Of a DNA stretch of 62,125 nt, positions 1 to 62,125 are shown in pieces. Source of the DNA: Hyphomonadaceae bacterium (GTDB lineage: Bacteria; Pseudomonadota; Alphaproteobacteria; Caulobacterales; Aquidulcibacteraceae). The notes beneath the pieces were generated by a model. That model saw nothing but the letters and a program-made list of their open reading frames with translations, was not told the origin of the DNA and did not search any database. Location: positions 1 to 62,125 of the forward strand of contig JAHDXR010000019.1 of assembly GCA_023384105.1 (NCBI GenBank), in the 5' to 3' direction. Both the position numbers and the translations under genes were made by a program. How positions within the stretch are numbered: the first letter of the stretch is position 1; every line of letters begins with the position of its first letter.

Positions 1-40
1 CAGGCGTCCGCAAAGGACTGACAATCGCGGCTCGACGCAT
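1..40 (-). CDS. Thiolase (acetyl-CoA acyltransferase), N-terminal fragment cut by window edge
   Basis: A minus-strand ATG at 38-40 opens a frame reading MRRAAIVSPLRTP before the window ends. This matches the usual thiolase N-terminus (VIVSAVRTP-type). A GGAG Shine-Dalgarno lies about nine bases upstream. The fragment sits 43 bases after the hydroxyacyl-CoA dehydrogenase on the same strand, so the order crotonase, HCDH, thiolase would complete a beta-oxidation operon. Only 13 residues are visible; the family call rests on them and on context. Confidence 0.6.
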   Translation of the reverse strand, partial: MRRAAIVSPLRTP

Positions 41-82
41 GGATCAATTCTCCGGAAACAGGGGCGACGGCGTGAGCGGCCG

Positions 83-1564
83 TCAGTCTGGCGTGTGGAT
101 GGGCAGGCCCAATTGCGCGCGCCGGCGCAGCCACAAGCTCGGCCGATAGCGGTCGGAGCCTGTGATCGCCTGCAGGTTTTCAAGCGTGCGCAAAAGCACG
201 GGCGGCGTGACGCGTTCGGCGAGTTCAAGCGGACCGAGCGGGTAGTTGAGCCCCAGGCGCATGGCGAGGTCGACGTCGCTCGGCGCGCCGACGCCGATCT
301 GGGCCATCTCGCAGCCGAGATTGGCGATCATCGCCAGGATGCGCGGCGCGACGAAGCCCGGCGAGTCCTTGACGATCGCGGTTTCTACGCCGCGCGCGTT
401 CAGCCAGGCGGCGACTCGATCGGCGTATTGGCCGCCCGGCGGCGTCATCAGCGTCACGAAATTGCGCGGCAGGCCATAGAGATCGATCGCCACGACCCGG
501 CGCCCGTCGAGGCCGTTGCGCACGGCGTAGGTGGCGGCGTCTTCGCCGACGGGCGCGACGAGGATGGGGCAGGCGCTGTCATCGGGGCGCGCGGCGAGGC
601 CTTTGTGCGCGAGCGCGGCGAGCGCCGGCGTGTCCTCTGGGATCGCGACCTCAAGCACGCTCCTGCCGTCGTCGGCAAGCGCCGCTGCGTCGGCTGGCGC
701 GGCGTCGGCGCCGTAGCGATGGAAGCCTTGGCCCGTCTTTCGCCCGAAGCGGCCGGCGTTGAACATCAATTGATGCTGCGCCGTCGTTTTCAGCCGCGGA
801 TCGTTCATGTAGCCTTGCCAGATGAACGTGCTCGCCGGGAAATTCACGTCGATGCCGGTCAAATCCATCAGCTCGAACGGCCCCATGCGGAATCCCGCGG
901 CTTGACGCATGATCCGATCGATGGCCGCTTCATCGGCGACGCCCTCCTGGCGGATATGCAGCGCTTCCGTCGAATAGGCGCGACCGCCGAGATTGACGAG
1001 AAAGCCCGGCCCATCGGCGACGCGTACCGGCGTCTTGCCGATCTTGAGCGAGAAATCCCAGGCGAGCGCAAAGGCCTCCGGCGAGGTGGCGGGCGCGTCG
1101 ATGACCTCAACGAGCTTCATCAATGGCACAGGATTGAAGAAATGCAGCCCGCACACGCGTTCGGGGCGGCGGCAATCGCGCGCGATCGCCGCCACCGAGA
1201 GCGACGACGTGTTGGTCGCAAGCACCGCATCGTCTCTGACCGCGTCTTCGAGCGCGGCGAACAGCGCCTGCTTGGGAGCGAGACTTTCGATGATGGCTTC
1301 AACGACGAGGTCGCATGCGGCTAGGTCATCGAGGTCCGCCGCGAGTTTGAGCCGCGCGCGCGCGGCCTCCGCTTCATGCGCGGGTATCTGACCTTTCTCA
1401 GCCAGCCGCGCGATGCGCTGGCCGATCGCCTCGCCCGCGCCGTGCAAGGCTTTTTCATTCTGGTCGAACAGGATGACGTCGAGGCCGGCGGTCAGCGCCA
1501 CTTGCGCGATGCCCGCGCCCATGGCGCCGGCGCCGACGACGCCGATGGCGGAGAGTTTGCTCAT
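83..1564 (-). CDS. 3-hydroxyacyl-CoA dehydrogenase, PaaH-like, with duplicated C-terminal domain
   Basis: NAD-dependent oxidation of 3-hydroxyacyl-CoA to 3-oxoacyl-CoA. The 493-residue protein has an N-terminal Rossmann domain (GAGAMG at residues 11-16), the NTSSLS motif near 118, and the catalytic-His segment LHFFNPVPLMKLVEV with His141. A first HCDH C-terminal domain covers about 188-285, and a second HCDH-like C-terminal domain about 400-485. This length and layout match the PaaH/PaaC-type monofunctional enzymes rather than the fused FadB type. It starts two bases after the crotonase stop, so the two are translationally close. Substrate unknown; chain length cannot be inferred. Confidence 0.93.
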   Translation of the reverse strand: MSKLSAIGVVGAGAMGAGIAQVALTAGLDVILFDQNEKALHGAGEAIGQRIARLAEKGQIPAHEAEAARARLKLAADLDDLAACDLVVEAIIESLAPKQALFAALEDAVRDDAVLATNTSSLSVAAIARDCRRPERVCGLHFFNPVPLMKLVEVIDAPATSPEAFALAWDFSLKIGKTPVRVADGPGFLVNLGGRAYSTEALHIRQEGVADEAAIDRIMRQAAGFRMGPFELMDLTGIDVNFPASTFIWQGYMNDPRLKTTAQHQLMFNAGRFGRKTGQGFHRYGADAAPADAAALADDGRSVLEVAIPEDTPALAALAHKGLAARPDDSACPILVAPVGEDAATYAVRNGLDGRRVVAIDLYGLPRNFVTLMTPPGGQYADRVAAWLNARGVETAIVKDSPGFVAPRILAMIANLGCEMAQIGVGAPSDVDLAMRLGLNYPLGPLELAERVTPPVLLRTLENLQAITGSDRYRPSLWLRRRAQLGLPIHTPD

Positions 1565-1566
1565 GT

Positions 1567-2337
1567 CTAGCGGCCCTTGAATTCCGGACGCTGCTTTTCG
1601 AGGAAGGCGTTCATGCCTTCGGTGCGGTCTTCAGTGGCGAACAACAATTGGAAGGTCTTCTGTTCGAGCGCCAAGGCCGCGGCCAAGGGTGCGTCGGCGC
1701 CGAGTTCGACGACTTCCTTGGTCGCCGCGATCGCAAGCGGGGGAAGAGCCGCGATCTTGTCGGCGAGATCGAGCGCATGCGCCACGACGCGATCGTCCTC
1801 GACGACCTCGGAGACGATGCCGATGCCGTAGGCGGTCGCCGCGTCGATCATATCGCCTGTCAGCAGCCAGCGATTGGCGCGATACTTGCCCGCCGCGCGC
1901 AGAATGCGCTGCGTGCCGCCCGCGCCCGGCATGATGCCGACCTTGACTTCGGGCTGGCCGAGCTTGGCGCTCCGGCCGGCGATGATGATGTCGCAATGGA
2001 GCATCAATTCGCAGCCGCCGCCCAAGGCGAAGCCGTTGACCGCGGCGATGAGAGGTTTCGGGCAGGACTTGAGCGCCTTCCAGGCGACATGCGCTTTCGC
2101 GAACGCGGGATCGCTGACGCTGCGCTTGGACAATTCGACGAGATCGGCGCCGGCGGCGAAGGCCTTTTCGTCGCCGGTCAGCACGATGGCGCGGACGTCG
2201 GCGTCGGCGGCCAATTCGGAGACAAGCTCGGCGAGTGTCTCGCGCACCGGCGGCGACAGGGCGTTGCGCGCCTCGGGCCGGTTGATCCGCAGAAGCGCGA
2301 CGTGCGGGCGAGGCCGCTCCAGCAAAACCAGGGACAT
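1567..2337 (-). CDS. Enoyl-CoA hydratase (crotonase), both catalytic glutamates present
   Basis: 256-residue crotonase hydrating trans-2-enoyl-CoA. It has the oxyanion-hole segment AGADL, GGGCEL (first catalytic Glu) and GQPEVKVG (second catalytic Glu), so it should be a true hydratase. The start ATG is preceded by a strong GGGAGG. It feeds the adjacent hydroxyacyl-CoA dehydrogenase and thiolase. The 75-base gap to the upstream IclR gene contains the recurrent TCTAAACAATTGAGC motif (2364-2378), suggesting an internal promoter for the crotonase-HCDH-thiolase part of the operon. Confidence 0.93.
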   Translation of the reverse strand: MSLVLLERPRPHVALLRINRPEARNALSPPVRETLAELVSELAADADVRAIVLTGDEKAFAAGADLVELSKRSVSDPAFAKAHVAWKALKSCPKPLIAAVNGFALGGGCELMLHCDIIIAGRSAKLGQPEVKVGIMPGAGGTQRILRAAGKYRANRWLLTGDMIDAATAYGIGIVSEVVEDDRVVAHALDLADKIAALPPLAIAATKEVVELGADAPLAAALALEQKTFQLLFATEDRTEGMNAFLEKQRPEFKGR

Positions 2338-2363
2338 CCCTTCCTCCCTTCTCCGTCAAATTA

Positions 2364-2383
2364 TCTAAACAATTGAGCAATTG
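2364..2383 (-). promoter_or_regulatory. Putative operator, TCTAAACAATTGAGC-type
   Basis: The plus strand reads TCTAAACAATTGAGC at 2364-2378, with CAATTG repeated at 2370-2375 and 2378-2383, in the short gap before the crotonase start at 2337. Near-identical words occur at 20240, 33076, 13543 (opposite strand), 23550 and 18653. Inferred to be a regulator binding site; the strand relative to the target gene is not consistent among sites. Confidence 0.45.
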
Positions 2384-2412
2384 GGCGCAATACGGAACGC
2401 GTTCGTGACAGC

Positions 2413-3231
2413 CTAGGCAGGCGTTGCGCCGACCCCGGCGTCGGCTTTTATCGCGTCGGCCACCGCCAAGAGCCGGGGGCCGGTTTCGGCGTAGAGCTTC
2501 TCCTTCGGGAACGCGAACGAGGGGCCTGTGCAGCTGAGCGCAAACGCGCCGGAATCGCCGGCCACGAGCGGCGTGGCGACCGCGTGCATGGAGCGTACGA
2601 AGACGCCCAGCGTAATGCAGAAGCCGTGACGGTCGATATCTTCGAAGGCCTGAGCTAGGCGCTCTTGGGTTTCCGTCCATTCGTCCGGCTCGCGGGCGCG
2701 GATCGCCGACAGGAGCACGTCGCGTTCGCGCGCCGGCAGGGCATGAAGATAAGCCATGCCCATCGCCGATTTGTGCAGCGGCACGCGCGCGCCGACATCA
2801 AGCCGAAACGCGACCGTGGCGCTGCTGCGGCAATGTTCGAGATAGATCATCGACAATCGGTCGCGCGCGCCCAGCGCCACCACCGCGTCGGCGTCGTCGG
2901 CAAGGCTCTGCATGTGCGGCCGCGCGACATGGCGTATGGCGATCGCGCTCCGGCAGGCGTGGCCAAGCGCGAGCACGGACGGTCCGAGCGCATACTTGGC
3001 CAGACGCGGATAGTATTCGAGATAGCCCAGGATCGTCAGCGTGTGCGTCAGCCGCGAAACCGTGGGCTTCGGCAGTCCGGTCCGTTCGGCGATCTCAGCG
3101 TTGCCGAGCGGACCGTCCTCCGGGCCGAACGTGCGCAACACCTCAAGCCCGCGCGCCAGCGCGGTGACGAACTGGCGGTCGGCGTTCTCCTCGCCGCTGA
3201 GCGACAGGACTTGGTCAAATGTCTTGGCCAT
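2413..3231 (-). CDS. IclR-family transcriptional regulator
   Basis: 272 residues. An N-terminal winged helix-turn-helix (about residues 20-85; NAEIAERTGLPKPTVSRLTHTL is the recognition region) is followed by an IclR effector domain (about 95-260). IclR proteins usually sense small organic acids or aromatic/acyl intermediates and control the adjacent catabolic operon. It lies between the ACAD gene (29 bases upstream) and the crotonase. The palindrome at 4449-4465, in the promoter shared by the ACAD and the EamA transporter, is the best candidate for its operator. Confidence 0.93.
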   Translation of the reverse strand: MAKTFDQVLSLSGEENADRQFVTALARGLEVLRTFGPEDGPLGNAEIAERTGLPKPTVSRLTHTLTILGYLEYYPRLAKYALGPSVLALGHACRSAIAIRHVARPHMQSLADDADAVVALGARDRLSMIYLEHCRSSATVAFRLDVGARVPLHKSAMGMAYLHALPARERDVLLSAIRAREPDEWTETQERLAQAFEDIDRHGFCITLGVFVRSMHAVATPLVAGDSGAFALSCTGPSFAFPKEKLYAETGPRLLAVADAIKADAGVGATPA

Positions 3232-3260
3232 GCGCGCTCTCCTCGGCCGGCGGGAACGGC

Positions 3261-4427
3261 CTAAACGGCGAGCCCCGCGTCCCGCAGCATGCTCTTGGCG
3301 ATGATCAGCTGCTGGATCTGTGAGGAGCCTTCATAGATGCGCAGCAGGCGGACGTCGCGGAAGAAGCGTTCGATCTTGTAGGCGGCCATATAGCCCGCGC
3401 CGCCATGGATTTGCACGGCGCGGTCGGCGATGCGGCCGACCGCTTCGCTGGTGAAATACTTGCTGCAGGCGGCCTCCTGCGACACGCGCTCTCCGCTGTC
3501 GAAACGCTGGGCGACGGCTTCGACCATTGCGCGGCCGGCCACCAATTCGGTCTGGCTGTCGGCAAGCATGGCCTGGATCAGTTGGAAGGCGCCGATCGGC
3601 TGGCCGAACTGGACGCGCTCGCAGGCGTAGCGCACCGACTCCGCGATAAGCCGTTCGCACATGCCGAGGGCGACCGCGCTCATATGGATGCGCCCGCGGT
3701 CCAGAACCTTCATGGCCGTCTTGAACCCCTGGCCGGGACGCTCGCCAATGATGGAGGAGGCGGGCACGGCCACGTCCTCGAACGCGACATCGCAGGTCTT
3801 GGTGCCGCGCTGACCCATCTTCGCGTCGGGCTTGCCGAGGGTGATGCCGGGCGTATCGGCAGGCACGATGAAGGCGCTGATGCCGGCGGCGCCCGGCTTG
3901 TCGCGTTCCGAACGCGCCATGACGGTGAATACGCTCGCGCGCGGGGCGTTGGTGATGAAGCGCTTGACGCCGTTGATGCGATATGTGTCGCCGTCGCGGT
4001 CGGCGCGCGTCGTGATCGAGGCCGCGTCCGAGCCTGCGCCCGGTTCGGTCAGCGCGAAGGAGGAGATGGCTTCGCCCGACGCCAGGCGCGGCAGCCATTC
4101 GCGCTTCTGCGCTTGCGTGCCGTCTATGACGATGCCTTGCGAGCCGATGCCGACGGTGGTGCCGATCACGGAGCGGAAGGCGAGCGAGGCGCGCCCCAGC
4201 TCCTGCATGAGCAGCGCTTCTTCGCGCATGGTGAGGCCGAGGCCGCCATACTCTTCCGGGATCGAAAGGCCGAACAGGCCGAGTTCGCGCATTGCCTGAA
4301 CGATGCTCGGTGGGATGTCGTCCTCGGCCTCCACCTGATCCTCCGCGGGGATCAGCTGGGTGTCGACGAAGCGGCGAAGCGTGCTGCGAAGCAGCTCAAA
4401 AGTATCGATATCCAAAGGTCTGTCCAT
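3261..4427 (-). CDS. Acyl-CoA dehydrogenase with canonical catalytic glutamate
   Basis: 388-residue FAD-dependent acyl-CoA dehydrogenase introducing the 2,3 double bond. It has the ACAD signature FALTEPGAGSDAAS, the QIHGGAGYM segment, and IYEGSSQIQ near the C-terminus with the Glu used as catalytic base in short/medium-chain ACADs. It is the first gene of the minus-strand operon ACAD-IclR-crotonase-HCDH-thiolase and is divergent from the EamA carrier. No strong Shine-Dalgarno precedes the ATG. Substrate not predictable. Confidence 0.94.
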   Translation of the reverse strand: MDRPLDIDTFELLRSTLRRFVDTQLIPAEDQVEAEDDIPPSIVQAMRELGLFGLSIPEEYGGLGLTMREEALLMQELGRASLAFRSVIGTTVGIGSQGIVIDGTQAQKREWLPRLASGEAISSFALTEPGAGSDAASITTRADRDGDTYRINGVKRFITNAPRASVFTVMARSERDKPGAAGISAFIVPADTPGITLGKPDAKMGQRGTKTCDVAFEDVAVPASSIIGERPGQGFKTAMKVLDRGRIHMSAVALGMCERLIAESVRYACERVQFGQPIGAFQLIQAMLADSQTELVAGRAMVEAVAQRFDSGERVSQEAACSKYFTSEAVGRIADRAVQIHGGAGYMAAYKIERFFRDVRLLRIYEGSSQIQQLIIAKSMLRDAGLAV

Positions 4428-4448
4428 TTCCAGAAAGCGTGACTATAA

Positions 4449-4475
4449 ATTCTGCATAGCAGAATGCAATTCTGC
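4449..4475. promoter_or_regulatory. Perfect palindrome plus third half-site in divergent promoter; likely IclR operator
   Basis: ATTCTGCATAGCAGAAT (4449-4465) has perfect seven-base arms around ATA, and a third ATTCTGC follows at 4469-4475. It lies in the 94-base region between the divergent ACAD and EamA genes, with an IclR gene in the ACAD operon. IclR proteins bind palindromes of this kind; the link is inferred. Confidence 0.6.
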
Positions 4476-4521
4476 AATGCGGCATTTATAGCGGTATTGG
4501 AATAACACCATCAAGACGCGA

Positions 4522-5409
4522 TTGAGCCCCAATGCGGAAGGCGCGCTCTGGATGCTTGCTTCCGCGCTTTGCTTCACGGTCATGACGGTGTTGGTGAAGC
4601 TTCTGGCCGACCGTTACGCGGCGCCGGTGCAGATATTCTACCGTCAGCTCGCCGCGCTCATCCTGCTGAGCCCGCTCATCCTGCGTCGTGGCCGGAAGCT
4701 GTTTCAGTCCACGCGGCCCGGCCTATTGGCGTTTCGCGCCGGCGCCGGCGCCGCGGCGCTTATCTTCGCCAATTACGGCTACCAGTATCTGCCGATGGCG
4801 TTTGCGAACGCGCTCTCGTTCACGCGCGCGCTCTGGATCGTGCCGCTCAGCGTGTTCGTATTGCGCGAGGGGACCAATTGGGCGCGCGTCGGCGCCACTC
4901 TCGTCGGTTTCGCCGGTGTCCTCATTGTCCTAGGACTAACTCCCTTGCCGGATGAAGCGCTTTTGCCCACGCTTGCGGCCTTGGCGTCGGCAATGCTGTT
5001 CGCTTTCACCATCACCAGCATGAAGGTGATGACGCGCGATCACAGCATTCAGACCATCCTTGCGTGGAACGCAGTGCTGGGCGTGGCGTTCGCAGCACCG
5101 CCGGCCTTGTTGATGTGGACGTGGCCGGACCTCGGCGACCTTTTTATCCTCATGCTCATGGGCGCCTTGGCGATCGCCACGCAAGCGTGCTTCGCCAAGG
5201 CGCTGCAGCGCGGAGACGCCGCCGCAATCGCACCGATCGACTACACCAGATTGCTGTTCGCGCTCCTGTTCGGCCTGTTGTTCTTCAACGAGACGCCGAC
5301 ATGGAACGCGATCGCCGGCGGCTGCGTGATCGCGGGAGCGGCGATTTATCTGTCGTGGCGCGAGCACCGCAGCAACGCTTCGTCCACACGTGGCGGGGAC
5401 GGCGCCTGA
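4522..5409 (+). CDS. EamA/DMT-family transporter
   Basis: 295-residue inner-membrane carrier of the drug/metabolite superfamily: ten hydrophobic helices in two EamA repeats (about residues 5-135 and 145-280). It exports or imports small metabolites; the substrate is unknown. The start is a TTG at 4522 with no clear Shine-Dalgarno. The first helix (residues 8-25) would be lost with any later start, so the TTG is favoured. Divergent from the ACAD-IclR operon across a palindromic operator, so it is probably co-regulated with acyl-CoA degradation. Confidence 0.9.
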   Translation: MSPNAEGALWMLASALCFTVMTVLVKLLADRYAAPVQIFYRQLAALILLSPLILRRGRKLFQSTRPGLLAFRAGAGAAALIFANYGYQYLPMAFANALSFTRALWIVPLSVFVLREGTNWARVGATLVGFAGVLIVLGLTPLPDEALLPTLAALASAMLFAFTITSMKVMTRDHSIQTILAWNAVLGVAFAAPPALLMWTWPDLGDLFILMLMGALAIATQACFAKALQRGDAAAIAPIDYTRLLFALLFGLLFFNETPTWNAIAGGCVIAGAAIYLSWREHRSNASSTRGGDGA

Positions 5410-5415
5410 GGCGTT

Positions 5416-6213
5416 TCAGTCGAGAAGATCAGGCTGTGCGCTGACAATATCGTCCCAGTAGGGCTTGAAGCCGTAAATGCCCGAGATTTCCGATCCCACC
5501 TGCTGGCGTGTGTGGCGCGCCACCTCGGGAGCGATTGGAACGGGTTTGCCCGCGGCTTCCGCCATCAACTGCACCTGGCAGGCGTTCTCCAGGCCGATAT
5601 AGCGCCAGACCGCCGATTGCACGCTCGCGCCGACGGTGAGGAGGCCGTGGTTCTGCAGAATGAGCGCCTTCCTGTCGCCGAGCGCCGCGCCAATGCGTTC
5701 GCCTTCCTCTTCGGAATAGACCACCCCGCTGAACGTTTCGAATGCGGCGTGATCCTCAAAAAAGGCGCACGCGTCTTGCGTGAGCGGGTCGAGGGTTCGT
5801 CCAAGCGTCGACCAGGCTTTGCCGTGGAGGGAGTGAGAGTGCGCGGCGGCCATCACATCCGGGCGCAGACGATGAAGCTGCGCATGAATGGCGAACGCCG
5901 CGCGATTGAGCTTGCCGTCGCCCTCGACCACCTGGCCCGCGTGGTCGACCAGAAGCAGATTGCTCACGCACACGCGGCCGAACGAAACCGTGTAGGGATT
6001 GACCCAAAAGCGATCTGCAAATTGCGGATCGCGTACGGTGATGTGGCCCGCGCCGCCCATGTCGTAACCGAGCCGTGCGAAGATGCGGCATGCGCCGGCC
6101 AGCCGCTGTTTCCTGAACAAGCGTTCGGCATGGATGTCGCCGTGCGGCGGCGGGAGCGTTTTTCCCTTCGGCCAGATTTCGGCGACGATGCGCGGATCGG
6201 ATGCGGTTTGCAT
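5416..6213 (-). CDS. Class II aldolase/adducin-family protein
   Basis: 265 residues from the ATG at 6213; an in-frame extension upstream overlaps the neighbouring gene and has no family similarity. Class II aldolase/adducin fold with the zinc-ligand pattern HSHSLHGKAW and QNHGLLTVG. Members are aldolases, epimerases or decarboxylase-like enzymes acting on hydroxy or keto acids. It is the last gene of the minus-strand block and follows a 2-hydroxyacid dehydrogenase by eight bases, suggesting both handle a hydroxy- or keto-acid fragment released from the CoA pathway. The exact reaction is unknown. Confidence 0.88.
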   Translation of the reverse strand: MQTASDPRIVAEIWPKGKTLPPPHGDIHAERLFRKQRLAGACRIFARLGYDMGGAGHITVRDPQFADRFWVNPYTVSFGRVCVSNLLLVDHAGQVVEGDGKLNRAAFAIHAQLHRLRPDVMAAAHSHSLHGKAWSTLGRTLDPLTQDACAFFEDHAAFETFSGVVYSEEEGERIGAALGDRKALILQNHGLLTVGASVQSAVWRYIGLENACQVQLMAEAAGKPVPIAPEVARHTRQQVGSEISGIYGFKPYWDDIVSAQPDLLD

Positions 6214-6221
6214 GGATAACC

Positions 6222-7178
6222 TCAATAGCGGCGGCTGGGATCGACGATGTCCTGCAAGGGAAGTCCCGCGCGATAGCGGCGGAGATTTTCCGCGAGCTTC
6301 GCGATGAGATTCTCCTGGGCGTCCTCTGTGTAGGTGGATGTGTGGGCCGAAAGCCGGACGCGCTTGTGCCTGTAGAACGGATGCTCTACCGGCAGCGGCT
6401 CCGGCTCGGTGCAATCGAGGCTGGCGAGTCCTACGCGGCCGTCATCGAGCGCGCGCAGCAAGGCGTCGTCGTCGATGACCGAACCGCGCGCAATATTGAT
6501 GAGGTGCAGCCCGGGTTTCGCATGCGCCAACAAGCTGTCGTTGACGAGATGACGCGTCTCGTCGGTCGCGGGGCAGGCGAGCACGATATGATCAGACGCC
6601 GCGAACAAGTCCGTCAAATCCTTCACGCGCGTCACGCCGGGCGGCAGCGGCGTGTCCGAGCGGCGCACCGCCAGCACCTTGAGCCCGATCGTCTGCGCCA
6701 TCGGCGCCAGCATCTGCGAGATCGCGCCGAACCCGACGAGGCCGAGCGTCGCGCCATATGCGAGCGAGAGGCGCTGCGGCTTCCAAGGCTTGGTTTCGTC
6801 AAGCCAGATATCAGGAAAGCGTTTCGCGGCGGCCAGTATCGAAGCGAGCGCGAATTCGGCGAGCGCGCGCGAATTGACGCCGCGCGCGCTCGTTACGACT
6901 TGAACGTCGAACAGCCAGTTCGGATAGAGATCGGCGCCGGCGGACGCCAACTGCACCCAGCGCAGCCCGAACGGCCATCCCGGCGGCGGCGCATAGCCAT
7001 CGTTGGCGCCTGCGCGATGGAAAGGCGCGGCGAACATGATCTCCGCCTCGGGCGGCGGCGCGGGCTCGCGTCCGCGCGGCATGCTGATCACGGTGACGTT
7101 CGGCGTCGCCTGCTCGAAAGCCGCGTTGAATTTCTCTGCGAGCTGACTGGCGATGACGATGTGACGGTCGGTCTGCAT
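6222..7178 (-). CDS. D-isomer-specific 2-hydroxyacid dehydrogenase
   Basis: 318 residues from the ATG at 7178, which has GAGG about nine bases upstream; the frame continues upstream without support. NAD(P)-binding motif GLVGFGAISQML, active-site Arg in NIARGSVID, and the His of LSAHTSTYTEDA. The N-terminal substrate domain is divergent (MPRGREPAPPPEAEIMF), as in the glyoxylate/hydroxypyruvate reductase-like subgroup. It should interconvert a 2-keto acid and a D-2-hydroxy acid. It sits 90 bases downstream of the CoA-transferase and just upstream of the aldolase. Confidence 0.9.
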   Translation of the reverse strand: MQTDRHIVIASQLAEKFNAAFEQATPNVTVISMPRGREPAPPPEAEIMFAAPFHRAGANDGYAPPPGWPFGLRWVQLASAGADLYPNWLFDVQVVTSARGVNSRALAEFALASILAAAKRFPDIWLDETKPWKPQRLSLAYGATLGLVGFGAISQMLAPMAQTIGLKVLAVRRSDTPLPPGVTRVKDLTDLFAASDHIVLACPATDETRHLVNDSLLAHAKPGLHLINIARGSVIDDDALLRALDDGRVGLASLDCTEPEPLPVEHPFYRHKRVRLSAHTSTYTEDAQENLIAKLAENLRRYRAGLPLQDIVDPSRRY

Positions 7179-7268
7179 AGGATTTGCCTCAGCGTGACGG
7201 CCAGACAGCAAACAGCGATTGAAGCGCGACTGCGGCAAGCGGGCCGTCGCTGTCGCCGCCGTGCGTCA

Positions 7269-8447
7269 TCAGATCACGCGACCGCGTCGTAACGCCTCCA
7301 CCTCGCGAGCGCTGAACCCCAGTTCGTCGAGAATTTCCTCTGTGTGTTCGCCGAGCGCTGGTGCGCGGCGGCTTAAGGCCGGCGGCGTCGCCGACATCTC
7401 GATCGGTCGCGCAATGGGCGCCGGCGCCGACGCGCCCGGATAGTCCATGCTGTCGAAATAACCGCCGCCCTGAATTTCGGGATGAACCAGCGCTTGCGCG
7501 GGCGAGAGAACCGGCCCCGCCGGCAGGCGCGCTTCGGCCAGCAATTCGAGCGCGCGATCGGTCTTCACTTGCTTGCACCAGGGGATCATGCGCTCGCTGA
7601 TGAGGCCCGCGTGCTCGGCGCGCAGCGTGTCATTGGCGCAGCGCGGATCGCTCAACAGGTCCTCTGCGCCGACAAGGCGCGCCCATCGGCGGAACAGGTT
7701 GTCGCCGATGACCTGCACGGCGATCCATCCGTCCGCCGTTTCAAAAATGTCGGCTGGGGCTCCGGTTTGTCCGCGGTTGCCGGATGCACGCCGATCGGCC
7801 TGCACCAGATGCTGCTCGATCAACGGATAGTTCATCACCGTGAGCGCGGAGGCGAGCAGATTGGCGCTCACCACCTGGCCCCGGCCTGAGCGGGTGCGTT
7901 CGTGGATGGCGGCGAGGGTCGCGAACGCCGCCAGCATCGCCGTCGTCATATCGCACCACGATGCGAAGGATTTGGTCGGCGGCCCAAAGCCGGAGAGATA
8001 GGGCGCGCCCGACATTGCCTGCGCAACACCGTCAAACCCGACCTTGGTCGCATATGGGCCATGCGCGCCGAAAGCGCTCACCGCCGCCAGGATGGCGTCG
8101 GGCCTGATGCGCGTGAGGGAGGCGTAATCGATTCCCAAGTCGCGAAGTCCGGCCTCGGGAAGATTCGCCATGACGATCCCGGACTTCTGCACCAAGTGTT
8201 CGAGTACGAGCGCGCCGCCCGGCGTCTTGGTATCGATGGCGAGGCTGCGCTTGTTGCGGTTCATCTGCAGATAAAGCGCGCCGTCGCCGCTCTTCGTGAC
8301 GGAATAAAGCGCGCGGTCTTCGCCGCCGCCGATCCGTTCCACACGTATCACGTCGGCGCCAAGGTCGCCGAGCAGGGCGGCGGCGAACGGCCCCGCGATG
8401 TAGCGGCCGAAATCAAGCACGCATACGCCGTCGAGCACGCCGCTCAT
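7269..8447 (-). CDS. Class III (CaiB/BaiF-type) CoA-transferase
   Basis: 392 residues from the ATG at 8447, which overlaps the upstream ACAD stop by four bases (ATGA). CaiB/BaiF family: N-terminal LDFGRYIAGPFAA and LGDLGADVIRVE, the MNRNKRSLAID core motif, and the catalytic Asp139 in GFDGVAQAM. It moves CoA between acyl-CoA and a free acid, which can activate the substrate without ATP. Tight coupling to two ACAD genes and a ligase suggests it serves the same substrate. Confidence 0.92.
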   Translation of the reverse strand: MSGVLDGVCVLDFGRYIAGPFAAALLGDLGADVIRVERIGGGEDRALYSVTKSGDGALYLQMNRNKRSLAIDTKTPGGALVLEHLVQKSGIVMANLPEAGLRDLGIDYASLTRIRPDAILAAVSAFGAHGPYATKVGFDGVAQAMSGAPYLSGFGPPTKSFASWCDMTTAMLAAFATLAAIHERTRSGRGQVVSANLLASALTVMNYPLIEQHLVQADRRASGNRGQTGAPADIFETADGWIAVQVIGDNLFRRWARLVGAEDLLSDPRCANDTLRAEHAGLISERMIPWCKQVKTDRALELLAEARLPAGPVLSPAQALVHPEIQGGGYFDSMDYPGASAPAPIARPIEMSATPPALSRRAPALGEHTEEILDELGFSAREVEALRRGRVI

Positions 8448-9484
8448 GCCGTTCTGCTCCCGCTGGAAGGGTAGTTGTCGAAACACATTGCGCGCCGGCG
8501 ATGCACAGAGGGCGTTCCGCCGTAGGCGTAGTCGAACAAGGCGCGCTTGAACCAGATCTGCAGATCGTACTCCCAAGTATAGCCGATGCCGCCATGCAAC
8601 TCGATCGCGATGCGAGCGGTCTGAACGAAGCGATCGGTCAAATGCGCCTTTGCAAGGGAGGCCGCGCGCGAGCGCTCGGCGGGCCGCTCGTCAAATGCAA
8701 GCGCTGCGTACCAATAAAGACCGCGCGCAGGTTCGATCTCAGCGGCCAGATTGGCGAGCTGGTGCTTGACGCCTTGGAAGCTCCCGATCGGTGCGCCGAA
8801 CTGAACCCGTTGGCGCACGTGGGCGCAGGTGAGGTCGAGCATGCGCGAGGCGCCGCCAAAGGCGTCTGCGGCGATGAGCACCGCCAGCGCATCCATCAGC
8901 AAGGTTGAGGCTTCGGCGCCGGGCAGCGTTTGCGCGTCCTTGAGATCGAGCGATGCGCCGTAGAACCGTCGCGTGCGATCGACGACATTGCGCTCCGCCC
9001 ATACGATGGACTGGGTCTCCTCGATGAGACAAAGCCGTCCGTCAGGCGTTTCAGCGACGATGAGGCCGGCCAGCGGTCCGTAGAGCACGTCCCGGTTACC
9101 GCCATCGTGCGAACGCAGCGCGATTGAGGCGAGCAGCTCGCCGGCGGCGAGGGCTGGGAGATAGCGCGCCTTCTGCGCCTCGCTGCCGCATTTTTCGAGC
9201 ATGAGCGCGGCAAGCGCGTGGCCCAGAAACGGACCGGGCGCGGCCTCCGCGCCGAGCGCTTCCGCGACGAGCGCGAGATCGATCAAAGGCAGGCCCAGCC
9301 CGCCATGGGCGGAACCGACGCCGACGCCCGTGACGCCGAGCGCGGCGATGCCTGCCCAGAACTCGCGGTCGAAACCGTCGCCCTCGAATGCGCGCCGGCG
9401 GACGCCGCCATCGCATGCGTCGCGCACAAACGCTCGCACGGCGTCCTGCAGCGCGCGTTGGTCGTCGGTCAGACGAAAGCTCAT
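8444..9484 (-). CDS. Acyl-CoA dehydrogenase, shorter subunit lacking the usual catalytic Glu
   Basis: 346 residues from the ATG at 9484, overlapping the preceding ACAD stop by four bases. ACAD fold with VQFGAPIGSFQGVKHQLA and ELHGGIGYTWEYDLQIWFKRA. The C-terminal segment reads YAYGGTPSVHRR, so Gly occupies the position of the catalytic Glu of medium-chain ACADs. Short, Glu-less ACADs encoded next to a second ACAD are typical of heterotetrameric (alpha2-beta2) steroid-type dehydrogenases such as FadE28/FadE29. I infer a heteromer with the 9481-10632 product. Confidence 0.9.
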   Translation of the reverse strand: MSFRLTDDQRALQDAVRAFVRDACDGGVRRRAFEGDGFDREFWAGIAALGVTGVGVGSAHGGLGLPLIDLALVAEALGAEAAPGPFLGHALAALMLEKCGSEAQKARYLPALAAGELLASIALRSHDGGNRDVLYGPLAGLIVAETPDGRLCLIEETQSIVWAERNVVDRTRRFYGASLDLKDAQTLPGAEASTLLMDALAVLIAADAFGGASRMLDLTCAHVRQRVQFGAPIGSFQGVKHQLANLAAEIEPARGLYWYAALAFDERPAERSRAASLAKAHLTDRFVQTARIAIELHGGIGYTWEYDLQIWFKRALFDYAYGGTPSVHRRRAMCFDNYPSSGSRTA

Positions 9485-10632
9485 TGCGCGCTCCGCGGTA
9501 GATCGAGCCCGCGCTCGGCGATAATATTGCGCTGAATGTTGGAGGCGCCGCCGGCGATAGTGACCGCGACCGCGCGCAACGCCCAGAACATCGGGTCCAT
9601 GTTGTCGCGCGTGACGCCGGGCGGGGGCATCAAGAGGCCCTGATCGCCCAGCACGTCCTGCGCGAGCCTCGCTATCCTGAGGCCGATGTCGGTCGCCGAC
9701 AATTTCGTGCAAAGCGCCGCAAGTCCGGGATCCTCGCCCGCGGCGTCCATCGCCACCTGGCGCAGAACCGAATAGCGATGGGCGAGGCAATAGCCGTCGA
9801 TGATTCCGAGTTCCTCCATGATGTGATCGTGTTCGATCAGAGGACGTCCGTCGCGCAGCTTCGTGCGCGCGATTGCTTTTATCTGCACAACTAGGTCATC
9901 GAGCATATCGGGCGCATTTAAGCCGGCGCGTTCAAACGCAAGGGTCGTGCGTCCCACCGACCAGCCTTCGCCCGGCGCGCCGACAATCCAGTCCGCCGGC
10001 GTGCGCGCGCCGTCGAGAAAGACCTCGTTGAAATGGCTCTCGCCCGTCAGCTGCTTCAACGGCCGGACCGTGACGCCAGGCTGGCGCATGTCGAGCAGGA
10101 GATAGGAGAGCGTGTTGTGCTTGCCGCCCTCGCCGCCGGTGCGCGCCAGCAGAAACATGAAATCGGCGCGATGGGCGTCCGAGGTCCATATTTTGTGGCC
10201 GTGGATAACCCATTCATCGCCTTCGCGAACCGCGCGCGTGCGCAGCGACGCGAGATCGGATCCGGCCTCGGGTTCGGAATATCCCTGACACCAGAGCACA
10301 TCGCCCATCAGAGTAGGGCCGATGAAGCGTTGCTTTTGCCATTCGGCGCCGCGCACCAGCAGCGTGGGCGCAAGCATCTTCACACCGATGCCGGCGAGTT
10401 CGAAGGGCGCGCCCGCGGCCGCGCATTCTTCGCGTACGATCATAGAAAGCAGCGGATCGCCGTCGCCGCCGCCGCCGCCATAAGCCTTGGGGAAGCGAGG
10501 ATAGAAATAGCCGCGGGCGATGGCCTCGGCCCGGAACGCGCGCGCATCGCCCCCGGGCGACCAATGCGCGCCGATGAAGGCGCGCGCTTCCTCGCGAAAA
10601 CGTTCGTAGCTCGGACCGAAGCTCAGCTGCAT
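9481..10632 (-). CDS. Acyl-CoA dehydrogenase, larger subunit of a probable heteromer
   Basis: 383 residues from the ATG at 10632; a TTG 30 bases earlier lacks a Shine-Dalgarno and would overlap the ligase. ACAD signature QGYSEPEAGSDLASL, then HKIWTSDAHRADFM and the C-terminal AGGASNIQRNIIAERGL, where Gly replaces the medium-chain Glu. The NIIAERGLDLPR ending is typical of the FadE-type enzymes that work in heteromeric pairs. It is the fourth-from-last CoA gene of the operon and overlaps its partner by ATGA. Confidence 0.92.
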   Translation of the reverse strand: MQLSFGPSYERFREEARAFIGAHWSPGGDARAFRAEAIARGYFYPRFPKAYGGGGGDGDPLLSMIVREECAAAGAPFELAGIGVKMLAPTLLVRGAEWQKQRFIGPTLMGDVLWCQGYSEPEAGSDLASLRTRAVREGDEWVIHGHKIWTSDAHRADFMFLLARTGGEGGKHNTLSYLLLDMRQPGVTVRPLKQLTGESHFNEVFLDGARTPADWIVGAPGEGWSVGRTTLAFERAGLNAPDMLDDLVVQIKAIARTKLRDGRPLIEHDHIMEELGIIDGYCLAHRYSVLRQVAMDAAGEDPGLAALCTKLSATDIGLRIARLAQDVLGDQGLLMPPPGVTRDNMDPMFWALRAVAVTIAGGASNIQRNIIAERGLDLPRSAQ

Positions 10633-10642
10633 GTCCGCGATC

Positions 10643-12160
10643 TCAGGCGCCCGGTTCTTCAAACAGTTTGCGTAGTTCCGGCTGGCTCACCTTCATCGAC
10701 GGCGTGCGCGGCAATTGATCGACCGCGAGGAGGCGAACCGGCACCTGGTAGGGCAGGAGTCGGTCGCGGAGATAGTCCTTGAGCGCGTCCGGCGTGAGCG
10801 CCTCGCGGCCGGATTTCACCAGATAGGCCGCGACGGGCACTTGGCCGAGGCGCGGATCGGCGAGCCCCACGACGGCGGCTTCGAGCACGTCGGGATGGGA
10901 TTCGATGGCGCGCACCACATCGTCGGGGATGATCTTGAAGCCGCCGCGAATGATGGCGTTGTCGGCGCGTCCCTTGATGTAGAGGAAGTCATCGGCGTCA
11001 AGCACGGCGAGATCGGTCGTGCGTAGCCAATTCTTGCCGTCGCCCAGGTGGCCGGCGAGAATTTCGAGCAGGCCTTGTTCGCCGCGCGGCAATTCCTCGC
11101 CCGTGTCGGGATCGACGATGCGCGCCTTGATGCCGGGATTGATGCGGCCGACGCTGCCGCGCTTCTCCGTGCGATAGCGGCGGAAATCCTCGAGCGTCCA
11201 GCCCGCGCCGGCGCCGGCGAATTCGGTGGCGCTGTAATTCTGCAGCACGGGCACGCCGTAGCGCTCGTAGAACTCGTCCGCGAGATCGGGATCAAGCGGC
11301 GCCGTGCCGGTGCGATAGGCGATGAGGCTCGACAAGTCTTCCTTGGGTACGTTTGCGTCCAGGATCATGCGCAGCGCCGACGGCGGCGCGCCCGCGACCT
11401 TCAGACGATGGCGTTTGACCGCGCCGACCCAGCCATCGACGGAGAACCTTTCGAGCAGCGTCACCTTCCTGCCGGCGGCGACGGCGTTCACGAGCGCGAA
11501 GATGCCGCTGATGTGCGCGTAAGGGTGGTTCACGAGGCTGATGCCCGGACGCAGCTTCGGCGGATCGTCGGCCTTGCGATTGTCATAGACGGCCGCATCG
11601 AACAGCGATTGTTCGAGCGTCTTCATTTTAAGCGGGATGCGCTTGGGCGCGCCGGTCGTGCCGCTCGTCAGCATCTCGATGACGACGGCGGGTTCGGGTT
11701 CGATGCGCAGATTGTCGCCACGCACCTGTTCGAGCCCGGCCACCGGGCGGATGGGCGCGGCCTTGTCGGTGGTGAGCTGAAGGCCCAGGCAGCCGATTTC
11801 ACGCGCCGCATCGCGCACCGCCGGGCGCTCCCAATCGCGCGCCAGTCCCACGATGACAGGCGGGCGCAGTGTCTTGATGTCTTCGGCGAGTTTCTCGTCG
11901 GGCAGCGAAGGATTGAGCGTGACCACGCAGCGATCGTTGGAGATGATGCGCAACAGCACGGCGCTCATCTCAGGCCGATTGCGCATCAGACCGCCGATGC
12001 GCACAGCGCCGGCGACGCCTGCCGTGTTCAGCGCCGCATCGAATGCGTCGCCAATCCTGGCGAGGTCGCCCCAAGTCCACCAGGTTTGATCGAACTCGAT
12101 CGCATCCGCGGACGGATCGACCGCCAGGACGCCGCTGATCAAGTTGCCCAGTCTCGACAT
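10643..12160 (-). CDS. Class I adenylate-forming enzyme, acyl-CoA ligase type
   Basis: 505 residues from the ATG at 12160; an upstream in-frame extension runs into the thioesterase gene and is ignored. Adenylate-forming signatures: LTSGTTGAPKRIPL (P-loop), YSATEF, RTTDLAVLDADDFLYIKGR, and the C-terminal catalytic Lys in PRTPSMKVSQPEL. It activates a carboxylic acid through an acyl-AMP to the CoA thioester. It lies 11 bases after the thioesterase and 10 bases before the ACAD pair. The acid is not predictable. Confidence 0.92.
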   Translation of the reverse strand: MSRLGNLISGVLAVDPSADAIEFDQTWWTWGDLARIGDAFDAALNTAGVAGAVRIGGLMRNRPEMSAVLLRIISNDRCVVTLNPSLPDEKLAEDIKTLRPPVIVGLARDWERPAVRDAAREIGCLGLQLTTDKAAPIRPVAGLEQVRGDNLRIEPEPAVVIEMLTSGTTGAPKRIPLKMKTLEQSLFDAAVYDNRKADDPPKLRPGISLVNHPYAHISGIFALVNAVAAGRKVTLLERFSVDGWVGAVKRHRLKVAGAPPSALRMILDANVPKEDLSSLIAYRTGTAPLDPDLADEFYERYGVPVLQNYSATEFAGAGAGWTLEDFRRYRTEKRGSVGRINPGIKARIVDPDTGEELPRGEQGLLEILAGHLGDGKNWLRTTDLAVLDADDFLYIKGRADNAIIRGGFKIIPDDVVRAIESHPDVLEAAVVGLADPRLGQVPVAAYLVKSGREALTPDALKDYLRDRLLPYQVPVRLLAVDQLPRTPSMKVSQPELRKLFEEPGA

Positions 12161-12171
12161 TCGCTGTTCCT

Positions 12172-12624
12172 TCAGTCTTTGATGCTGTTCGCGTCGGGCG
12201 TGCGCATGGGGCGGAACACGCCGCTTGCACGCAGAATCTCGCGCTGGCCGACATGCATGACGCAGTCGGCGAAGGCGAGGGTGTCGGAATACTTCCGCAC
12301 TTCGACGTCGATCTCGAGCCAATCGCCCGCGCTGGTGGGGCGCATGAAATCGGCGTTGAGATGCAAGGTCATGCGGGGCGGCAGGTCGGTCCCGTCATAG
12401 GCGCCGTACGACAGCGTGAAGTCCGCGAGCGCCAGCAGGAAGCCGCCGTGAGCGTAGCCGCGCGCGTGGCAATGCTGCGGCTCGATGCGAACTCCGAACG
12501 TTCGGCTGCGGCCTCGGCCTTTGACGTAATAGCGAGCGTTCACAGTGTGGGTGAACGCGCTGCGAAAGACGATGGGAACGAAGCCGTCGGGGACCTCGGC
12601 TTCGGCCTGCGGAGAGGTTGGCAT
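12172..12624 (-). CDS. PaaI-type hotdog thioesterase
   Basis: 150 residues from the ATG at 12624 (GAGG seven bases upstream); a GTG six bases earlier is possible but too close to that site. Hotdog fold with CHARGYAHGGFLLALADFTLSYG, the HGG-plus-acidic pattern of PaaI/4HBT thioesterases. It hydrolyses acyl-CoA, probably to relieve CoA trapping or release a product. It is the first gene of the minus-strand block and is divergent from a GntR regulator. Confidence 0.88.
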   Translation of the reverse strand: MPTSPQAEAEVPDGFVPIVFRSAFTHTVNARYYVKGRGRSRTFGVRIEPQHCHARGYAHGGFLLALADFTLSYGAYDGTDLPPRMTLHLNADFMRPTSAGDWLEIDVEVRKYSDTLAFADCVMHVGQREILRASGVFRPMRTPDANSIKD

Positions 12625-12766
12625 ATTCACGCCTCAGCCATAAATTCATATAACTTAATTGGCAACCAGCCTGGACATATTCTGGATAGCCAGCGCACAT
12701 AAAGGTGGGCAAAGGACGCGGTATTTGATTTGCTGGCCGGACCACGATGCGTCGAAGCGGAGCGTG

Positions 12767-13501
12767 ATGACCTCGAAGAAGAAGGCGGGCGGCTCGGCCC
12801 TCGCAACGACTGTGGCCGCCCTGCGCGCGGACGCGCTGGCGCACGCGGATGGGGAGTTGATCGGTTCGGAGGACGACCTGGTCGCCCGTCACGGCGTCAG
12901 CAGGCCGACCTTGCGCCAGGCCGCGGCGCTCGTGGCGCAGGAGCAATTGCTGCAGCCCAAGCGCGGCGTGGGCGGGGGCTATGTCGCTCGGCGGCCCACC
13001 AGCCGCGCGGTTACCCACATGGCCTCTATCTATCTGCAAATCCACGGCGCCGGGCTTGAGCAGATTGTCCAATCGGTGGAGCCGATCCGTACGGAATTGG
13101 CCCGTTTAGCCGCGATTTTTCTGGATGACGCCTCGCGGGCGGCGTTGCGCGAGTATGTCGAGCGCGAGGAGCAGCGCTCGGCGGAAGGACCGTCCTACCG
13201 GGCCTTCCTGCGCGGCGAGCGCGAATTCGGCCGGGTGATTGGAAAAGCGAGCCGCAACCAGGTGCTCTCGCTCTTTCTGGAGATCCTCTATGATCTCGCT
13301 TCCTCTCTGCGCGGCCAGAGCGATCTGATGGTCGGTCGCCCCGAACGCACCGCGCTCTACCGTCAGCAGCGCATGCGCATCGTTGAGGCGGTATTGGAAG
13401 GGGACGCCGACCTTGCCGTGCTGGCTTCGCGCCGTTGCTCGGCGCTCGGCCTGCAATGGATGCTGGAGGACGCGGGCCAAGAGGTCGCGGCCGAAGCATA
13501 G
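12767..13501 (+). CDS. GntR/FadR-family transcriptional regulator
   Basis: 244 residues from the ATG at 12767 (GGAG upstream); a longer frame from 12659 has no family similarity in its first 36 residues. An N-terminal winged helix (SEDDLVARHGVSRPTLRQAAALV, about residues 30-80) is followed by an all-helical FCD-type ligand domain. It is divergent from the thioesterase-ligase-ACAD block and upstream of the MaoC module, so it may control either. The wing has a glycine-rich GVGGGYV. Confidence 0.9.
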   Translation: MTSKKKAGGSALATTVAALRADALAHADGELIGSEDDLVARHGVSRPTLRQAAALVAQEQLLQPKRGVGGGYVARRPTSRAVTHMASIYLQIHGAGLEQIVQSVEPIRTELARLAAIFLDDASRAALREYVEREEQRSAEGPSYRAFLRGEREFGRVIGKASRNQVLSLFLEILYDLASSLRGQSDLMVGRPERTALYRQQRMRIVEAVLEGDADLAVLASRRCSALGLQWMLEDAGQEVAAEA

Positions 13502-13542
13502 CTGCACCCGCACGCCGCCGATTGACTGCCGCTAAACATTTA

Positions 13543-13552
13543 GCTCAATTAG
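13543..13552 (-). promoter_or_regulatory. Putative operator half, CTAATTGAGC
   Basis: On the minus strand this reads CTAATTGAGC, sharing AATTGAGC with the sites at 2364, 20240 and 33076. It lies in the 178-base gap before the MaoC gene that starts at 13680. The surrounding gap is otherwise unremarkable. Confidence 0.35.
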
Positions 13553-13679
13553 GGTCCCGGGCCCTGATGGGCCAGGATCGATCTTCCGGCGTACCGAAGA
13601 GAACGTCGCGGTCGCAACGATCGAGCTTTCCAGTGACGCCATGGCGGCGCTCGGCCGACCGGTAAGGATGAAGAGAACG

Positions 13680-14915
13680 ATGAGCACCGATCGCGGCATC
13701 GTGAAAGGTCAGATCACCGATGAAGGGATTGCGCAGATGCGTCAGCGCATCGGCTATCCCAATCCCACGCTTCGAGCAGGCCTCAATCTGGGGCCTTACA
13801 ATCGCACCGCGAGCGCTGACGCGATCCGTCGCTGGGTGCTGGGCATCGGCGACGACAATCCCCTCTATTGCGATCCCGCCTATGCGGCCGCATCGCGATG
13901 GCGAACGCCGATCGCTCCACCCGGCTTCGAGATGTCGATGGGCTGGGACCGTTCGCCCCAGCCGCCGGAAGATCTTGCTCGCGCCACGCAGAAGGCGCTG
14001 CGCGGCGTACACTTATTCAATTCAGGCGCTCAACACCGCTATTATCGGCCCATCCGGCCGGACGACGAATTGTTCCGATCGGAATGGGTCGCATCGGTGG
14101 AGGAAAAGCAAAGCCGCTTTGCGACGCGCTCGGTGCTCGTGACCAACGATCACCAGGTCTGGAATCAGCGCGGCGAAGTCGTGCTGGACGGCGCCAAATG
14201 GTACATTCACACCGAGCGCAAGCAGGCTTCGCGCGAGGAAGGCAAATACGCGAAGGACGAGCCCGCTTCGTATACGGACGAGCAGCTGCGCGAGATCGAG
14301 GACGCCTACGACAATCAGTATCTGCGCGGCGCCGACACGCTCTTCATCGAGGATTGCGAGATCGGCCAGCGTTTGCCGCGCATGGTCAAGGGTCCGCTCA
14401 CGATCACAGACCTCATCAATTTCCATATGGGCGCCGGCTGGCTGACCTATGGCAATTGGCCCTACCGGCTAGCATATGAAGGGCGCAAGAGCATCCGCGG
14501 CTTCTATACGCGCAATGAGTTCAACGCCTGGGACACGCTGCAGCGCATCCATTGGGACAGCGAGCTTGCGCGGCGTGTCGGCGTGCAGATGAGCTACGAC
14601 ATCGGGCCGATGCGCTTCGCCATGCTGACGCATTACCTGACCAATTTCGCGGGCGATGACGCCTGGATCTATTTCGTGCGGTCGGAGTACCGCAACTTCA
14701 ATTACATGGGCGACACCACTTGGCTCGATGGAACGATTGTCGACGTCAAGATCGACGAGAAGCTGGGTCCGCTGATCGAGATCGACGTGGTCGGGACCAA
14801 TCAGCGGGGCGCCGAGAACTTGCGCGGCCGTGGCGTCATCCTCGTCGCTTCTCGCGCACATGGCTTGGCGCAATTGCCCCCGCCGCCGCCGCTAACGGAG
14901 CATCGACATGGATGA
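13680..14915 (+). CDS. Two-domain MaoC-like (FAS1-like) dehydratase, copy 1
   Basis: 411 residues. N-terminal hotdog of the MaoC dehydratase N type (GDDNPLYCD at 57-65), then a second hotdog-like half (RGADTLFIEDCEIGQ onward, about 215-400). Predicted to hydrate an enoyl-CoA or dehydrate a hydroxyacyl-CoA. The usual GDxNPxH motif has Tyr where His is expected, so the active site may lie elsewhere or with a partner. The start at 13680 is chosen over upstream ATGs because family similarity begins there. Its stop overlaps the next crotonase by eight bases. Homologous to the inverted copy at 17350-18612. Confidence 0.85.
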   Translation: MSTDRGIVKGQITDEGIAQMRQRIGYPNPTLRAGLNLGPYNRTASADAIRRWVLGIGDDNPLYCDPAYAAASRWRTPIAPPGFEMSMGWDRSPQPPEDLARATQKALRGVHLFNSGAQHRYYRPIRPDDELFRSEWVASVEEKQSRFATRSVLVTNDHQVWNQRGEVVLDGAKWYIHTERKQASREEGKYAKDEPASYTDEQLREIEDAYDNQYLRGADTLFIEDCEIGQRLPRMVKGPLTITDLINFHMGAGWLTYGNWPYRLAYEGRKSIRGFYTRNEFNAWDTLQRIHWDSELARRVGVQMSYDIGPMRFAMLTHYLTNFAGDDAWIYFVRSEYRNFNYMGDTTWLDGTIVDVKIDEKLGPLIEIDVVGTNQRGAENLRGRGVILVASRAHGLAQLPPPPPLTEHRHG

Positions 14916-15690
14916 ATCGGGTCTCGTTCTCATTAACCGCGACGGCCCAATTGCGACCGTGCGGCTCAATCTGCCCGAAAAGCTCAACGCCTTGACGCGC
15001 GCGATGCGCGATCTCCTGGCGGTGCGCATTCCCGAACTGATCGACGACCCGACCTGTCGCGTGGTGTTGCTGACGGGGGCGGGGCGCGGCTTCTGCGCGG
15101 GGGGCGCGTTCAACGAGAAATCGGATCTGCGCGCAACGGCCACGCGCGAACGCATGGCGCGCGCACACACGACCTGGATTCGGCGCGTGCTCACGTCGGA
15201 TACGCTTTTTGTGTCGGCGGTGAACGGTCCCGCGGTCGGCGCGGGATTCGGGCTGGCGATGCTGGGCGATATCGTGCTGGCCTCGCGCGATGCGTTTTTC
15301 AAATCCGGCTTCCCGAATGTCGGCGCCGCGCCCGATTACGCCATCGGCTGGACGCTGACGCGCGCGGTCGGCGCGGTGCGCGCACGCGACATCCTTCTGT
15401 GCGATCGCCGCGTCGACGCCGAGACAGCCGAACGCATCGGCATGGTCGCGCGCGTGGTCGAACCGGAGCAGCTCGAAGCTGAAGCCATGGAAGTGTGCCG
15501 CCGGCTGGCGGCGGGTCCTTATGCGCTCGGGCTCGCCAAGACTATGGTGCGCAAGGCCGGCGAATTGAGCATCGACGAATACCTCGAGCTCGAGGCGTTC
15601 TCGCAGGGGCTCGCCTTCGCGTCCGAGGATTTGCACGCCGGACGAGTCGCGTTCGCCGCCAAGCGGAAGCCCGAGTTCAAGGGGACGTAG
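14908..15690 (+). CDS. Crotonase, PaaG-like isomerase type
   Basis: 260 residues. The crotonase fold is clear (FCAGGAF, NGPAVGAGFGLAML), but both hydratase glutamates are missing: GAGFGL replaces GGGCEL and GFPNVGAAPDYA replaces the PEV region. The Asp in APDYA is at the place of the catalytic Asp of PaaG-type isomerases (IPDCGG). It may therefore move a double bond or open an epoxide rather than hydrate. It overlaps the MaoC gene by eight bases and converges on the SDR with five bases between stops. Confidence 0.85.
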   Translation: MDESGLVLINRDGPIATVRLNLPEKLNALTRAMRDLLAVRIPELIDDPTCRVVLLTGAGRGFCAGGAFNEKSDLRATATRERMARAHTTWIRRVLTSDTLFVSAVNGPAVGAGFGLAMLGDIVLASRDAFFKSGFPNVGAAPDYAIGWTLTRAVGAVRARDILLCDRRVDAETAERIGMVARVVEPEQLEAEAMEVCRRLAAGPYALGLAKTMVRKAGELSIDEYLELEAFSQGLAFASEDLHAGRVAFAAKRKPEFKGT

Positions 15691-15695
15691 GGTCC

Positions 15696-16574
15696 TCAGG
15701 ATGCGACAGCTGCGGCCGGCTCGAAATGGACGCCGGGCGGCGGCGGATCGCTGTCGGGGATGAAGAGGCCCCGGCGCAACGGCATGCTCGGATCGACGCG
15801 ATAGACGTCGAAATTGCGCACGCCGGCGCGGTAGAGCACTGTGTCGTCGATGAAGCAATTGCCCGTGCATTCGTGTGCGGGTTGGGTCAGGATCCAGTAG
15901 GCTGCATCCGCTATGATGTCGGGCTTGCGGCATTTGCGCAGTTCTTCGGAATCCGCGAGCGTGAATTCGATCGCCGCGGTCGCCACGCCGATGCGCGGCC
16001 ACAGCGTGTTGGCGGCGACGCCGTTGGCGCGTTGTTCGGCGGCGACGCCGAGCGCGGCCAGCGTCATGCCGTACTTGCTCATTGTGTATGCGACATGTGC
16101 GCCGAGCCATTCGTCGCTCATGTTGAGCGGCGGCGACATGTTGAGGATGTGCGGATTGTCCGCCTTTATGAGGTGCGGCAGGCATGCGCGCGTCGTCATG
16201 AATGTGCCGCGCACATTGATCTGGTGCATGAGATCGTAGCGCTTCGGTTCGATATCGGCCGTCGACGCCTTGCTGATGGCGGAGGCGTTGTTGATGCAGA
16301 TATCGATGCCGCCGAAGCGATCGACGGCCCTGGCCACCGCGGCCTCGATCTGATCTTCGTGGCGAATATCGACCGCGACGGGCAACGCCTGGCCGCCGGC
16401 TTCCTCGATCTCGGCGGCGGCGGAATGGATCGTGCCCGGCAGCTTGGGGTGAGGCGAATCCGTTTTCGCGGCGACGACGATGTTGGCGCCGTCGCGCGCG
16501 GCTTTGAGCGCGATGGCGAGACCGATGCCGCGGCTGGCGCCGGTGATGAAGAGCGTTTTGCCTTTAAGGCTCAT
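15696..16574 (-). CDS. Short-chain dehydrogenase/reductase, HSDL2-like
   Basis: 292 residues from the ATG at 16574, overlapping the upstream crotonase stop by ATGA. Classical SDR: TGASRGIG cofactor motif (residues 11-18), NNAS, and YTMSK active site. The Ser normally about 13 residues before Tyr is seen near NMSPPLNMS. The layout fits the HSDL2-like branch often annotated as citronellol-type or hydroxysteroid dehydrogenases. It oxidises or reduces an alcohol/ketone on the acyl chain; the actual substrate is open. Confidence 0.9.
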   Translation of the reverse strand: MSLKGKTLFITGASRGIGLAIALKAARDGANIVVAAKTDSPHPKLPGTIHSAAAEIEEAGGQALPVAVDIRHEDQIEAAVARAVDRFGGIDICINNASAISKASTADIEPKRYDLMHQINVRGTFMTTRACLPHLIKADNPHILNMSPPLNMSDEWLGAHVAYTMSKYGMTLAALGVAAEQRANGVAANTLWPRIGVATAAIEFTLADSEELRKCRKPDIIADAAYWILTQPAHECTGNCFIDDTVLYRAGVRNFDVYRVDPSMPLRRGLFIPDSDPPPPGVHFEPAAAVAS

Positions 16575-17353
16575 GATTGGTTTCTCCGGGCGCCGTCGAG
16601 CGGGCGCGCCTGGCCGACCGCCTTGAGCATGCGAACGAAAGCGCCGCTTTCGCGGCGCATGATCGCGTCCGGATCGTGTTCGCCCGCATTCTCCCACAGG
16701 AGCGCCTTCGACATCTTGGTCTGCAACGCCGGGAATGCGGCGATCGATTGGGCCAGCTTCAGCACTTGATCCTGAAATTCGGCGTCCGTGAAGATCTCGG
16801 TGACGAGGCCGATCCGATAGGCTTCCTGCGCGTCGATCTCGCGTGCGCGCAGGCATAGATCGAGCGCCCGGCCGTGGCCGACGATGCGGCTGAGCAGGGC
16901 GGTGCTGGCGCACTCGGGCATCGCGCCCAGTCTGAGAAACGGAAAGGAAAACGTGGCGCTTGCTGCGGCCACGCGGATGTCGGCGGCCAGAATGTGGGTT
17001 GCCCCCAGCCCGATGGCGGGACCGTTGATCGCCGCGATCACGGGCTTCGATTCGATCAGCAGCTTCAGCCAATTGTGCTCGCCCTGGCCCATCGTCAGCG
17101 TGGAGGGATTGGGCGAGCGTCCGCTCTCATCCTTGGGCTCCGGCGGCGCCTTGAAATCGGAGCCTGCGCTGTAGGTCGAACCTTCGCCGGTCAGTACAAT
17201 GACGCGCACATCGTCGTCGGCGTTGGCGTCGCGGATGGCGGCCATGGTCTCGCGGACGAGCTGCGTGTTCCAGGCGTTGCGGCGCGCGATGCGATTGAAG
17301 CGGATGAGCGCGATCGCCTCGCGCTTCTCGAAGATGATCTCTTGCCCGCTCAT
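16571..17353 (-). CDS. Crotonase, enoyl-CoA isomerase type
   Basis: 260 residues from the ATG at 17353. Crotonase fold with SAGSDFKAP and NGPAIGLGATHILAAD. The first hydratase Glu is absent (LGATHI), but RLGAMPECASTALL resembles the PE-type segment of delta3-delta2 enoyl-CoA isomerases. It is sandwiched with ATGA overlaps between the MaoC gene (upstream) and the SDR (downstream), so all three are one transcript. Likely role: double-bond shift in an unsaturated acyl-CoA. Confidence 0.86.
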   Translation of the reverse strand: MSGQEIIFEKREAIALIRFNRIARRNAWNTQLVRETMAAIRDANADDDVRVIVLTGEGSTYSAGSDFKAPPEPKDESGRSPNPSTLTMGQGEHNWLKLLIESKPVIAAINGPAIGLGATHILAADIRVAAASATFSFPFLRLGAMPECASTALLSRIVGHGRALDLCLRAREIDAQEAYRIGLVTEIFTDAEFQDQVLKLAQSIAAFPALQTKMSKALLWENAGEHDPDAIMRRESGAFVRMLKAVGQARPLDGARRNQS

Positions 17354-18612
17354 CGCTCCGCCGCCGCCAGGCGCTCGATCTCGTAGCGCACCATGTCCTC
17401 GGGATTTTCGCGCGCCGGCGAGGGCAAGGCAACCGGAGCCTCGCGGATCGGCAGCAATACGACCGCCGAACCCGGTGTCGTAACAGTGCCCCATTGGTTT
17501 TCAACCCGCACGTCGAGATGCACCTCGTTGCGGCCGTCCTCCTGGCGTTTTTCGCGGACGCGGCCTTTGATCCAATAAGTGTCGCCGAGATAGACGAACT
17601 TGCGATGTTCGCATGAGAGCTTCCACAGCCACGCGTCGTCGCCCATCCAATTGGTGATGAGGTTGACAAGCAAGGTCTCGCGCAATCCGCCGTAATCGTA
17701 CGGGATCGGTATGCCGAGCTTGTTGGCCCAGGCTTTCTCCCAATGCAGTCGTTGCACGGTGTCGGGCACGTTGAGTTCGTTGGGCGTGAACATTCCCGGC
17801 ACTTTACGCCGAATCTTCCAGGATTCGCGGAATGCGCCGGGTGGCGTGAGCTGCATGCCCCACCCGATATGCCAGACGATGATGTCAGTCTGAGTGAGGG
17901 GGCCGCGCACGATCGTCGGTAATTCGTCGCCGACTTCGACGTCTTCCCAATAGCGCGGCTCGGCTCCGCGAATGGTCTCGGCCTCGTAGGCCTTGTCGAT
18001 CTCGTCCAATTGCTCCGGCGTGTAGGGCTGGGGCAGGTCGTATTCCTTCTTGTGCTTGGCCGAGGCGTGGCGTTCGGCGCGCACCCAAGTGCCGCGCTGC
18101 AGCGCATGCAGTTCGTCGCGCTGGTTGCGGAAGATGAAGCCGCGGGTCTCATGCACGGCGCGGCCGCTGAAGCGGCTGTTCTCGCGCACCGCGACGCCCA
18201 GCGTCAAACGCTGCATGCGCAGGCGGTCGCCGAGACTGAGCGGGCGCCACCATTCGAACTCCATCACCGCTTGATAGGCGCCCAATCCCGCAAGCGGATC
18301 GCCCTTGAGGATCGCTTTTTCCTCCGGGGTGTGGTCAGGGACGATCGGTTCGCCCATTGTGTATAGAAATGTCGGCGGTGCGATGAGCCCGCCCCAACGC
18401 GTGGTCTTGCCGTATTCGGGATCGCACCAGAGCGGGTTTGAATCGCCGTAGCCGATCGCGAAGTGGCGCACGCCGTCCCAGGTGACCTCGTAATTGTGCG
18501 GCTTTGCCGGCGGTTTCTGATAGATTCCGATCCGCTGGCGCAGGCGTGCGACGCCCTCATCGGTGAGAATGCCGTACCCGCCGGACCCTTGTTCGAGACC
18601 GTCATCGCTCAT
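17350..18612 (-). CDS. Two-domain MaoC-like (FAS1-like) dehydratase, copy 2
   Basis: 420 residues from the ATG at 18612. Same architecture as the 13680-14915 protein: N-terminal LTDEGVARLRQRIGI and GDSNPLWCD (56-64), then a second half beginning about RGAEPRYWEDVEVGD. Trp replaces the expected catalytic His of GDxNPxH. First gene of MaoC-crotonase-SDR, all joined by ATGA overlaps. The gap upstream carries an AATTG-type putative operator 40-55 bases before the start. Confidence 0.86.
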   Translation of the reverse strand: MSDDGLEQGSGGYGILTDEGVARLRQRIGIYQKPPAKPHNYEVTWDGVRHFAIGYGDSNPLWCDPEYGKTTRWGGLIAPPTFLYTMGEPIVPDHTPEEKAILKGDPLAGLGAYQAVMEFEWWRPLSLGDRLRMQRLTLGVAVRENSRFSGRAVHETRGFIFRNQRDELHALQRGTWVRAERHASAKHKKEYDLPQPYTPEQLDEIDKAYEAETIRGAEPRYWEDVEVGDELPTIVRGPLTQTDIIVWHIGWGMQLTPPGAFRESWKIRRKVPGMFTPNELNVPDTVQRLHWEKAWANKLGIPIPYDYGGLRETLLVNLITNWMGDDAWLWKLSCEHRKFVYLGDTYWIKGRVREKRQEDGRNEVHLDVRVENQWGTVTTPGSAVVLLPIREAPVALPSPARENPEDMVRYEIERLAAAER

Positions 18613-19039
18613 CGTGCCGCAAGCTCCATTTTTCCGGAGAGTCGCGCAAGGCATTCAATTGTTCAACTGTTAAAATGCAATTTGGGCGCTGCCTGCGCGC
18701 GAGCGCCTGCCGTTTGATCAGAGTAGTCTATAAAAAATAGCGTAAAAACAATACGTAATAGTTTTTAGCGCTAGGCGCGCAGCAGCGCTCTGCAAATATC
18801 TATCTAACTGTAAGCATCTGGCGAGGAATATCTGGCCCGCGGCGGCCTGTGGGCGCTAGGCGGTGGGCGGCGCCAGACGCTGCGCCGCGCCGCCGGAGCC
18901 ATATTGGCGGCCGGCGGCGCTTCGATTTCTACCGGGCGGCCGGTGCGTCGCCAAGCGCCGATCGTCAATCCGCGCGCTTGCGCCCGAAAAGGCGTCGCAC
19001 GTGTGCTGGGCCGGCCGGCGCTCGCGGCGCGGGGCGAGG
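18613..19039. other. 427-base intergenic region with AT-rich promoter segment
   Basis: 18650-18830 is markedly AT-rich for this genome and holds TTCAATTGTTCAAC (18655-18668), a relative of the recurrent operator, plus TATCTAACTGTAAG near 18800. It serves as promoter for the minus-strand MaoC operon. 18830-19039 is GC-rich; I see no credible gene there, only frames without family similarity. Confidence 0.6.
18655..18668 (-). promoter_or_regulatory. Putative operator, GTTGAACAATTGAA
   Basis: Minus-strand GTTGAACAATTGAA resembles the island-wide GTTAGACAATTGAGC word and is nearly palindromic (TTCAATTG/CAATTGAA). It lies about 43 bases upstream of the MaoC copy 2 start, a distance similar to that of the 2364 site from its crotonase. 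Confidence 0.42.
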
Positions 19040-20179
19040 CTACAGGATCAGGCGCTTGTCGATGCCGGCGACGTTCGCGCAGCCCGACAGTTTCATCGCG
19101 GTTTCGACTTCCGTGCGCAGGATCGAAAGCGCGCGCGCGACGCCGGCTTCGCCGCCGGCGCTCAGCCCGTAGAGATAGGGACGGCCGATCGCGCAAGCGT
19201 TCGCGCCGAGCGCCAGCGCTTTCAGCACATGCACGCCGCGACGTACGCCGCCTTCAAGAATGATCTCGATGCCCCCGCCCACCGTCTCGGCGATGCGCGG
19301 CAAAACATCGAGCGGCGCGGCCGCGCCGTCGAGCTGGCGTCCGCCATGATTGGAGACGATGATCGCGCTTACGCCCGTATCGGCTGCGCGCCGCGCATCT
19401 TCTGCCGACATCACGCCTTTCAGTGCGAACGGCCCGTCCCAAAGCTCAATGAATTCGTGCAAATCCGCCCATGTGACCGATGGATCGAGACCGGCGCTCA
19501 GCCGTTTCGAACGTTTCACAAAGCCGGAATCTTCGGTGCGCGCTTCAAAATTGGCGTAGGTGAGAGGTCCTTTGCTGGCCTGTCCCCAGGCCCAGCCCGG
19601 ATGCAGCGCAAAGTTCGCGAAGCTCGACGGCGTAAGCCGCGGGGGTATGGTGAAGCCGGTTTTGAGATCCCGTTCGCGCTTGCCGACGACCGGCACATCG
19701 ACGGCGAGGCAAAGCGCTGCGTATCCGGCTTGCTTGCAGCGCTCGATCAGGTTTCGGGTCACGCCGCGATCTTTGTTGACATAGATCTGGAACATCTTGG
19801 GTCCGTCGCTGGCGGCGGCGACCGCTTCGAGGCTGTAGGTCGAGGCGGTGGACAAAGTGTAGAACGCACCCGCACGGGCTGCGGCGCGTGCAACCGCCAA
19901 CTCGCCCTCCGGGTGGAACAGGCGCGATGCGCCGGTGGGTGAGCAGAGCACCGGCCAGGCGATGGTCTGACCGAGCACGCGCGTAGACGTATCGACCGCG
20001 CTTGCATCCACAAGACACGAGGGCACGAGCCTTACGTCGTCGAACGCCTGCATATTGCGCCGGGCGGTGATTTCGTTCTCGGCCGCCCCGTCGAGATAAT
20101 GAAACACGGGATCCGGCAGGCGCTGCCGCGCGAGGGCGCGCAGATCGGCAATGTTGTGGCATTTCGCGAGCGTGGACAT
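19040..20179 (-). CDS. FMN-dependent alpha-hydroxy-acid oxidase/dehydrogenase
   Basis: 379 residues. TIM-barrel FMN enzyme of the glycolate oxidase/L-lactate dehydrogenase family: N-terminal DLRALARQRLPDPVFHYLDGAAENE, catalytic His in IIVSNHGGRQLDGA, and the C-terminal EGGVRRGVHVLKALALGA phosphate-binding region. It converts an L-2-hydroxy acid to a 2-keto acid. Divergent from a monocarboxylate-type MFS carrier followed by a D-2-hydroxyacid dehydrogenase, so this region looks like a hydroxyacid uptake-and-oxidation module handling both stereochemistries. Confidence 0.92.
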   Translation of the reverse strand: MSTLAKCHNIADLRALARQRLPDPVFHYLDGAAENEITARRNMQAFDDVRLVPSCLVDASAVDTSTRVLGQTIAWPVLCSPTGASRLFHPEGELAVARAAARAGAFYTLSTASTYSLEAVAAASDGPKMFQIYVNKDRGVTRNLIERCKQAGYAALCLAVDVPVVGKRERDLKTGFTIPPRLTPSSFANFALHPGWAWGQASKGPLTYANFEARTEDSGFVKRSKRLSAGLDPSVTWADLHEFIELWDGPFALKGVMSAEDARRAADTGVSAIIVSNHGGRQLDGAAAPLDVLPRIAETVGGGIEIILEGGVRRGVHVLKALALGANACAIGRPYLYGLSAGGEAGVARALSILRTEVETAMKLSGCANVAGIDKRLIL

Positions 20180-20239
20180 GAGGCCTCCCGGCGGTTCTGG
20201 CGATCCCGGCGCTGTCCAATCAGTACGCGCGCTTTAAAC

Positions 20240-20254
20240 GTTAGACAATTGAGC
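20240..20254. promoter_or_regulatory. Putative operator GTTAGACAATTGAGC in divergent promoter
   Basis: The best example of the island motif, 60 bases from the hydroxyacid oxidase start and about 107 bases from the MFS start. It shares 11-13 bases with sites at 2364 and 33076. Placement between divergent genes supports a regulatory role; the cognate regulator is unknown. Confidence 0.48.
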
Positions 20255-20360
20255 CTGCCGAATCTAGCTTCGGCGGGCGCGGCGTTCGTCATCGCCGCGG
20301 CTCGCCGCCGCCAATCGTCGCGAAGGGCGAGAACACAAGACGTGCGGGGAGACCAGACGC

Positions 20361-21662
20361 GTGAGCGGCGATCCATCCATGAGCGAATTGCGTAAGAACT
20401 GGCCGCTCGTCTTTACCTCGACGATCGGGGTTTCGGTCGGCACGATCGGAATTTATTCCATGGGCCTGTTCATCGCCCCACTTGAGCAGGCCTTCGGCTG
20501 GTCGCGCACGCAAATCACCTCGGGCTTGCTGATCTCGGGATTGATGGCGGTGCCGCTTTCGCCTTTTGTCGGCGCGCTGATCGACAAATGGGGCGGGCGT
20601 CAGCTGGCGCTGATCGGCTCGATCCTGACCGGCGCCGTATTCGCCGCTTTCTCTCTCATCCAGAACTCGCTCATCCAATGGTGGATGCTGTGGGCGCTGT
20701 TCGGTCTCGTCCTGCTCGGCGTGAAAACGACGGTGTGGACGGCCGCTGTGGCGCGCGTATTCGAAAAGGAGCGCGGCCTCGCCTTGGCGATCACGCTGAG
20801 CGGGGCGGGGATTGCGGCGACCCTCATGCCGAGCTTGGCGGAGTATTGCATCGCGAATTTCGGCTGGCGGCAGGCCTATGCGCTGATCGGTTTGGGCTGG
20901 GCCGCGCCCACGGTGGCGTTGGTCTTGTTCTTTTTCTTTGATCCGCGCCCGAGCGCTGCGGCGCCGGCGCAGGCGGGCGCTCCAGCGCGGCCTGTGCATT
21001 TGCCGGGACTGAATGTCTGGGAAGCCTTGCGCTCATGGGCCTTCCTCAAGATCTGTTTTGTCACCCTCACACTCAACTCGTTGCTGATCGGACTTACGAT
21101 CCATTTGGTGCCGATCTTCACCGCTTCCGGCGTCGCGCGCGAAACGGCGGCGGCCGTTTCCGGGGCGGTTGGGATTGCTAGCATTGTTGGCAAACTGGTG
21201 AGCGGTCCGCTCGTCGATCGTTGGCCGGGGCGCTACGTTGCCGCATTCTTCGCGCTGCCGCCCATTATCGCGTGTGTGCTGTTGCTTCAGCCGAATATCG
21301 GCAGCGTGAGCGCGACGATCGCTGCATTATCGATCGGCCTTGCCGCGGGCTCGTTGATGACGATGGCGAGTTATCTGACGACGCGATATGTCGGCATGCG
21401 GTCGTACGGAACCAATTTTGGCATCATAGCGAGTTTGCTTGCGTTGTCGGTGGGCCTCGGCCCCATGCTGTGCGGCATGGTCTACGACGCGCAACAAAGT
21501 TATCAGAGCGTCCTGTTCGGCGGTTTCGGGGTTTCTATCGTGTCGACGCTGCTGTTTATATCCTTGGGCGCGCCGCCCGTCTGGAACACGCAAACGCCGC
21601 TTGAGGGAGAGAGCAGAGGTGGCGCCGACGACGCTCCTGACCATGTTCAATCTGCGCCCTGA
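20361..21662 (+). CDS. MFS transporter, monocarboxylate-porter type
   Basis: 433 residues, twelve predicted membrane helices with a central cytoplasmic loop near 190-220. N-terminal GVSVGTIGIYSMGLFIAPLEQAFGWSR matches MCT/oxalate-formate-like carriers. The GTG at 20361 is used (GGGGA ten bases upstream); an ATG at 20379 is the alternative. It probably imports a carboxylate such as a hydroxy acid, given its neighbours. Its end overlaps the next gene's GTG start by 44 bases. Confidence 0.9.
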   Translation: MSGDPSMSELRKNWPLVFTSTIGVSVGTIGIYSMGLFIAPLEQAFGWSRTQITSGLLISGLMAVPLSPFVGALIDKWGGRQLALIGSILTGAVFAAFSLIQNSLIQWWMLWALFGLVLLGVKTTVWTAAVARVFEKERGLALAITLSGAGIAATLMPSLAEYCIANFGWRQAYALIGLGWAAPTVALVLFFFFDPRPSAAAPAQAGAPARPVHLPGLNVWEALRSWAFLKICFVTLTLNSLLIGLTIHLVPIFTASGVARETAAAVSGAVGIASIVGKLVSGPLVDRWPGRYVAAFFALPPIIACVLLLQPNIGSVSATIAALSIGLAAGSLMTMASYLTTRYVGMRSYGTNFGIIASLLALSVGLGPMLCGMVYDAQQSYQSVLFGGFGVSIVSTLLFISLGAPPVWNTQTPLEGESRGGADDAPDHVQSAP

Positions 21663-22572
21663 ACTCAGGGAAAAACTCGCCGCGCGCCATCGCCTGCTCG
21701 GGCCGTTGGCCTCGCCTGCCGGGCAATTGGCCGGCGACGAGCATGCCGGCGACATACGCGTGGCGGTCACGTTGGGACACATCCCGTTCGGCGCGGCGCT
21801 GATGGATGCACTGCCGAATCTCGGGCTGATCGCCGTCTATGGCGCAGGCTACGAGAACGTCGATCTCGCCGCGGCCGAGGCGCGCGGGGTTCAGGTGACG
21901 AACGGCGCCGCCGGCAACGCTTCCTGTGTGGCCGATGCGGCGATGGCGCTGCTGCTTGCCGTGGTCATGAGGCTGCCGCAAGCGGACGCCCTGGTGCGTG
22001 GCGGAAGCTGGGATCGTATTCCGCCGCAGAACTGGCGTCGCCAGCCGGGCATCGGCGCCAAGCGCATGGGCATAGTGGGGCTGGGCAATATCGGATCGAG
22101 AATCGCCGTCCGCGCGCAAGCCTTCGAGCTGGAGATCGGCTACCACAATCGCGCGCGACGCAACGATGTTGCGTATCGGTATTTTACGTCCGTGCGCGAA
22201 CTTGCGCACTGGGCCGACTATCTTGTCGTCGCCGCGCCGGGCAGCGCAGCGACGCAAGCCATGATCGACGCGGATGTGCTGCGTGCGCTCGGGCGCGGCG
22301 GCTATCTCATCAATATCGCGCGCGGGTCCCTGGTCGACCAAGCCGCGCTCATAGCGGCGCTCGAAGCCGGCGAGATCGCAGGCGCGGGATTGGACGTCTA
22401 TGCCGACGAACCGCACGTATCGGCGGCGCTGCGCAGCGCGCCGAATACGGTGCTCACGCCTCACGTTGCGGGCTTCAGCGCCCGCGCCGCCAAAAATCTG
22501 GATGAACTGCTGCTGGAAAACATCGCCGCTTTCCTGGAGGGCCGCGCCCTGGCGACGAAAGTATCGCGCTAA
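21619..22572 (+). CDS. D-isomer-specific 2-hydroxyacid dehydrogenase (GyaR-like)
   Basis: 317 residues from the GTG at 21619, preceded by GGGAGAGAG; ATG 21643 is an alternative. The frame extends further upstream inside the MFS gene but without family similarity. Cofactor motif GLGNIGSR, NIARGSLVD with active-site Arg, and LTPHVAGFS with catalytic His. It reduces glyoxylate/hydroxypyruvate-like keto acids or oxidises D-2-hydroxy acids. Co-transcribed with the MFS carrier. Confidence 0.9.
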   Translation: MAPTTLLTMFNLRPELREKLAARHRLLGPLASPAGQLAGDEHAGDIRVAVTLGHIPFGAALMDALPNLGLIAVYGAGYENVDLAAAEARGVQVTNGAAGNASCVADAAMALLLAVVMRLPQADALVRGGSWDRIPPQNWRRQPGIGAKRMGIVGLGNIGSRIAVRAQAFELEIGYHNRARRNDVAYRYFTSVRELAHWADYLVVAAPGSAATQAMIDADVLRALGRGGYLINIARGSLVDQAALIAALEAGEIAGAGLDVYADEPHVSAALRSAPNTVLTPHVAGFSARAAKNLDELLLENIAAFLEGRALATKVSR

Positions 22573-22650
22573 CGCGGCGCTCCATCCAGCGCGCCGATAT
22601 GCGCACCGGCTTCGGCGAACTGATCGAGGGGCGGCATCCACGCTGCGCGC

Positions 22651-23460
22651 TTAACGCGGGATCATGCGTTCGAGATCGCCTACGAGCGGCAGGGGATGGA
22701 TGCGCAGAATGAACTCCCGCATGCGCGCGAAATAGCCCTTCCAGATGTCTTCGGCTCTCTGTGGGTCACGCGCTTCGATCGCGTCGACCAACTCCTCCTT
22801 GATCGCCATGATCTGGAGTTTGCGCTCCCGGCTCTCGGCCACGACCTGCACGGAAGGTTGCGCCGAGGCCTCGACATAAGTGGCCAGCACGCCGCTCACC
22901 ATGCCGATGAAGAGGCCGAGGCTCTTCAGGCCCGATAATTCCATCAGCATTTGATGGAATTGGGCGGAGTGAACGCCGTATTGATGATGGTCGTCGACGA
23001 CCTCATAGGTCGCCTGCAATTGCTGCCGGAGCGCGCGCACCGTCTTGCGGGTCGGCTTTTCGGCGAGCATGCGAACCGCTGCAGGCTCGAAGATCGAGAG
23101 CGACATGTAGATATCGTCGATCGAGACCTTGTTGGCCCGCAGTATGAAATCCATGTAGCGGGCGGCCATCGCCACCGTCGGCCTGTGAATGACCGCGCCG
23201 GTGCGCACGCCGCGTGAGATGCTGATGAGCCCCTCGGATTCGAGAATGCAGAAAGCTTCGCGGAACGTGATCCGCGAGACGCCGAAATGCTCGACAAGCT
23301 CGTTTTCGGGCGGAAGCCTTTCGCCTTCCTTGAGCGTTCCGTCGATGATCTGACGGCGCAGTTCCGCGGCGACGAGTTCGGCCATCTTGGGCGCGCGGAT
23401 CGCTCGCTTCTTCGGCGCGGGCGTGCGCGGCGTGCTGACAAGCTTTTCGGCCACTTTCAT
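22651..23460 (-). CDS. GntR/FadR-family transcriptional regulator
   Basis: 269 residues. A basic N-terminal tail is followed by a winged helix (LPPENELVEHFGVSRITFREAFCILESEG, about 45-80) and an FCD ligand domain (about 105-250). Convergent with the hydroxyacid dehydrogenase and divergent from the KASIII-like gene across 232 bases. It resembles the 35320-36114 regulator in length and layout, so the two are probably paralogues. Candidate reader of the AATTGTCTAC motif at 23550. Confidence 0.9.
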   Translation of the reverse strand: MKVAEKLVSTPRTPAPKKRAIRAPKMAELVAAELRRQIIDGTLKEGERLPPENELVEHFGVSRITFREAFCILESEGLISISRGVRTGAVIHRPTVAMAARYMDFILRANKVSIDDIYMSLSIFEPAAVRMLAEKPTRKTVRALRQQLQATYEVVDDHHQYGVHSAQFHQMLMELSGLKSLGLFIGMVSGVLATYVEASAQPSVQVVAESRERKLQIMAIKEELVDAIEARDPQRAEDIWKGYFARMREFILRIHPLPLVGDLERMIPR

Positions 23461-23549
23461 TCCCCTTGCGCGCTCAAATCATGCCGGCCACGCCGCCACA
23501 AGCGGGAACAGCTCACCATCGCGGCCTCCCATGATGCAGCCTGAAGATT

Positions 23550-23570
23550 TCAATTGTCTACCTGTAAGAC
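23550..23570. promoter_or_regulatory. Putative GntR-type operator upstream of the KASIII/UGSC cluster
   Basis: TCAATTGTCTAC (23550-23561; GTAGACAATTGA on the other strand) matches the island motif, and it continues into GTCTACCTGTAAGAC, which has GTCT/AGAC ends. It lies 90 bases from the GntR start and about 125 bases from the KASIII-like start, in an AT-rich stretch with TTATTATAAT just downstream that could serve as a -10. Confidence 0.45.
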
Positions 23571-23692
23571 TTATTATAATTAGTCATCGCAGGGCGACGC
23601 AAGATCGCCGCAGGACGAGAATTGGGGAGAGCCGAAGCGCGAGGCTTCGCTGCGCGGGATCGCGCGCTCTCCGGCGGTAGCGGAGCTTTGGC

Positions 23693-24694
23693 ATGTCTCT
23701 CTCGATCTTGGGTTCGGGCGTGTATCTGCCGCCGGCCAAGGATGTGCGCGAACTCGTCGCCGCGCACGGCGGCGATCTTAGCCAGTACGCGGGCTGGGCC
23801 AATGTCTGCATCGCGCGCGATGAGGATCACCCCGGCCTCATGGCCGGGCGCGCGCTCGCGGAGGCGCTGGATCAGGCGCAGGTCGCGCCGGAGCAATTGG
23901 GCCTCGTCATCTTCGCGGGCGCCTCGCGCGACTATCCGCCGTCCTGGTCCGTTTCGACGGAAGCCATGCGGCTTGTGGGCGCATCGAGCGGGTGCCTGGG
24001 GCTCGACGTGACGGCCGGATGCGCGGCGACGCTTGCTGCGCTTGAACTCGTGCATGGTTGGCTTGCTTTGCGAGGCGACGGATTTGGCGCCGTCGTCGTC
24101 GCGGAGCGCTGGTCCTATACGATCGACTATTCGAACGCCGCTAATCGTGGAATCTGGACCCATGGCGACAGCGCCGCGGCGCTCATCGTAAGCCTCAATC
24201 GTCCTGAGCGCCGCCCCGAGCGCGCAGTCGCGACATATCTCGGCGCCGAGTTCGCCAGTGTGGCTGCAAACAACGGCCATGTCCTCATTCCCTACGGCGG
24301 AACACGCATGCCCGTGGCGCCGGAAGGCGTGGATCCATTTCACAGAGTGGTCAGCGACCGACCTGGCAAAGAAATCCTCGAATCCTACAAGAACGGTTTT
24401 CAGCAGGCGTACGCCGCTCTGCAGGCGCGCTTCGGCCTGACGCCCGCGCATCTGCTCTGCAATCAGACGACGCCGAACATGGTCAGGATGGTCGCGGAAG
24501 CCGCGGGCATGAGCATGGACGACACGGTCATCACCGGTGACGACACCGGCCATCTCGGCGGCGCCGACATCATCGTCGGACTACGTCGCCTGATCGGCGG
24601 CGGCGGCGTCACATCGCCGGTGCTCATGGCTTCGAGCACGGCTTACGCCTTCGGCATGGGGCTCCTTGTCCCCAGCCAGACACTCAACATGTGA
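23693..24694 (+). CDS. KASIII/thiolase-superfamily condensing enzyme, atypical active site
   Basis: 333 residues. The thiolase fold of the 3-oxoacyl-ACP synthase III/HMG-CoA synthase group is visible: LGSGVYLPP at the N-terminus, catalytic Cys110 in VTAGCAATL, and a C-terminal GHLGGADIIVGL. The His expected in the PHQAN-like motif is replaced: the segment reads LLCNQTTPNMVRMV (Asn257 at that place). The normal Cys-His-Asn triad is therefore altered. It could still do acyl transfer or Claisen-type condensation. It leads the cluster with the UGSC, NifU-like and thioredoxin genes and has a clear GGAG site. Confidence 0.85.
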   Translation: MSLSILGSGVYLPPAKDVRELVAAHGGDLSQYAGWANVCIARDEDHPGLMAGRALAEALDQAQVAPEQLGLVIFAGASRDYPPSWSVSTEAMRLVGASSGCLGLDVTAGCAATLAALELVHGWLALRGDGFGAVVVAERWSYTIDYSNAANRGIWTHGDSAAALIVSLNRPERRPERAVATYLGAEFASVAANNGHVLIPYGGTRMPVAPEGVDPFHRVVSDRPGKEILESYKNGFQQAYAALQARFGLTPAHLLCNQTTPNMVRMVAEAAGMSMDDTVITGDDTGHLGGADIIVGLRRLIGGGGVTSPVLMASSTAYAFGMGLLVPSQTLNM

Positions 24695-24727
24695 GCCCAT
24701 CGGATGCTGAATGACAAGGGAGCTGCC

Positions 24728-25750
24728 ATGACGGTTGACGCAATAGAGCGCTGCTTCGAGATCGGATGGACGGATGGATTGCCGGTCGTGCCCCCGCATC
24801 GCTACCTGGTCGAGCAGATGCTCGATGCATTGGGGTGGAAGGCCGACGACGTAATCGGCGGGATCAAAACTCAGCGGATCGAGATCACAGCGCAGCATCT
24901 GGCGGCGGCGGCTGTAATGGCGGGCTGCCGCACGGACTATGCCCGCGTGCTCCGGCCATTGGCGGAGCTGGTTGTGGATGAGGCCTTCAATGTCAGCGGC
25001 GTGGAAGTCACCACCGGCGGGCCGGCGGTGCTCGTGCTTGTGAGCGGGCCCGTCGTGCAGGAAATGGGTTTTGCCCATGCCGCGAACGCAATCGGCGGCG
25101 CGAATGCGCGGCCTAACGCGACCATCGGGCGGTTCGCCAACCTGGTGCGCCACTTCAGCGGGCGCGGCGGAGGCGTTCTGGAGACGCATGGCACGATCGG
25201 TCACCCGGGGCGCTATTCGTTTCTGATTGCGGAGCATCCCGAGACGCAGTGGGGGCCGTTCCATACGCAGTTGGGAATCGAGGCGGGGGAGTCGGCGGTC
25301 GGGATCATGGCGGCCGAAGGTCCGAACAGCGTCAACAATCATTATGCGAGCGAAGCCGATCAAGTTCTGGAGACGATCGCGGGCACGCTCGCCCATCCAG
25401 GCTTCACGAATTGGTACTGGCACTTCGGCGCGTGCGTCGTTGCGATCGCCCCGCAGCACGCCACGTTGATCGCGAGCAAGTATTCGCGGGACGAAGCCCG
25501 TCACATGCTGTTCGAGATGTCGAAGCGGCCCACCGACGAGCTGATCAGGCTGGGGCGCATGCCTGCTGAGCCGCGTGAGAAGAGCAAGGTGGAGCCGGGC
25601 GCGATGCGGGCGCCGTTCGACCGTGAGTCCCAGATCCACATCATCGAGAGCGGCCACGACGGCGGCAAGTTCTCCGCAGTGATCCCAGCGTGGGTCGGAG
25701 ACTATTCCGTCCACATCAAGAAGATCGACTCTGCTGTTGGGAGCGCATGA
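24728..25750 (+). CDS. Uncharacterised 340-residue protein, partner of UGSC-family protein
   Basis: The start is the ATG at 24728 with AAGGGAG six bases upstream; an ATG at 24704 lacks such a site. No characterised domain is recognised. Visible features: an N-terminal WTDGLPVVPPHRYLVEQML, AGCRTDYARVLRPL (Cys67), a glycine-rich central region with HGTIGHPGRYSFLIAEHPE, and GPNSVNNHYASEADQVLETIA. From memory, proteins with WTDGLPVVPP and HPGKY-type motifs are found beside UGSC proteins in other bacteria; this needs a search. Soluble, three Cys (9, 67, 236). It overlaps the UGSC gene by ATGA. Function unknown. Confidence 0.85.
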   Translation: MTVDAIERCFEIGWTDGLPVVPPHRYLVEQMLDALGWKADDVIGGIKTQRIEITAQHLAAAAVMAGCRTDYARVLRPLAELVVDEAFNVSGVEVTTGGPAVLVLVSGPVVQEMGFAHAANAIGGANARPNATIGRFANLVRHFSGRGGGVLETHGTIGHPGRYSFLIAEHPETQWGPFHTQLGIEAGESAVGIMAAEGPNSVNNHYASEADQVLETIAGTLAHPGFTNWYWHFGACVVAIAPQHATLIASKYSRDEARHMLFEMSKRPTDELIRLGRMPAEPREKSKVEPGAMRAPFDRESQIHIIESGHDGGKFSAVIPAWVGDYSVHIKKIDSAVGSA

Positions 25751-26304
25751 CGATGAGCAATGAAACGATCAGCCCTGAGCTGGAGCTGTTGAATCCGATT
25801 CCGCGTCCTGCTTCGGGACCGTTCACCGTGAAGGTGAAGCCGAAGAAGCGGGAGGTCTATTTCGTCGACAACAACAAGCCGAACTCGCTTGCGATCCTGA
25901 AACGCGCCCAGGCGGAGTTGCGGCGACGCGGCGTCGCGGTGCGCGAGGAGATCGGCAGCAAGCCGTTCGCCGGCGGACCGATGACGGACGAGCAATTGGC
26001 GGAATTGTCCCAGGAGCAGAGCCTAGTGCTATGCGGGATCAACGATTGCGGCAGCTGTTCGATGGGCGGCGCACTGGACTCGGTGCTCCTGCAGCGGGCG
26101 GGCGTCGCCGGCTTCACCATCCTGACCACTCCGTTCGGCGATCGCGTCCGCGACATCACTGCGTTTCAGGAGACGGATCGCCCGCTGCCGGCGATCGTGC
26201 TGACCCACCCGATGCAGAACATCAGCGACGAGGAACTCGATCAGCGCGCGGTCGAGCTGGCCGATGCGGCTGAGCGCATGCTCGATGGAGAGGATCCGCA
26301 CTGA
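25747..26304 (+). CDS. UGSC-family protein, cysteine form (CGSC motif)
   Basis: 185 residues; the start ATG at 25747 overlaps the previous stop, and ATG 25753 has a better-spaced GGGAG. The core reads VLCGINDCGSCSMGG with Cys96, Cys101 and Cys104. The CGSC tetrad corresponds to the UGSC motif of a family first noted among marine metagenomic selenoproteins, here with Cys instead of Sec. An alpha/beta fold is likely (REVYFVDNNKPNS, then TTPFGDRVRDITAFQ). A CxxC-like motif implies thiol redox chemistry. Flanked by NifU-like and thioredoxin genes in one operon. The reaction is unknown. Confidence 0.82.
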   Translation: MTMSNETISPELELLNPIPRPASGPFTVKVKPKKREVYFVDNNKPNSLAILKRAQAELRRRGVAVREEIGSKPFAGGPMTDEQLAELSQEQSLVLCGINDCGSCSMGGALDSVLLQRAGVAGFTILTTPFGDRVRDITAFQETDRPLPAIVLTHPMQNISDEELDQRAVELADAAERMLDGEDPH

Positions 26305-26582
26305 TGGGAACGTTGATTGAAGGCGTCAACGCGGCGATCGAGAATCTCCGTCCGTCTTTCACGGCCGACGATTTCGATATCAGCCTTGAAAGCCTTAGCG
26401 AAGCGGGGGATGTGGTCGTCGCGATCCGGGCAGGCCCAGGCGCGTGTCTGGATTGCCTCGTGCCGGACGCGATGCTCAGGCAGATCGTGGATGTCGCGGT
26501 CCGCCGATACGCCCCCGGCGTGGCGAGCGTGGCCGTGGTCAAGCGCGGCTTCGATGCGATCGAAGCGCGCGGATCGTCGTAG
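26304..26582 (+). CDS. NifU C-terminal-domain-like small protein with CLDC motif
   Basis: 92 residues. The pattern IEGVNAAIENLRPSFTADDF...VVVAIRAGPGACLDCLVPDAML...YAPGVASVAVV follows the NifU/Nfu C-terminal domain (LRPxLxxDGGD, then GACxxC). The scaffold motif CxxC is kept as CLDC, though the aspartate/glycine-rich stretch before it is altered. Nfu domains carry or transfer an Fe-S cluster; here the role may instead be thiol relay. It starts with TGATG overlap to the UGSC gene, with GGAGAGG about ten bases upstream. Confidence 0.75.
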   Translation: MGTLIEGVNAAIENLRPSFTADDFDISLESLSEAGDVVVAIRAGPGACLDCLVPDAMLRQIVDVAVRRYAPGVASVAVVKRGFDAIEARGSS

Positions 26583-26648
26583 CCGGCGTTGAGAGGAGCG
26601 GCCGCCATCTCGGCGGAAGGGCAGGTTGCGGAGACAGGGAGAATCCAG

Positions 26649-26972
26649 ATGATTGCTGTGGCCACCACATCCGCCACCTTCGAGCAGGACGTCCTGCAAG
26701 CCGAGGGGCCTGTGCTTGTCGACTTCTGGGCGCCCTGGTGCGGCCCCTGCCGCGGTCTTTCGCCGGTGCTCGATCAAATCCAGGCCGCTAACACCGGCAA
26801 GATCACGATCCTGAAGCTCAACATCGGCGAGAACCCCGATCTTGCAATGAGATACCAGATCACCTCCGTTCCGGTGATGAAGGTCTTCAAGAACGGTGAA
26901 GTCGAGGCCACGATCATCGGCGCCAAACCGAAATCCGCCATCGAACATGTTCTCGCGCCGTACCTCGCCTAG
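26649..26972 (+). CDS. Thioredoxin
   Basis: 107 residues from the ATG at 26649 (AGGGAG seven bases upstream); an earlier in-frame ATG is out of family. Classic thioredoxin: VLVDFWAPWCGPCRGLSPVLDQI with WCGPC active site, the cis-Pro region ITSVPVMKVFKNGE and a C-terminal helix. Last gene of the KASIII-UGSC cluster, 67 bases after the NifU-like gene. Its presence implies that a cysteine of the UGSC or NifU-like protein needs reduction. Unlikely to be the housekeeping thioredoxin because of its location. Confidence 0.93.
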   Translation: MIAVATTSATFEQDVLQAEGPVLVDFWAPWCGPCRGLSPVLDQIQAANTGKITILKLNIGENPDLAMRYQITSVPVMKVFKNGEVEATIIGAKPKSAIEHVLAPYLA

Positions 26973-27058
26973 ATGGGCGCATCTTCAAAGCGCGTTGGGT
27001 TTGACGGCAGGTTAAATAGGCTCGACGCTCTTCGCACGCGCGGGACGATCCTAACGAT

Positions 27059-27095
27059 AAAAAAACTCCGGCGACGGCATGGGCCGGCGCCGGAG
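27059..27095 (-). terminator. Intrinsic terminator of the TonB receptor gene
   Basis: On the minus strand, CTCCGGCG (27095-27088) pairs with CGCCGGAG (27073-27066) and is followed by seven T residues (27065-27059). It lies 24 bases after the receptor stop. The same hairpin could serve weakly as an end for the convergent thioredoxin transcript, but that side has no T run. Confidence 0.85.
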
Positions 27096-27118
27096 CAGGG
27101 GGCTCATCGGGAGGGAGA

Positions 27119-29245
27119 TCAGAACTCGTAGCCGATTCTGACTCCGACAGTGCGCGGCCGCCCATAGGCGACGCGGTCGCCGAGCGCTGAAGTGGCCATC
27201 CACTGAATTTGAGCCTCATCGGTGAGATTGTTGCCCCACAGCGAAAGCTGAAGGCCGTTCTGGTTCGGCCGCCATGAAATCAGCCCGTTCAGCAGAGTCT
27301 GATCCTCCGAGGCCAGCCGGTTGGTGACTTCGTAGAAGAACTCGCTCGTATAGAACGCGGTCAAGGTCGAGGCGATCTCGCCTTCGCCGACCGGCATCGT
27401 GTAGGTCAGGCTCACGTGCGCGGTGTATTCCGGCGAGAACTCGACCGTGTTGCCGGTTGCGTCGTACGGCGCAACGCTGCTGTTGCCGTTGCCGCTGGGC
27501 AGCGGAAGGAAGCCCTGTGCGTTGGGGAAGCTCTCGTATTCGGCATGCAGATACGACGCCCCCGCACGCAGGTCCCAGCGCTCGCCGATCGGCATGGTGA
27601 GCTCCGCGTCGAGGCCGTAGCTCTCGACGACGCCGGCGTTGGTGGTCGTCAGCAGGCCCGATCCAGGATCGATCGCCTGAACCTGCAGATCTTCGTAATT
27701 GTAGGTGAAGGCCGAGAGGCTGAAGGCTGTGCCTGCGCGCGCATACTTGTAGCCGATCTCAAAGGCCTCGATATTTTCAGGATTGATCGGCGTGCTGCTG
27801 TTTGCGGTCACGTTGTAGGTGCCGCTCTTAAAGCCTTCGCTATACGTGGCGTAGATGTTGGAGTGGTCGTTCAGCGCGTAGCGAACCGACAGGCGCGGCG
27901 TGGTGGCGTTCCACGAAGTTTCGTCCTGGTTGACCACGCCGCCCGCGCGCGACTGCCAGAAGTCGCGCGTTTCTTCGCTGTAACGAACGCCGGCGAGCAC
28001 GAACAGGTTGTCGAGCACTTCGTATTCGACTTCGCCGAACACCGCCCACGCGTCGGTGTCGATCGTCGCTTCGAGTACGAACGCGCCTGTGGTCGAGAGC
28101 AGGAAGGGCTCTTCGCCTTCGTCGCGATAGACGAACGCGCCGGCCACCCATTGCAGGCGTCCCGGGCCGTCGGAGCTCAGGTTGAGTTCCTGGCTCAGCG
28201 TTCGTTGGGTGGTCTTGAACGTCGTCGCCGACGCATTGGCCGTCGTGCCGTCGAGGTCGGAGCGGAAGTCGACTTCGGCGTCGGCATAGCTCGTCACCGA
28301 CCTCAGCGTGACGCCGCCGAAATCATACTCCCACTGCAGATCGGCGCCCCAGCTCTCGAGTTCGAAATAGGGGATCAAGCTCTGGGCGATTTCGTAGGGG
28401 TCCGGATAGTGCGGTGCGGCCGGATTGCTCGTGTTGCCGTCGATAATGTCGTAGGCCGAGCCCGTAGTGTCGTCCATGGTGAGGCCATAGATGGACCCGA
28501 TCAGATTGAAGCGCTCGTTGGGTTCGTAGAGAACGCGCACGCGGCCGAGCGTTTCATGGTGATCTGCCAGCCATTCGCCCTGAGCGACGTCATAGACATA
28601 GCCGTCGTCTTCCTTGTTGGCGAAGCTCACGCTGACGCCCACGGTGTCCGTGATCGGCGTCGTGAAATAGCCGCGCAGATCGCGCTCGTTGAAGCTGCCG
28701 TAGGAGAGCGAGATGTTGCCTTCGGCCTCGTCGAGCGAAGGCCGCCGCGTGGTGATGACGATGGCGCCGCCGGTCGCGTTACGGCCGAACAGCGTGCCTT
28801 GCGGGCCCTTGAGCACTTCCACGCGCTCGATATCGGCCAAGGCGAACTGGTTGCTTTGCTGGTTCGGCCTGTAGACGCCGTCAAGATAGACCGAGACGTT
28901 CGCATCGGAGCCGAGCGAGGTGACCTGCGATCCGACGCCGCGAATGACCGGGCGCACGAAGCCGGTGCTGCGCGAGACGACGAGCCCCGGCGACAGGACC
29001 GACAGATCGGTCATCGAGGTGAGGCCGGCGTTCTCGATCGTTTCCGCCGAGACCGAGGTCATGGCGATCGGCACGTCCACCACGGCTTGCTCGCGCCGCT
29101 GGACGCCGGTGACCACGATCTCGTCGGAGCTTTCAGCGGAAACCGTATTCTCCTGCGCCGCAGCCACACCTGAGAGCGCGGCGACCATGCTGGCCAAGAG
29201 GTAGCTGGACCCAAACGCGAGTTGCTTCTTCCGGTGGCTCTTCAT
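27119..29245 (-). CDS. TonB-dependent outer-membrane receptor 1
   Basis: 708 residues from the ATG at 29245 (GGGGAGG upstream). A signal peptide covers residues 1 to about 30, ending in GVAAAQ. A plug domain follows (about 40-170: DEIVVTGVQRREQAVVDVP, VEVLKGPQGTLFGRNATGG), then a 22-strand barrel ending in aromatic YEF. Similar receptors in sphingomonads and caulobacters take up steroids, aromatics, saccharides or chelates. With no siderophore or vitamin genes nearby, uptake of the island's hydrophobic substrate is the more likely role. Confidence 0.95.
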   Translation of the reverse strand: MKSHRKKQLAFGSSYLLASMVAALSGVAAAQENTVSAESSDEIVVTGVQRREQAVVDVPIAMTSVSAETIENAGLTSMTDLSVLSPGLVVSRSTGFVRPVIRGVGSQVTSLGSDANVSVYLDGVYRPNQQSNQFALADIERVEVLKGPQGTLFGRNATGGAIVITTRRPSLDEAEGNISLSYGSFNERDLRGYFTTPITDTVGVSVSFANKEDDGYVYDVAQGEWLADHHETLGRVRVLYEPNERFNLIGSIYGLTMDDTTGSAYDIIDGNTSNPAAPHYPDPYEIAQSLIPYFELESWGADLQWEYDFGGVTLRSVTSYADAEVDFRSDLDGTTANASATTFKTTQRTLSQELNLSSDGPGRLQWVAGAFVYRDEGEEPFLLSTTGAFVLEATIDTDAWAVFGEVEYEVLDNLFVLAGVRYSEETRDFWQSRAGGVVNQDETSWNATTPRLSVRYALNDHSNIYATYSEGFKSGTYNVTANSSTPINPENIEAFEIGYKYARAGTAFSLSAFTYNYEDLQVQAIDPGSGLLTTTNAGVVESYGLDAELTMPIGERWDLRAGASYLHAEYESFPNAQGFLPLPSGNGNSSVAPYDATGNTVEFSPEYTAHVSLTYTMPVGEGEIASTLTAFYTSEFFYEVTNRLASEDQTLLNGLISWRPNQNGLQLSLWGNNLTDEAQIQWMATSALGDRVAYGRPRTVGVRIGYEF

Positions 29246-29560
29246 CGTTCCTCCCCTGTGTTCGTTAGGACGACCGAGCAGGCGTAAGGCCATCCGACGC
29301 GAAGGCTACAAATCACGCCTTTATTGTCAATCAATTAGTTCAACATTAGAATGGTTTTGGTGTTGTGCGCGGCGAAGCGTGTCGCCTGGGCCGCAGAACG
29401 AATGCGTCAGCGCGTCAGCCCGCAGTAAGCAAGCCGTCATCTATCTAGCGGAAAAATCAGAATATTTATGAATGGGGCTGACAAACGCGCTAGGGCTGGT
29501 TTGCGGTTGGCGCCGCCGCTAACCCGCTCGAGCAATATCAATAGATATGAGCATTTTGGC
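29246..29560. other. 315-base intergenic region before TonB receptor 1
   Basis: AT-rich near 29320-29460. Contains TCAATTAGTTCAAC (29331-29344), a loose match to the island motif, about 90 bases from the receptor start, and TCATCTATCTAGCGG near 29435. Presumed promoter and operator of the receptor. No gene is seen. Confidence 0.5.
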
Positions 29561-30343
29561 TTATCGGCCTGACCAAACCGGCGCGCGCTTTTCGGCGAAC
29601 GCGCGCGGCCCCTCGCGCGCATCTTCGGACGCCAGCATGGCCGCCACGGCCGGGTAGCTTTTTTGGCTGCGCGTAGCGGCGGCGAGGCTCGCCTCCTCCA
29701 TCGAGCGACGCACCGTTTGCTTCGACGCACGCACCGACATCGGGCTGCAGCCCAGGATTTTTTCCGCCCATCGGCGCGCGGCGGCGAGCGCTTCGCCTCG
29801 CGGCGCGATCTCATTGATCAAGCCAAAGCGCTCCGCCTGGGCGGCGTCGATCGCCTGGCCGGTCAGGATCATGCCCATGGCTTGCTTCAGCGGAATCTGA
29901 TGCGGCAGCCGCAGCAGACCCCCGCCCAGCGCGGCAAGGCCGACGCGCGGTTCGGGCAGGGCGAAGGTGGCGTTCTCCGAAGCCACGATAAGATCGCATG
30001 CCAAGGCGATCTCGAATCCGCCGCCGGCGGCGACGCCGTTCACGGCCGCGATGACGGGCTTGTCCAGGTCGAACCGCGCGACGAGCCCGCCAAATCCTGA
30101 AGGCGGCATCGAATAGCCTCCGCGCGCGGCATGAGCTTTCAGATCATTGCCCGCGCAGAATGCGCGGTCGCCCGCGCCGGTAATGATCGCGATCCAGAGC
30201 TCGGAATCCCGGGCGAACGCATCGAAGGCCTCGTGCAGCTCCGCGCAGGCCTCGGAATGCAGCGCGTTCATCACCTCGGGCCGTTCGATGGTGACGGTGA
30301 GAATGCGTCCGGCTGCGGCGGTGGAAATGTGCGCATAGGACAT
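29561..30343 (-). CDS. Crotonase (enoyl-CoA hydratase), both glutamates present
   Basis: 260 residues from the ATG at 30343 (GGAG six bases upstream); a long upstream extension overlaps the ligase and is not real. FCAGNDLKAHA, NGVAAGGGFEIALA (first Glu) and LPEPRVGLAALGGG (second Glu) support true hydratase activity of the carnitinyl-/enoyl-CoA hydratase type. It follows the ligase by about 50 bases on the same strand, so the two probably act on one substrate. Confidence 0.92.
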   Translation of the reverse strand: MSYAHISTAAAGRILTVTIERPEVMNALHSEACAELHEAFDAFARDSELWIAIITGAGDRAFCAGNDLKAHAARGGYSMPPSGFGGLVARFDLDKPVIAAVNGVAAGGGFEIALACDLIVASENATFALPEPRVGLAALGGGLLRLPHQIPLKQAMGMILTGQAIDAAQAERFGLINEIAPRGEALAAARRWAEKILGCSPMSVRASKQTVRRSMEEASLAAATRSQKSYPAVAAMLASEDAREGPRAFAEKRAPVWSGR

Positions 30344-30392
30344 GATCGCTCCGGACGAGAGACAGCGTTGTGAAATGGTGCGTGAATGGACC

Positions 30393-31943
30393 TCAGGCGC
30401 GCCTTGCCGGCGGCGCCTGTCCTGCCGCAACGAGCGCGCGGAACGCGGCCTTGTCGAGCTTGCCGCTTCCCAGCATGGGCAGATCGCGCAGCGATCCGAG
30501 GATGGTCCAGCGCGCCGGCAGCTTGAATGCGCTGAGGCGCTGGCGCGCTGCTTCGGCGAGTGCGCCGATGTCGATATTGACGCCTTCGCCAAGCAGCACC
30601 GCGGCGCCCACGGCGTTCTGCCCATCGATTTCGATATTGGTTGCGAACGCGCGCAGCACGCCCGGAATTGTGGTGAGCGCCTCCTCGACTTCCGAGGGAT
30701 AAACGGTTGCGCCCTTCACTTTGAACATGTCGTCGCGCCGGCCGACGAAGAACAGAAAGCCCTCGTCATTGATCTGCGCCAGATCGCCGGTATTGTACCA
30801 ATTATCCGGTGTGAACACCTCGGCGTGATCGCGTCCGCACATGCCGCGCATGATGTTCGGCCCCGAAATCTGCAGCAGACCCACCTGGTTCGGCGACAAT
30901 TCCTCCAGCGTGTCGGGGTCCACAATACGCATCCGGATCGACCCGAGCGGTTTGCCGAAACTGCCCCAGCCGCTCTCGGGCATATCCTGATCGAGCGGCC
31001 ATCCGGCGATCGGGCCGAAACTCTCGGTCATGCCGTAAAGGTTGGCGCGTCTTCCAGGCGCGCTGCGCAGTTCCGGCGGCAGCAGAGCTTCGAGGCTGCC
31101 TGGGCGCAGGCTCGAAAGATCGGCGGCGGCGAAATCGGGATGGCGTGCGATCTGCAGCGCCTGGTCGGGCCAGCCGCGAAAGATGGTGACTCTTTCGCGC
31201 TCGAGCAGGCGCAGCGTGCGGGCGGGTTCGGGCGAATGCTCGGTGATCAAGGTGGCGCCTGAGATGAGCGCGGCCAGCAATCCGGCGCCGAAGCCGCCCA
31301 TCCAGAAGAAGGGCATGGGCAAATAGACGCGCTCGCCCTTGCGGAAACAGCGCGGCGCGGCTGCGTCGCGCGTCGCCCGGATCGCGCCGCCGTGCGTGTG
31401 GATGATCCCCTTGGGTGCGCCCTGGCTGCCGGACGTGAACATGATCGCCATGTCGTCCGACGGGGTGACGGCGGCTTCCGCCATCGCCACCGCGGTTCGG
31501 TCGGACGGTCCGCTGAAGTCGAATTCGGACCACCAGACGATGTCGGCGAGTGCGGGCAGGGCGCTGCGGTCGAGCTGGGCGATGTCGTCCCGATAGTTGC
31601 GGCCTCTATGGCTCTCCGACAGGATCAGCCGCTTGATGCCGGCGGTCGCGAGCTGTTGCTGCAGTTCGCGCGGCCGCAGCAGCGTGCTGAGCGGAGCGAC
31701 GATTGCGCCTACACGCATCAATGCATAAGCGGTCGCCGCCCAGTTCGCGCTGTTGGGCATGAGCAGACCGACGGCGTCGCCTTTTTCGAGGCCGCGCGCC
31801 AGAAGCGCGCTGGCGATATCGGCCGAACGCCGTTCGAGTTCGGCGTAGGTCAGCGACTCTACGTCATCGACGATCGCGGCGACGTCAGCGGAGTCCGCCA
31901 GCCTTTCCTTGAACAGTGCGGCGACAGTTTCGGCTGGCGTCAT
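30393..31943 (-). CDS. Acyl-CoA synthetase (class I adenylate-forming)
   Basis: 516 residues. Signatures: MFTSGSQGAPKGIIHTHGG, YGMTESFG, YNTGDLAQINDEGFLFFVGRRDDMFKVKG and the C-terminal Lys in PMLGSGKLDKAAFRAL. Forms acyl-CoA from a carboxylic acid, CoA and ATP. It is distinct from the first ligase (10643), whose P-loop and hinge differ, so the island can activate two different acids or intermediates. Divergent from a crotonase gene across 327 bases. Confidence 0.93.
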   Translation of the reverse strand: MTPAETVAALFKERLADSADVAAIVDDVESLTYAELERRSADIASALLARGLEKGDAVGLLMPNSANWAATAYALMRVGAIVAPLSTLLRPRELQQQLATAGIKRLILSESHRGRNYRDDIAQLDRSALPALADIVWWSEFDFSGPSDRTAVAMAEAAVTPSDDMAIMFTSGSQGAPKGIIHTHGGAIRATRDAAAPRCFRKGERVYLPMPFFWMGGFGAGLLAALISGATLITEHSPEPARTLRLLERERVTIFRGWPDQALQIARHPDFAAADLSSLRPGSLEALLPPELRSAPGRRANLYGMTESFGPIAGWPLDQDMPESGWGSFGKPLGSIRMRIVDPDTLEELSPNQVGLLQISGPNIMRGMCGRDHAEVFTPDNWYNTGDLAQINDEGFLFFVGRRDDMFKVKGATVYPSEVEEALTTIPGVLRAFATNIEIDGQNAVGAAVLLGEGVNIDIGALAEAARQRLSAFKLPARWTILGSLRDLPMLGSGKLDKAAFRALVAAGQAPPARRA

Positions 31944-32270
31944 CCCTTGGCTCGCGATCTTATCTGCGCCTGCCTTCCCGCGCGCCGAAGCGCGATCGCG
32001 CGGAAGGGTTGCGCGTATCGTTGGAGTATTATTGTATATATATATGGGCCGTTTCTAGGGTCAACGACGGCGGAAATGGGCGTGAGAAGCGGCTTCCTCA
32101 GCCATGCCGACCGGCGCGGTCGCGTAAGTGCAGGCGGGATCGGCGCTGCGCTCCGGCGCCGGCGTGCAAGGGAAAGCGCGGGGGACTGGGGAAAGCAGCC
32201 TGCGATCTTTGCGTTCCGCAACCCGGTGCGCTGCGCCAAAAGCCGCGGCAAGGTGGAGGAGAGCGAAATC
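31944..32270. other. 327-base divergent promoter region
   Basis: Between the minus-strand synthetase and the plus-strand crotonase. A segment near 32025-32050 (TATTATTGTATATATATAT) is extremely AT-rich compared with its surroundings and is a natural melting site for divergent promoters. The frame that runs through this gap into the crotonase has no family similarity, so the gap is non-coding. Confidence 0.55.
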
Positions 32271-33038
32271 ATGGATCATGCCCGCCGTGAGGACCGCGAC
32301 GGCGTCGCCGTCGTCACGCTGGATCGCCAGGACAAGCGCAACGCAATGTCGATTGCGATGCGCGACGCCATCTGGGCCGCCGTCGAAGATTTGCGCGAGC
32401 GCGAGGATCTGCGAGTATTGCTCATCCGCGCCGAAGGTGCGTTTTTCACTGCCGGCATCGATATCGTCGAGCATCAGAAGACATCGAGCCACACGCGATC
32501 GATGATGCGGTTCCGCCGCGACTATCGCCGCAATCTGCATCAATTCCTCGATGAAATGGAGGCTGTTGAGAAGCCGGTCGTGATGGCGATCAACGGGCCG
32601 TGTCTCGGGCTTGGGGTCGAAATGGCGGGCGCGGTCGATTTCCGGATCGCTTCGGAAACCGCGTGGTTCGCCTTGCCCGAAGTGGATCTCGGCATGATCG
32701 CCGGCAGCGGCGGCACCAGCCGCATCGTGCGCCTGTGCGGCGTCGGCTGGGCCAAGTGGCTGGGCATGGCGGGTGAGCGCATGGACGCCGACACCGCCCG
32801 GATCGCCGGCCTCGTGCAGGCGGTATGGCCGCAGGACAGGTTCGAAGCTGAGGTGTGGGCGTTCTGCGAGCGTTTGACCAAGCGTCCGGCGGACGCAATG
32901 GGCGTGTCGAAACTGGCGATCGATCTCTGCCGCGACCTCGACCGCGCGTCAGGGCGCACCGTGGAGCGTTTGGCCAATACGCCCCTGGCGCTGCGCGACA
33001 ACACAGGTCTGGTGGCCAAGCGTCTGAAAGGCGAGTGA
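32271..33038 (+). CDS. Crotonase (enoyl-CoA hydratase), both glutamates present
   Basis: 255 residues from the ATG at 32271, preceded by GGAGGAGAG. FTAGIDIVEH, NGPCLGLGVEMAGAVDF (first Glu) and LPEVDLGMIAGSGGTSR (second Glu). A likely true hydratase. It lies 106 bases before the double ACAD on the same strand, so dehydrogenation and hydration could be consecutive. The gap between them carries the island motif at 33076. Confidence 0.92.
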   Translation: MDHARREDRDGVAVVTLDRQDKRNAMSIAMRDAIWAAVEDLREREDLRVLLIRAEGAFFTAGIDIVEHQKTSSHTRSMMRFRRDYRRNLHQFLDEMEAVEKPVVMAINGPCLGLGVEMAGAVDFRIASETAWFALPEVDLGMIAGSGGTSRIVRLCGVGWAKWLGMAGERMDADTARIAGLVQAVWPQDRFEAEVWAFCERLTKRPADAMGVSKLAIDLCRDLDRASGRTVERLANTPLALRDNTGLVAKRLKGE

Positions 33039-33075
33039 GCGGCTTGCCGGCGCGCAGCGAGTATGCTCCAAATAA

Positions 33076-33089
33076 CTAGATAATTGAGC
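33076..33089 (+). promoter_or_regulatory. Putative operator CTAGATAATTGAGC
   Basis: Located 56 bases before the double ACAD start at 33145, sharing AATTGAGC and the preceding TAnA with the 2364 and 20240 sites. Suggests that the ACAD has its own promoter despite the upstream crotonase. Confidence 0.45.
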
Positions 33090-33144
33090 GCGTCGCGGCT
33101 GAACCGCCCCGCGCGTCCGACCGCGCGCCTGGGAAGACAGAGCC

Positions 33145-35328
33145 ATGCAGCTTCAGCCGACGACCGACCAGCTTCAGATGGTCGAGACCTTCCGGCGTTT
33201 CTTCGACGCCGAATGCAGCATCGCGCGCACCCGCGTGGCGCTTTCTTTAGGCTTTGACCGCGAGATGTGGCGCAAGCTTGCTGGCCTGGGCGGGGTGTCC
33301 ATTCGCGTGTCCGAGGAGCGCGGCGGCGTCGGTCTTGGTCTGTTCGACGCGATCCTTCTGATGGAGGAGGCGGGGCGCGCCTTGGCCTCGGGTCCGCTCG
33401 CTGAAAGTATCGCGGCGCTTCGTTTGCTCGGCCAGTTTGGCGGGCAAGACGAACTCTTGGCGTCGGCGCTCGCAGGGGAAAGCGTGGTGACGCTGGCGTT
33501 GCATGACGCATCGTCCAAGCCTTCGCAACTCGTCGCCGGCGGCGCCGTGGCCGCGGCGGTGATCGTACGCTGTGGCGACGAAGTGGCGCTTGTGCGGCCC
33601 ACGCTTCCCACGCCGGAGACGACGCTCGCCTCGCCGCCGCTCGCGCGCCTTGCGCTTGACGCAGGCGAACGCGTCGTGCTGGGCCGCGGCCAGGAGGCGA
33701 TCGCGAAATTCGAAGCGGCGGTGGAGGAGTGGAAATTGCTGATCGCCGCAGCGCTCGCCGGCTTGGCGCGCGAGGCGTTGCGTCTTGCCTCCGCTTATGC
33801 GGCGGAGCGTCGGCAATTCGGCAAGCCGATCGGCGCGTTCCAGGCGATCTCGCATCCGCTCGCCGAGCTCAGCGTGGACGTGGACGCGGGGCGACTGTTA
33901 GTCTGGAGCGCGGTGCGCGACCTCGCCGACTCCCATCCGATGGCGGGCGCTAATGTCTCCGGCGCCATGTGGTGGGCGTGTGACGCTGCGGGACGCACGG
34001 TTGCACAGGCGCTGCACACGTTCGGGGGCTACGGACTCACGCTCGAGTACGACATCCATCTCTACAATCTGCGCGCCAAAGCCTGGCCGCTCGTCTACGG
34101 CGACCCGGAGCTTTTGCTGCAGGAGGCGGGGCGGCGCAGATATGGCGGCGAGACCGTGCATCTGCCGGACGCCGGCGAATTGCCCATAGAATTCGGCCTG
34201 GGCGCCGACGCCGAGGCGCTCGCCGCCGAAACCCGCGCATTCTTCGAACGCATCCTGACGCCGGAGCTGCGCGCGCGCGCGCACTTTTCGTTCAAGGGGC
34301 ACGTGCCTGAAGTGCATCGCGAGCTTGCGCGCGCGGGTCTGCTCTTTCCGACATGGCCCAGGCGCTTGGGCGGGCGAGAGGCCAATCTCTACGCCGAAGA
34401 GGCGGCGATGCGCGTGTGGCGCGAGTTCGGCTGGACGACGAACTTCCAGGGCACGGTCAATATGGCCGGCGCCGCGATCGATCGATTTGGCGCGCCCGAA
34501 CTGAAGCGCGACGTCCTCGCCAAGTTTGCTTCGGGCAAGGCCGTTTGCAGTCTGGGGTTCAGCGAGCCGGGTTCTGGCTCCGATGTGTTCGCGGCGGTCA
34601 CGCGCGCTACGCGCGACGGCGACGGCTGGCTGATCAACGGCCAGAAGATGTTCACGAGCGGGGCCGAACGAGCCGACTACGTGCTTCTGCTCGCGCGCAC
34701 CGATCCCGATGCGCCCAAGCACAGCGGCCTGACCATGTTCATCGTGCCGCTCAAGGCCGACGGCGTCACGGTGCAGCCCGTGCACACGTTCCAGGAAGAA
34801 CAGACCAACATCACGTTCTATGACAACGTGCGTATTCCAGACACCTACCGGTTGGGCGAGGTCGGCGGCGGCGTGAAGGTCATGGCCGCATCCTTGGAGA
34901 TGGAGCATGGCATGTCGTTCTCCGGCGTGCATCGCCAGCTCTTGCACGCCGCCGAGCGGCTCTGCGCCGAGCAGGGCGGCGGCGCTATCGCCGACGCGCG
35001 CGTACAGACGCGCCTTGCCAAGGCGGCGGCGCGTGTGCAGGCGTCGGAATTGCTGTTCTGCCGGGCGATGTGGGCGGCCGAAGAGCGCTTGCCGAACCTG
35101 GCCTATGGCCCGGCCTCGAAACTGTTCTCGTCGGAGATGTTCCGCGCGGATTCCGCCGATCTGCTCGATCTTACAGCGCCGGATTCGCTTGCGGCCGCCT
35201 CAAGGGACGCAGCCATCATCAATCTCGGCTACCGCCACTCGCAGGTGACCACCGTCTATGGCGGCACGAGCGAAGTGCACAAGAGCATCATCGCCGAGAG
35301 GCAGTTGGGATTGCCGCGTTCACGCTAG
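33145..35328 (+). CDS. Double-length acyl-CoA dehydrogenase (FadE34-like fusion)
   Basis: 727 residues, twice the normal length: two complete ACAD modules, about residues 1-345 (RRQFGKPIGAFQAISHPLAELSVD) and about 355-727 (GFSEPGSGSDVFAAVT, INGQKMFTSGAERADYVLL). The C-terminal half ends VYGGTSEVHKSIIAERQLGLPR and the N-terminal half VYGDPELLLQEAGRR. The same architecture is known for mycobacterial FadE34, which works on steroid side chains, and mirrors a fused alpha-beta heteromer. Its stop overlaps the convergent GntR stop region by nine bases. The substrate is inferred only by analogy. Confidence 0.93.
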   Translation: MQLQPTTDQLQMVETFRRFFDAECSIARTRVALSLGFDREMWRKLAGLGGVSIRVSEERGGVGLGLFDAILLMEEAGRALASGPLAESIAALRLLGQFGGQDELLASALAGESVVTLALHDASSKPSQLVAGGAVAAAVIVRCGDEVALVRPTLPTPETTLASPPLARLALDAGERVVLGRGQEAIAKFEAAVEEWKLLIAAALAGLAREALRLASAYAAERRQFGKPIGAFQAISHPLAELSVDVDAGRLLVWSAVRDLADSHPMAGANVSGAMWWACDAAGRTVAQALHTFGGYGLTLEYDIHLYNLRAKAWPLVYGDPELLLQEAGRRRYGGETVHLPDAGELPIEFGLGADAEALAAETRAFFERILTPELRARAHFSFKGHVPEVHRELARAGLLFPTWPRRLGGREANLYAEEAAMRVWREFGWTTNFQGTVNMAGAAIDRFGAPELKRDVLAKFASGKAVCSLGFSEPGSGSDVFAAVTRATRDGDGWLINGQKMFTSGAERADYVLLLARTDPDAPKHSGLTMFIVPLKADGVTVQPVHTFQEEQTNITFYDNVRIPDTYRLGEVGGGVKVMAASLEMEHGMSFSGVHRQLLHAAERLCAEQGGGAIADARVQTRLAKAAARVQASELLFCRAMWAAEERLPNLAYGPASKLFSSEMFRADSADLLDLTAPDSLAAASRDAAIINLGYRHSQVTTVYGGTSEVHKSIIAERQLGLPRSR

Positions 35329-36114
35329 GCCTTCGCTGGCCTCCGGCTCCTGCAGCACGTCGATCGGCATTTGTGCGCGATAGGAGCTCAGCACCACCTT
35401 GGCGGTGCTGGTGAGATGCAGGCGCCAGAATTTCTCGGCCTCCTCGACCTCGCCGGCCTCGATCAGTTCAACGACCTTCTCGCGGCCGCGGAGGCTCAGC
35501 CACTGCATCTTGCGCACGCCTTCATGGGTGTGGGTGCGCAATGTGACGTCGGTGGTTTGACGGCGCACGATGTCCTGCAGAAGCTTCGCCATCAGCGACA
35601 GTGTTTTGTTGCCGGCGTTGTCCGTAAGGGTTTCCGAGAATGTGTACGCGCCCTGGGCGATCGCGTGCAGCTCTTCGTTTTCGTAGGCTTGCTTGGCGGC
35701 CTTGATGAGGTCATGCAGCCGCTCGATGACGGCGAGCGGGCGGTTTTGGGCGATGAGTCCCGCCGCTGGAGGCTCGATGAAGCTGCGTGCTTGGTAGACA
35801 TCGGCCAGCGTGGTCCCTTCCATCTGCAGGAACATGCCGAGCTGGCGGGCGGTCACGCGAATGTCGAGGCTCTGCACGCGCGCCCCGCCGTGCTGGCCGC
35901 GCGAAATCTTGATCAGGGATTCCGACTCAAGCAGCCGCATCGCCTCGCGCAAAGTGGGGCGCGAGACGTTGAACTGTTCGACCAGCTCGCGCTCGGGCAG
36001 CAACTTGTCGCCGGTGCGGAGGGCCCCCGTGACGATCTCGCGGCGCAACAAGGTCGCAATTCGCGCCGCCTCCTTCGGCGGACGCGCCGGCCGCACTTTA
36101 GCTGCTTTCCCCAT
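35320..36114 (-). CDS. GntR/FadR-family transcriptional regulator
   Basis: 264 residues from the ATG at 36114 (GGTGAGG nine bases upstream); an earlier ATG adds 15 unsupported residues. Winged helix LLPERELVEQFNVSRPTLREAMRLLESESLI (about 38-75), then an FCD domain. Convergent with the double ACAD (nine-base overlap of the ends) and divergent from the next crotonase. Paralogue-like to 22651-23460. Likely controls the crotonase-MFS-carboxylase side or itself. Confidence 0.9.
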   Translation of the reverse strand: MGKAAKVRPARPPKEAARIATLLRREIVTGALRTGDKLLPERELVEQFNVSRPTLREAMRLLESESLIKISRGQHGGARVQSLDIRVTARQLGMFLQMEGTTLADVYQARSFIEPPAAGLIAQNRPLAVIERLHDLIKAAKQAYENEELHAIAQGAYTFSETLTDNAGNKTLSLMAKLLQDIVRRQTTDVTLRTHTHEGVRKMQWLSLRGREKVVELIEAGEVEEAEKFWRLHLTSTAKVVLSSYRAQMPIDVLQEPEASEGLA

Positions 36115-36298
36115 CCAGATCGCCTCACCTTCAATCGCGGATTGCGCGCCGCACAGCATAGCGCGGAGAGCGATTCGACAAACGTCTACACAATCGATCT
36201 AGGCCGGCCAACGGCCATTCCGCAATCAAAATCAGATCGTTCGCCCCGTAGGCCTTGACAGGCTGACCCCAGCGGCTGCCAAAATATAACTAATAAGA

Positions 36299-37126
36299 AT
36301 GGATGACGCGATGGCGGATTTGCTCTTGGTCGAGCGTGACGCCGGTGTGCTGATGCTGACGCTGAACCGCCCCGAGACGCTGAATGCGCTCGTGCCGGAA
36401 TTGTTCGCCGCGCTCGCCGGCCAACTCGAGGCTGCCGCGCGCGACCGGACCATAGGCGCGGTCGTGCTCACCGGGGCGGGACGGGGCTTCTGCTCGGGCG
36501 GGGACCGCAAGCGGAAGGCCGAGGACTTGGCGCGCGATGCGCTCCTGCCTGTCGACCAGCGGGTGCGTCCGCAGAGCTTTGAGGCCACCGTCGACGAAGT
36601 GCGGCGCTGGACGCGCGCGGTCGAACTTCTGCACACCATGCCCAAGCCCACGATCGCCATGATCAACGGCGCCTGCGCCGGTGCGGGCCTTAGCCTTGCG
36701 GGCGCCTGCGATCTACGTTTTGCTGCGGAATCTGCGGTTTTCAACAGTGTCTTCGCAAGCGTGGGGCTTGCCGGCGATTTTGGCGGCAGCTGGTTCTGGA
36801 CGCGCATCCTGGGCGCCGCGCGCGCTCGCGAACTCTATCTGATGAGCGAAAAGATGAACGCGGCGGAAGCGCGCGCGTTCGGGCTCGTGAACCGCGTGTT
36901 CGCGGATGCGGATCTGCGTCAGGAGACGATGGCGATCGCACGCCGGTTGGCGGCCCGCGCGCCAACCGTTGCGGCCTATATCAAGGACAATCTCAACGCC
37001 GCGCTTGAGGTAAGTCTGCCGAGGCTCTTGGACATCGAAACACGCAACATGATCCTGTCGGGCAGGAGTTGGCTGCGCGAGGAGGCGCTGGCGATCGAGC
37101 CGGCGAAAGACCGCAAGACTTCATAA
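36299..37126 (+). CDS. Crotonase, isomerase-like active site
   Basis: 275 residues; ATG 36299 is used, ATG 36311 is possible, and neither has a clear ribosome site. Crotonase fold FCSGGDRKRKAED, NGACAGAGLSLAGACDL (no first Glu) and SVFASVGLAGDFGGSWFWTR, where Asp replaces the second Glu. That AGDFGG pattern resembles PaaG-type isomerases. It would rearrange rather than hydrate. First gene of a plus-strand run reaching the MFS carrier and carboxylase after a 244-base gap. Confidence 0.85.
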   Translation: MDDAMADLLLVERDAGVLMLTLNRPETLNALVPELFAALAGQLEAAARDRTIGAVVLTGAGRGFCSGGDRKRKAEDLARDALLPVDQRVRPQSFEATVDEVRRWTRAVELLHTMPKPTIAMINGACAGAGLSLAGACDLRFAAESAVFNSVFASVGLAGDFGGSWFWTRILGAARARELYLMSEKMNAAEARAFGLVNRVFADADLRQETMAIARRLAARAPTVAAYIKDNLNAALEVSLPRLLDIETRNMILSGRSWLREEALAIEPAKDRKTS

Positions 37127-37208
37127 GATAGATATTTGTGGGAATCGGGCTGATGGAGCGCCTGCCGATATCCGTATAATATTCTGATAGTAAACAAAAA
37201 TATGCACG

Positions 37209-37250
37209 TTAGGCGATTGTTGACAAGCCTTATCAGCCGGTTCAAATAAT
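37209..37250 (+). promoter_or_regulatory. Putative promoter overlapped by island-type motif, upstream of MFS-carboxylase
   Basis: A perfect TTGACA (37220-37225) is followed after 19 bases by AATAAT (37245-37250). The word GTTAGGCGATTGTTGAC (37209-37225), a variant of the GTTAGACAATTGAGC motif, overlaps the -35. This arrangement fits a repressed promoter for the MFS and carboxylase genes. Inferred. Confidence 0.5.
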
Positions 37251-37370
37251 TATATAATGGAAGAATAAGAATTGGGGAGGAAGGTCGCGAAACCCGCTCG
37301 AACGCGGTCGCGCGATCGTTTTTCGCAAGTCGGACCTTCCTGCGCGCCGCCTGCTGAACGGAACGGTCCT

Positions 37371-38756
37371 ATGAGCCAAGCCGAAGCCAAAACCACGCCC
37401 GTCGCGATCGCGCCGCGCGCCGATTTCGCCGCGTGGTGGATGCTGGCGGTGCTGTTTGGGCTCTACGTATTCTCGTTCGTGGACCGCTACATCACGACGA
37501 TGCTGGTGCCTCACATTCAGGCCAGCCTCGACGTCAGCGAATTCCAGATGGGCCTTATTCTGGGGCCTGCCTTCGCGATCTTCTATTCTGTGTTCGGCAT
37601 TCCGTTAGGGTGGGCGGCGGACCGCTACGACCGGCGCTGGGTCATCTTCATCGGCGCCTGCTGCTTTGGCCTCGCGACCGTCATGTCGGGGCTCGCGACT
37701 TCGTTCGTGATGCTGCTCATCGCACGCATCGCCGTGGGCATCGGCGAGGCGTCGCTGTCTCCGGCCGCCAATTCGCTTCTGGCGTCGCGTTTTCCCCGCC
37801 ACATGCTGACCACCGTGCTCTCGATCTACACGATGGGCGTGAAGGTCGGCTCCGCAGGCGCCTTCATTCTGGGCGGGCTGCTCATCGCCGCCGCCGGCGT
37901 CTGGGTTGTCACCTATGACGCGCTCGCGGACTTCGAGCCGTGGCAGATTGTCTTCATGGCGACCGGTCTGCCTGCGGTTCTGCTGGCGCTGCTTGTGTTC
38001 ACATTCAAGGAGCCGCCGCGGCCCGCGAAGAAGAAAGCCGGCGTGAAGCCGGCCGCGATCATCCCGTTCATGCGGGAGCGCAAGCGGCTTTTCATCCCGA
38101 TGCTGATCGGCTTCTCGCTGATCGCACTTTGCACATACAGCCTGACCGGGTGGGTTCCTACCTATCTGCATCGCCATTTCGGCATGGAGCCTGTCGTCTA
38201 TGGTCCGATCCTCGGACTGATCAGCACGATCGCTGCGTTCACACTCGCCTTCAAAGGCATGTTCGTCGATTGGCTTTACCGCCGCGGCATGAAGGACGCG
38301 CACATTCGGTTCTACACCTGGCTTCTCATCGGTTCGCTGCCGGTTGTGTTCGCGCTGTTCTGGGTGCAGCAGCCGGTCATCTTCATGATCATGTACGGGG
38401 CGCTGCAAGTCGTCTCCATACCGATCATGGCGTACGTGTCCGCGGCCATGCAGCTGATCGCGCCCACCGAATTGCGCGGACGCATCACCGGCGTCTTCCT
38501 GTTTTGCTTGAACGGCGTGGGCGGCGGGCTGGGGCCCGTGATCGTCGGCAGCCTCACCGAGTACGTGTTCAGGGACGAGATGAAGGTCGGCTGGTCGCTC
38601 GCCGTGCTGATCTGCACCGCCATTCCTCTCGCGCTCGTTCTGCTGCGCCTGGCGCTGAAGCCGCTCCGCGCGGCGATCGTGGAGGCGGAGGAGCGGGAGG
38701 CGGCGGAACTCGCGATGCTGCAGGCCGCCGAAGCCGGCCAACCGGGCGCATCGTGA
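37371..38756 (+). CDS. MFS transporter, Spinster/ACS-like
   Basis: 461 residues from the ATG at 37371; the preceding in-frame stretch has no family similarity. Twelve hydrophobic helices, MFS signature GWAADRYDRRWVIFIG between helices 2 and 3, and VDRYITTMLVPHIQ in helix 1, typical of Spinster-like carriers common in sphingomonad catabolic islands. Probably moves the organic-acid substrate. Its stop overlaps the carboxylase start by one base (TGATG), so they are co-translated. Confidence 0.9.
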   Translation: MSQAEAKTTPVAIAPRADFAAWWMLAVLFGLYVFSFVDRYITTMLVPHIQASLDVSEFQMGLILGPAFAIFYSVFGIPLGWAADRYDRRWVIFIGACCFGLATVMSGLATSFVMLLIARIAVGIGEASLSPAANSLLASRFPRHMLTTVLSIYTMGVKVGSAGAFILGGLLIAAAGVWVVTYDALADFEPWQIVFMATGLPAVLLALLVFTFKEPPRPAKKKAGVKPAAIIPFMRERKRLFIPMLIGFSLIALCTYSLTGWVPTYLHRHFGMEPVVYGPILGLISTIAAFTLAFKGMFVDWLYRRGMKDAHIRFYTWLLIGSLPVVFALFWVQQPVIFMIMYGALQVVSIPIMAYVSAAMQLIAPTELRGRITGVFLFCLNGVGGGLGPVIVGSLTEYVFRDEMKVGWSLAVLICTAIPLALVLLRLALKPLRAAIVEAEEREAAELAMLQAAEAGQPGAS

Positions 38757-41700
38757 TGGAGCGCGATCTGAAGCGGGTTCTAATCGCCAATCGCGGCGAG
38801 ATCGCCGTGCGCATTGCGCGCACAGCGGCCGATCTGGGTTTCGAGACGGTGACGGCGGCGCCCGACGACGATGCGGCGGCGCTGCACGCCAGGATCGGAT
38901 CGCACTCGATCCGCCTGCCGGGCAGAGGCGCAAGCGCCTATCTCGACATCGAAGCGATCGTCGCGGCAGCCGTGTCCGTCGGCGCCGATTGCATTCATCC
39001 CGGTTATGGTTTTCTCAGCGAGAATGCGTCGTTTGCCGCGCGCTGCGAGGAAGCGGGAATCGTTTTTATCGGCCCTGTGCCGGAGACGCTCCTGCGCTTC
39101 GGCGACAAGGCGAAGGCGCGAGAACTCGCGCGTGAGCTGAACGTGGCGCTGCCGGCCGGTTTGCAGCACGCGGCATCCGTCGACGAGGCGTGCGACTTTC
39201 TCAATAGCCTCGGCGATGGCGCGGCGGTGATGCTCAAGGCGATCGCCGGCGGCGGCGGACGTGGCATCCGCCTTGTGCGCGACGCCCGCGAAATGGCTGA
39301 GGCCTTCGTGCGATGCAGTTCGGAGGCGCGCGGCGCGTTCGGCGACGGCGCGCTTTATATCGAGCGCTACATCGAGCATGCGCGCCACATCGAGGTGCAG
39401 GTCGTAGGCGACGGGCGCGGCCATGTCGCCCACCTCTGGGAGCGCGAATGCAGCCTGCAGCGCCGGCGCCAGAAGATCATCGAGATCGCACCGGCGCCGG
39501 GCATCGATGCGGCGGCGCGGGACGCGATGATCGCCGACGCTTTGAAGTTGGCGCGGCGCGTCTCTTATCGCGGGCTTGGAACGTTCGAATTCCTGTTGTG
39601 GCGTGAACGCGACGGCGCCTGGCGTCACGCCTTCATGGAGGCCAATCCGCGCATTCAGGTCGAGCACACGGTGACCGAAGCGATCACGGGGCGCGACCTC
39701 GTGGCGCTGCAGTTCGCCGTCGCGCGCGGCGCCTCGCTCGCCGATCTTGGCTTGGGCGGAAAGCGCGCCATTGCATGCAATGGCGTTGCGATCCAGGCCC
39801 GCGTCAACATGGAGCGCATGCAGTCCGACGGCGACGTGAAGCCGAGCGGCGGCGTCATTGGCGCGTTCGAACCGCCAAGCGGTCCCGGCGTGCGCGTCGA
39901 CACCTATGGCTACGGCGGCTACGCCACCAATCCAAGTTTCGATTCGCTTCTGGCCAAAGTTATCGTCCACGCGCCGGATGGCGGATGGCGCGCAGCGCTC
40001 GGGAAGCTGCGCCGCGCGCTGCGGGAGTGCCGCATAGAGGGCGTCGAGACCAATCTCGCCTTCCTCAGCGCCTTGTTGGCGCGGCCCGAGGTCGAGGAGG
40101 GCGCTTTCGACACTCAATTCGTCGACGCTCACGCCGCCGAACTCGTCGCCGTCTCTGCGCAGCATGCACCGCGCGATCTCGGCGTGACCGCAGCTTCCGG
40201 ACGGTCGAAATCTGAAGTCGCTTCGTATCCGGGCGACGCCGTGCCTGCGCCGTTGCAGGGTACGGTTGTCGCTGTACGCGTCGCGTCCGGCGATCTCGTG
40301 GCGAAGGGCGCCCCTATTGCGGTGCTCGAAGCGATGAAGATGGAGCATGACGTGCTGGCGCCGTTCGGCGGGCGCGTCAGTCATGTCGGCGCGGGCGTCG
40401 GTGAAACGCTGTTCGAGGGCGACGCGCTTGTCTGGATCGAGGAGGACGCCGCCGCCGCGAGCGCTGACGAGGATGTCGCCGAAATCGATCTCGACCATGT
40501 GCGTCCCGATCTTGCGGCGTTCTACGCGCGTCGCGCATTCGTGCTCGACGGGGGCCGTCCCGAAGCCGTGGCGCGTCGTCATGGCCGCGGCAAGCGCACC
40601 GCGCGCGAGAACATCGCCGCGCTGGCTGACGCCGATACGTTCATTGAATATGGATCGCTCGTGGTCGCCGCACAGCGTCAACGGCGTTCGCTCGATGAAC
40701 TCATCCGCAAGACGCCTGCGGACGGTTTGGTGGCCGGCATTGGCGCGGTGAACGGCGCGATGTTCGGCCCCGACAAATCGCGCGCTGTATTGCTGGCCTA
40801 TGACGAGACGGTGTTCGCGGGCACACAGGGCCGGCAGGGCCATCGCAAGGATTCGCGCCTGTTCGAGCTTGCGCGACGCTTGCAGCTGCCGGTGATCTTC
40901 TTCACCGAGGGCGGGGGCGGGCGTCCCGGCGAAACCGAACGTCCCGGCGAACCGCAGTCGTTCTATCTGTTTGCGCGCTTGAGCGGCGTCGTGCCGACGA
41001 TCGGCGTCGCCTCCGGCTATTGCTTCGGCGGCAATGCGGCGTTTCTCGGCACGTGTCACGTGACGATCGCCACCGAGGACGCAAGCATTGGCATGGGCGG
41101 CCCGGCCATGATCGAGGGGGGCGGTCTGGGCGTTGTGAGGGCTTCGGAAGTCGGACCCGCGCCCGTGCTGTTCAAGCACGGCGCGATCGACGTTCTGGTC
41201 AAGGATGAGGTCGAGGCGGCCGACGCCGCCAAACGTTGCCTCTCCTATTTCCAGGGCGCGACGGCGCCGGGCGTCTCGCGCGATCAGCGTCACATGCGCT
41301 TCATCGTTCCCGAGGATCGCCGGCGCGCCTACGACATGCGCAACATCATCGAAACGCTTGCGGACGAAGGCTCTGTTCTCGAACTGCGCGGCGGCTGGGG
41401 CGCGGGGATCATCACCAGCTTCATCCGCATCGCGGGCCGCCCCGTTGGCGTCGTCGCGAACAATCCGCGCCATCTGGGCGGCGCGGTCGACGCAGACGGC
41501 TCCGACAAGGCCGCGCGCTTTGTCCAGCTGTGTGACAATTTCGGCGTCCCCGTCGTGATGCTCTGCGATACGCCGGGCATTATGGTGGGGCCGGAAGCCG
41601 AGAAGACCGCCATCATGCGCCGCTCGTCACGGCTGATCGTCGCCGCCGCCAATGCGCGCGTTCCCGTGTTCACGATCATCACGCGCAAGGCCTACGGCAT

Positions 41701-42037
41701 CGGCATGATGGCGATGATGGGCGGGGCGCCCAAGGCGCCCGTCTTCAACGTCGCGTGGCCGACGGCCGAGTATGGCGGGATGGGTTTCGAGGGCGCAGTG
41801 CAGCTTGGCTATCGCCGCGAGATGGAGGCGATCGAGGACGAAGCCGAACGCAAGCGCTTCTTCGACGCCAAGGTCGCCGAACTCTACGAGGGCGGCAAGG
41901 CGCTGACGCGCATCACGTCCTACGAGTTCGACGACGTGATCGATCCCGCCGACACGCGCGCCTGGATTCTCGCCGGGCTTGAGGCCGCGTCAGGCGTCGT
42001 AGCGCGCCAGCACCATCCGTTTGTCAGCACTTGGTGA
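38756..42037 (+). CDS. Single-chain biotin-dependent acyl-CoA carboxylase (BC-BCCP-CT)
   Basis: 1093 residues. Order: biotin carboxylase (about 1-450; RVLIANRGEIAVRIAR, AGGGGRGI, EANPRIQVEH), biotinyl carrier (about 500-570; EAMKM with biotinyl Lys528), then carboxyltransferase (about 600-1085; NNPRHLGGAVD, TPGIMVGPEAE). One polypeptide doing the whole reaction is unusual, since most bacteria split alpha and beta subunits. It resembles the homohexameric long-chain acyl-CoA carboxylases (LCC). It carboxylates an acyl-CoA from the pathway; substrate chain unknown. Followed by TonB receptor 2. Confidence 0.94.
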   Translation: MERDLKRVLIANRGEIAVRIARTAADLGFETVTAAPDDDAAALHARIGSHSIRLPGRGASAYLDIEAIVAAAVSVGADCIHPGYGFLSENASFAARCEEAGIVFIGPVPETLLRFGDKAKARELARELNVALPAGLQHAASVDEACDFLNSLGDGAAVMLKAIAGGGGRGIRLVRDAREMAEAFVRCSSEARGAFGDGALYIERYIEHARHIEVQVVGDGRGHVAHLWERECSLQRRRQKIIEIAPAPGIDAAARDAMIADALKLARRVSYRGLGTFEFLLWRERDGAWRHAFMEANPRIQVEHTVTEAITGRDLVALQFAVARGASLADLGLGGKRAIACNGVAIQARVNMERMQSDGDVKPSGGVIGAFEPPSGPGVRVDTYGYGGYATNPSFDSLLAKVIVHAPDGGWRAALGKLRRALRECRIEGVETNLAFLSALLARPEVEEGAFDTQFVDAHAAELVAVSAQHAPRDLGVTAASGRSKSEVASYPGDAVPAPLQGTVVAVRVASGDLVAKGAPIAVLEAMKMEHDVLAPFGGRVSHVGAGVGETLFEGDALVWIEEDAAAASADEDVAEIDLDHVRPDLAAFYARRAFVLDGGRPEAVARRHGRGKRTARENIAALADADTFIEYGSLVVAAQRQRRSLDELIRKTPADGLVAGIGAVNGAMFGPDKSRAVLLAYDETVFAGTQGRQGHRKDSRLFELARRLQLPVIFFTEGGGGRPGETERPGEPQSFYLFARLSGVVPTIGVASGYCFGGNAAFLGTCHVTIATEDASIGMGGPAMIEGGGLGVVRASEVGPAPVLFKHGAIDVLVKDEVEAADAAKRCLSYFQGATAPGVSRDQRHMRFIVPEDRRRAYDMRNIIETLADEGSVLELRGGWGAGIITSFIRIAGRPVGVVANNPRHLGGAVDADGSDKAARFVQLCDNFGVPVVMLCDTPGIMVGPEAEKTAIMRRSSRLIVAAANARVPVFTIITRKAYGIGMMAMMGGAPKAPVFNVAWPTAEYGGMGFEGAVQLGYRREMEAIEDEAERKRFFDAKVAELYEGGKALTRITSYEFDDVIDPADTRAWILAGLEAASGVVARQHHPFVSTW

Positions 42038-42083
42038 CCTTGCCGACGTCCGAGCAAAACCTGACCAATAAGTCTTTTGTATA

Positions 42084-42229
42084 GTTAGACGATTAAATCA
42101 AAGCACGTTGCAATAAAACACACGTAATATCAGATTGATATATAATTTGACGGACAGAATTTAGCTGAATGGCTTGCCCAATAAACTGAAGTACGATACG
42201 CAAAAGGCTCTAATAGATAACCATTAGAG
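42084..42229 (+). promoter_or_regulatory. Promoter region of TonB receptor 2 with motif and inverted repeat
   Basis: GTTAGACGATTAAAT at 42084-42098 is a variant of the island motif. CTCTAAT (42208-42214) and ATTAGAG (42223-42229) form a perfect seven-base inverted repeat ending 11 bases before the receptor ATG, overlapping the ribosome-binding area. It could be an operator or an mRNA hairpin. The whole gap is AT-rich. Confidence 0.5.
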
Positions 42230-42240
42230 AGATCGGGGAT

Positions 42241-44331
42241 ATGCGGGCGATTTGGTTACTTGCTGCGTCGTCGTTGGTTTTGGGCGCGACGCCGGCCTTT
42301 GCGCAGACAGCAGAAGATGAAGGTCCGTCGGTCGGCGAAATCTTCGTGACCGCACAGAAGCGCGAGGAGCGCCTGCAGGACGTGCCCATCACCGTGACGA
42401 CGATGACGGCAAGCCAGCTCGAGAACGCCGGCATGGGCAGCAGCCGCGATCTCGCCCAGGTGACGCCCGGTCTCGTCGTCGCCCAGCAAACCGTCGTGAC
42501 CCAGCCGGTGCTGCGCGGCGTCGGCACGCGCGGCGTCGGTCCAGGCGATGAAAGCACGGTGCCGATCTATATCGACGGCGTGTATTCGTCGGTGCAGCAC
42601 GCCGGCACGTTCGATCTTGCGAACGTGGAGCGGATCGAAGTGCTGAAAGGTCCGCAGGGCACGCTGTTCGGCCGCAACGCCGTGGGCGGCGCGATCTCTA
42701 TCGTGACGCGGGATCCCGCGCCGGTCCTCGAAGGATCGCTGTCGGCTTCGTACGCAAGTTTCAACCGCCGCCGCGGCGAACTCTATCTCTCCTCGCCCAT
42801 CACCGACAATCTCGGCGCCAACCTCACGCTCTACGCCTCCGAGGACGACGGCTACATTCGCGACGGGCTGCGTGGGGGCTACATCAATCCGGCCACGTCG
42901 ATCATCGGCCGCGCGAAGCTGCGCTGGGATCCGACCGCGAACACCGACGTCACGCTCGCGCTCAATTACGCGCAAAGCGAGGACAATTCGGGCCTCGTGG
43001 GACGTCCGATCGACGGCGTCACCGCGGGCGCAGCGTCGGGCGTGGCGGGCGATTACGAAGCGATGATGAACAATCTGCCGGAGTCCGTGTACTTCACGCG
43101 CGGGCTCAGCGTCACCGGGCGCCACTCGTTCGACAACTTCGACCTGACGGCCTTGGCCTCCTATCAACGCACGCGCCAGCACACGAATTCGGATAGCGAC
43201 GCTTCTCCCGCCCCGCTCGCCTTCCTAACCTTCATCGTTGGCGATGAGACGTACACGGCTGAAATCCGCGCCACCTCGAATGGAGATGGGCCGTTGCAAT
43301 GGATCGTCGGCGGATACTATTTCAACGCCGAGTCCTGCTATTGCTACTTCAATTCGGGCTCGGCGCTGCTGTTGCCGACGCAGACGTCGGAAGCCTACGC
43401 GTTGTTCGGTGAATTGACTTACGACCTGACCGATCGTCTCGCGGTGACGGGCGGCCTGCGCTACAGCATCGAGGATCGCGCCATCGAAACGCTCCGCAAC
43501 GGCGTGTTCTATGGCGCCGGCGAGGCCGATTTCGAACAGCTCTCGCCGCGTTTCACGGCGACCTATGCGCTCAGCGACACGTCGCGGGTCTATTTCACCT
43601 ATAGCCAAGGCTTCAAGAGCGGCGTCTTCAACGCAAGCTCGACGGCGCTGCCGCTCACGGCGGTCGAACCCGAAGTGCTCGACGCTTACGAGATCGGCTT
43701 CAAGTCGGAGCCGTCCCGCGCGGTGCGCTTCAATCTCTCGGCTTATTTCTACGAGCACGAGAACCTTCAAGTGAGTTCGCGCAGCCCCATAACCAACGCC
43801 ACCATCCTGCAGAACGCGGCGTCGTCGGAAATCTACGGCGCCGAAGCTCAGCTGGATTGGGCGGTGACGGATAACTTCAACCTCACCGCCGGTCTTGCCT
43901 ATACGCATGCCGAGTTCGTGAGCTTCCCGGACGCCAACATATTGACGCCGCGCCCGACCAATCTGGGCAACGTGTCGGGATTCGCCGACGTGTCGGGTTT
44001 TGCCGTGCCGCGGACGCCGGAACTGACGTTCAATCTGCGCGGCGACTACACGGCGCCGCTGGCGAGTGGAGAACTGACCATCGCCGGCAACATCTATGCG
44101 AGTTCGGAATATTACTGGAACGTGCAGAACACGCTGCGCTCGCCGGCTTTCGTCGCCGTTAACGGCCAAGTGTCGTGGACCTCGCCCGACGAAGACTACG
44201 TGCTTGGCCTGTTCGTCGAAAATCTCACCGACGACGACCGCTATCTGTCGGTGACCTCGACGTCGACGGCCAATTACGGCTCGCAGGTGCGCCCGCGGAC
44301 GGTTGGCGTGCGTGTGCAGCGCAACTTCTGA
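42241..44331 (+). CDS. TonB-dependent outer-membrane receptor 2
   Basis: 696 residues. Signal peptide (MRAIWLLAASSLVLGATPAFA, cleavage about residue 21), plug (about 35-150: GEIFVTAQKREERLQDVPI, VEVLKGPQGTLFGRNAVGG analogue) and a barrel ending in VQRNF. The ATG at 42241 follows GGGG. It shares plug motifs with receptor 1 (27119), but the barrels differ. Located between the carboxylase and a CoA-transferase, so it probably takes up a hydrophobic substrate of the island. Confidence 0.95.
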   Translation: MRAIWLLAASSLVLGATPAFAQTAEDEGPSVGEIFVTAQKREERLQDVPITVTTMTASQLENAGMGSSRDLAQVTPGLVVAQQTVVTQPVLRGVGTRGVGPGDESTVPIYIDGVYSSVQHAGTFDLANVERIEVLKGPQGTLFGRNAVGGAISIVTRDPAPVLEGSLSASYASFNRRRGELYLSSPITDNLGANLTLYASEDDGYIRDGLRGGYINPATSIIGRAKLRWDPTANTDVTLALNYAQSEDNSGLVGRPIDGVTAGAASGVAGDYEAMMNNLPESVYFTRGLSVTGRHSFDNFDLTALASYQRTRQHTNSDSDASPAPLAFLTFIVGDETYTAEIRATSNGDGPLQWIVGGYYFNAESCYCYFNSGSALLLPTQTSEAYALFGELTYDLTDRLAVTGGLRYSIEDRAIETLRNGVFYGAGEADFEQLSPRFTATYALSDTSRVYFTYSQGFKSGVFNASSTALPLTAVEPEVLDAYEIGFKSEPSRAVRFNLSAYFYEHENLQVSSRSPITNATILQNAASSEIYGAEAQLDWAVTDNFNLTAGLAYTHAEFVSFPDANILTPRPTNLGNVSGFADVSGFAVPRTPELTFNLRGDYTAPLASGELTIAGNIYASSEYYWNVQNTLRSPAFVAVNGQVSWTSPDEDYVLGLFVENLTDDDRYLSVTSTSTANYGSQVRPRTVGVRVQRNF

Positions 44332-44355
44332 CGTCTCCTCCCGTCGTCAGAGCAC

Positions 44356-44390
44356 ATGCGGCCGGCTTCCGTTGCGACGGCCGGCCGCAT
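44356..44390 (+). terminator. Hairpin after TonB receptor 2
   Basis: ATGCGGCCGG (44356-44365) and CCGGCCGCAT (44381-44390) pair perfectly over ten bases with a 15-base loop, 25 bases after the stop. There is no T run, so it may be a processing or attenuating hairpin rather than a strong intrinsic terminator. Confidence 0.5.
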
Positions 44391-44460
44391 GAGCGATATT
44401 CTCCGCCGTGAACGCCCGCCGCGGCGGCGTCGAGCATGAGGGCGCTCGTCGGAGTACGAT

Positions 44461-45684
44461 TTGGTGTCTAACGCGCTTCCGCTCAGCGGCGTCAGGGTTT
44501 TGGATCTCGGGCGTATGTTCGCCGCGCCATGGGCGGCGCAAATCCTGGGCGATCTCGGCGCGGATGTGATCAAGGTCGAGCGGCCGACCGGCGATGAAAT
44601 GCGTCATTACGGGCCGCCCTATCTGCGCGACGCCGATGGGAACGAGCTGGTCGAGTCCGCTTATACGGTGGCGTGCAACCGCAACAAGCGCTCCATCGCG
44701 GTGGATCTCGGCGCGGAAGAGGGCGTGCGCATCGTACGCGAACTCGCGCTGAAGTCGGACATCCTGATCGAGAACTTCAAAGCCGGCGATCTTGCGCGGC
44801 GCGGCCTGGACTATGCGTCGCTCAAGGCGTTGAAGCCTGAACTCGTCTATCTGTCGGTGACGGGCTTCGGACAGACCGGGCCTTACGCCAAACGTCCCGC
44901 CGTGGACGCGATCGCCCAGGCGATGGGCGGCATCATGAGCGTGACCGGCGAGGCGAACGGCGATCCGCAGCGGATCGGCGTCGTGCTGATGGACATGATG
45001 ACAGGCCTCTATGCGGCGATCTCGGCATTGGCGGCGCTGCGGCATCGCGAGATCAACCGCGCCGACGGGCAATATGTCGATCTCGCTTTGCTCGATACCG
45101 CGATGTCGGCCATGTCGCACCGCACAGCCGAGTGGTTTCTGACCGGGAATACGCCGAAACGGCGCGGCAACGGTTCGGCCGGCAACGTTCCGGCGAATAT
45201 CTTCCCCTGCAAGGACGGTACGATCTGCGTGCAGGCTGGCGGCGACGTCCAGTTCAAGAATCTGTGCCGGGCCCTCGATCGGATGAATTTCCTGGATGAC
45301 GAGCGCTTCAATACGCGTCGCGCCCGCATGGCCAACGAGGCCGCGTTGATGGAAATCCTGAACGATATTTTCCGGACGCGGACTGTCGCGGAATGGACCG
45401 ACACGCTTGTGGCTCACAACGTCTACTGCGCGCCGATTTACGATGTCGCGCAGAGCTACGCCGACACTCAGGTTCAGCACCGCCAGATCCGGCGCAAGAT
45501 CAAGCATCCGCGCGCCGGCGAGATCGATACGATCGCGAGCCCGATGCGCTTCTCGGACACGCCGGTGGCGTTCAATCGCCACCCGCCCATGGTGGGCGAG
45601 CACACCGACGAGATTCTGCGCGACATTCTGGGCTACGAAGCTCGGGCCATCGACGAACTGCGGCGTACGAACGTGATCCGCTGA
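44461..45684 (+). CDS. Class III (CaiB/BaiF-type) CoA-transferase 2
   Basis: 407 residues. Start is TTG 44461 or the adjacent GTG 44464, with GGAG at 44451. LDLGRMFAAPWAAQILGDLGADVIKVE, CNRNKRSIAVDL, FGQTGPYAKR and the catalytic Asp149 in AVDAIAQAMGG. Family members transfer CoA between acids. It is more canonical than the 7269 copy (for example GQTGPYAKRP and GNGSAGNVPANIF are typical), suggesting a different substrate. Followed by the DinB-like gene. Confidence 0.93.
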   Translation: MVSNALPLSGVRVLDLGRMFAAPWAAQILGDLGADVIKVERPTGDEMRHYGPPYLRDADGNELVESAYTVACNRNKRSIAVDLGAEEGVRIVRELALKSDILIENFKAGDLARRGLDYASLKALKPELVYLSVTGFGQTGPYAKRPAVDAIAQAMGGIMSVTGEANGDPQRIGVVLMDMMTGLYAAISALAALRHREINRADGQYVDLALLDTAMSAMSHRTAEWFLTGNTPKRRGNGSAGNVPANIFPCKDGTICVQAGGDVQFKNLCRALDRMNFLDDERFNTRRARMANEAALMEILNDIFRTRTVAEWTDTLVAHNVYCAPIYDVAQSYADTQVQHRQIRRKIKHPRAGEIDTIASPMRFSDTPVAFNRHPPMVGEHTDEILRDILGYEARAIDELRRTNVIR

Positions 45685-45827
45685 ACCGCTTGTGGCGTTC
45701 GCCCCTGCGGCCGCCGGCGATTGCGGAGAGGCGCTCGCTGCGTTTTCGAGCGGTGCGCGCATGATTCCTGTAGCCAAGCGGGAAGATTGACGATCTTTTA
45801 TCATCGAGGCCCAACCAGGTGGCGTGG

Positions 45828-46619
45828 ATGATAAAAGAAGCTCAGGATTTTCTCGCTGAAAGCGCGGCGCTGGACGCGCTGCTCGTTCCGCTGAGCGAGA
45901 GCGAGTTCGAGGCGCCCACTCAATTCAAAGGCTGGACCGTCAGCGACGTGCTCCAGCATCTTCATGTTTGGAACTGCGCCGCGGCGGCGTCCGCAAGCGA
46001 CGAGAGCAAGTATGACGCCATGGTCGCTGAGAGACGCGCCGCTGAATCCCTGCGCGCCTTCGAACGCAGCTGGATCGGCGACGTGCGCGGCCAGGCTCTC
46101 CGGGCGCTGTGGCGGGAGGGTGCAGAGGAAACGGCCGCGGTCTTTGGCGACCTCGATCCGGTGCGGCGGCTCAAATGGGCGGGACCTTCGATGAGCGCGC
46201 GCTCGTCGATCACGGCGCGGCAGATGGAGACCTGGGCCCATGGGCAGGCCGTATTCGATCTCCTGGGTGTCGAGCGCGTCGATCATGACCGTCTGCGCAA
46301 TATCGCGCGTCTCGGTGTGAGCACGTTCCGGTGGACCTATGCGGTGCGGGGGCGCGCACCGCCGCCGCAGACGCCATACGTCGAACTAGCGGCGCCGTCG
46401 GGCGAGCTGTGGACCTGGAACGGCGAGTCCGCCGAGGAGCGCGTGTGTGGGTCGGCCACCGAATTCTGCCAGGTCGTGACGCAGACCCGCAACATCGCCG
46501 ACACCGGCCTTCAAGTCGTTGGCCCCATCGCGCGAGAATGGATGTCCATGGCGCAATGCTTCGCCGGCGCCGCCTCTGACCCGCCGGCGCCCGGCGCGCG
46601 TTTCCGCAAGCGCGTGTGA
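45828..46619 (+). CDS. TIGR03084-family DinB-like putative metal-binding protein
   Basis: 263 residues from the ATG at 45828 (AGGTGG five bases upstream); an in-frame GTG nine bases earlier is possible. DinB/mycothiol-isomerase-like four-helix bundle: GWTVSDVLQHLHVWN gives His45/His47, and ITARQMETWAHGQAVFD gives Glu134 and His138, a plausible metal triad. The C-terminal half carries the extra domain of this family. Most known members are actinobacterial or linked with acyl-CoA genes; the function is not established. It follows the CoA-transferase by 143 bases. Confidence 0.8.
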   Translation: MIKEAQDFLAESAALDALLVPLSESEFEAPTQFKGWTVSDVLQHLHVWNCAAAASASDESKYDAMVAERRAAESLRAFERSWIGDVRGQALRALWREGAEETAAVFGDLDPVRRLKWAGPSMSARSSITARQMETWAHGQAVFDLLGVERVDHDRLRNIARLGVSTFRWTYAVRGRAPPPQTPYVELAAPSGELWTWNGESAEERVCGSATEFCQVVTQTRNIADTGLQVVGPIAREWMSMAQCFAGAASDPPAPGARFRKRV

Positions 46620-46761
46620 CGCGCCCCCGCGGGCTAAGGCGGATGCGTTCGAGCGCGGCCTGGCTCTCCGGCGCATGCGCGGCAATGGCCGCAAACGAAT
46701 GGAACAGCCCTTCATTGAAAATAACTTCGTTTGTGAAGTACAGTTTTCTGAGCGGGGCGCC

Positions 46762-48030
46762 ATGAGACAGGCTGGGATCGTTGTTGTTGGAGCCGGGTTG
46801 GCGGGCGCGGCCAGCGCCTATGCGCTGGCGCGTCGCGGCGCGGGCGTAACCCTGATCGATCGCGCAGAGGGCGCGGGCCAGGGCGCGAGCTTCGCCAACG
46901 CCGGCATGCTCACGCCCAGCATGTCCGATCCGTGGAACGCGCCCGGCGTGTGGCGCGATCTGCTGCGCTGGCTTGGGCGCGAAGACGCGCCGATGCTGCT
47001 GCGGCTGCGCGCGCTGCCGGGGCTGTCGCTGTGGGGGCTGCAGTTTCTCGCCAACAGCAGTCGGTCGGCGTTCGAGCGCGCGATAGCGCTCAACGTGCGG
47101 CTCGGGCTGTTCAGCATCGAGACCATGGATGCGTGGCGCAAGGAAGCGGCGTTCGACTATGACGGCGCTTGCGCCGGCACGATGAAGATCTACCGCAGCG
47201 AAGCGGCTTGGCGCGAGGGCGTCGCGAAAGCGGAAACGATGGCGCAGCTGGGCGTGGCGTTCCGCGGGCTCGATCGCGATGCGATGCTGGCGTTCGAGCC
47301 GGCGCTGGCGCCGATCGCGGACGAGCTCGCGGGCGCGGTGCATTTCCCGAACGACCAATCCGGCGACGCCAACAAGTTCGCGGTCGGGCTGAGCGAGGCG
47401 TCCGCGGCGCGCGGCGTGGTCTGCCGGTGGGGTGAGACGGTGCGCCGGCTGCGCCTAGACGGCGGCGCAGTCACGGGCGTTGTGCTGGCGAGCGGCGAGA
47501 CGATCCCAGCGGACGCCGTCGTGCTCGCAACCGGGGCGTATGCGCCAGCGCTGGCGGCGCAGGCGGGCGTGCGGCTGCCGATCCGCCCGGTGAAGGGCTA
47601 TTCGATCACCTATCCCGCCGAAGGCCTGACCCTGCCGCGGCTGCCTATCGTCGACGACGTGCTGCACGCGGCGCTGACGCCGCTCGGCAGCCGCGTGCGC
47701 GTGGCCGGAACGGCGGAGTTCACGGGATTTGACGATCGTTTGCAGCCGCGGCGGATCGACAATTTACGCGGCCTGCTGCGGCAGGTCCTGCCGGCGCAGG
47801 CCGAGGAGCTTGAGCGGCGCGGCGGCGCCGCGTGGACCGGCTTTCGGCCGATGCATGCGCGCGGCGCGCCGGCGATCGGCCGGACGGCGCGGCCGGGCCT
47901 CTATGTCAACGCGGGGCACGGCCATCTGGGCTGGACGCTCGCCGCCGGCTCGGGCGAAGCGCTGGCGCGGCTGATGCTCGGCGCCGACGATTCGTTCGAC
48001 CTCACGCCGTTCGAGCCGCGCGCGGCTTAG
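46762..48030 (+). CDS. D-amino-acid dehydrogenase-like FAD oxidoreductase (DadA family)
   Basis: 422 residues from the ATG at 46762; the frame continues upstream without similarity. FAD-binding VVVGAGLAGAASAYALARRGAGVTLIDR at the N-terminus, GQGASFANAGMLTPSMS typical of DadA, the RPVKGYSIT segment, and the C-terminal GHGHLGWTLAAGSGEALARL. Deaminates D-amino acids (D-alanine in the best-known case) with membrane or quinone acceptors. It marks the return to ordinary chromosomal genes after the island; base composition rises in GC here. Confidence 0.88.
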   Translation: MRQAGIVVVGAGLAGAASAYALARRGAGVTLIDRAEGAGQGASFANAGMLTPSMSDPWNAPGVWRDLLRWLGREDAPMLLRLRALPGLSLWGLQFLANSSRSAFERAIALNVRLGLFSIETMDAWRKEAAFDYDGACAGTMKIYRSEAAWREGVAKAETMAQLGVAFRGLDRDAMLAFEPALAPIADELAGAVHFPNDQSGDANKFAVGLSEASAARGVVCRWGETVRRLRLDGGAVTGVVLASGETIPADAVVLATGAYAPALAAQAGVRLPIRPVKGYSITYPAEGLTLPRLPIVDDVLHAALTPLGSRVRVAGTAEFTGFDDRLQPRRIDNLRGLLRQVLPAQAEELERRGGAAWTGFRPMHARGAPAIGRTARPGLYVNAGHGHLGWTLAAGSGEALARLMLGADDSFDLTPFEPRAA

Positions 48031-48072
48031 CGGCACGCTATTCCTGGGGCTCGCATCCTAGAGCGCCGCGCC

Positions 48073-48396
48073 TCAGCGCAGGAATGCGCCGGCGATCAGT
48101 CCGCCCAGGATGAGCGCGACGGTTTCGACCGCTTCGAGCGACCAGAAGATGGCGCTGCGGCGAAACGCCAGCCCCACGGCGGCGCCGATGAGAATGAATA
48201 GCGCCAACCCCGCCCACCAGCCTGCGCCGATTGCGAACGCGACCGTCAGAAGCGCGACGGCCTGGAGAAATTGCGTGGTCACCAGCAAGACGCCCGCCAG
48301 AAAGCGGCGGAATGTCTCACCGTGCTCCACGGCGAGTTCAGGATAGTTGCTGGGTTCTGGCGGCGTGGCGGTTTTGTCCGATGCGATGGCGTTCAT
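48073..48396 (-). CDS. Small membrane protein, possible COX IV-like (aa3 type)
   Basis: 107 residues from the ATG at 48396 (GGAGG seven bases upstream). A much longer minus-strand frame upstream is antisense to the P-type ATPase and is not coding. The N-terminal HGETFRRFLAGVLLV faintly resembles aa3-type cytochrome oxidase subunit IV, and three hydrophobic helices follow. Alternative: an unrelated conserved membrane protein. No oxidase genes are next to it. Confidence 0.65.
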   Translation of the reverse strand: MNAIASDKTATPPEPSNYPELAVEHGETFRRFLAGVLLVTTQFLQAVALLTVAFAIGAGWWAGLALFILIGAAVGLAFRRSAIFWSLEAVETVALILGGLIAGAFLR

Positions 48397-48561
48397 GGCG
48401 CGCCTCCGAGCGCTCCCAGTCCGCTCTGCAAATCCTCGGGACGGCCGCGCGGTTCCATTCCGCCTATGGCAATTGACGTTCATCACACGTAACACGCCGG
48501 GGTCTGCGTAAGCCGTTTGCGCCGCGCGGGCCGGCGCAAACGATAGGAAGCTGTTCAGCCG

Positions 48562-51030
48562 ATGGATCGATCTCTTCCGGACAATCGGCTTGAGACCGTC
48601 GTGCGCCAACCGGAAGGTCTGAGCGCGGAGGACGTGCGCGCGCGCCGCCAGCGCTATGGCGAGAACCACGTGCTCGAAGCCAGGCGCGGCCGCTGGTGGA
48701 GTCTGGCCGCCGACACGGCCGGCGATCCGATGGTGTGGTTTCTGGTCGGCACGGCGGGGCTGTTCGCCTGGCTGGGCGATATGGCCGAAGCGGTGGTGCT
48801 GGGCCTGGCGCTGATCCCGCTGATCGGCATGGACGCTTTCCTGCACTGGCGCACGCAAGCGTCGACTGAAGGCCTGCGCGAGCGTTTGGCGTCGCACGCG
48901 CGCGTCGTGCGCGACGGCGCGGAAGCGGAGGTGGCGGCGACCGAACTCGTGCCGGGCGATCTGGTGGTGCTGGGTCCCGGCGAATGGGCGCCGGCGGACG
49001 GCATTATCGAGACCTGCGCCGGCCTGCAGGCGGACGAATCTTCGCTGACCGGCGAGGCGATGCCGGTTGAAAAGACCGCGCTTGAGGCAGGGCGGCCGCT
49101 CGGCGCCGGCGCCGCCGTCGGCGAACAGCACTGGATGCTCGCCGGCGCGCGCGTGCTGACCGGCGAGGCGCGCGTGCGCCTCGCATTCACCGGCGCCGAT
49201 ACGCTCTACGGCCAGATCGTGCGCTCGGTGCACGCCGAGAGCCGCGAGCGCACGCCGCTGCAGCATGCGATCATGCGTCTGGTCGGCGTGCTGCTGGTTG
49301 TGGCGCTGGCGGCCTGCCTGGCGTTGGCGCTGGCGCGCTGGCTGCAGGGACATGGGCTGGTCGATGCGCTGCTCAGCGCGGTCACGCTCGCGGTGGCGGC
49401 GCTGCCCGAGGAATTTCCAGTCGTCTTCACCTTCTTTCTCGGCGTGGGCGTATTCCGGCTGGCGCGGCGGCGCGCCCTGGTGCGCCGCGGCGTGGCGGTG
49501 GAGAATATCGGCCGCGTCAGCTGCATCTGCTCCGACAAGACCGGAACGCTCACCGAAGGCCGGCTCAGCCTTGAGCACGTGCTCGCCGCGCCGGGCTATG
49601 AGCCCGCGGATGTCCTGCGCGTCGCCGCGCGCGCGTCACGGCGGGAAAGCGATGATCCGCTTGATCTCGCCATCCTCGAACGCGGCGGCGACGCCGCCGA
49701 CGAAATCGTCGCCACCTTTCCCTTTGCCGAGAACCGCCGCAGCGAGACCTCGATCCGCCGAAACGCGCAAGGCTTGGTCGCCAGTGTCAAAGGCGCGCCG
49801 GAAACGGTGCTGGCGCTGACACGGCTCAGCGAGGACGAAAAAGCGCTATGGATCGGCCGCGTCGAGGAATTGGCGGCCGACGCGCACAAGGTGATCGCCT
49901 GCGCCGAGCTGCGGCTGGAGAGCTGGAATGGCGAGGAGCCGGCGGGGGATTACACGTTCGCCGGGCTGCTCGCGTTCGAGGACCCGCTGCGCGAAGGCGC
50001 CGCCGAGGCGGTCGCCGACGCGCGCGCGGCGGGCATTCGCGTCATCGTGGTCACCGGCGATCACGCCGCCACTGCGCGCGCCGTAGCTCAGGCGCTCAAT
50101 CTCGGCGGCGGCGCGCCGGTGATCATTGACGGCGAGGCGCTTGCGCGCCGGCTGCAGGGCGGGGCTGAAGACGCGCTCTGCGGTTTCGATGTGGTCGCGC
50201 GCGCAACGCCGGCGCAAAAACACGCGCTGGTGCAGCGTCTGCGCGAAGCGGGTGAGATCGTCGCCGTCACCGGCGACGGCGTGAACGACGCGCCGGCGTT
50301 GCGCGCAGCCGATATCGGCATCGCCATGGGGCGGCGCGGCGCGCAAACCTCGCGCGAAGTCGCGTCGATCGTCCTGCTTGACGACAGCTTCGGCACGATC
50401 GTGCGCGCGATCGCGGAAGGGCGGCAGCTGTTCCGCAATCTCCGGCTCTCGTTCGCGTATCTTTTGATGATGCACGGCCCGCTGGTGACGACCGCGGCGG
50501 TGATCCCGTTCCTGGGCGGACCTTTGCTCTATTTGCCGGCGCATATCGTCTGGCTCGAACTGATCATGCATCCGACGGCGCTGCTCGTGTTCCAGGAGCT
50601 GCCGGAGAATGATGGCCGCGCGATCGGCGAGCGCCCGTCGCGCGGCTTCTTCAGCCAGGCGCAGTGGGCGGCGATCGCGGTGATCGCCGCGCTGCTGACA
50701 GCGACTGTGTTCGCCGCCTACCAGCACGGAATGAGCGTGGGCGTCGAATACGCGCGCGGCATGGCGCTGGCCCATCTCGTGTTCGCGAACGCCGCGGTGG
50801 CCGCGGCGCTCAGCCGGCTGCAGACGCGCACGGCGATGCTCACCTTCGCCGGCACGGTGCTTTCCGTGTTTGTGTTCATTCAGATTCCGGCTGTCGCCGA
50901 CGCGCTGCATCTCACGCCGTTGCGCCCCGCCGATCTCGCTTGGGCCGCCATCGGCGCAGCTCTGGCTGGCGTCGCCACCTGGCTGCTGCGCGAGCGCACG
51001 GCCAAGCCTCAAGCACGCGCGGCCGCCTAA
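48562..51030 (+). CDS. P-type cation-transporting ATPase
   Basis: 822 residues, P2-like organisation: N-terminal cation-ATPase domain, actuator TGEAMPVEK (163-171), phosphorylation DKTGT with Asp325, hinge GDGVNDAP (571-578) and a C-terminal membrane bundle. The helix-4 ion motif is LPEEFP (281-286). PEEFP differs from the PEGLP of calcium pumps and is seen in bacterial ATPases of uncertain ion specificity. No metal-binding N-terminal CxxC domain, so not a copper or zinc pump. Substrate ion open. Confidence 0.93.
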   Translation: MDRSLPDNRLETVVRQPEGLSAEDVRARRQRYGENHVLEARRGRWWSLAADTAGDPMVWFLVGTAGLFAWLGDMAEAVVLGLALIPLIGMDAFLHWRTQASTEGLRERLASHARVVRDGAEAEVAATELVPGDLVVLGPGEWAPADGIIETCAGLQADESSLTGEAMPVEKTALEAGRPLGAGAAVGEQHWMLAGARVLTGEARVRLAFTGADTLYGQIVRSVHAESRERTPLQHAIMRLVGVLLVVALAACLALALARWLQGHGLVDALLSAVTLAVAALPEEFPVVFTFFLGVGVFRLARRRALVRRGVAVENIGRVSCICSDKTGTLTEGRLSLEHVLAAPGYEPADVLRVAARASRRESDDPLDLAILERGGDAADEIVATFPFAENRRSETSIRRNAQGLVASVKGAPETVLALTRLSEDEKALWIGRVEELAADAHKVIACAELRLESWNGEEPAGDYTFAGLLAFEDPLREGAAEAVADARAAGIRVIVVTGDHAATARAVAQALNLGGGAPVIIDGEALARRLQGGAEDALCGFDVVARATPAQKHALVQRLREAGEIVAVTGDGVNDAPALRAADIGIAMGRRGAQTSREVASIVLLDDSFGTIVRAIAEGRQLFRNLRLSFAYLLMMHGPLVTTAAVIPFLGGPLLYLPAHIVWLELIMHPTALLVFQELPENDGRAIGERPSRGFFSQAQWAAIAVIAALLTATVFAAYQHGMSVGVEYARGMALAHLVFANAAVAAALSRLQTRTAMLTFAGTVLSVFVFIQIPAVADALHLTPLRPADLAWAAIGAALAGVATWLLRERTAKPQARAAA

Positions 51031-51073
51031 AGCGCCGCCCCATGGACCGCCGGCGCCGACGCCCCGTTTCTAC

Positions 51074-51096
51074 TTTAGATAGCATTTGCTACTAAA
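51074..51096. promoter_or_regulatory. Inverted repeat upstream of lepA
   Basis: TTTAGATAGCA, then TGCTACTAAA, forms an imperfect inverted repeat in a short AT-rich island between the ATPase and lepA, about 155 bases before the lepA ATG. It could be a regulatory site or an RNA hairpin. The rest of the gap up to 51252 is GC-rich and shows nothing recognisable. Confidence 0.35.
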
Positions 51097-51252
51097 TTCC
51101 GCTTTGCGCTCGCTTCGGTGATCGCTTGGCCGCCGCGGTTTCGGCCCCGGCTGGGTGCTCTTCGCGCTGACGCCGAATCGGGCGGCAATCCGCCCCGTAT
51201 CCGCAGCGTGCAAGCTTGGCGGTTCGCCCGGCCTCCTGTACCCACCCCGCCC

Positions 51253-53058
51253 ATGATCCCGCGCGACAGAATCCGCAACTTCTCCATCGTGGCCCACATC
51301 GACCACGGCAAATCGACCCTGAGCGACCGGCTGATTCAGCAGACGGGGGCGATGTCGGCGCGGGAGATGACGAGCCAGGTCCTGGATTCGATGGATATCG
51401 AGAAGGAACGCGGCATCACGATCAAGGCGCAGACCGTACGCCTCGACTACAAGGCCAAGGACGGGAACGATTACGTCCTCAACCTCATGGACACGCCCGG
51501 CCACGTCGACTTCGCCTATGAAGTCTCCCGCAGCCTCGCCGCCTGCGAAGGCGCGCTCCTGGTGGTGGATGCGAGCCAGGGGGTGGAGGCGCAGACTTTG
51601 GCCAACGTCTATCAGGCGCTGGACAACGACCTCGAGATCGTGCCGGTGCTCAACAAGATCGACCTGCCGGCGGCGGAGCCGGAGCGGGTGAAGGCGCAGA
51701 TCGAGGAGGTGATCGGCCTCGACGCCTCGAACGCCATCCTGGCCTCGGGCAAGACCGGCGAGGGGATCGATGCGCTGCTGGAGGCCATCGTCACCCGCCT
51801 GCCGCCGCCCAAGTCCGGCGATCCCAACGCGCCGCTCAAGGCCATGCTGGTCGACGCCTGGTACGACGCCTATCTCGGCGTCGTCGTGCTGTTCCGCGTC
51901 ATCGACGGCGTGGTGAAGAAGGGCATGCGCATCAGGCTGATGCAGACCGGCGCCGATTACAACGTCGATACGCTCGGCGTGCTGCGCCCCAAGCGCCAGG
52001 ACGTGGCCGAACTCGGCCCCGGCGAAATCGGCGTGCTCACCGCCAGCATCAAGGAAGTGGCTGATGCGCGCGTCGGCGACACCATCACCGAATATCGCCG
52101 CGAAACCGCCGAAGCGCTGCCGGGCTTCAAGCCGGCCCAGCCGGTCGTGTTTTGCGGCCTGTTCCCGCAGGACGCGGCCAATTTCGAAGACCTGCGCGCG
52201 GCTATGGCGAAGCTGCGCCTCAACGACGCCAGCTTCAGCTACGAAATGGAGACCTCCGCCGCGCTCGGCTTCGGCTTCCGCTGCGGCTTCCTGGGGCTGT
52301 TGCACCTCGAGATCATCCAGGAGCGGCTGAGCCGCGAGTTCGATCTCGACCTGATCGCGACGGCGCCGAGCGTCGTCTACAAGGTGCACATGAACGATGG
52401 CAGCTTGAAGGAGCTGCACAATCCGGCCGATCTTCCCGACGTCGTTCACATCAAGGAAATCGAAGAGCCCTGGATCAAGGCGACGCTGCTCACCCCCGAC
52501 GACTATCTCGGCGCCATCATCAAGCTCTGTCAGGATCGCCGCGGCGTGCAGAAGGATCTCTCTTACGTCGGCTCGCGGGCGATGCTGGTTTATGAGCTGC
52601 CGCTCAACGAAGTCGTGTTCGATTTCTACGACCGGCTGAAAAGCATCTCCAAAGGCTACGCCAGCTTCGACTACCAGATCATCGATCACCGCCCCGGCGA
52701 CCTGGTGAAGATGTCGATCCTGGTGAACGACGAGCCGGTCGACGCGCTGGCCATGCTGGTGCACCGCGCGCGCGCTGAATCGCGCGGCCGCGCCATGTGC
52801 GAGAAGCTGAAGGAACTGATCCCGCAGCACCTGTTCAAGATTCCGATCCAGGCCGCCATCGGCGGCCGTATCATCGCCCGCGAGACGATCTCGGCGCTGC
52901 GCAAGGACGTGACGGCGAAGTGCTACGGCGGCGACGCCTCGCGCAAGCGCAAGCTGCTCGACAAGCAGAAAGAAGGCAAAAAGCGCATGCGCCAGTTCGG
53001 GAAGGTGGAAATCCCCCAGGAAGCGTTCATTGCGGCGCTGAAGATGGATGGGGATTGA
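51253..53058 (+). CDS. lepA: Elongation factor 4 (LepA)
   Basis: 601 residues, the normal LepA length. The ATG at 51253 gives the usual N-terminus [26 protein letters not shown] with the G1 motif; longer in-frame extensions are not family-like. G domain ([21 protein letters not shown]), then EF-G-like domains and the LepA-specific C-terminal end with [17 protein letters not shown] membrane/cytosol GTPase that back-translocates ribosomes under ionic stress. The following DUF4258 gene overlaps its stop. Confidence 0.98.
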
Positions 53059-53315
53059 GCATAAAGCCCATTGTACTCACCGATCACGCGAGCGTGGCTC
53101 TGGTTGAGCGCGGGCTGGACGTCGCGTGGGTGGAGCGCACGGTTCGTGAGCCGGAATGGACAGAGCCTGATCCGTTCGATCCCGCGTTGGAGCGCCGTTT
53201 CCGTGCAACGCCGGAGCGGGACGGCCGCATTCTGCGAGTGGTTTGCAGCGAGGATGATGCTATAATAAATATTATAACCGTCTTCCTGGATCGACGGGCG
53301 CGGAGACCAACATGA
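53055..53315 (+). CDS. DUF4258-family protein, putative toxin
   Basis: 86 residues starting at TTG 53055, which overlaps the lepA stop (TTGA). DUF4258 pattern: [44 protein letters not shown], and [12 protein letters not shown]. Proteins of this kind are paired with DUF2283 in predicted type II toxin-antitoxin modules. The end of the gene carries rare ATA Ile codons and a perfect AT palindrome. It is likely co-translated with lepA only if its weak start is used. Confidence 0.75.
53261..53276. promoter_or_regulatory. Perfect 7-2-7 AT palindrome inside the putative toxin gene
   Basis: TATAATAAATATTATA is a perfect inverted repeat with a two-base centre and contains a consensus -10 TATAAT. It lies 36 bases before the DUF2283 start. 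In a GC-rich genome this stands out and could give the antitoxin its own promoter or operator. Confidence 0.5.
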
Positions 53316-53506
53316 GCGTGCGCCTCCACTATGATGCGAAGAACAATGCCGCCTATCTGCGCTTCTCGACCGAGCCTGTCGTTGAGAGCGAAGAGGTCGC
53401 GCCGGGGGTCGTGTTCGACTATGACGCCGAGGGGCGCATGGTCGGTATGGAAGTGCTCCGTGCGAGGGAGCACTTGCCGGCGGATGCGCTAGTTGCGGCG
53501 GAATAG
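53312..53506 (+). CDS. DUF2283-family protein, putative antitoxin
   Basis: 64 residues; the ATG at 53312 overlaps the DUF4258 stop by ATGA. DUF2283 pattern: LHYDAKNNAAYLRFSTEPVVESEEVAPGVVFDYDAEGRMVGMEVLRA. Predicted antitoxin partner. No DNA-binding domain is evident, so regulation of the module would need another factor or the protein complex itself. Confidence 0.8.
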   Translation: MSVRLHYDAKNNAAYLRFSTEPVVESEEVAPGVVFDYDAEGRMVGMEVLRAREHLPADALVAAE

Positions 53507-53669
53507 GGCGGAGAAGCCGGCGGGCTGGGCTCTGGACCAGGCGAAACGAGGATAGACAATCGCTATATCCTCCCCCTCGACAGCCTCTACATTTCTGACA
53601 CATCGAGCGATTTTCGCTCTCTACAGCGTGCAAATCCGACTGCACTGAAGCGGCGATACGCTTGCGGTC

Positions 53670-54524
53670 ATGAGCACGAACAAGAAGCAACCTTACAAGA
53701 TCGTTGGCCCGGCGACTTGGGAGTTGATCAGGGCCTCATATCTGGCGGGCGAGTCCGCTGCGACGCTGGCCGAACGTTACGACGTCAGCCAGCACGCGAT
53801 CCGCAGGCGCGCGACGCTGGAGCGGTGGACCAAGCGCGCCTATGCAGAAGCGCTCGAAGCGCGCGGGCTGCCGCCGCCGGAGAGGCCGCCCAAGCTGAAC
53901 GTCGCCGCGCGCTTCGCTGCGGGCTACGCCCCGGCGCCTCCGCCGTCTGAACCGGAGCATCCGTTCATGGAGCTGGTGGCGGCGTTGAAGGAAGCGTCGG
54001 CGGCGGCGGAAGGCGCGCAGGCGCGCGCGTTCGACGAAGCGGCGGCGCGGCCGCCGTCGGAGCAAGCGGCGGAGCTGGAGCGGCGCGCGCTGGCGCAGGT
54101 CGCGGCGGCGCTGGAGAAGGGCAAGGCCGGCGATGCGAAAGCGCTCGCGGCCCTGGCAGAGCAGATGCGCAAGCGCGTGGAGGAGGAGCGCGCGGCGCAG
54201 GCGGCGGAAACGGAGGCCGAGGAGCGCGGCGCGGCGATGATGGAGGAGATGGCGATGCAGCTGTTCGGCAAGGTCGCCTATCTCGCCGGCGCGATGGTGC
54301 ATAGCCCGGCCACGGCTCCGGCGGCGTTCCTGGCGCTGATCAAACGCTGGCGCGAGCTCAATCTGGGCGAGGACGAAGAGGATGCGGAGAAGCGCGCGGC
54401 GAAGATCGCCGAGGCGCATGCACGTTACGTTGACGGTTCGTGGGTCGAGACGACGCCGGAGGACGTGCGTGAATATCTTGCGGGGCGCTGGGCGGAAATG
54501 CGCGTGCGGATGGAGACGCTCTGA
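53670..54524 (+). CDS. Hypothetical protein with N-terminal helix-turn-helix
   Basis: 284 residues. The N-terminal WELIRASYLAGESAATLAERYDVSQHAIRRRATLERW (about 17-53) looks like a homeodomain-type HTH as in phage-terminase small-subunit-like proteins. The middle (about 100-190) is a long Ala/Glu-rich coiled-coil region, and the C-terminus is acidic. There is no Shine-Dalgarno before ATG 53670. No phage neighbours exist here, so a chromosomal DNA-binding protein is as likely. Function unknown. Confidence 0.72.
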   Translation: MSTNKKQPYKIVGPATWELIRASYLAGESAATLAERYDVSQHAIRRRATLERWTKRAYAEALEARGLPPPERPPKLNVAARFAAGYAPAPPPSEPEHPFMELVAALKEASAAAEGAQARAFDEAAARPPSEQAAELERRALAQVAAALEKGKAGDAKALAALAEQMRKRVEEERAAQAAETEAEERGAAMMEEMAMQLFGKVAYLAGAMVHSPATAPAAFLALIKRWRELNLGEDEEDAEKRAAKIAEAHARYVDGSWVETTPEDVREYLAGRWAEMRVRMETL

Positions 54525-54583
54525 GCTGCGCCGGCATGGGGCAGGCGCAGCTCACGGACGAGGCGCGTCCTACGCCCGCGATC

Positions 54584-54997
54584 TCACTTGCGCTCCTTCA
54601 GCAGGTCGCGGATTTCCGCGAGCAGCTTGATGTCTTCGGGCTTCTCGGGCGCGCTGGCCGGCGCGGCCTCTTGCTTGCGCTTCATCTGGTTGATGGCTTT
54701 CACCAGCCAGAAGATCACCCACGCGACGATGAGGAAGCTGATCAAAGTGGTGATGAACTTGCCGTAGTTGATCGTCACCGGCGCCGCGTCGGGCGGCGCG
54801 AGCGGCGACTGCGGCAAGGTGATGGCGAGATCGGAGAAATCGAGCCCGCCGGTGATCCAGCCGATCGGCGGCATCACCATGTCGTTCACCAGCGATTGCA
54901 CGATGCCGTTGAACGCCGCGCCGATGATCACGCCGACGGCGAGATCGACGACGTTTCCCTTGAGCGCGAACTCGCGGAATTCCTTGATGATCGACAT
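54584..54997 (-). CDS. mscL: Large-conductance mechanosensitive channel
   Basis: 137 residues from the ATG at 54997; the frame continues upstream as antisense of the next gene, which is not real. MscL: N-terminal [33 protein letters not shown] (first helix), the second helix [20 protein letters not shown], and a C-terminal helix with [19 protein letters not shown] pentameric inner-membrane channel that opens under hypo-osmotic tension. Confidence 0.97.
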
Positions 54998-55090
54998 GGC
55001 TGTTCTCCCTCGGGACGCCGCGGAGATTGACATACCGCACCCGTCGCTGCCAATCATTGGCCTCGTGGGCCGAGCTCTTGGGGGAGTCGC

Positions 55091-56116
55091 TTGAAACTCG
55101 CAACGATCTGGCGCGTCATTTGGCCGGAGCGCGGGCCGCTGTTCGCCGTGACCGGCGGCATCGTCAGCCTGCTCAGCGACTTCACCAGCTTCCTGGCGAA
55201 CATTGCGAATCCGAATCTTCTGGTTTGGCCGCTGGTGGCGCTGGCCGGCCTGTTGGCGTGGTTCTGCTTCGGCCGCGTCGGCGCGGCGAAGGAGCCGCCG
55301 GAAAAGACCGAAGAGGCGGTGCAGTGCCGCGAATGCGACGCCTTCCGCGTCATGCTGTTCGCGAGCGCCGGGGTGGCGCTGCTGCTGATGGCGGGGCAGG
55401 GCGAGACCGCGACCGAGCGCTTCGGCCGCCAGCTCGGCGTGATCCAGGAGCAGGTGGCGGACATCGCCGAAGACACCACCGCCATTCGCGACGTCACCTC
55501 GTCGGCGGAACTGGTGCGCAGTCCGCGGTCGGCGGCGGATTTCTACCGCAACGCGTGGATTCACTCGATGGTGCGCCGCGACGCCGACCAGGCCTGGGCC
55601 TCGATCCAGGAACTCTATCGGCGCCACACGCCGAACAAGCTCGATGCGGCCGAACTCTATTTCAGCACCGGCCGCACGCATCTGACGCGCGACCAGCTTC
55701 TGGCGCAGATGGTCGACGTGGGCCGCTCGCGCCGCGACGCGGCGATGCTGGTCATCGCCGGGCGCAACATGGACTCGAACGACGATGCGTTCCGTCTCTA
55801 CGAGGAAGCGCGCGCCATCGATGCGGACATGCCGTTCGCCTACTGGGATGTCGCCCGCGTGCAGCTGATGCAAATCAGCGGTGGCGCCTCGGCGCAGGAG
55901 AACCTGGCAACCGCGCGGGCGACCGTCGTGGGCCACGAGCGCTTCCTTGAGGTGGCTTCGCGCAAGCCGGTGGCGAGCTATTTCTACCTGCCCCAGCATC
56001 AGGCGGATTTCGAAACGCTCGCGCGCAGCCAGCTGGACTCCTTCCGCCAGAACGCGGCCACCTGGGAGCGGATCGTGCAGCAGCAGCAGGAAATGGAAGC
56101 GCGCCGGCGGCGCTGA
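55091..56116 (+). CDS. Hypothetical membrane protein with CxxC and helical repeats
   Basis: 341 residues starting at TTG 55091 with GGGGGAG five bases upstream. Two or three N-terminal membrane helices, then [13 protein letters not shown] with a CxxC, then a soluble helical domain with tetratricopeptide-like segments ([41 protein letters not shown]) and a coiled-coil tail ([12 protein letters not shown]). No recognised family. Divergent from mscL. Possibly a membrane-anchored scaffold. Confidence 0.7.
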
Positions 56117-56121
56117 GGCGC

Positions 56122-56412
56122 CTACGGCTCTTCGCCGCCATTGACCTTGAGCCGGAGTTCCTTGCCCGGCTTGAAGAACGGCACCTTCTTGGCTTCGACC
56201 TTCACGGTGGCGCCGGTGCGCGGGTTGCGGCCGGTGCGGGCCTCGCGCTTGCGCACCGAGAAGGCCCCGAAGCCGCGCAGCTCGACGCGGCCGTCGCTGG
56301 CCAGGGCGAGCGCGATCTCCTCGAGCACCACGTCGACGGCGTGCTCGATCTCGGCCGCCTTCAGCGGGGCCATCTCTTCCTGCAGGCGGTTGACCAGCTC
56401 CGAGCGCAGCAT
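56122..56412 (-). CDS. ihfB: Integration host factor subunit beta
   Basis: 96 residues. HU/IHF fold: [10 protein letters not shown], then [25 protein letters not shown] with the DNA-intercalating arm and FFKPGKELR. The RPxTG-type arm and the place directly downstream of rpsA identify IHF-beta. Bends DNA in promoters and replication. It is separated from rpsA by 150 bases containing a terminator, so it probably has its own promoter as well. Confidence 0.93.
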
Positions 56413-56496
56413 TGCGGAATTTCCCCTGTCCTTCTCATGGGATAGAGAACTGGCGCCGGCCCGCCGTCAACAGGCGAGCGGCTTGAAAACCAGCAG

Positions 56497-56530
56497 AAAA
56501 AACAAAAAACCCGGCGCTGGGGGCGCCGGG
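56497..56530 (-). terminator. Intrinsic terminator of rpsA
   Basis: Minus strand: stem CCCGGCGC (56530-56523) with GCGCCGGG (56517-56510), followed by a TTTTTTGTTTTTT tract. It lies 33 bases after the rpsA stop. Confidence 0.9.
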
Positions 56531-56562
56531 CTTTCCGTAGGGCCGTCCGGGACGGCTGCCTG

Positions 56563-58263
56563 TTATTGCTTGTTCTTCAGCGCAGCGCCCAGGATGTCGC
56601 CGAGCGAAGCGCCGGAGTCGGACGAGCCGAACTGGGCGATGGCTTCCTTCTCGTCGGCTAGTTCCATGGCCTTCACCGACAGCGAGACGCGCCGGCTCGA
56701 CTTGTCGAAGCCGGTCACCATCGCGTCGAGGCGGTCGCCGACCGAGAAGCGGTCGGCGCGCTGCTCCGAGCGATCGCGCGACAGGTCCGACTTGCGGATG
56801 AAGCTGCGCAGCGCGTTGCCCTCGCCGAACGCCACTTCGATGCCGCCCGACGCCACATCCACCACCTCGACGGTGAGGATCTGGCCCCGGCGATAATCGG
56901 CGTCGGCCATCGGGTCCGAAGCGACCTGCTTGATGCCGAGCGAGATGCGTTCCTTCTCGACGTCGACGTCGAGCACCTTGGCCTTCACCACGTCGCCCTT
57001 GTTGTAGCGGGCGAGGGCTTCTTCGCCCTGGGCGTCCCAGGCGATGTCGGAGAGGTGGACCATGCCGTCGAGTTCGGCGTTGAGGCCGACGAACAGGCCG
57101 AACTCGGTGATGTTCTTGACCTCGCCTTCGATGACCGAGCCGATCGGGTGTTCGGCCAGGAAGGCGTCCCACGGATTGGCCTGCACCTGCTTGATGCCGA
57201 GCGAGATGCGGCGCTTTTCGCCGTCCACGTCGAGCACCTGCACGTCGACTTCCTGAGACGTGCTCAGGATCTTCGACGGATGCAGGTTCTTCTTCGTCCA
57301 GCTCATTTCGCTGACGTGCACCAGGCCCTCGACGCCCGGCTCAAGCTCAACGAACGCGCCGTAATCGGTGATGTTGGTGACGCGGCCGGTGAACTTGCCG
57401 CCGGCCGGATATTTCGCGTCCACACCATCCCACGGATCGCTCATCAGCTGCTTCATGCCGAGGCTGATGCGCTGGGTGTCCGGGTTGATCTTGACGATCT
57501 GGACTTTCACCGTGTCGCCCACATTGAGCACCTGGCTCGGGTGGTTGACGCGCTTCCAGCTCATGTCGGTGACGTGCAGCAGGCCGTCGATGCCGCCCAG
57601 GTCCACGAACGCGCCGTAATCGGTGATGTTCTTCACAACACCTTCGCGCACTTCGCCTTCCTTCAGCTGGCCGACGATTTCCGCCCGCTCGCTGGCGCGG
57701 CTTTCTTCCAGCACAGCGCGGCGCGAGACGACGATATTGCCGCGCTGGCGGTCCATTTTCAGGATCGCGAAGGGTTGGACGATGTTCATCAGCGGGCCGA
57801 CATCGCGCACCGGGCGGATGTCCACCTGGCTGCCCGGCAGGAACGCGTTGGCGCCGCCGAGATCGACGGTGAAGCCGCCCTTCACGCGGCCGACGATCGC
57901 GCCATTGACGCTCTCTTGCGCGGCAAAACTTTTTTCCAGACGCGTCCAGGCTTCTTCGCGGCGCGCCTTCTCGCGGGAGACGACAGCGTCGCCGAGCGCG
58001 TTTTCGATGCGGTCGAGATAGACTTCGACGATGTCGCCCGGCTTCGGCTGGCCGGCGCCGTCGTCGATGAGAAATTCACGGAGCGGGATGCGGCCTTCGG
58101 TCTTGAGGCCGATATCGACCACCACGAAGTCGTGCTCGATGGCGACGACGGTGGCGGGGATGACGCGGCCTTCGACCATGCCGCGGGACGAGAAGCTTTC
58201 GTCCAGAAGCGACGCAAAGTCGTCGCGGGTCGGGTTGAGGGTGTTCTGGGCTTGAGACGCCAT
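56563..58263 (-). CDS. rpsA: 30S ribosomal protein S1
   Basis: 566 residues from the ATG at 58263; the frame continues upstream into the cmk-rpsA gap and is ignored. Six S1/OB repeats, each with the GxVxxxxxFGxFVxL-type core (for example [17 protein letters not shown] and [17 protein letters not shown]). Binds mRNA on the small subunit and allows initiation on leaders without strong Shine-Dalgarno sites, relevant since several genes here lack one. Order cmk-rpsA-ihfB is conserved. Confidence 0.97.
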
Positions 58264-58356
58264 ACGTGTACTTGCTCCAACATCGACAAGGGCCAGCCGG
58301 TTGGCTCCGGCGGTCTCGGCCGCACCATGCGGCCGTCCTTTTAGTCCGATCTTTTT

Positions 58357-58472
58357 GCTCCCCCGCACGCGGGGGAGCTGTCAGCGAAGCTGGCTGAGGG
58401 GGAGTTCAACGTCTCCCTCCGCTTTCCCCGGCTTAGCGCCGGGGTCGGCGCCTCTCCCGCAAGCGGGGGAGG
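58357..58472. repeat. Cluster of GC-rich inverted repeats (REP-like)
   Basis: GCTCCCCCGCACGCGGGGGAGC-type arms (58357-58378), CCCCGGCTTAGCGCCGGGG (58426-58444) and CCTCTCCCGCAAGCGGGGGA (58451-58470) occur in the 233-base cmk-rpsA gap. This resembles the intergenic palindromic repeats common in alphaproteobacteria. No transposase is present. It may mark the end of the cmk mRNA. Confidence 0.55.
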
Positions 58473-58496
58473 AAACAGCCCGAACCCAAAGACCGG

Positions 58497-59132
58497 TCAG
58501 GCCTTCGGGCTCGAAAGCGCCGCATCGACGATTGCGAAAGCGGCCTCTGCCGCGGCTTCTATAGATAGGGATGTCGTATCCAGCAAGTGAGCCCCCTCGG
58601 CCTGGCGCAGGGGGGAATCTTTGCGGTTCACGTCCCGGGCGTCGCGTTCGGCGATCTGGCGCTCCAGCTCCTCGAAGCCGATTTGCTCGCCCCGGGCGTG
58701 CAGCTCGGCCAGCCGCCGGCGGGTCCGTTCGGCCAGCGAGGCGGTCACGAACAGCTTCACGTCCGCGTCCGGGCAGATCACGGTGCCGATGTCGCGGCCG
58801 TCCAGAACGGCCCCGGCCGGGTCGGCGGCGAAGGCGCGCTGGGCGTTGCGGAGCACGGCGCGGACAGCGGGGATGGCGGCGACGGCGGAGGCGGCCATGC
58901 CGGCGGCGGAGGAGCGGATGCGGCTCTCGTCGATATGCTCAAGGTCCAGCGCTTCGGCGGCGGCGACCGCGACGGCCTCGTCCGTGGGATCGCCGCCGGC
59001 GTCGAGCACGGCCAAGCCCACGGCGCGGTAGAGCGAGCCGGTGTCGAGCCGCTTCAGGCCGTAGTGTTCAGCCAGCTGCCTGGCGATTGTGCCCTTGCCG
59101 GATGCAGTCGGCCCGTCGACGGCGATGATCAT
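58497..59132 (-). CDS. cmk: Cytidylate kinase
   Basis: 211 residues. N-terminal MIIAVDGPTASGKGTIARQLA (Walker A), LKRLDTGSLYRAVG, DGRDIGTVICPDADVKLFVTA and DSPLRQAEGAHLLDTTSL, the full cytidylate-kinase pattern. Phosphorylates CMP/dCMP with ATP. It is the first gene of the cmk-rpsA-ihfB run and is divergent from the flavin monooxygenase with a 95-base gap. Confidence 0.97.
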   Translation of the reverse strand: MIIAVDGPTASGKGTIARQLAEHYGLKRLDTGSLYRAVGLAVLDAGGDPTDEAVAVAAAEALDLEHIDESRIRSSAAGMAASAVAAIPAVRAVLRNAQRAFAADPAGAVLDGRDIGTVICPDADVKLFVTASLAERTRRRLAELHARGEQIGFEELERQIAERDARDVNRKDSPLRQAEGAHLLDTTSLSIEAAAEAAFAIVDAALSSPKA

Positions 59133-59227
59133 GGCCGTCGTCTAACAGCGAGCATCGCCGCTGGCGAGTATGGGTCTGCCGCTGCGTCCATCTTGACATG
59201 GCGTCACTGATTGCGCGGGATTCAGCG

Positions 59228-60736
59228 ATGAGCAGCGAACACTTCGACGTCATCGTTGTCGGCGCGGGCCTTTCGGGCGTCGGCGCCGGCTATCACCTCC
59301 AGAAGCACTGCCCCGACAAGAGCTATGTGATCCTTGAAGGGCGCGCAGCGATCGGCGGCACCTGGGACCTGTTCCGCTATCCCGGCATCCGCTCGGACAG
59401 CGACATGTTCACGCTGGGCTACGCCTTCAAGCCGTGGCGCGAGCAGAAGGCGATCGCCGACGGCCCCTCGATCCGCAAGTACGTCAACGAGACGGCGCGC
59501 GAGTACGGCATCGACCAGAAGATCCGCTTCAAGCACCAGGTGAGGCGCGCCTCGTGGTCGTCGCAGGACGAGCGCTGGACGGTGGAGGCCGAGCACGACG
59601 GGCAGCTGAGGCGCTTCACCGCCAAGTTCGTGCTCATGTGCGCCGGCTACTACCGCTACGATCAGGGCTATCTGCCGGACTGGCAGGGCATGGAGAGCTT
59701 CAAGGGCCAGATCGTCCATCCGCAGCACTGGCCGGAGGACCTCGATTACGGCGGCAAGCGCGTGGTGGTGATCGGCTCCGGCGCGACGGCGGTGACGCTG
59801 GTGCCGGCGATGACCGACAAGGCCGCCCAGGTCACCATGCTGCAGCGCTCGCCGACCTACATGATCTCGCAGCCGGCGGAGGATAAACTCGCCAACTGGA
59901 TGGCGCGGCGCCTGCCGGTGGGCCTCGCCTACGATCTCACGCGCTTTCGCAAGATCATCATGCAGCAGCTGTTCTTCCGCCTGGCGCGGTCGCGGCCGGG
60001 CAAGACGCGCGAACGGCTGCTCGCCCTGATCCGCGAACAGCTCGGCCCCGACTTCGACATGGAGACGCACTTCACGCCCAGCTACAATCCATGGGAGCAG
60101 CGGCTCTGTCTGGTGCCGGACAACGACATGTTCCTGGCCATGAAGGAAGGCAAGGCTTCGGTCGTCACCGATCACATCGAGCGCTTCACCGAGAAGGGGC
60201 TGAAGCTGAAGTCCGGCCGGGAGCTGGAAGCCGACATCGTCGTCACGGCGACCGGCCTCAGTCTGCAGATGCTGGGCGGCGCGGACGTGTTCGTCGACGG
60301 CGAGAAGATCGATACCGGCAAGACGCACGCCTATAAGGGCACGATGCTGTCTGACGTGCCGAACCTCGTCTTCGTGTTCGGCTACACGAATGCGTCGTGG
60401 ACGCTGCGCGCCGACCTGATCCTCGAATATGCGTGCCGCCTGATCAACTATCTGGACGATTACGGCCTCGCCTCGGCGACGCCGCGGTTCGATCCGGCGG
60501 GCTACGAGGATCGTCCGTTCGTGGATTTCTCGTCCGGCTATTTCCAGCGCGTGGCGCACCTGCTGCCGAAGCAGACGTCGCGTGCGCCATGGAAGCAGAA
60601 CCAGAGCTATGCGCACGATCTGATGGACCTGCGCTACGGCGTGCTGGAGGACGGCGTGCTGGAGTTTAAGCGCGCTAAAGCCGGTGTTGAGCCCGGCGTA
60701 CAGGCTGATGCGGCGAAGGCCGAACCGGTTGGATAA
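59228..60736 (+). CDS. Flavin-containing monooxygenase, Baeyer-Villiger type
   Basis: 502 residues from the ATG at 59228; an in-frame ATG at 59198 is the alternative. FAD site VIVVGAGLSGVGAGYHL, then the fingerprint FKGQIVHPQHWPED, matching FxGxxxHxxxWP of type I Baeyer-Villiger monooxygenases, and the NADPH site VVVIGSGATAVTL. Such enzymes insert oxygen next to a ketone or hydroxylate/oxidise hydrophobic molecules. It is outside the island, but its chemistry would suit a terpenoid or steroid ketone; the link is speculative. Confidence 0.93.
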   Translation: MSSEHFDVIVVGAGLSGVGAGYHLQKHCPDKSYVILEGRAAIGGTWDLFRYPGIRSDSDMFTLGYAFKPWREQKAIADGPSIRKYVNETAREYGIDQKIRFKHQVRRASWSSQDERWTVEAEHDGQLRRFTAKFVLMCAGYYRYDQGYLPDWQGMESFKGQIVHPQHWPEDLDYGGKRVVVIGSGATAVTLVPAMTDKAAQVTMLQRSPTYMISQPAEDKLANWMARRLPVGLAYDLTRFRKIIMQQLFFRLARSRPGKTRERLLALIREQLGPDFDMETHFTPSYNPWEQRLCLVPDNDMFLAMKEGKASVVTDHIERFTEKGLKLKSGRELEADIVVTATGLSLQMLGGADVFVDGEKIDTGKTHAYKGTMLSDVPNLVFVFGYTNASWTLRADLILEYACRLINYLDDYGLASATPRFDPAGYEDRPFVDFSSGYFQRVAHLLPKQTSRAPWKQNQSYAHDLMDLRYGVLEDGVLEFKRAKAGVEPGVQADAAKAEPVG

Positions 60737-60800
60737 AGCTCTGGCGTGCGGAGGGGGCCTGCGTTACCAGCCGGTGATCTGCATCGGCTGAGGGGCGCGC

Positions 60801-62060
60801 GTGAAATCGATCAGCTTGATTGTGCTGGCGGCGCTGGTCGCCGGCATCGTGGTCGGCGCCCTGGTGCGCGCCGAGGCGCTGCAGCTCGCGGAGGCCGCCG
60901 GTGTGGTCGAAGCCTTCGGCGGGCTCTGGCTCAATGCGCTGAGCATGACGGTCGTGCCGCTCGTGGTCTCGCTGCTGATCACCGGCATCGCGTCCGTGGC
61001 GGATGCGGCGAAGGCGGGCGGTTTCGTCGCGCGCGCCGTGCTGCTGTTCTCGGTGCTGATCGTGTTCGCGGCGGTGTTCGGCATCGCCGTGACGCAAGGC
61101 CTGCTGGCGCTGTGGCCGGTGGACCGCGACATCGCCGCAGCTTTCATCGCCAGCGTCGGCGCCGAAGCCGTCGTGATCAGCGAGCCGCCCAGCTTCGTCG
61201 CCTGGCTGCGCGGCCTGGCGCCGGCCAACCCGGTGAGCGCGGCGGCGAACAACCAGATCCTGCAGCTGGTGGTGTTCGCCGTTTTCTTCGGCTTCGCGGC
61301 GACCAAGCTGCCGGCTCACATGCGCGGCCAGCTGGTCGGCTTCTTCCGCGCAGTGTCCGAAGCGATGATCGTCGTCGTCCGCTGGATCCTGCTGGCGGGG
61401 CCGGTCGGCGTGTTCGCCCTGGCGCTGGGCGTGGGCTTGCGCGCCGGGTTCGGCGCCGCCGGCACGCTGGCGCAGTACGTGGTCATCGTCTCGGCGGCGA
61501 CGCTGGGCATCACCATCGTCGCCTGGCTGATCGCCGTCACCTGGGGGCGCCAGCCGATCCCGCGTTTCACGGCTGCTGCCGCGCCGGTATGGGCGATCGC
61601 GGCGTCGACGCAATCCTCTCTCGCCTCGCTGCCGGCGATGCTGGAGGCGGCGCTGCGCGGCTTGCGCATCCCGGCGCATGTCGCCGACGTCGTGCTGCCG
61701 CTGTCGGTGGCCGTGTTCCGCTTCACCAGCCCGGTGGCGAACCTCGCCGTGTGCTTCTTCGTGGCCCATCTTTACGGCGTCGAACCCTCGCTGCTGCAGA
61801 TCGGCGGCGCGATCATCGTCGCGTTCGGGGTCAGCGTCGGGTCGGTCGGGCTGCCGGGGCAGATTTCGTTCGTCGCCTCGATCGCGCCGATCTGCATGGC
61901 GCTGGGCGTGCCGTTCGAGCTGCTTGGCATCCTGCTGGCCGTGGAGGTCGTCCCCGACATCTTCCGCACGCTCGGCAACGTCACCGCCGACCTCGCGGCC
62001 ACAACCGTGCTCGCGCGGAACGAACCGCGCGAGGACACTCGGCCGCCGGTCGAAGCCTAA
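60801..62060 (+). CDS. Dicarboxylate/amino-acid:cation symporter (DAACS/SDF family)
   Basis: 419 residues; start GTG 60801 with GAGGGG upstream. Eight or more membrane helices with re-entrant loops: WLNALSMTVVPLVVSLLITGI (helix 2 region), STQSSLASLPAML (serine-rich hairpin 1), and LSVAVFRFTSPVANLAV and SVGSVGLPGQISF, then EVVPDIFRTLGNVTADLA with the substrate-binding Asp/Asn. Sodium- or proton-coupled uptake of dicarboxylates or amino acids. Its end is followed by the repeat seen at 51028. Confidence 0.93.
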   Translation: MKSISLIVLAALVAGIVVGALVRAEALQLAEAAGVVEAFGGLWLNALSMTVVPLVVSLLITGIASVADAAKAGGFVARAVLLFSVLIVFAAVFGIAVTQGLLALWPVDRDIAAAFIASVGAEAVVISEPPSFVAWLRGLAPANPVSAAANNQILQLVVFAVFFGFAATKLPAHMRGQLVGFFRAVSEAMIVVVRWILLAGPVGVFALALGVGLRAGFGAAGTLAQYVVIVSAATLGITIVAWLIAVTWGRQPIPRFTAAAAPVWAIAASTQSSLASLPAMLEAALRGLRIPAHVADVVLPLSVAVFRFTSPVANLAVCFFVAHLYGVEPSLLQIGGAIIVAFGVSVGSVGLPGQISFVASIAPICMALGVPFELLGILLAVEVVPDIFRTLGNVTADLAATTVLARNEPREDTRPPVEA

Positions 62061-62095
62061 AGCACCGCCCCTATGGACCGCCGGCGTCCCGCCGG
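62058..62095. repeat. Intergenic repeat copy matching 51028-51060
   Basis: TAAAGCACCGCCCCTATGGA followed by CCGCCGGCGTCCCGCCGGC here, and TAAAGCGCCGCCCCATGGAC followed by CGCCGGCG at 51028-51054, are near-identical and both begin at a stop codon. The CGCCGGCG part forms a hairpin. A dispersed terminator-like repeat is likely. Confidence 0.5.
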
Positions 62096-62125
62096 CATGT
62101 GCGGACTTTTGAAAGGGGGCGCAGC

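Follow-up and report, generated by a model that had tools for sequence, protein, structure and literature searches.

The closest described counterparts of the locus analysed here are D-proline reductase (PrdA/PrdB) and component B of glycine reductase (GrdB/GrdE), and the parts of the literature available to us cover both the chemistry of GrdB and PrdB and the reduction of these reductases by thioredoxin or thiols (PMC3091704, PMC10838667). UGSC proteins were counted among the major selenoprotein families in the accessible text of a 2008 ocean survey, being commoner in its nonmarine samples, and are described in excerpts of the same field as likely Trx-like redox proteins (PMC2398784), while the available portions of the selenoprotein survey literature give no function for them. 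Like PrdA/PrdB and GrdB/GrdE, a UGSC protein is a small Sec/Cys protein with a U..C motif that works beside a separate partner and occurs in several copies per genome. Here we analysed a UGSC protein encoded in 62,125 nt from a Hyphomonadaceae bacterium (the whole stretch of DNA, hereafter the window), together with its partner, a protein of about 340 aa termed U340.

Layout of the cassette and the UGSC protein

Five co-directional ORFs were present on the + strand, and their translations, compared with Pfam and NCBIfam profiles, matched the gene set and layout first described. The gene for a KASIII-like protein (23693..24694, 333 aa) is followed after 9 nt by U340 (24704..25750), which comprises 348 aa from the ATG at 24704 or 340 aa from the alternative ATG at 24728. 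The U340 stop and the start of the UGSC gene (25747..26304) share an ATGA (25747-25750), the UGSC stop and the start of the gene for a NifU-like domain protein (26304..26582, 92 aa) share a TGATG (26302-26306), and 66 nt separate the latter gene from that for a thioredoxin (26649..26972). The overlaps and short gaps reported in an earlier note on this DNA were confirmed by the ORF coordinates, as were, in the translations, the CGSC, CLDC and WCGPC motifs of the UGSC protein, the NifU-like protein and the thioredoxin, respectively.

The UGSC protein (D-CGSC, C101/C104), the predicted redox or nucleophile subunit, passed PF24696 (92.8 bits, cut-off 25) and failed the UGSC model NF041046 (80.2 bits, cut-off 125), and relative to the family it represents a divergent subclade with KASIII. 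HHalign aligned UGSC with the selenocysteine half of PrdB-like proteins, Sec upon Sec, with a probability of 91.7% (P 7.6e-7, 100 rows), and a repeat with 29 rows gave 80.4 (P 1.3e-5), compared with a best value of 0.0083 among 40 controls, 0.039 among 60 column shuffles and 0.4 for the reversed profile. Judged from these alignments, UGSC and the selenocysteine half of PrdB-like proteins are likely remote relatives. Unlike in PrdA/PrdB and GrdB/GrdE, however, the partner U340 is a different protein, the carriers include Mycobacterium and haloarchaea besides anaerobes such as Sporomusa, and PF07355 (GRDB) itself, with E values as high as 10 allowed, matched none of 29 UGSC proteins, in searches whose HMMER filters drop most weak matches. 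PF07355 also gave no match in the own genome, where no control responded either (the model responded in 24 of 240 genomes of the class), and PrdA/GrdE (PF09338, pyruvoyl proprotein) was found in 0 of 16 genomes, again with no responding control.

Among 100 U340-UGSC pairs, the UGSC gene contained an in-frame UGA in 89 and encoded cysteine in 10, with one cut off. Of 150 genomes, 8 carry a UGA in UGSC, and SelB scored above its cut-off in exactly these 8, three of which have selA and selB adjoining the pair; in the own genome, with its cysteine-form UGSC, SelB was not above cut-off. The window pair appears to be the cysteine version of an enzyme usually built around selenocysteine.

U340 and UGSC as a recurring pair

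U340 matched no Pfam or NCBIfam family and did not turn out to be any known enzyme. Both U340 and UGSC were found in the identical 11 of 150 genomes (own genome counted), UGSC lay within the U340 locus in 75 of 80 named loci, and the distance matrices of the two proteins correlated with an r of 0.82, which 1000 permutations approached with 0.11 at most. In addition, 5 of 126 U340 rows, from four genes of which two are weak, were U340-UGSC fusions. U340 and UGSC are a recurring pair across phyla, beyond chance; a mostly solitary occurrence of U340 homologues, which the earlier note had named as counting against its proposal, was not seen. U340 is the usual partner of UGSC proteins, and the pair is probably a two-protein enzyme not previously described.

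A redoxin-like N-terminus was present on 21 of the 126 U340 rows; one tested extension matched AhpC-TSA at 3.3e-5, below the cut-off, and a second matched nothing. Together with the Trx-like character ascribed to the UGSC family in the excerpts mentioned above (PMC2398784), these fusions would fit a peroxide- or thiol-repair (peroxidase-like) system for which catabolic neighbours and KASIII are incidental. We regard this as unlikely, since the predicted UGSC fold is flavodoxin-like and not thioredoxin-like, and because several U340 copies occur per genome and their neighbours, many of them catabolic or transport genes (part of the labels assigned by eye), differ by locus, which suits substrate-specific enzymes better than a peroxidase.

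TrxB lay at most 2 kb from the pair in 3 of 7 plasmid regions examined and likewise in 2 of 6 loci of relatives, in favour of the reductase proposed below. Linkage of the pair to thioredoxin or TrxB is weak (4 of 100 loci), and aconitase X and DUF126 adjoin two fused plasmid genes. The weak linkage and these neighbours are compatible with a lyase, isomerase or hydrolase that depends on a thiol but performs no redox reaction, whose Cys/Sec would be a covalent nucleophile and whose thioredoxin would only keep the enzyme reduced. This appears quite unlikely, as 0.98 of rows retain the second Cys of the motif and some U340 are fused to redoxin-like domains, which together indicate a redox cycle, and as PrdB, the similar protein, is a reductase.

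The KASIII-like protein and the accessory genes

The KASIII-like protein exceeded the cut-offs of ACP_syn_III (26.2 bits, cut-off 24) and ACP_syn_III_C (29.3, cut-off 26.6). Assignment as a condensing KASIII (FabH, Cys-His-Asn triad) failed: the Cys is kept, but the condensing His of FabH (HQAN) aligns to Asn257, is absent in all three KASIII-like proteins known from such cassettes, and (S/T)GH....D replaces the Asn region. All three keep a Cys-His-Asp triad of the acyltransferase type, in the window C110, H287 and D292. At the motif level this resembles ChlB3/CerJ, in which His and Asp are likewise five apart (H296/D301 of ChlB3), and in the comparison of KASIII-like proteins the A3 profile matched CerJ (5.5e-10) and ChlB3 (1.2e-5); unlike ChlB3 and CerJ, however, the protein has ordinary FabH (4ryb) or DpsC as best overall matches and its gene is not in an antibiotic cluster. 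The KASIII-like protein is thus likely to be an acyltransferase with a predicted Cys-His-Asp triad and not a condensing enzyme.

The trio of U340, UGSC and KASIII was found in the window (Alphaproteobacteria), in Seongchinamella (Gammaproteobacteria) and in a deltaproteobacterial (Myxococcota-labelled) MAG, an association beyond chance in three distant genomes. Across 289 genomes of the class, searched at E 1e-20, and 398 of the phylum, searched at 1e-30, KASIII was detected in the own genome only, which lends no support to the five genes as one conserved unit. The thioredoxin (100.3 bits for Pfam Thioredoxin, cut-off 23.5; 111.2 against 96.8 bits for the equivalog TIGR01068, WCGPC present) is the presumed UGSC reductant and the only intact one among the three KASIII-bearing cassettes, that of Seongchinamella lacking its active site and the MAG trio having none. 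This restriction, the presence of KASIII in only three genomes and its changing position (it opens the trio in the window and closes it in the two other genomes) would agree with U340-UGSC being the whole system, and KASIII, NifU and thioredoxin belonging to a mobile catabolic cluster that has nothing to do with it. We consider this decidedly unlikely, given that KASIII adjoins U340-UGSC in 3/3 genomes from such distant groups and that the U340 proteins of the other two are 54-55% identical to that of the window, against 32-41% for the other U340 compared.

The NifU-like protein passed PF01106 (29.7 bits, cut-off 27) with its CLDC, and among the loci searched it lies beside U340/UGSC in the window only (0 of 80 other loci at E 1e-3, 0 of 20 at 1e-4). 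Its domain, and the overlap of its ATG with the UGSC stop, would speak for a sulfur-transfer or Fe-S step, with a cluster from NifU, on an acyl thioester made by KASIII. This is very improbable, given the lack of recurrence in these 100 loci, the UGSC motif, which is mostly U/C..C with Sec first, and the missing condensing His. What stands of the redox or sulfur-transfer proposal is a thiol-redox system linked to an acyl-group enzyme, which is supported by the recurring pair, the redoxin-like fusions and the trio; the adjacency across distant genomes that it had called for holds for the pair and the trio and not for NifU.

Proposed reaction and genomic setting

We tentatively propose, at somewhat less than an even chance, that U340 and UGSC form the two subunits of one PrdB/GrdB-like reductase, reset by thioredoxin and served by KASIII in moving an acyl group. 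U340, the presumed substrate-binding subunit, would bind the organic substrate, and the thiolate of UGSC Cys101 (Sec elsewhere) would, in the manner of PrdB/GrdB, attack a polarised carbon-heteroatom bond in it. Cys104 could then resolve the adduct, yielding a C101-C104 disulfide that the cassette thioredoxin would reset. In the clade of the window, the KASIII-like protein may transfer an acyl group to the substrate or away from it, e.g. from an enzyme-bound thioester to CoA, in the role of component C of glycine reductase, and NifU, seen only in the own genome, would be accessory.

More speculatively, U340-UGSC might constitute a broad undescribed class of substrate-specific Sec/Cys reductases, an offshoot of the PrdB/GrdB principle with catabolic roles in aerobic bacteria and haloarchaea, the KASIII-type acyltransferase keeping the product as a thioester in the clade of the window. 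In some lineages this pair may be the main reason for retaining the selenocysteine machinery, which could explain why selA, selB and selD persist there. Because a partner, a likely PrdB/GrdB relation, thioredoxin links and a cysteine version without SelB have been found, UGSC function is now testable in an ordinary expression host.

The surroundings of the cassette give a weak hint at an alpha-substituted or alpha-hydroxy/keto acid as the possible substrate. An FMN-dependent dehydrogenase of the alpha-hydroxy-acid type (19040..20179, - strand) belongs to the cassette context, and one 44.6% identical to it lies near the Seongchinamella cassette, a weak context link. A D-2-hydroxyacid dehydrogenase (21619..22572, + strand) is context only, and the divergent gene for a GntR/FCD regulator (22651..23460, - strand) may encode the regulator of the cassette.

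Cassette layout and the U340–UGSC pair

The five cassette ORFs proposed in the earlier note were borne out in existence, shared direction and spacing, with a 9-nt gap between the KASIII-like gene and U340 (encoding the 340-aa protein), an ATGA overlap at the U340/UGSC junction, a TGATG overlap at UGSC/NifU and a 66-nt gap before the thioredoxin gene. Pfam assigned a family to four of the five products, the exception being U340, which matched nothing in Pfam or NCBIfam; 22 members of the U340 alignment likewise returned nothing meaningful from Pfam (best 0.072). The window is the complete contig C3 of a 3.67 Mb genome, and the families of the scanned neighbours (an FMN-dependent dehydrogenase, two 2-hydroxyacid dehydrogenases, two FAS1-dehydratase-like proteins, two enoyl-CoA hydratases, an acyl-CoA dehydrogenase, an AMP-binding enzyme, a GntR/FCD regulator, an MFS transporter and a TonB receptor) identify the surroundings as a catabolic region. 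A 727-aa acyl-CoA dehydrogenase at 33145-35325 matches the N-terminal domain twice and the C-terminal domain twice, making it an apparent tandem fusion.

U340 and UGSC form a pair. Each occurred in 11 of 150 genomes, the same 11 (own genome counted), and U340 was found in 38 of 385 genomes of the class sample (own counted), often in multiple copies. The scan of named genomes gave at least 585 U340 relatives among 589 candidate stretches; the best 80 loci, which were kept, span Pseudomonadota, Chloroflexota, Acidobacteriota, Actinomycetota, Rokubacteria and others, and UGSC is present in 75 of them, in 73 on the same strand and within 1.5 kb of U340. U340 was also carried by 18 plasmid records, several of them haloarchaeal; UGSC adjoins it in five of seven plasmid regions examined, including Natrinema, and in the remaining two (Sporomusa and Vibrio) U340 itself carries a weak, fused UGSC part. 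The window, the 80 named loci and 20 loci of class genomes, 101 in all, yielded 100 pairs in 94 loci, with 97 of the 100 UGSC rows distinct. U340 and UGSC distances correlated at r = 0.82, with 1000 permutations reaching at most 0.11, a comparison that makes no correction for relatedness among species, a factor that raises such coefficients.

Among 126 U340 rows, 21 carry a redoxin-like N-terminal extension, a label based on likeness among the extensions and one below-cut-off Pfam match (AhpC-TSA, 3.3e-5), a second extension-bearing protein having no Pfam match. A UGSC extension is present on five rows, representing four distinct genes; two of them are weak, and one gives the window's own genome a second, fused UGSC-U340 protein on another contig (C27, L061:7242-9050). 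Near the fused genes of the Sporomusa and Vibrio plasmids (L155 and L161) lie aconitase X and DUF126 genes, a possible substrate clue. The relevant papers found on UGSC are, by their listings, selenium or metalloprotein surveys and reviews; PMC2398784 mentions UGSC fused to an 'Unknown_1' domain, which may be U340.

Selenocysteine and cysteine forms of UGSC

The UGSC members of the 100 pairs comprise 89 with in-frame UGA, ten with Cys and one cut off at a contig end. SelB exceeded the cut-off in 8 of 150 genomes, exactly those with in-frame TGA in UGSC, and in none of the three Cys-UGSC genomes, the window's included. In three relatives (L192, L193 and L194), selA and selB stand directly beside redoxin-U340 and UGSC, selA being divergent in one and an Ndh-SelD gene adjoining UGSC in one; in a fourth, the neighbours of a UGSC-U340 gene are selB, selA and TrxB. 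The window protein is therefore the cysteine form of a mostly selenoprotein family, and the three relatives may keep their Sec machinery chiefly for the UGSC selenoprotein. Placing the Cys rows on the UGSC tree takes seven changes (cut-off row counted as Cys), so Sec/Cys exchange happened more than once.

The KASIII-like protein in the conserved core

The KASIII-like protein is rare: it was detected in 1 of 289 class genomes (E 1e-20) and 1 of 398 phylum genomes (E 1e-30), the own genome each time, and beside U340 in one of the best 80 named loci. Searching 48 genomes of named loci recovered it in Seongchinamella sediminis and in a deltaproteobacterial MAG carrying a Myxococcota label (L078). 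A third, weak match looks like an ordinary FabH with an adjoining PlsX-like gene (labels by eye). In both Seongchinamella and L078 the KASIII gene directly follows U340 and UGSC; U340-UGSC-KASIII is therefore a conserved core across three distant lineages. Identity to the window is 54-55% for U340, 53-57% for UGSC and 47-49% for KASIII, both UGSC genes contain UGA, and the core gene order differs from that of the window.

All three KASIII-like proteins retain the nucleophilic Cys, replace the condensing His with Asn and carry an (S/T)GH....D motif, which in the window protein yields Cys110-His287-Asp292, with His and Asp five residues apart as in ChlB3 (Cys113-His296-Asp301). According to PMC9573744, the matching residues of CerJ are required for transfer activity. 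The assignment as acyltransferase is good but not certain, because DpsC, which retains a second His, has the same motif.

Proposed mechanism and reductant

Remote similarity of UGSC to PrdB-like proteins is well supported. According to PMC3091704 and PMC10838667, PrdB and GrdB are held to act with Sec on a partner-bound substrate, and glycine reductase is supplied by thioredoxin reductase and thioredoxin. Carrying this logic over, we infer the reaction, substrate and acyl step of the U340-UGSC system: U340 would be the substrate subunit, UGSC the nucleophile and thioredoxin the reductant. The KASIII-like enzyme would act as acyl shuttle; component C of glycine reductase includes a FabH-like subunit. 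Of 240 alphaproteobacterial genomes, 24 encode short PrdB-like proteins (PF07355 C-terminal half; L162-L188), most of them read with in-frame UGA and some located beside SelD or Ndh-SelD genes. A PF09338 partner search gave no matches in 15 of these genomes or in the own genome, nor in any control.

NifU was found beside the pair in the window only. The L078 cassette has no thioredoxin gene, and the thioredoxin-like gene after the Seongchinamella cassette (L062:9729-9968) has no WCGPC or CGPC active-site segment, its Pfam match covering only positions 56-102. Of the seven plasmid regions, three have TrxB no more than 2 kb from the pair (Roseovarius; Arthrobacter, with TrxA as well; Variovorax, two genes away), as do two of six relatives' loci, but a search of 100 other loci (E 1e-8; script-called genes) gave TrxB or TrxA in only four. 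These neighbours and the redoxin-like fusions support, unevenly, reduction of U340-UGSC by the thioredoxin system. The Arthrobacter plasmid (L159) carries phosphosulfolactate synthase, TrxB, TrxA, U340 and UGSC in a single run.
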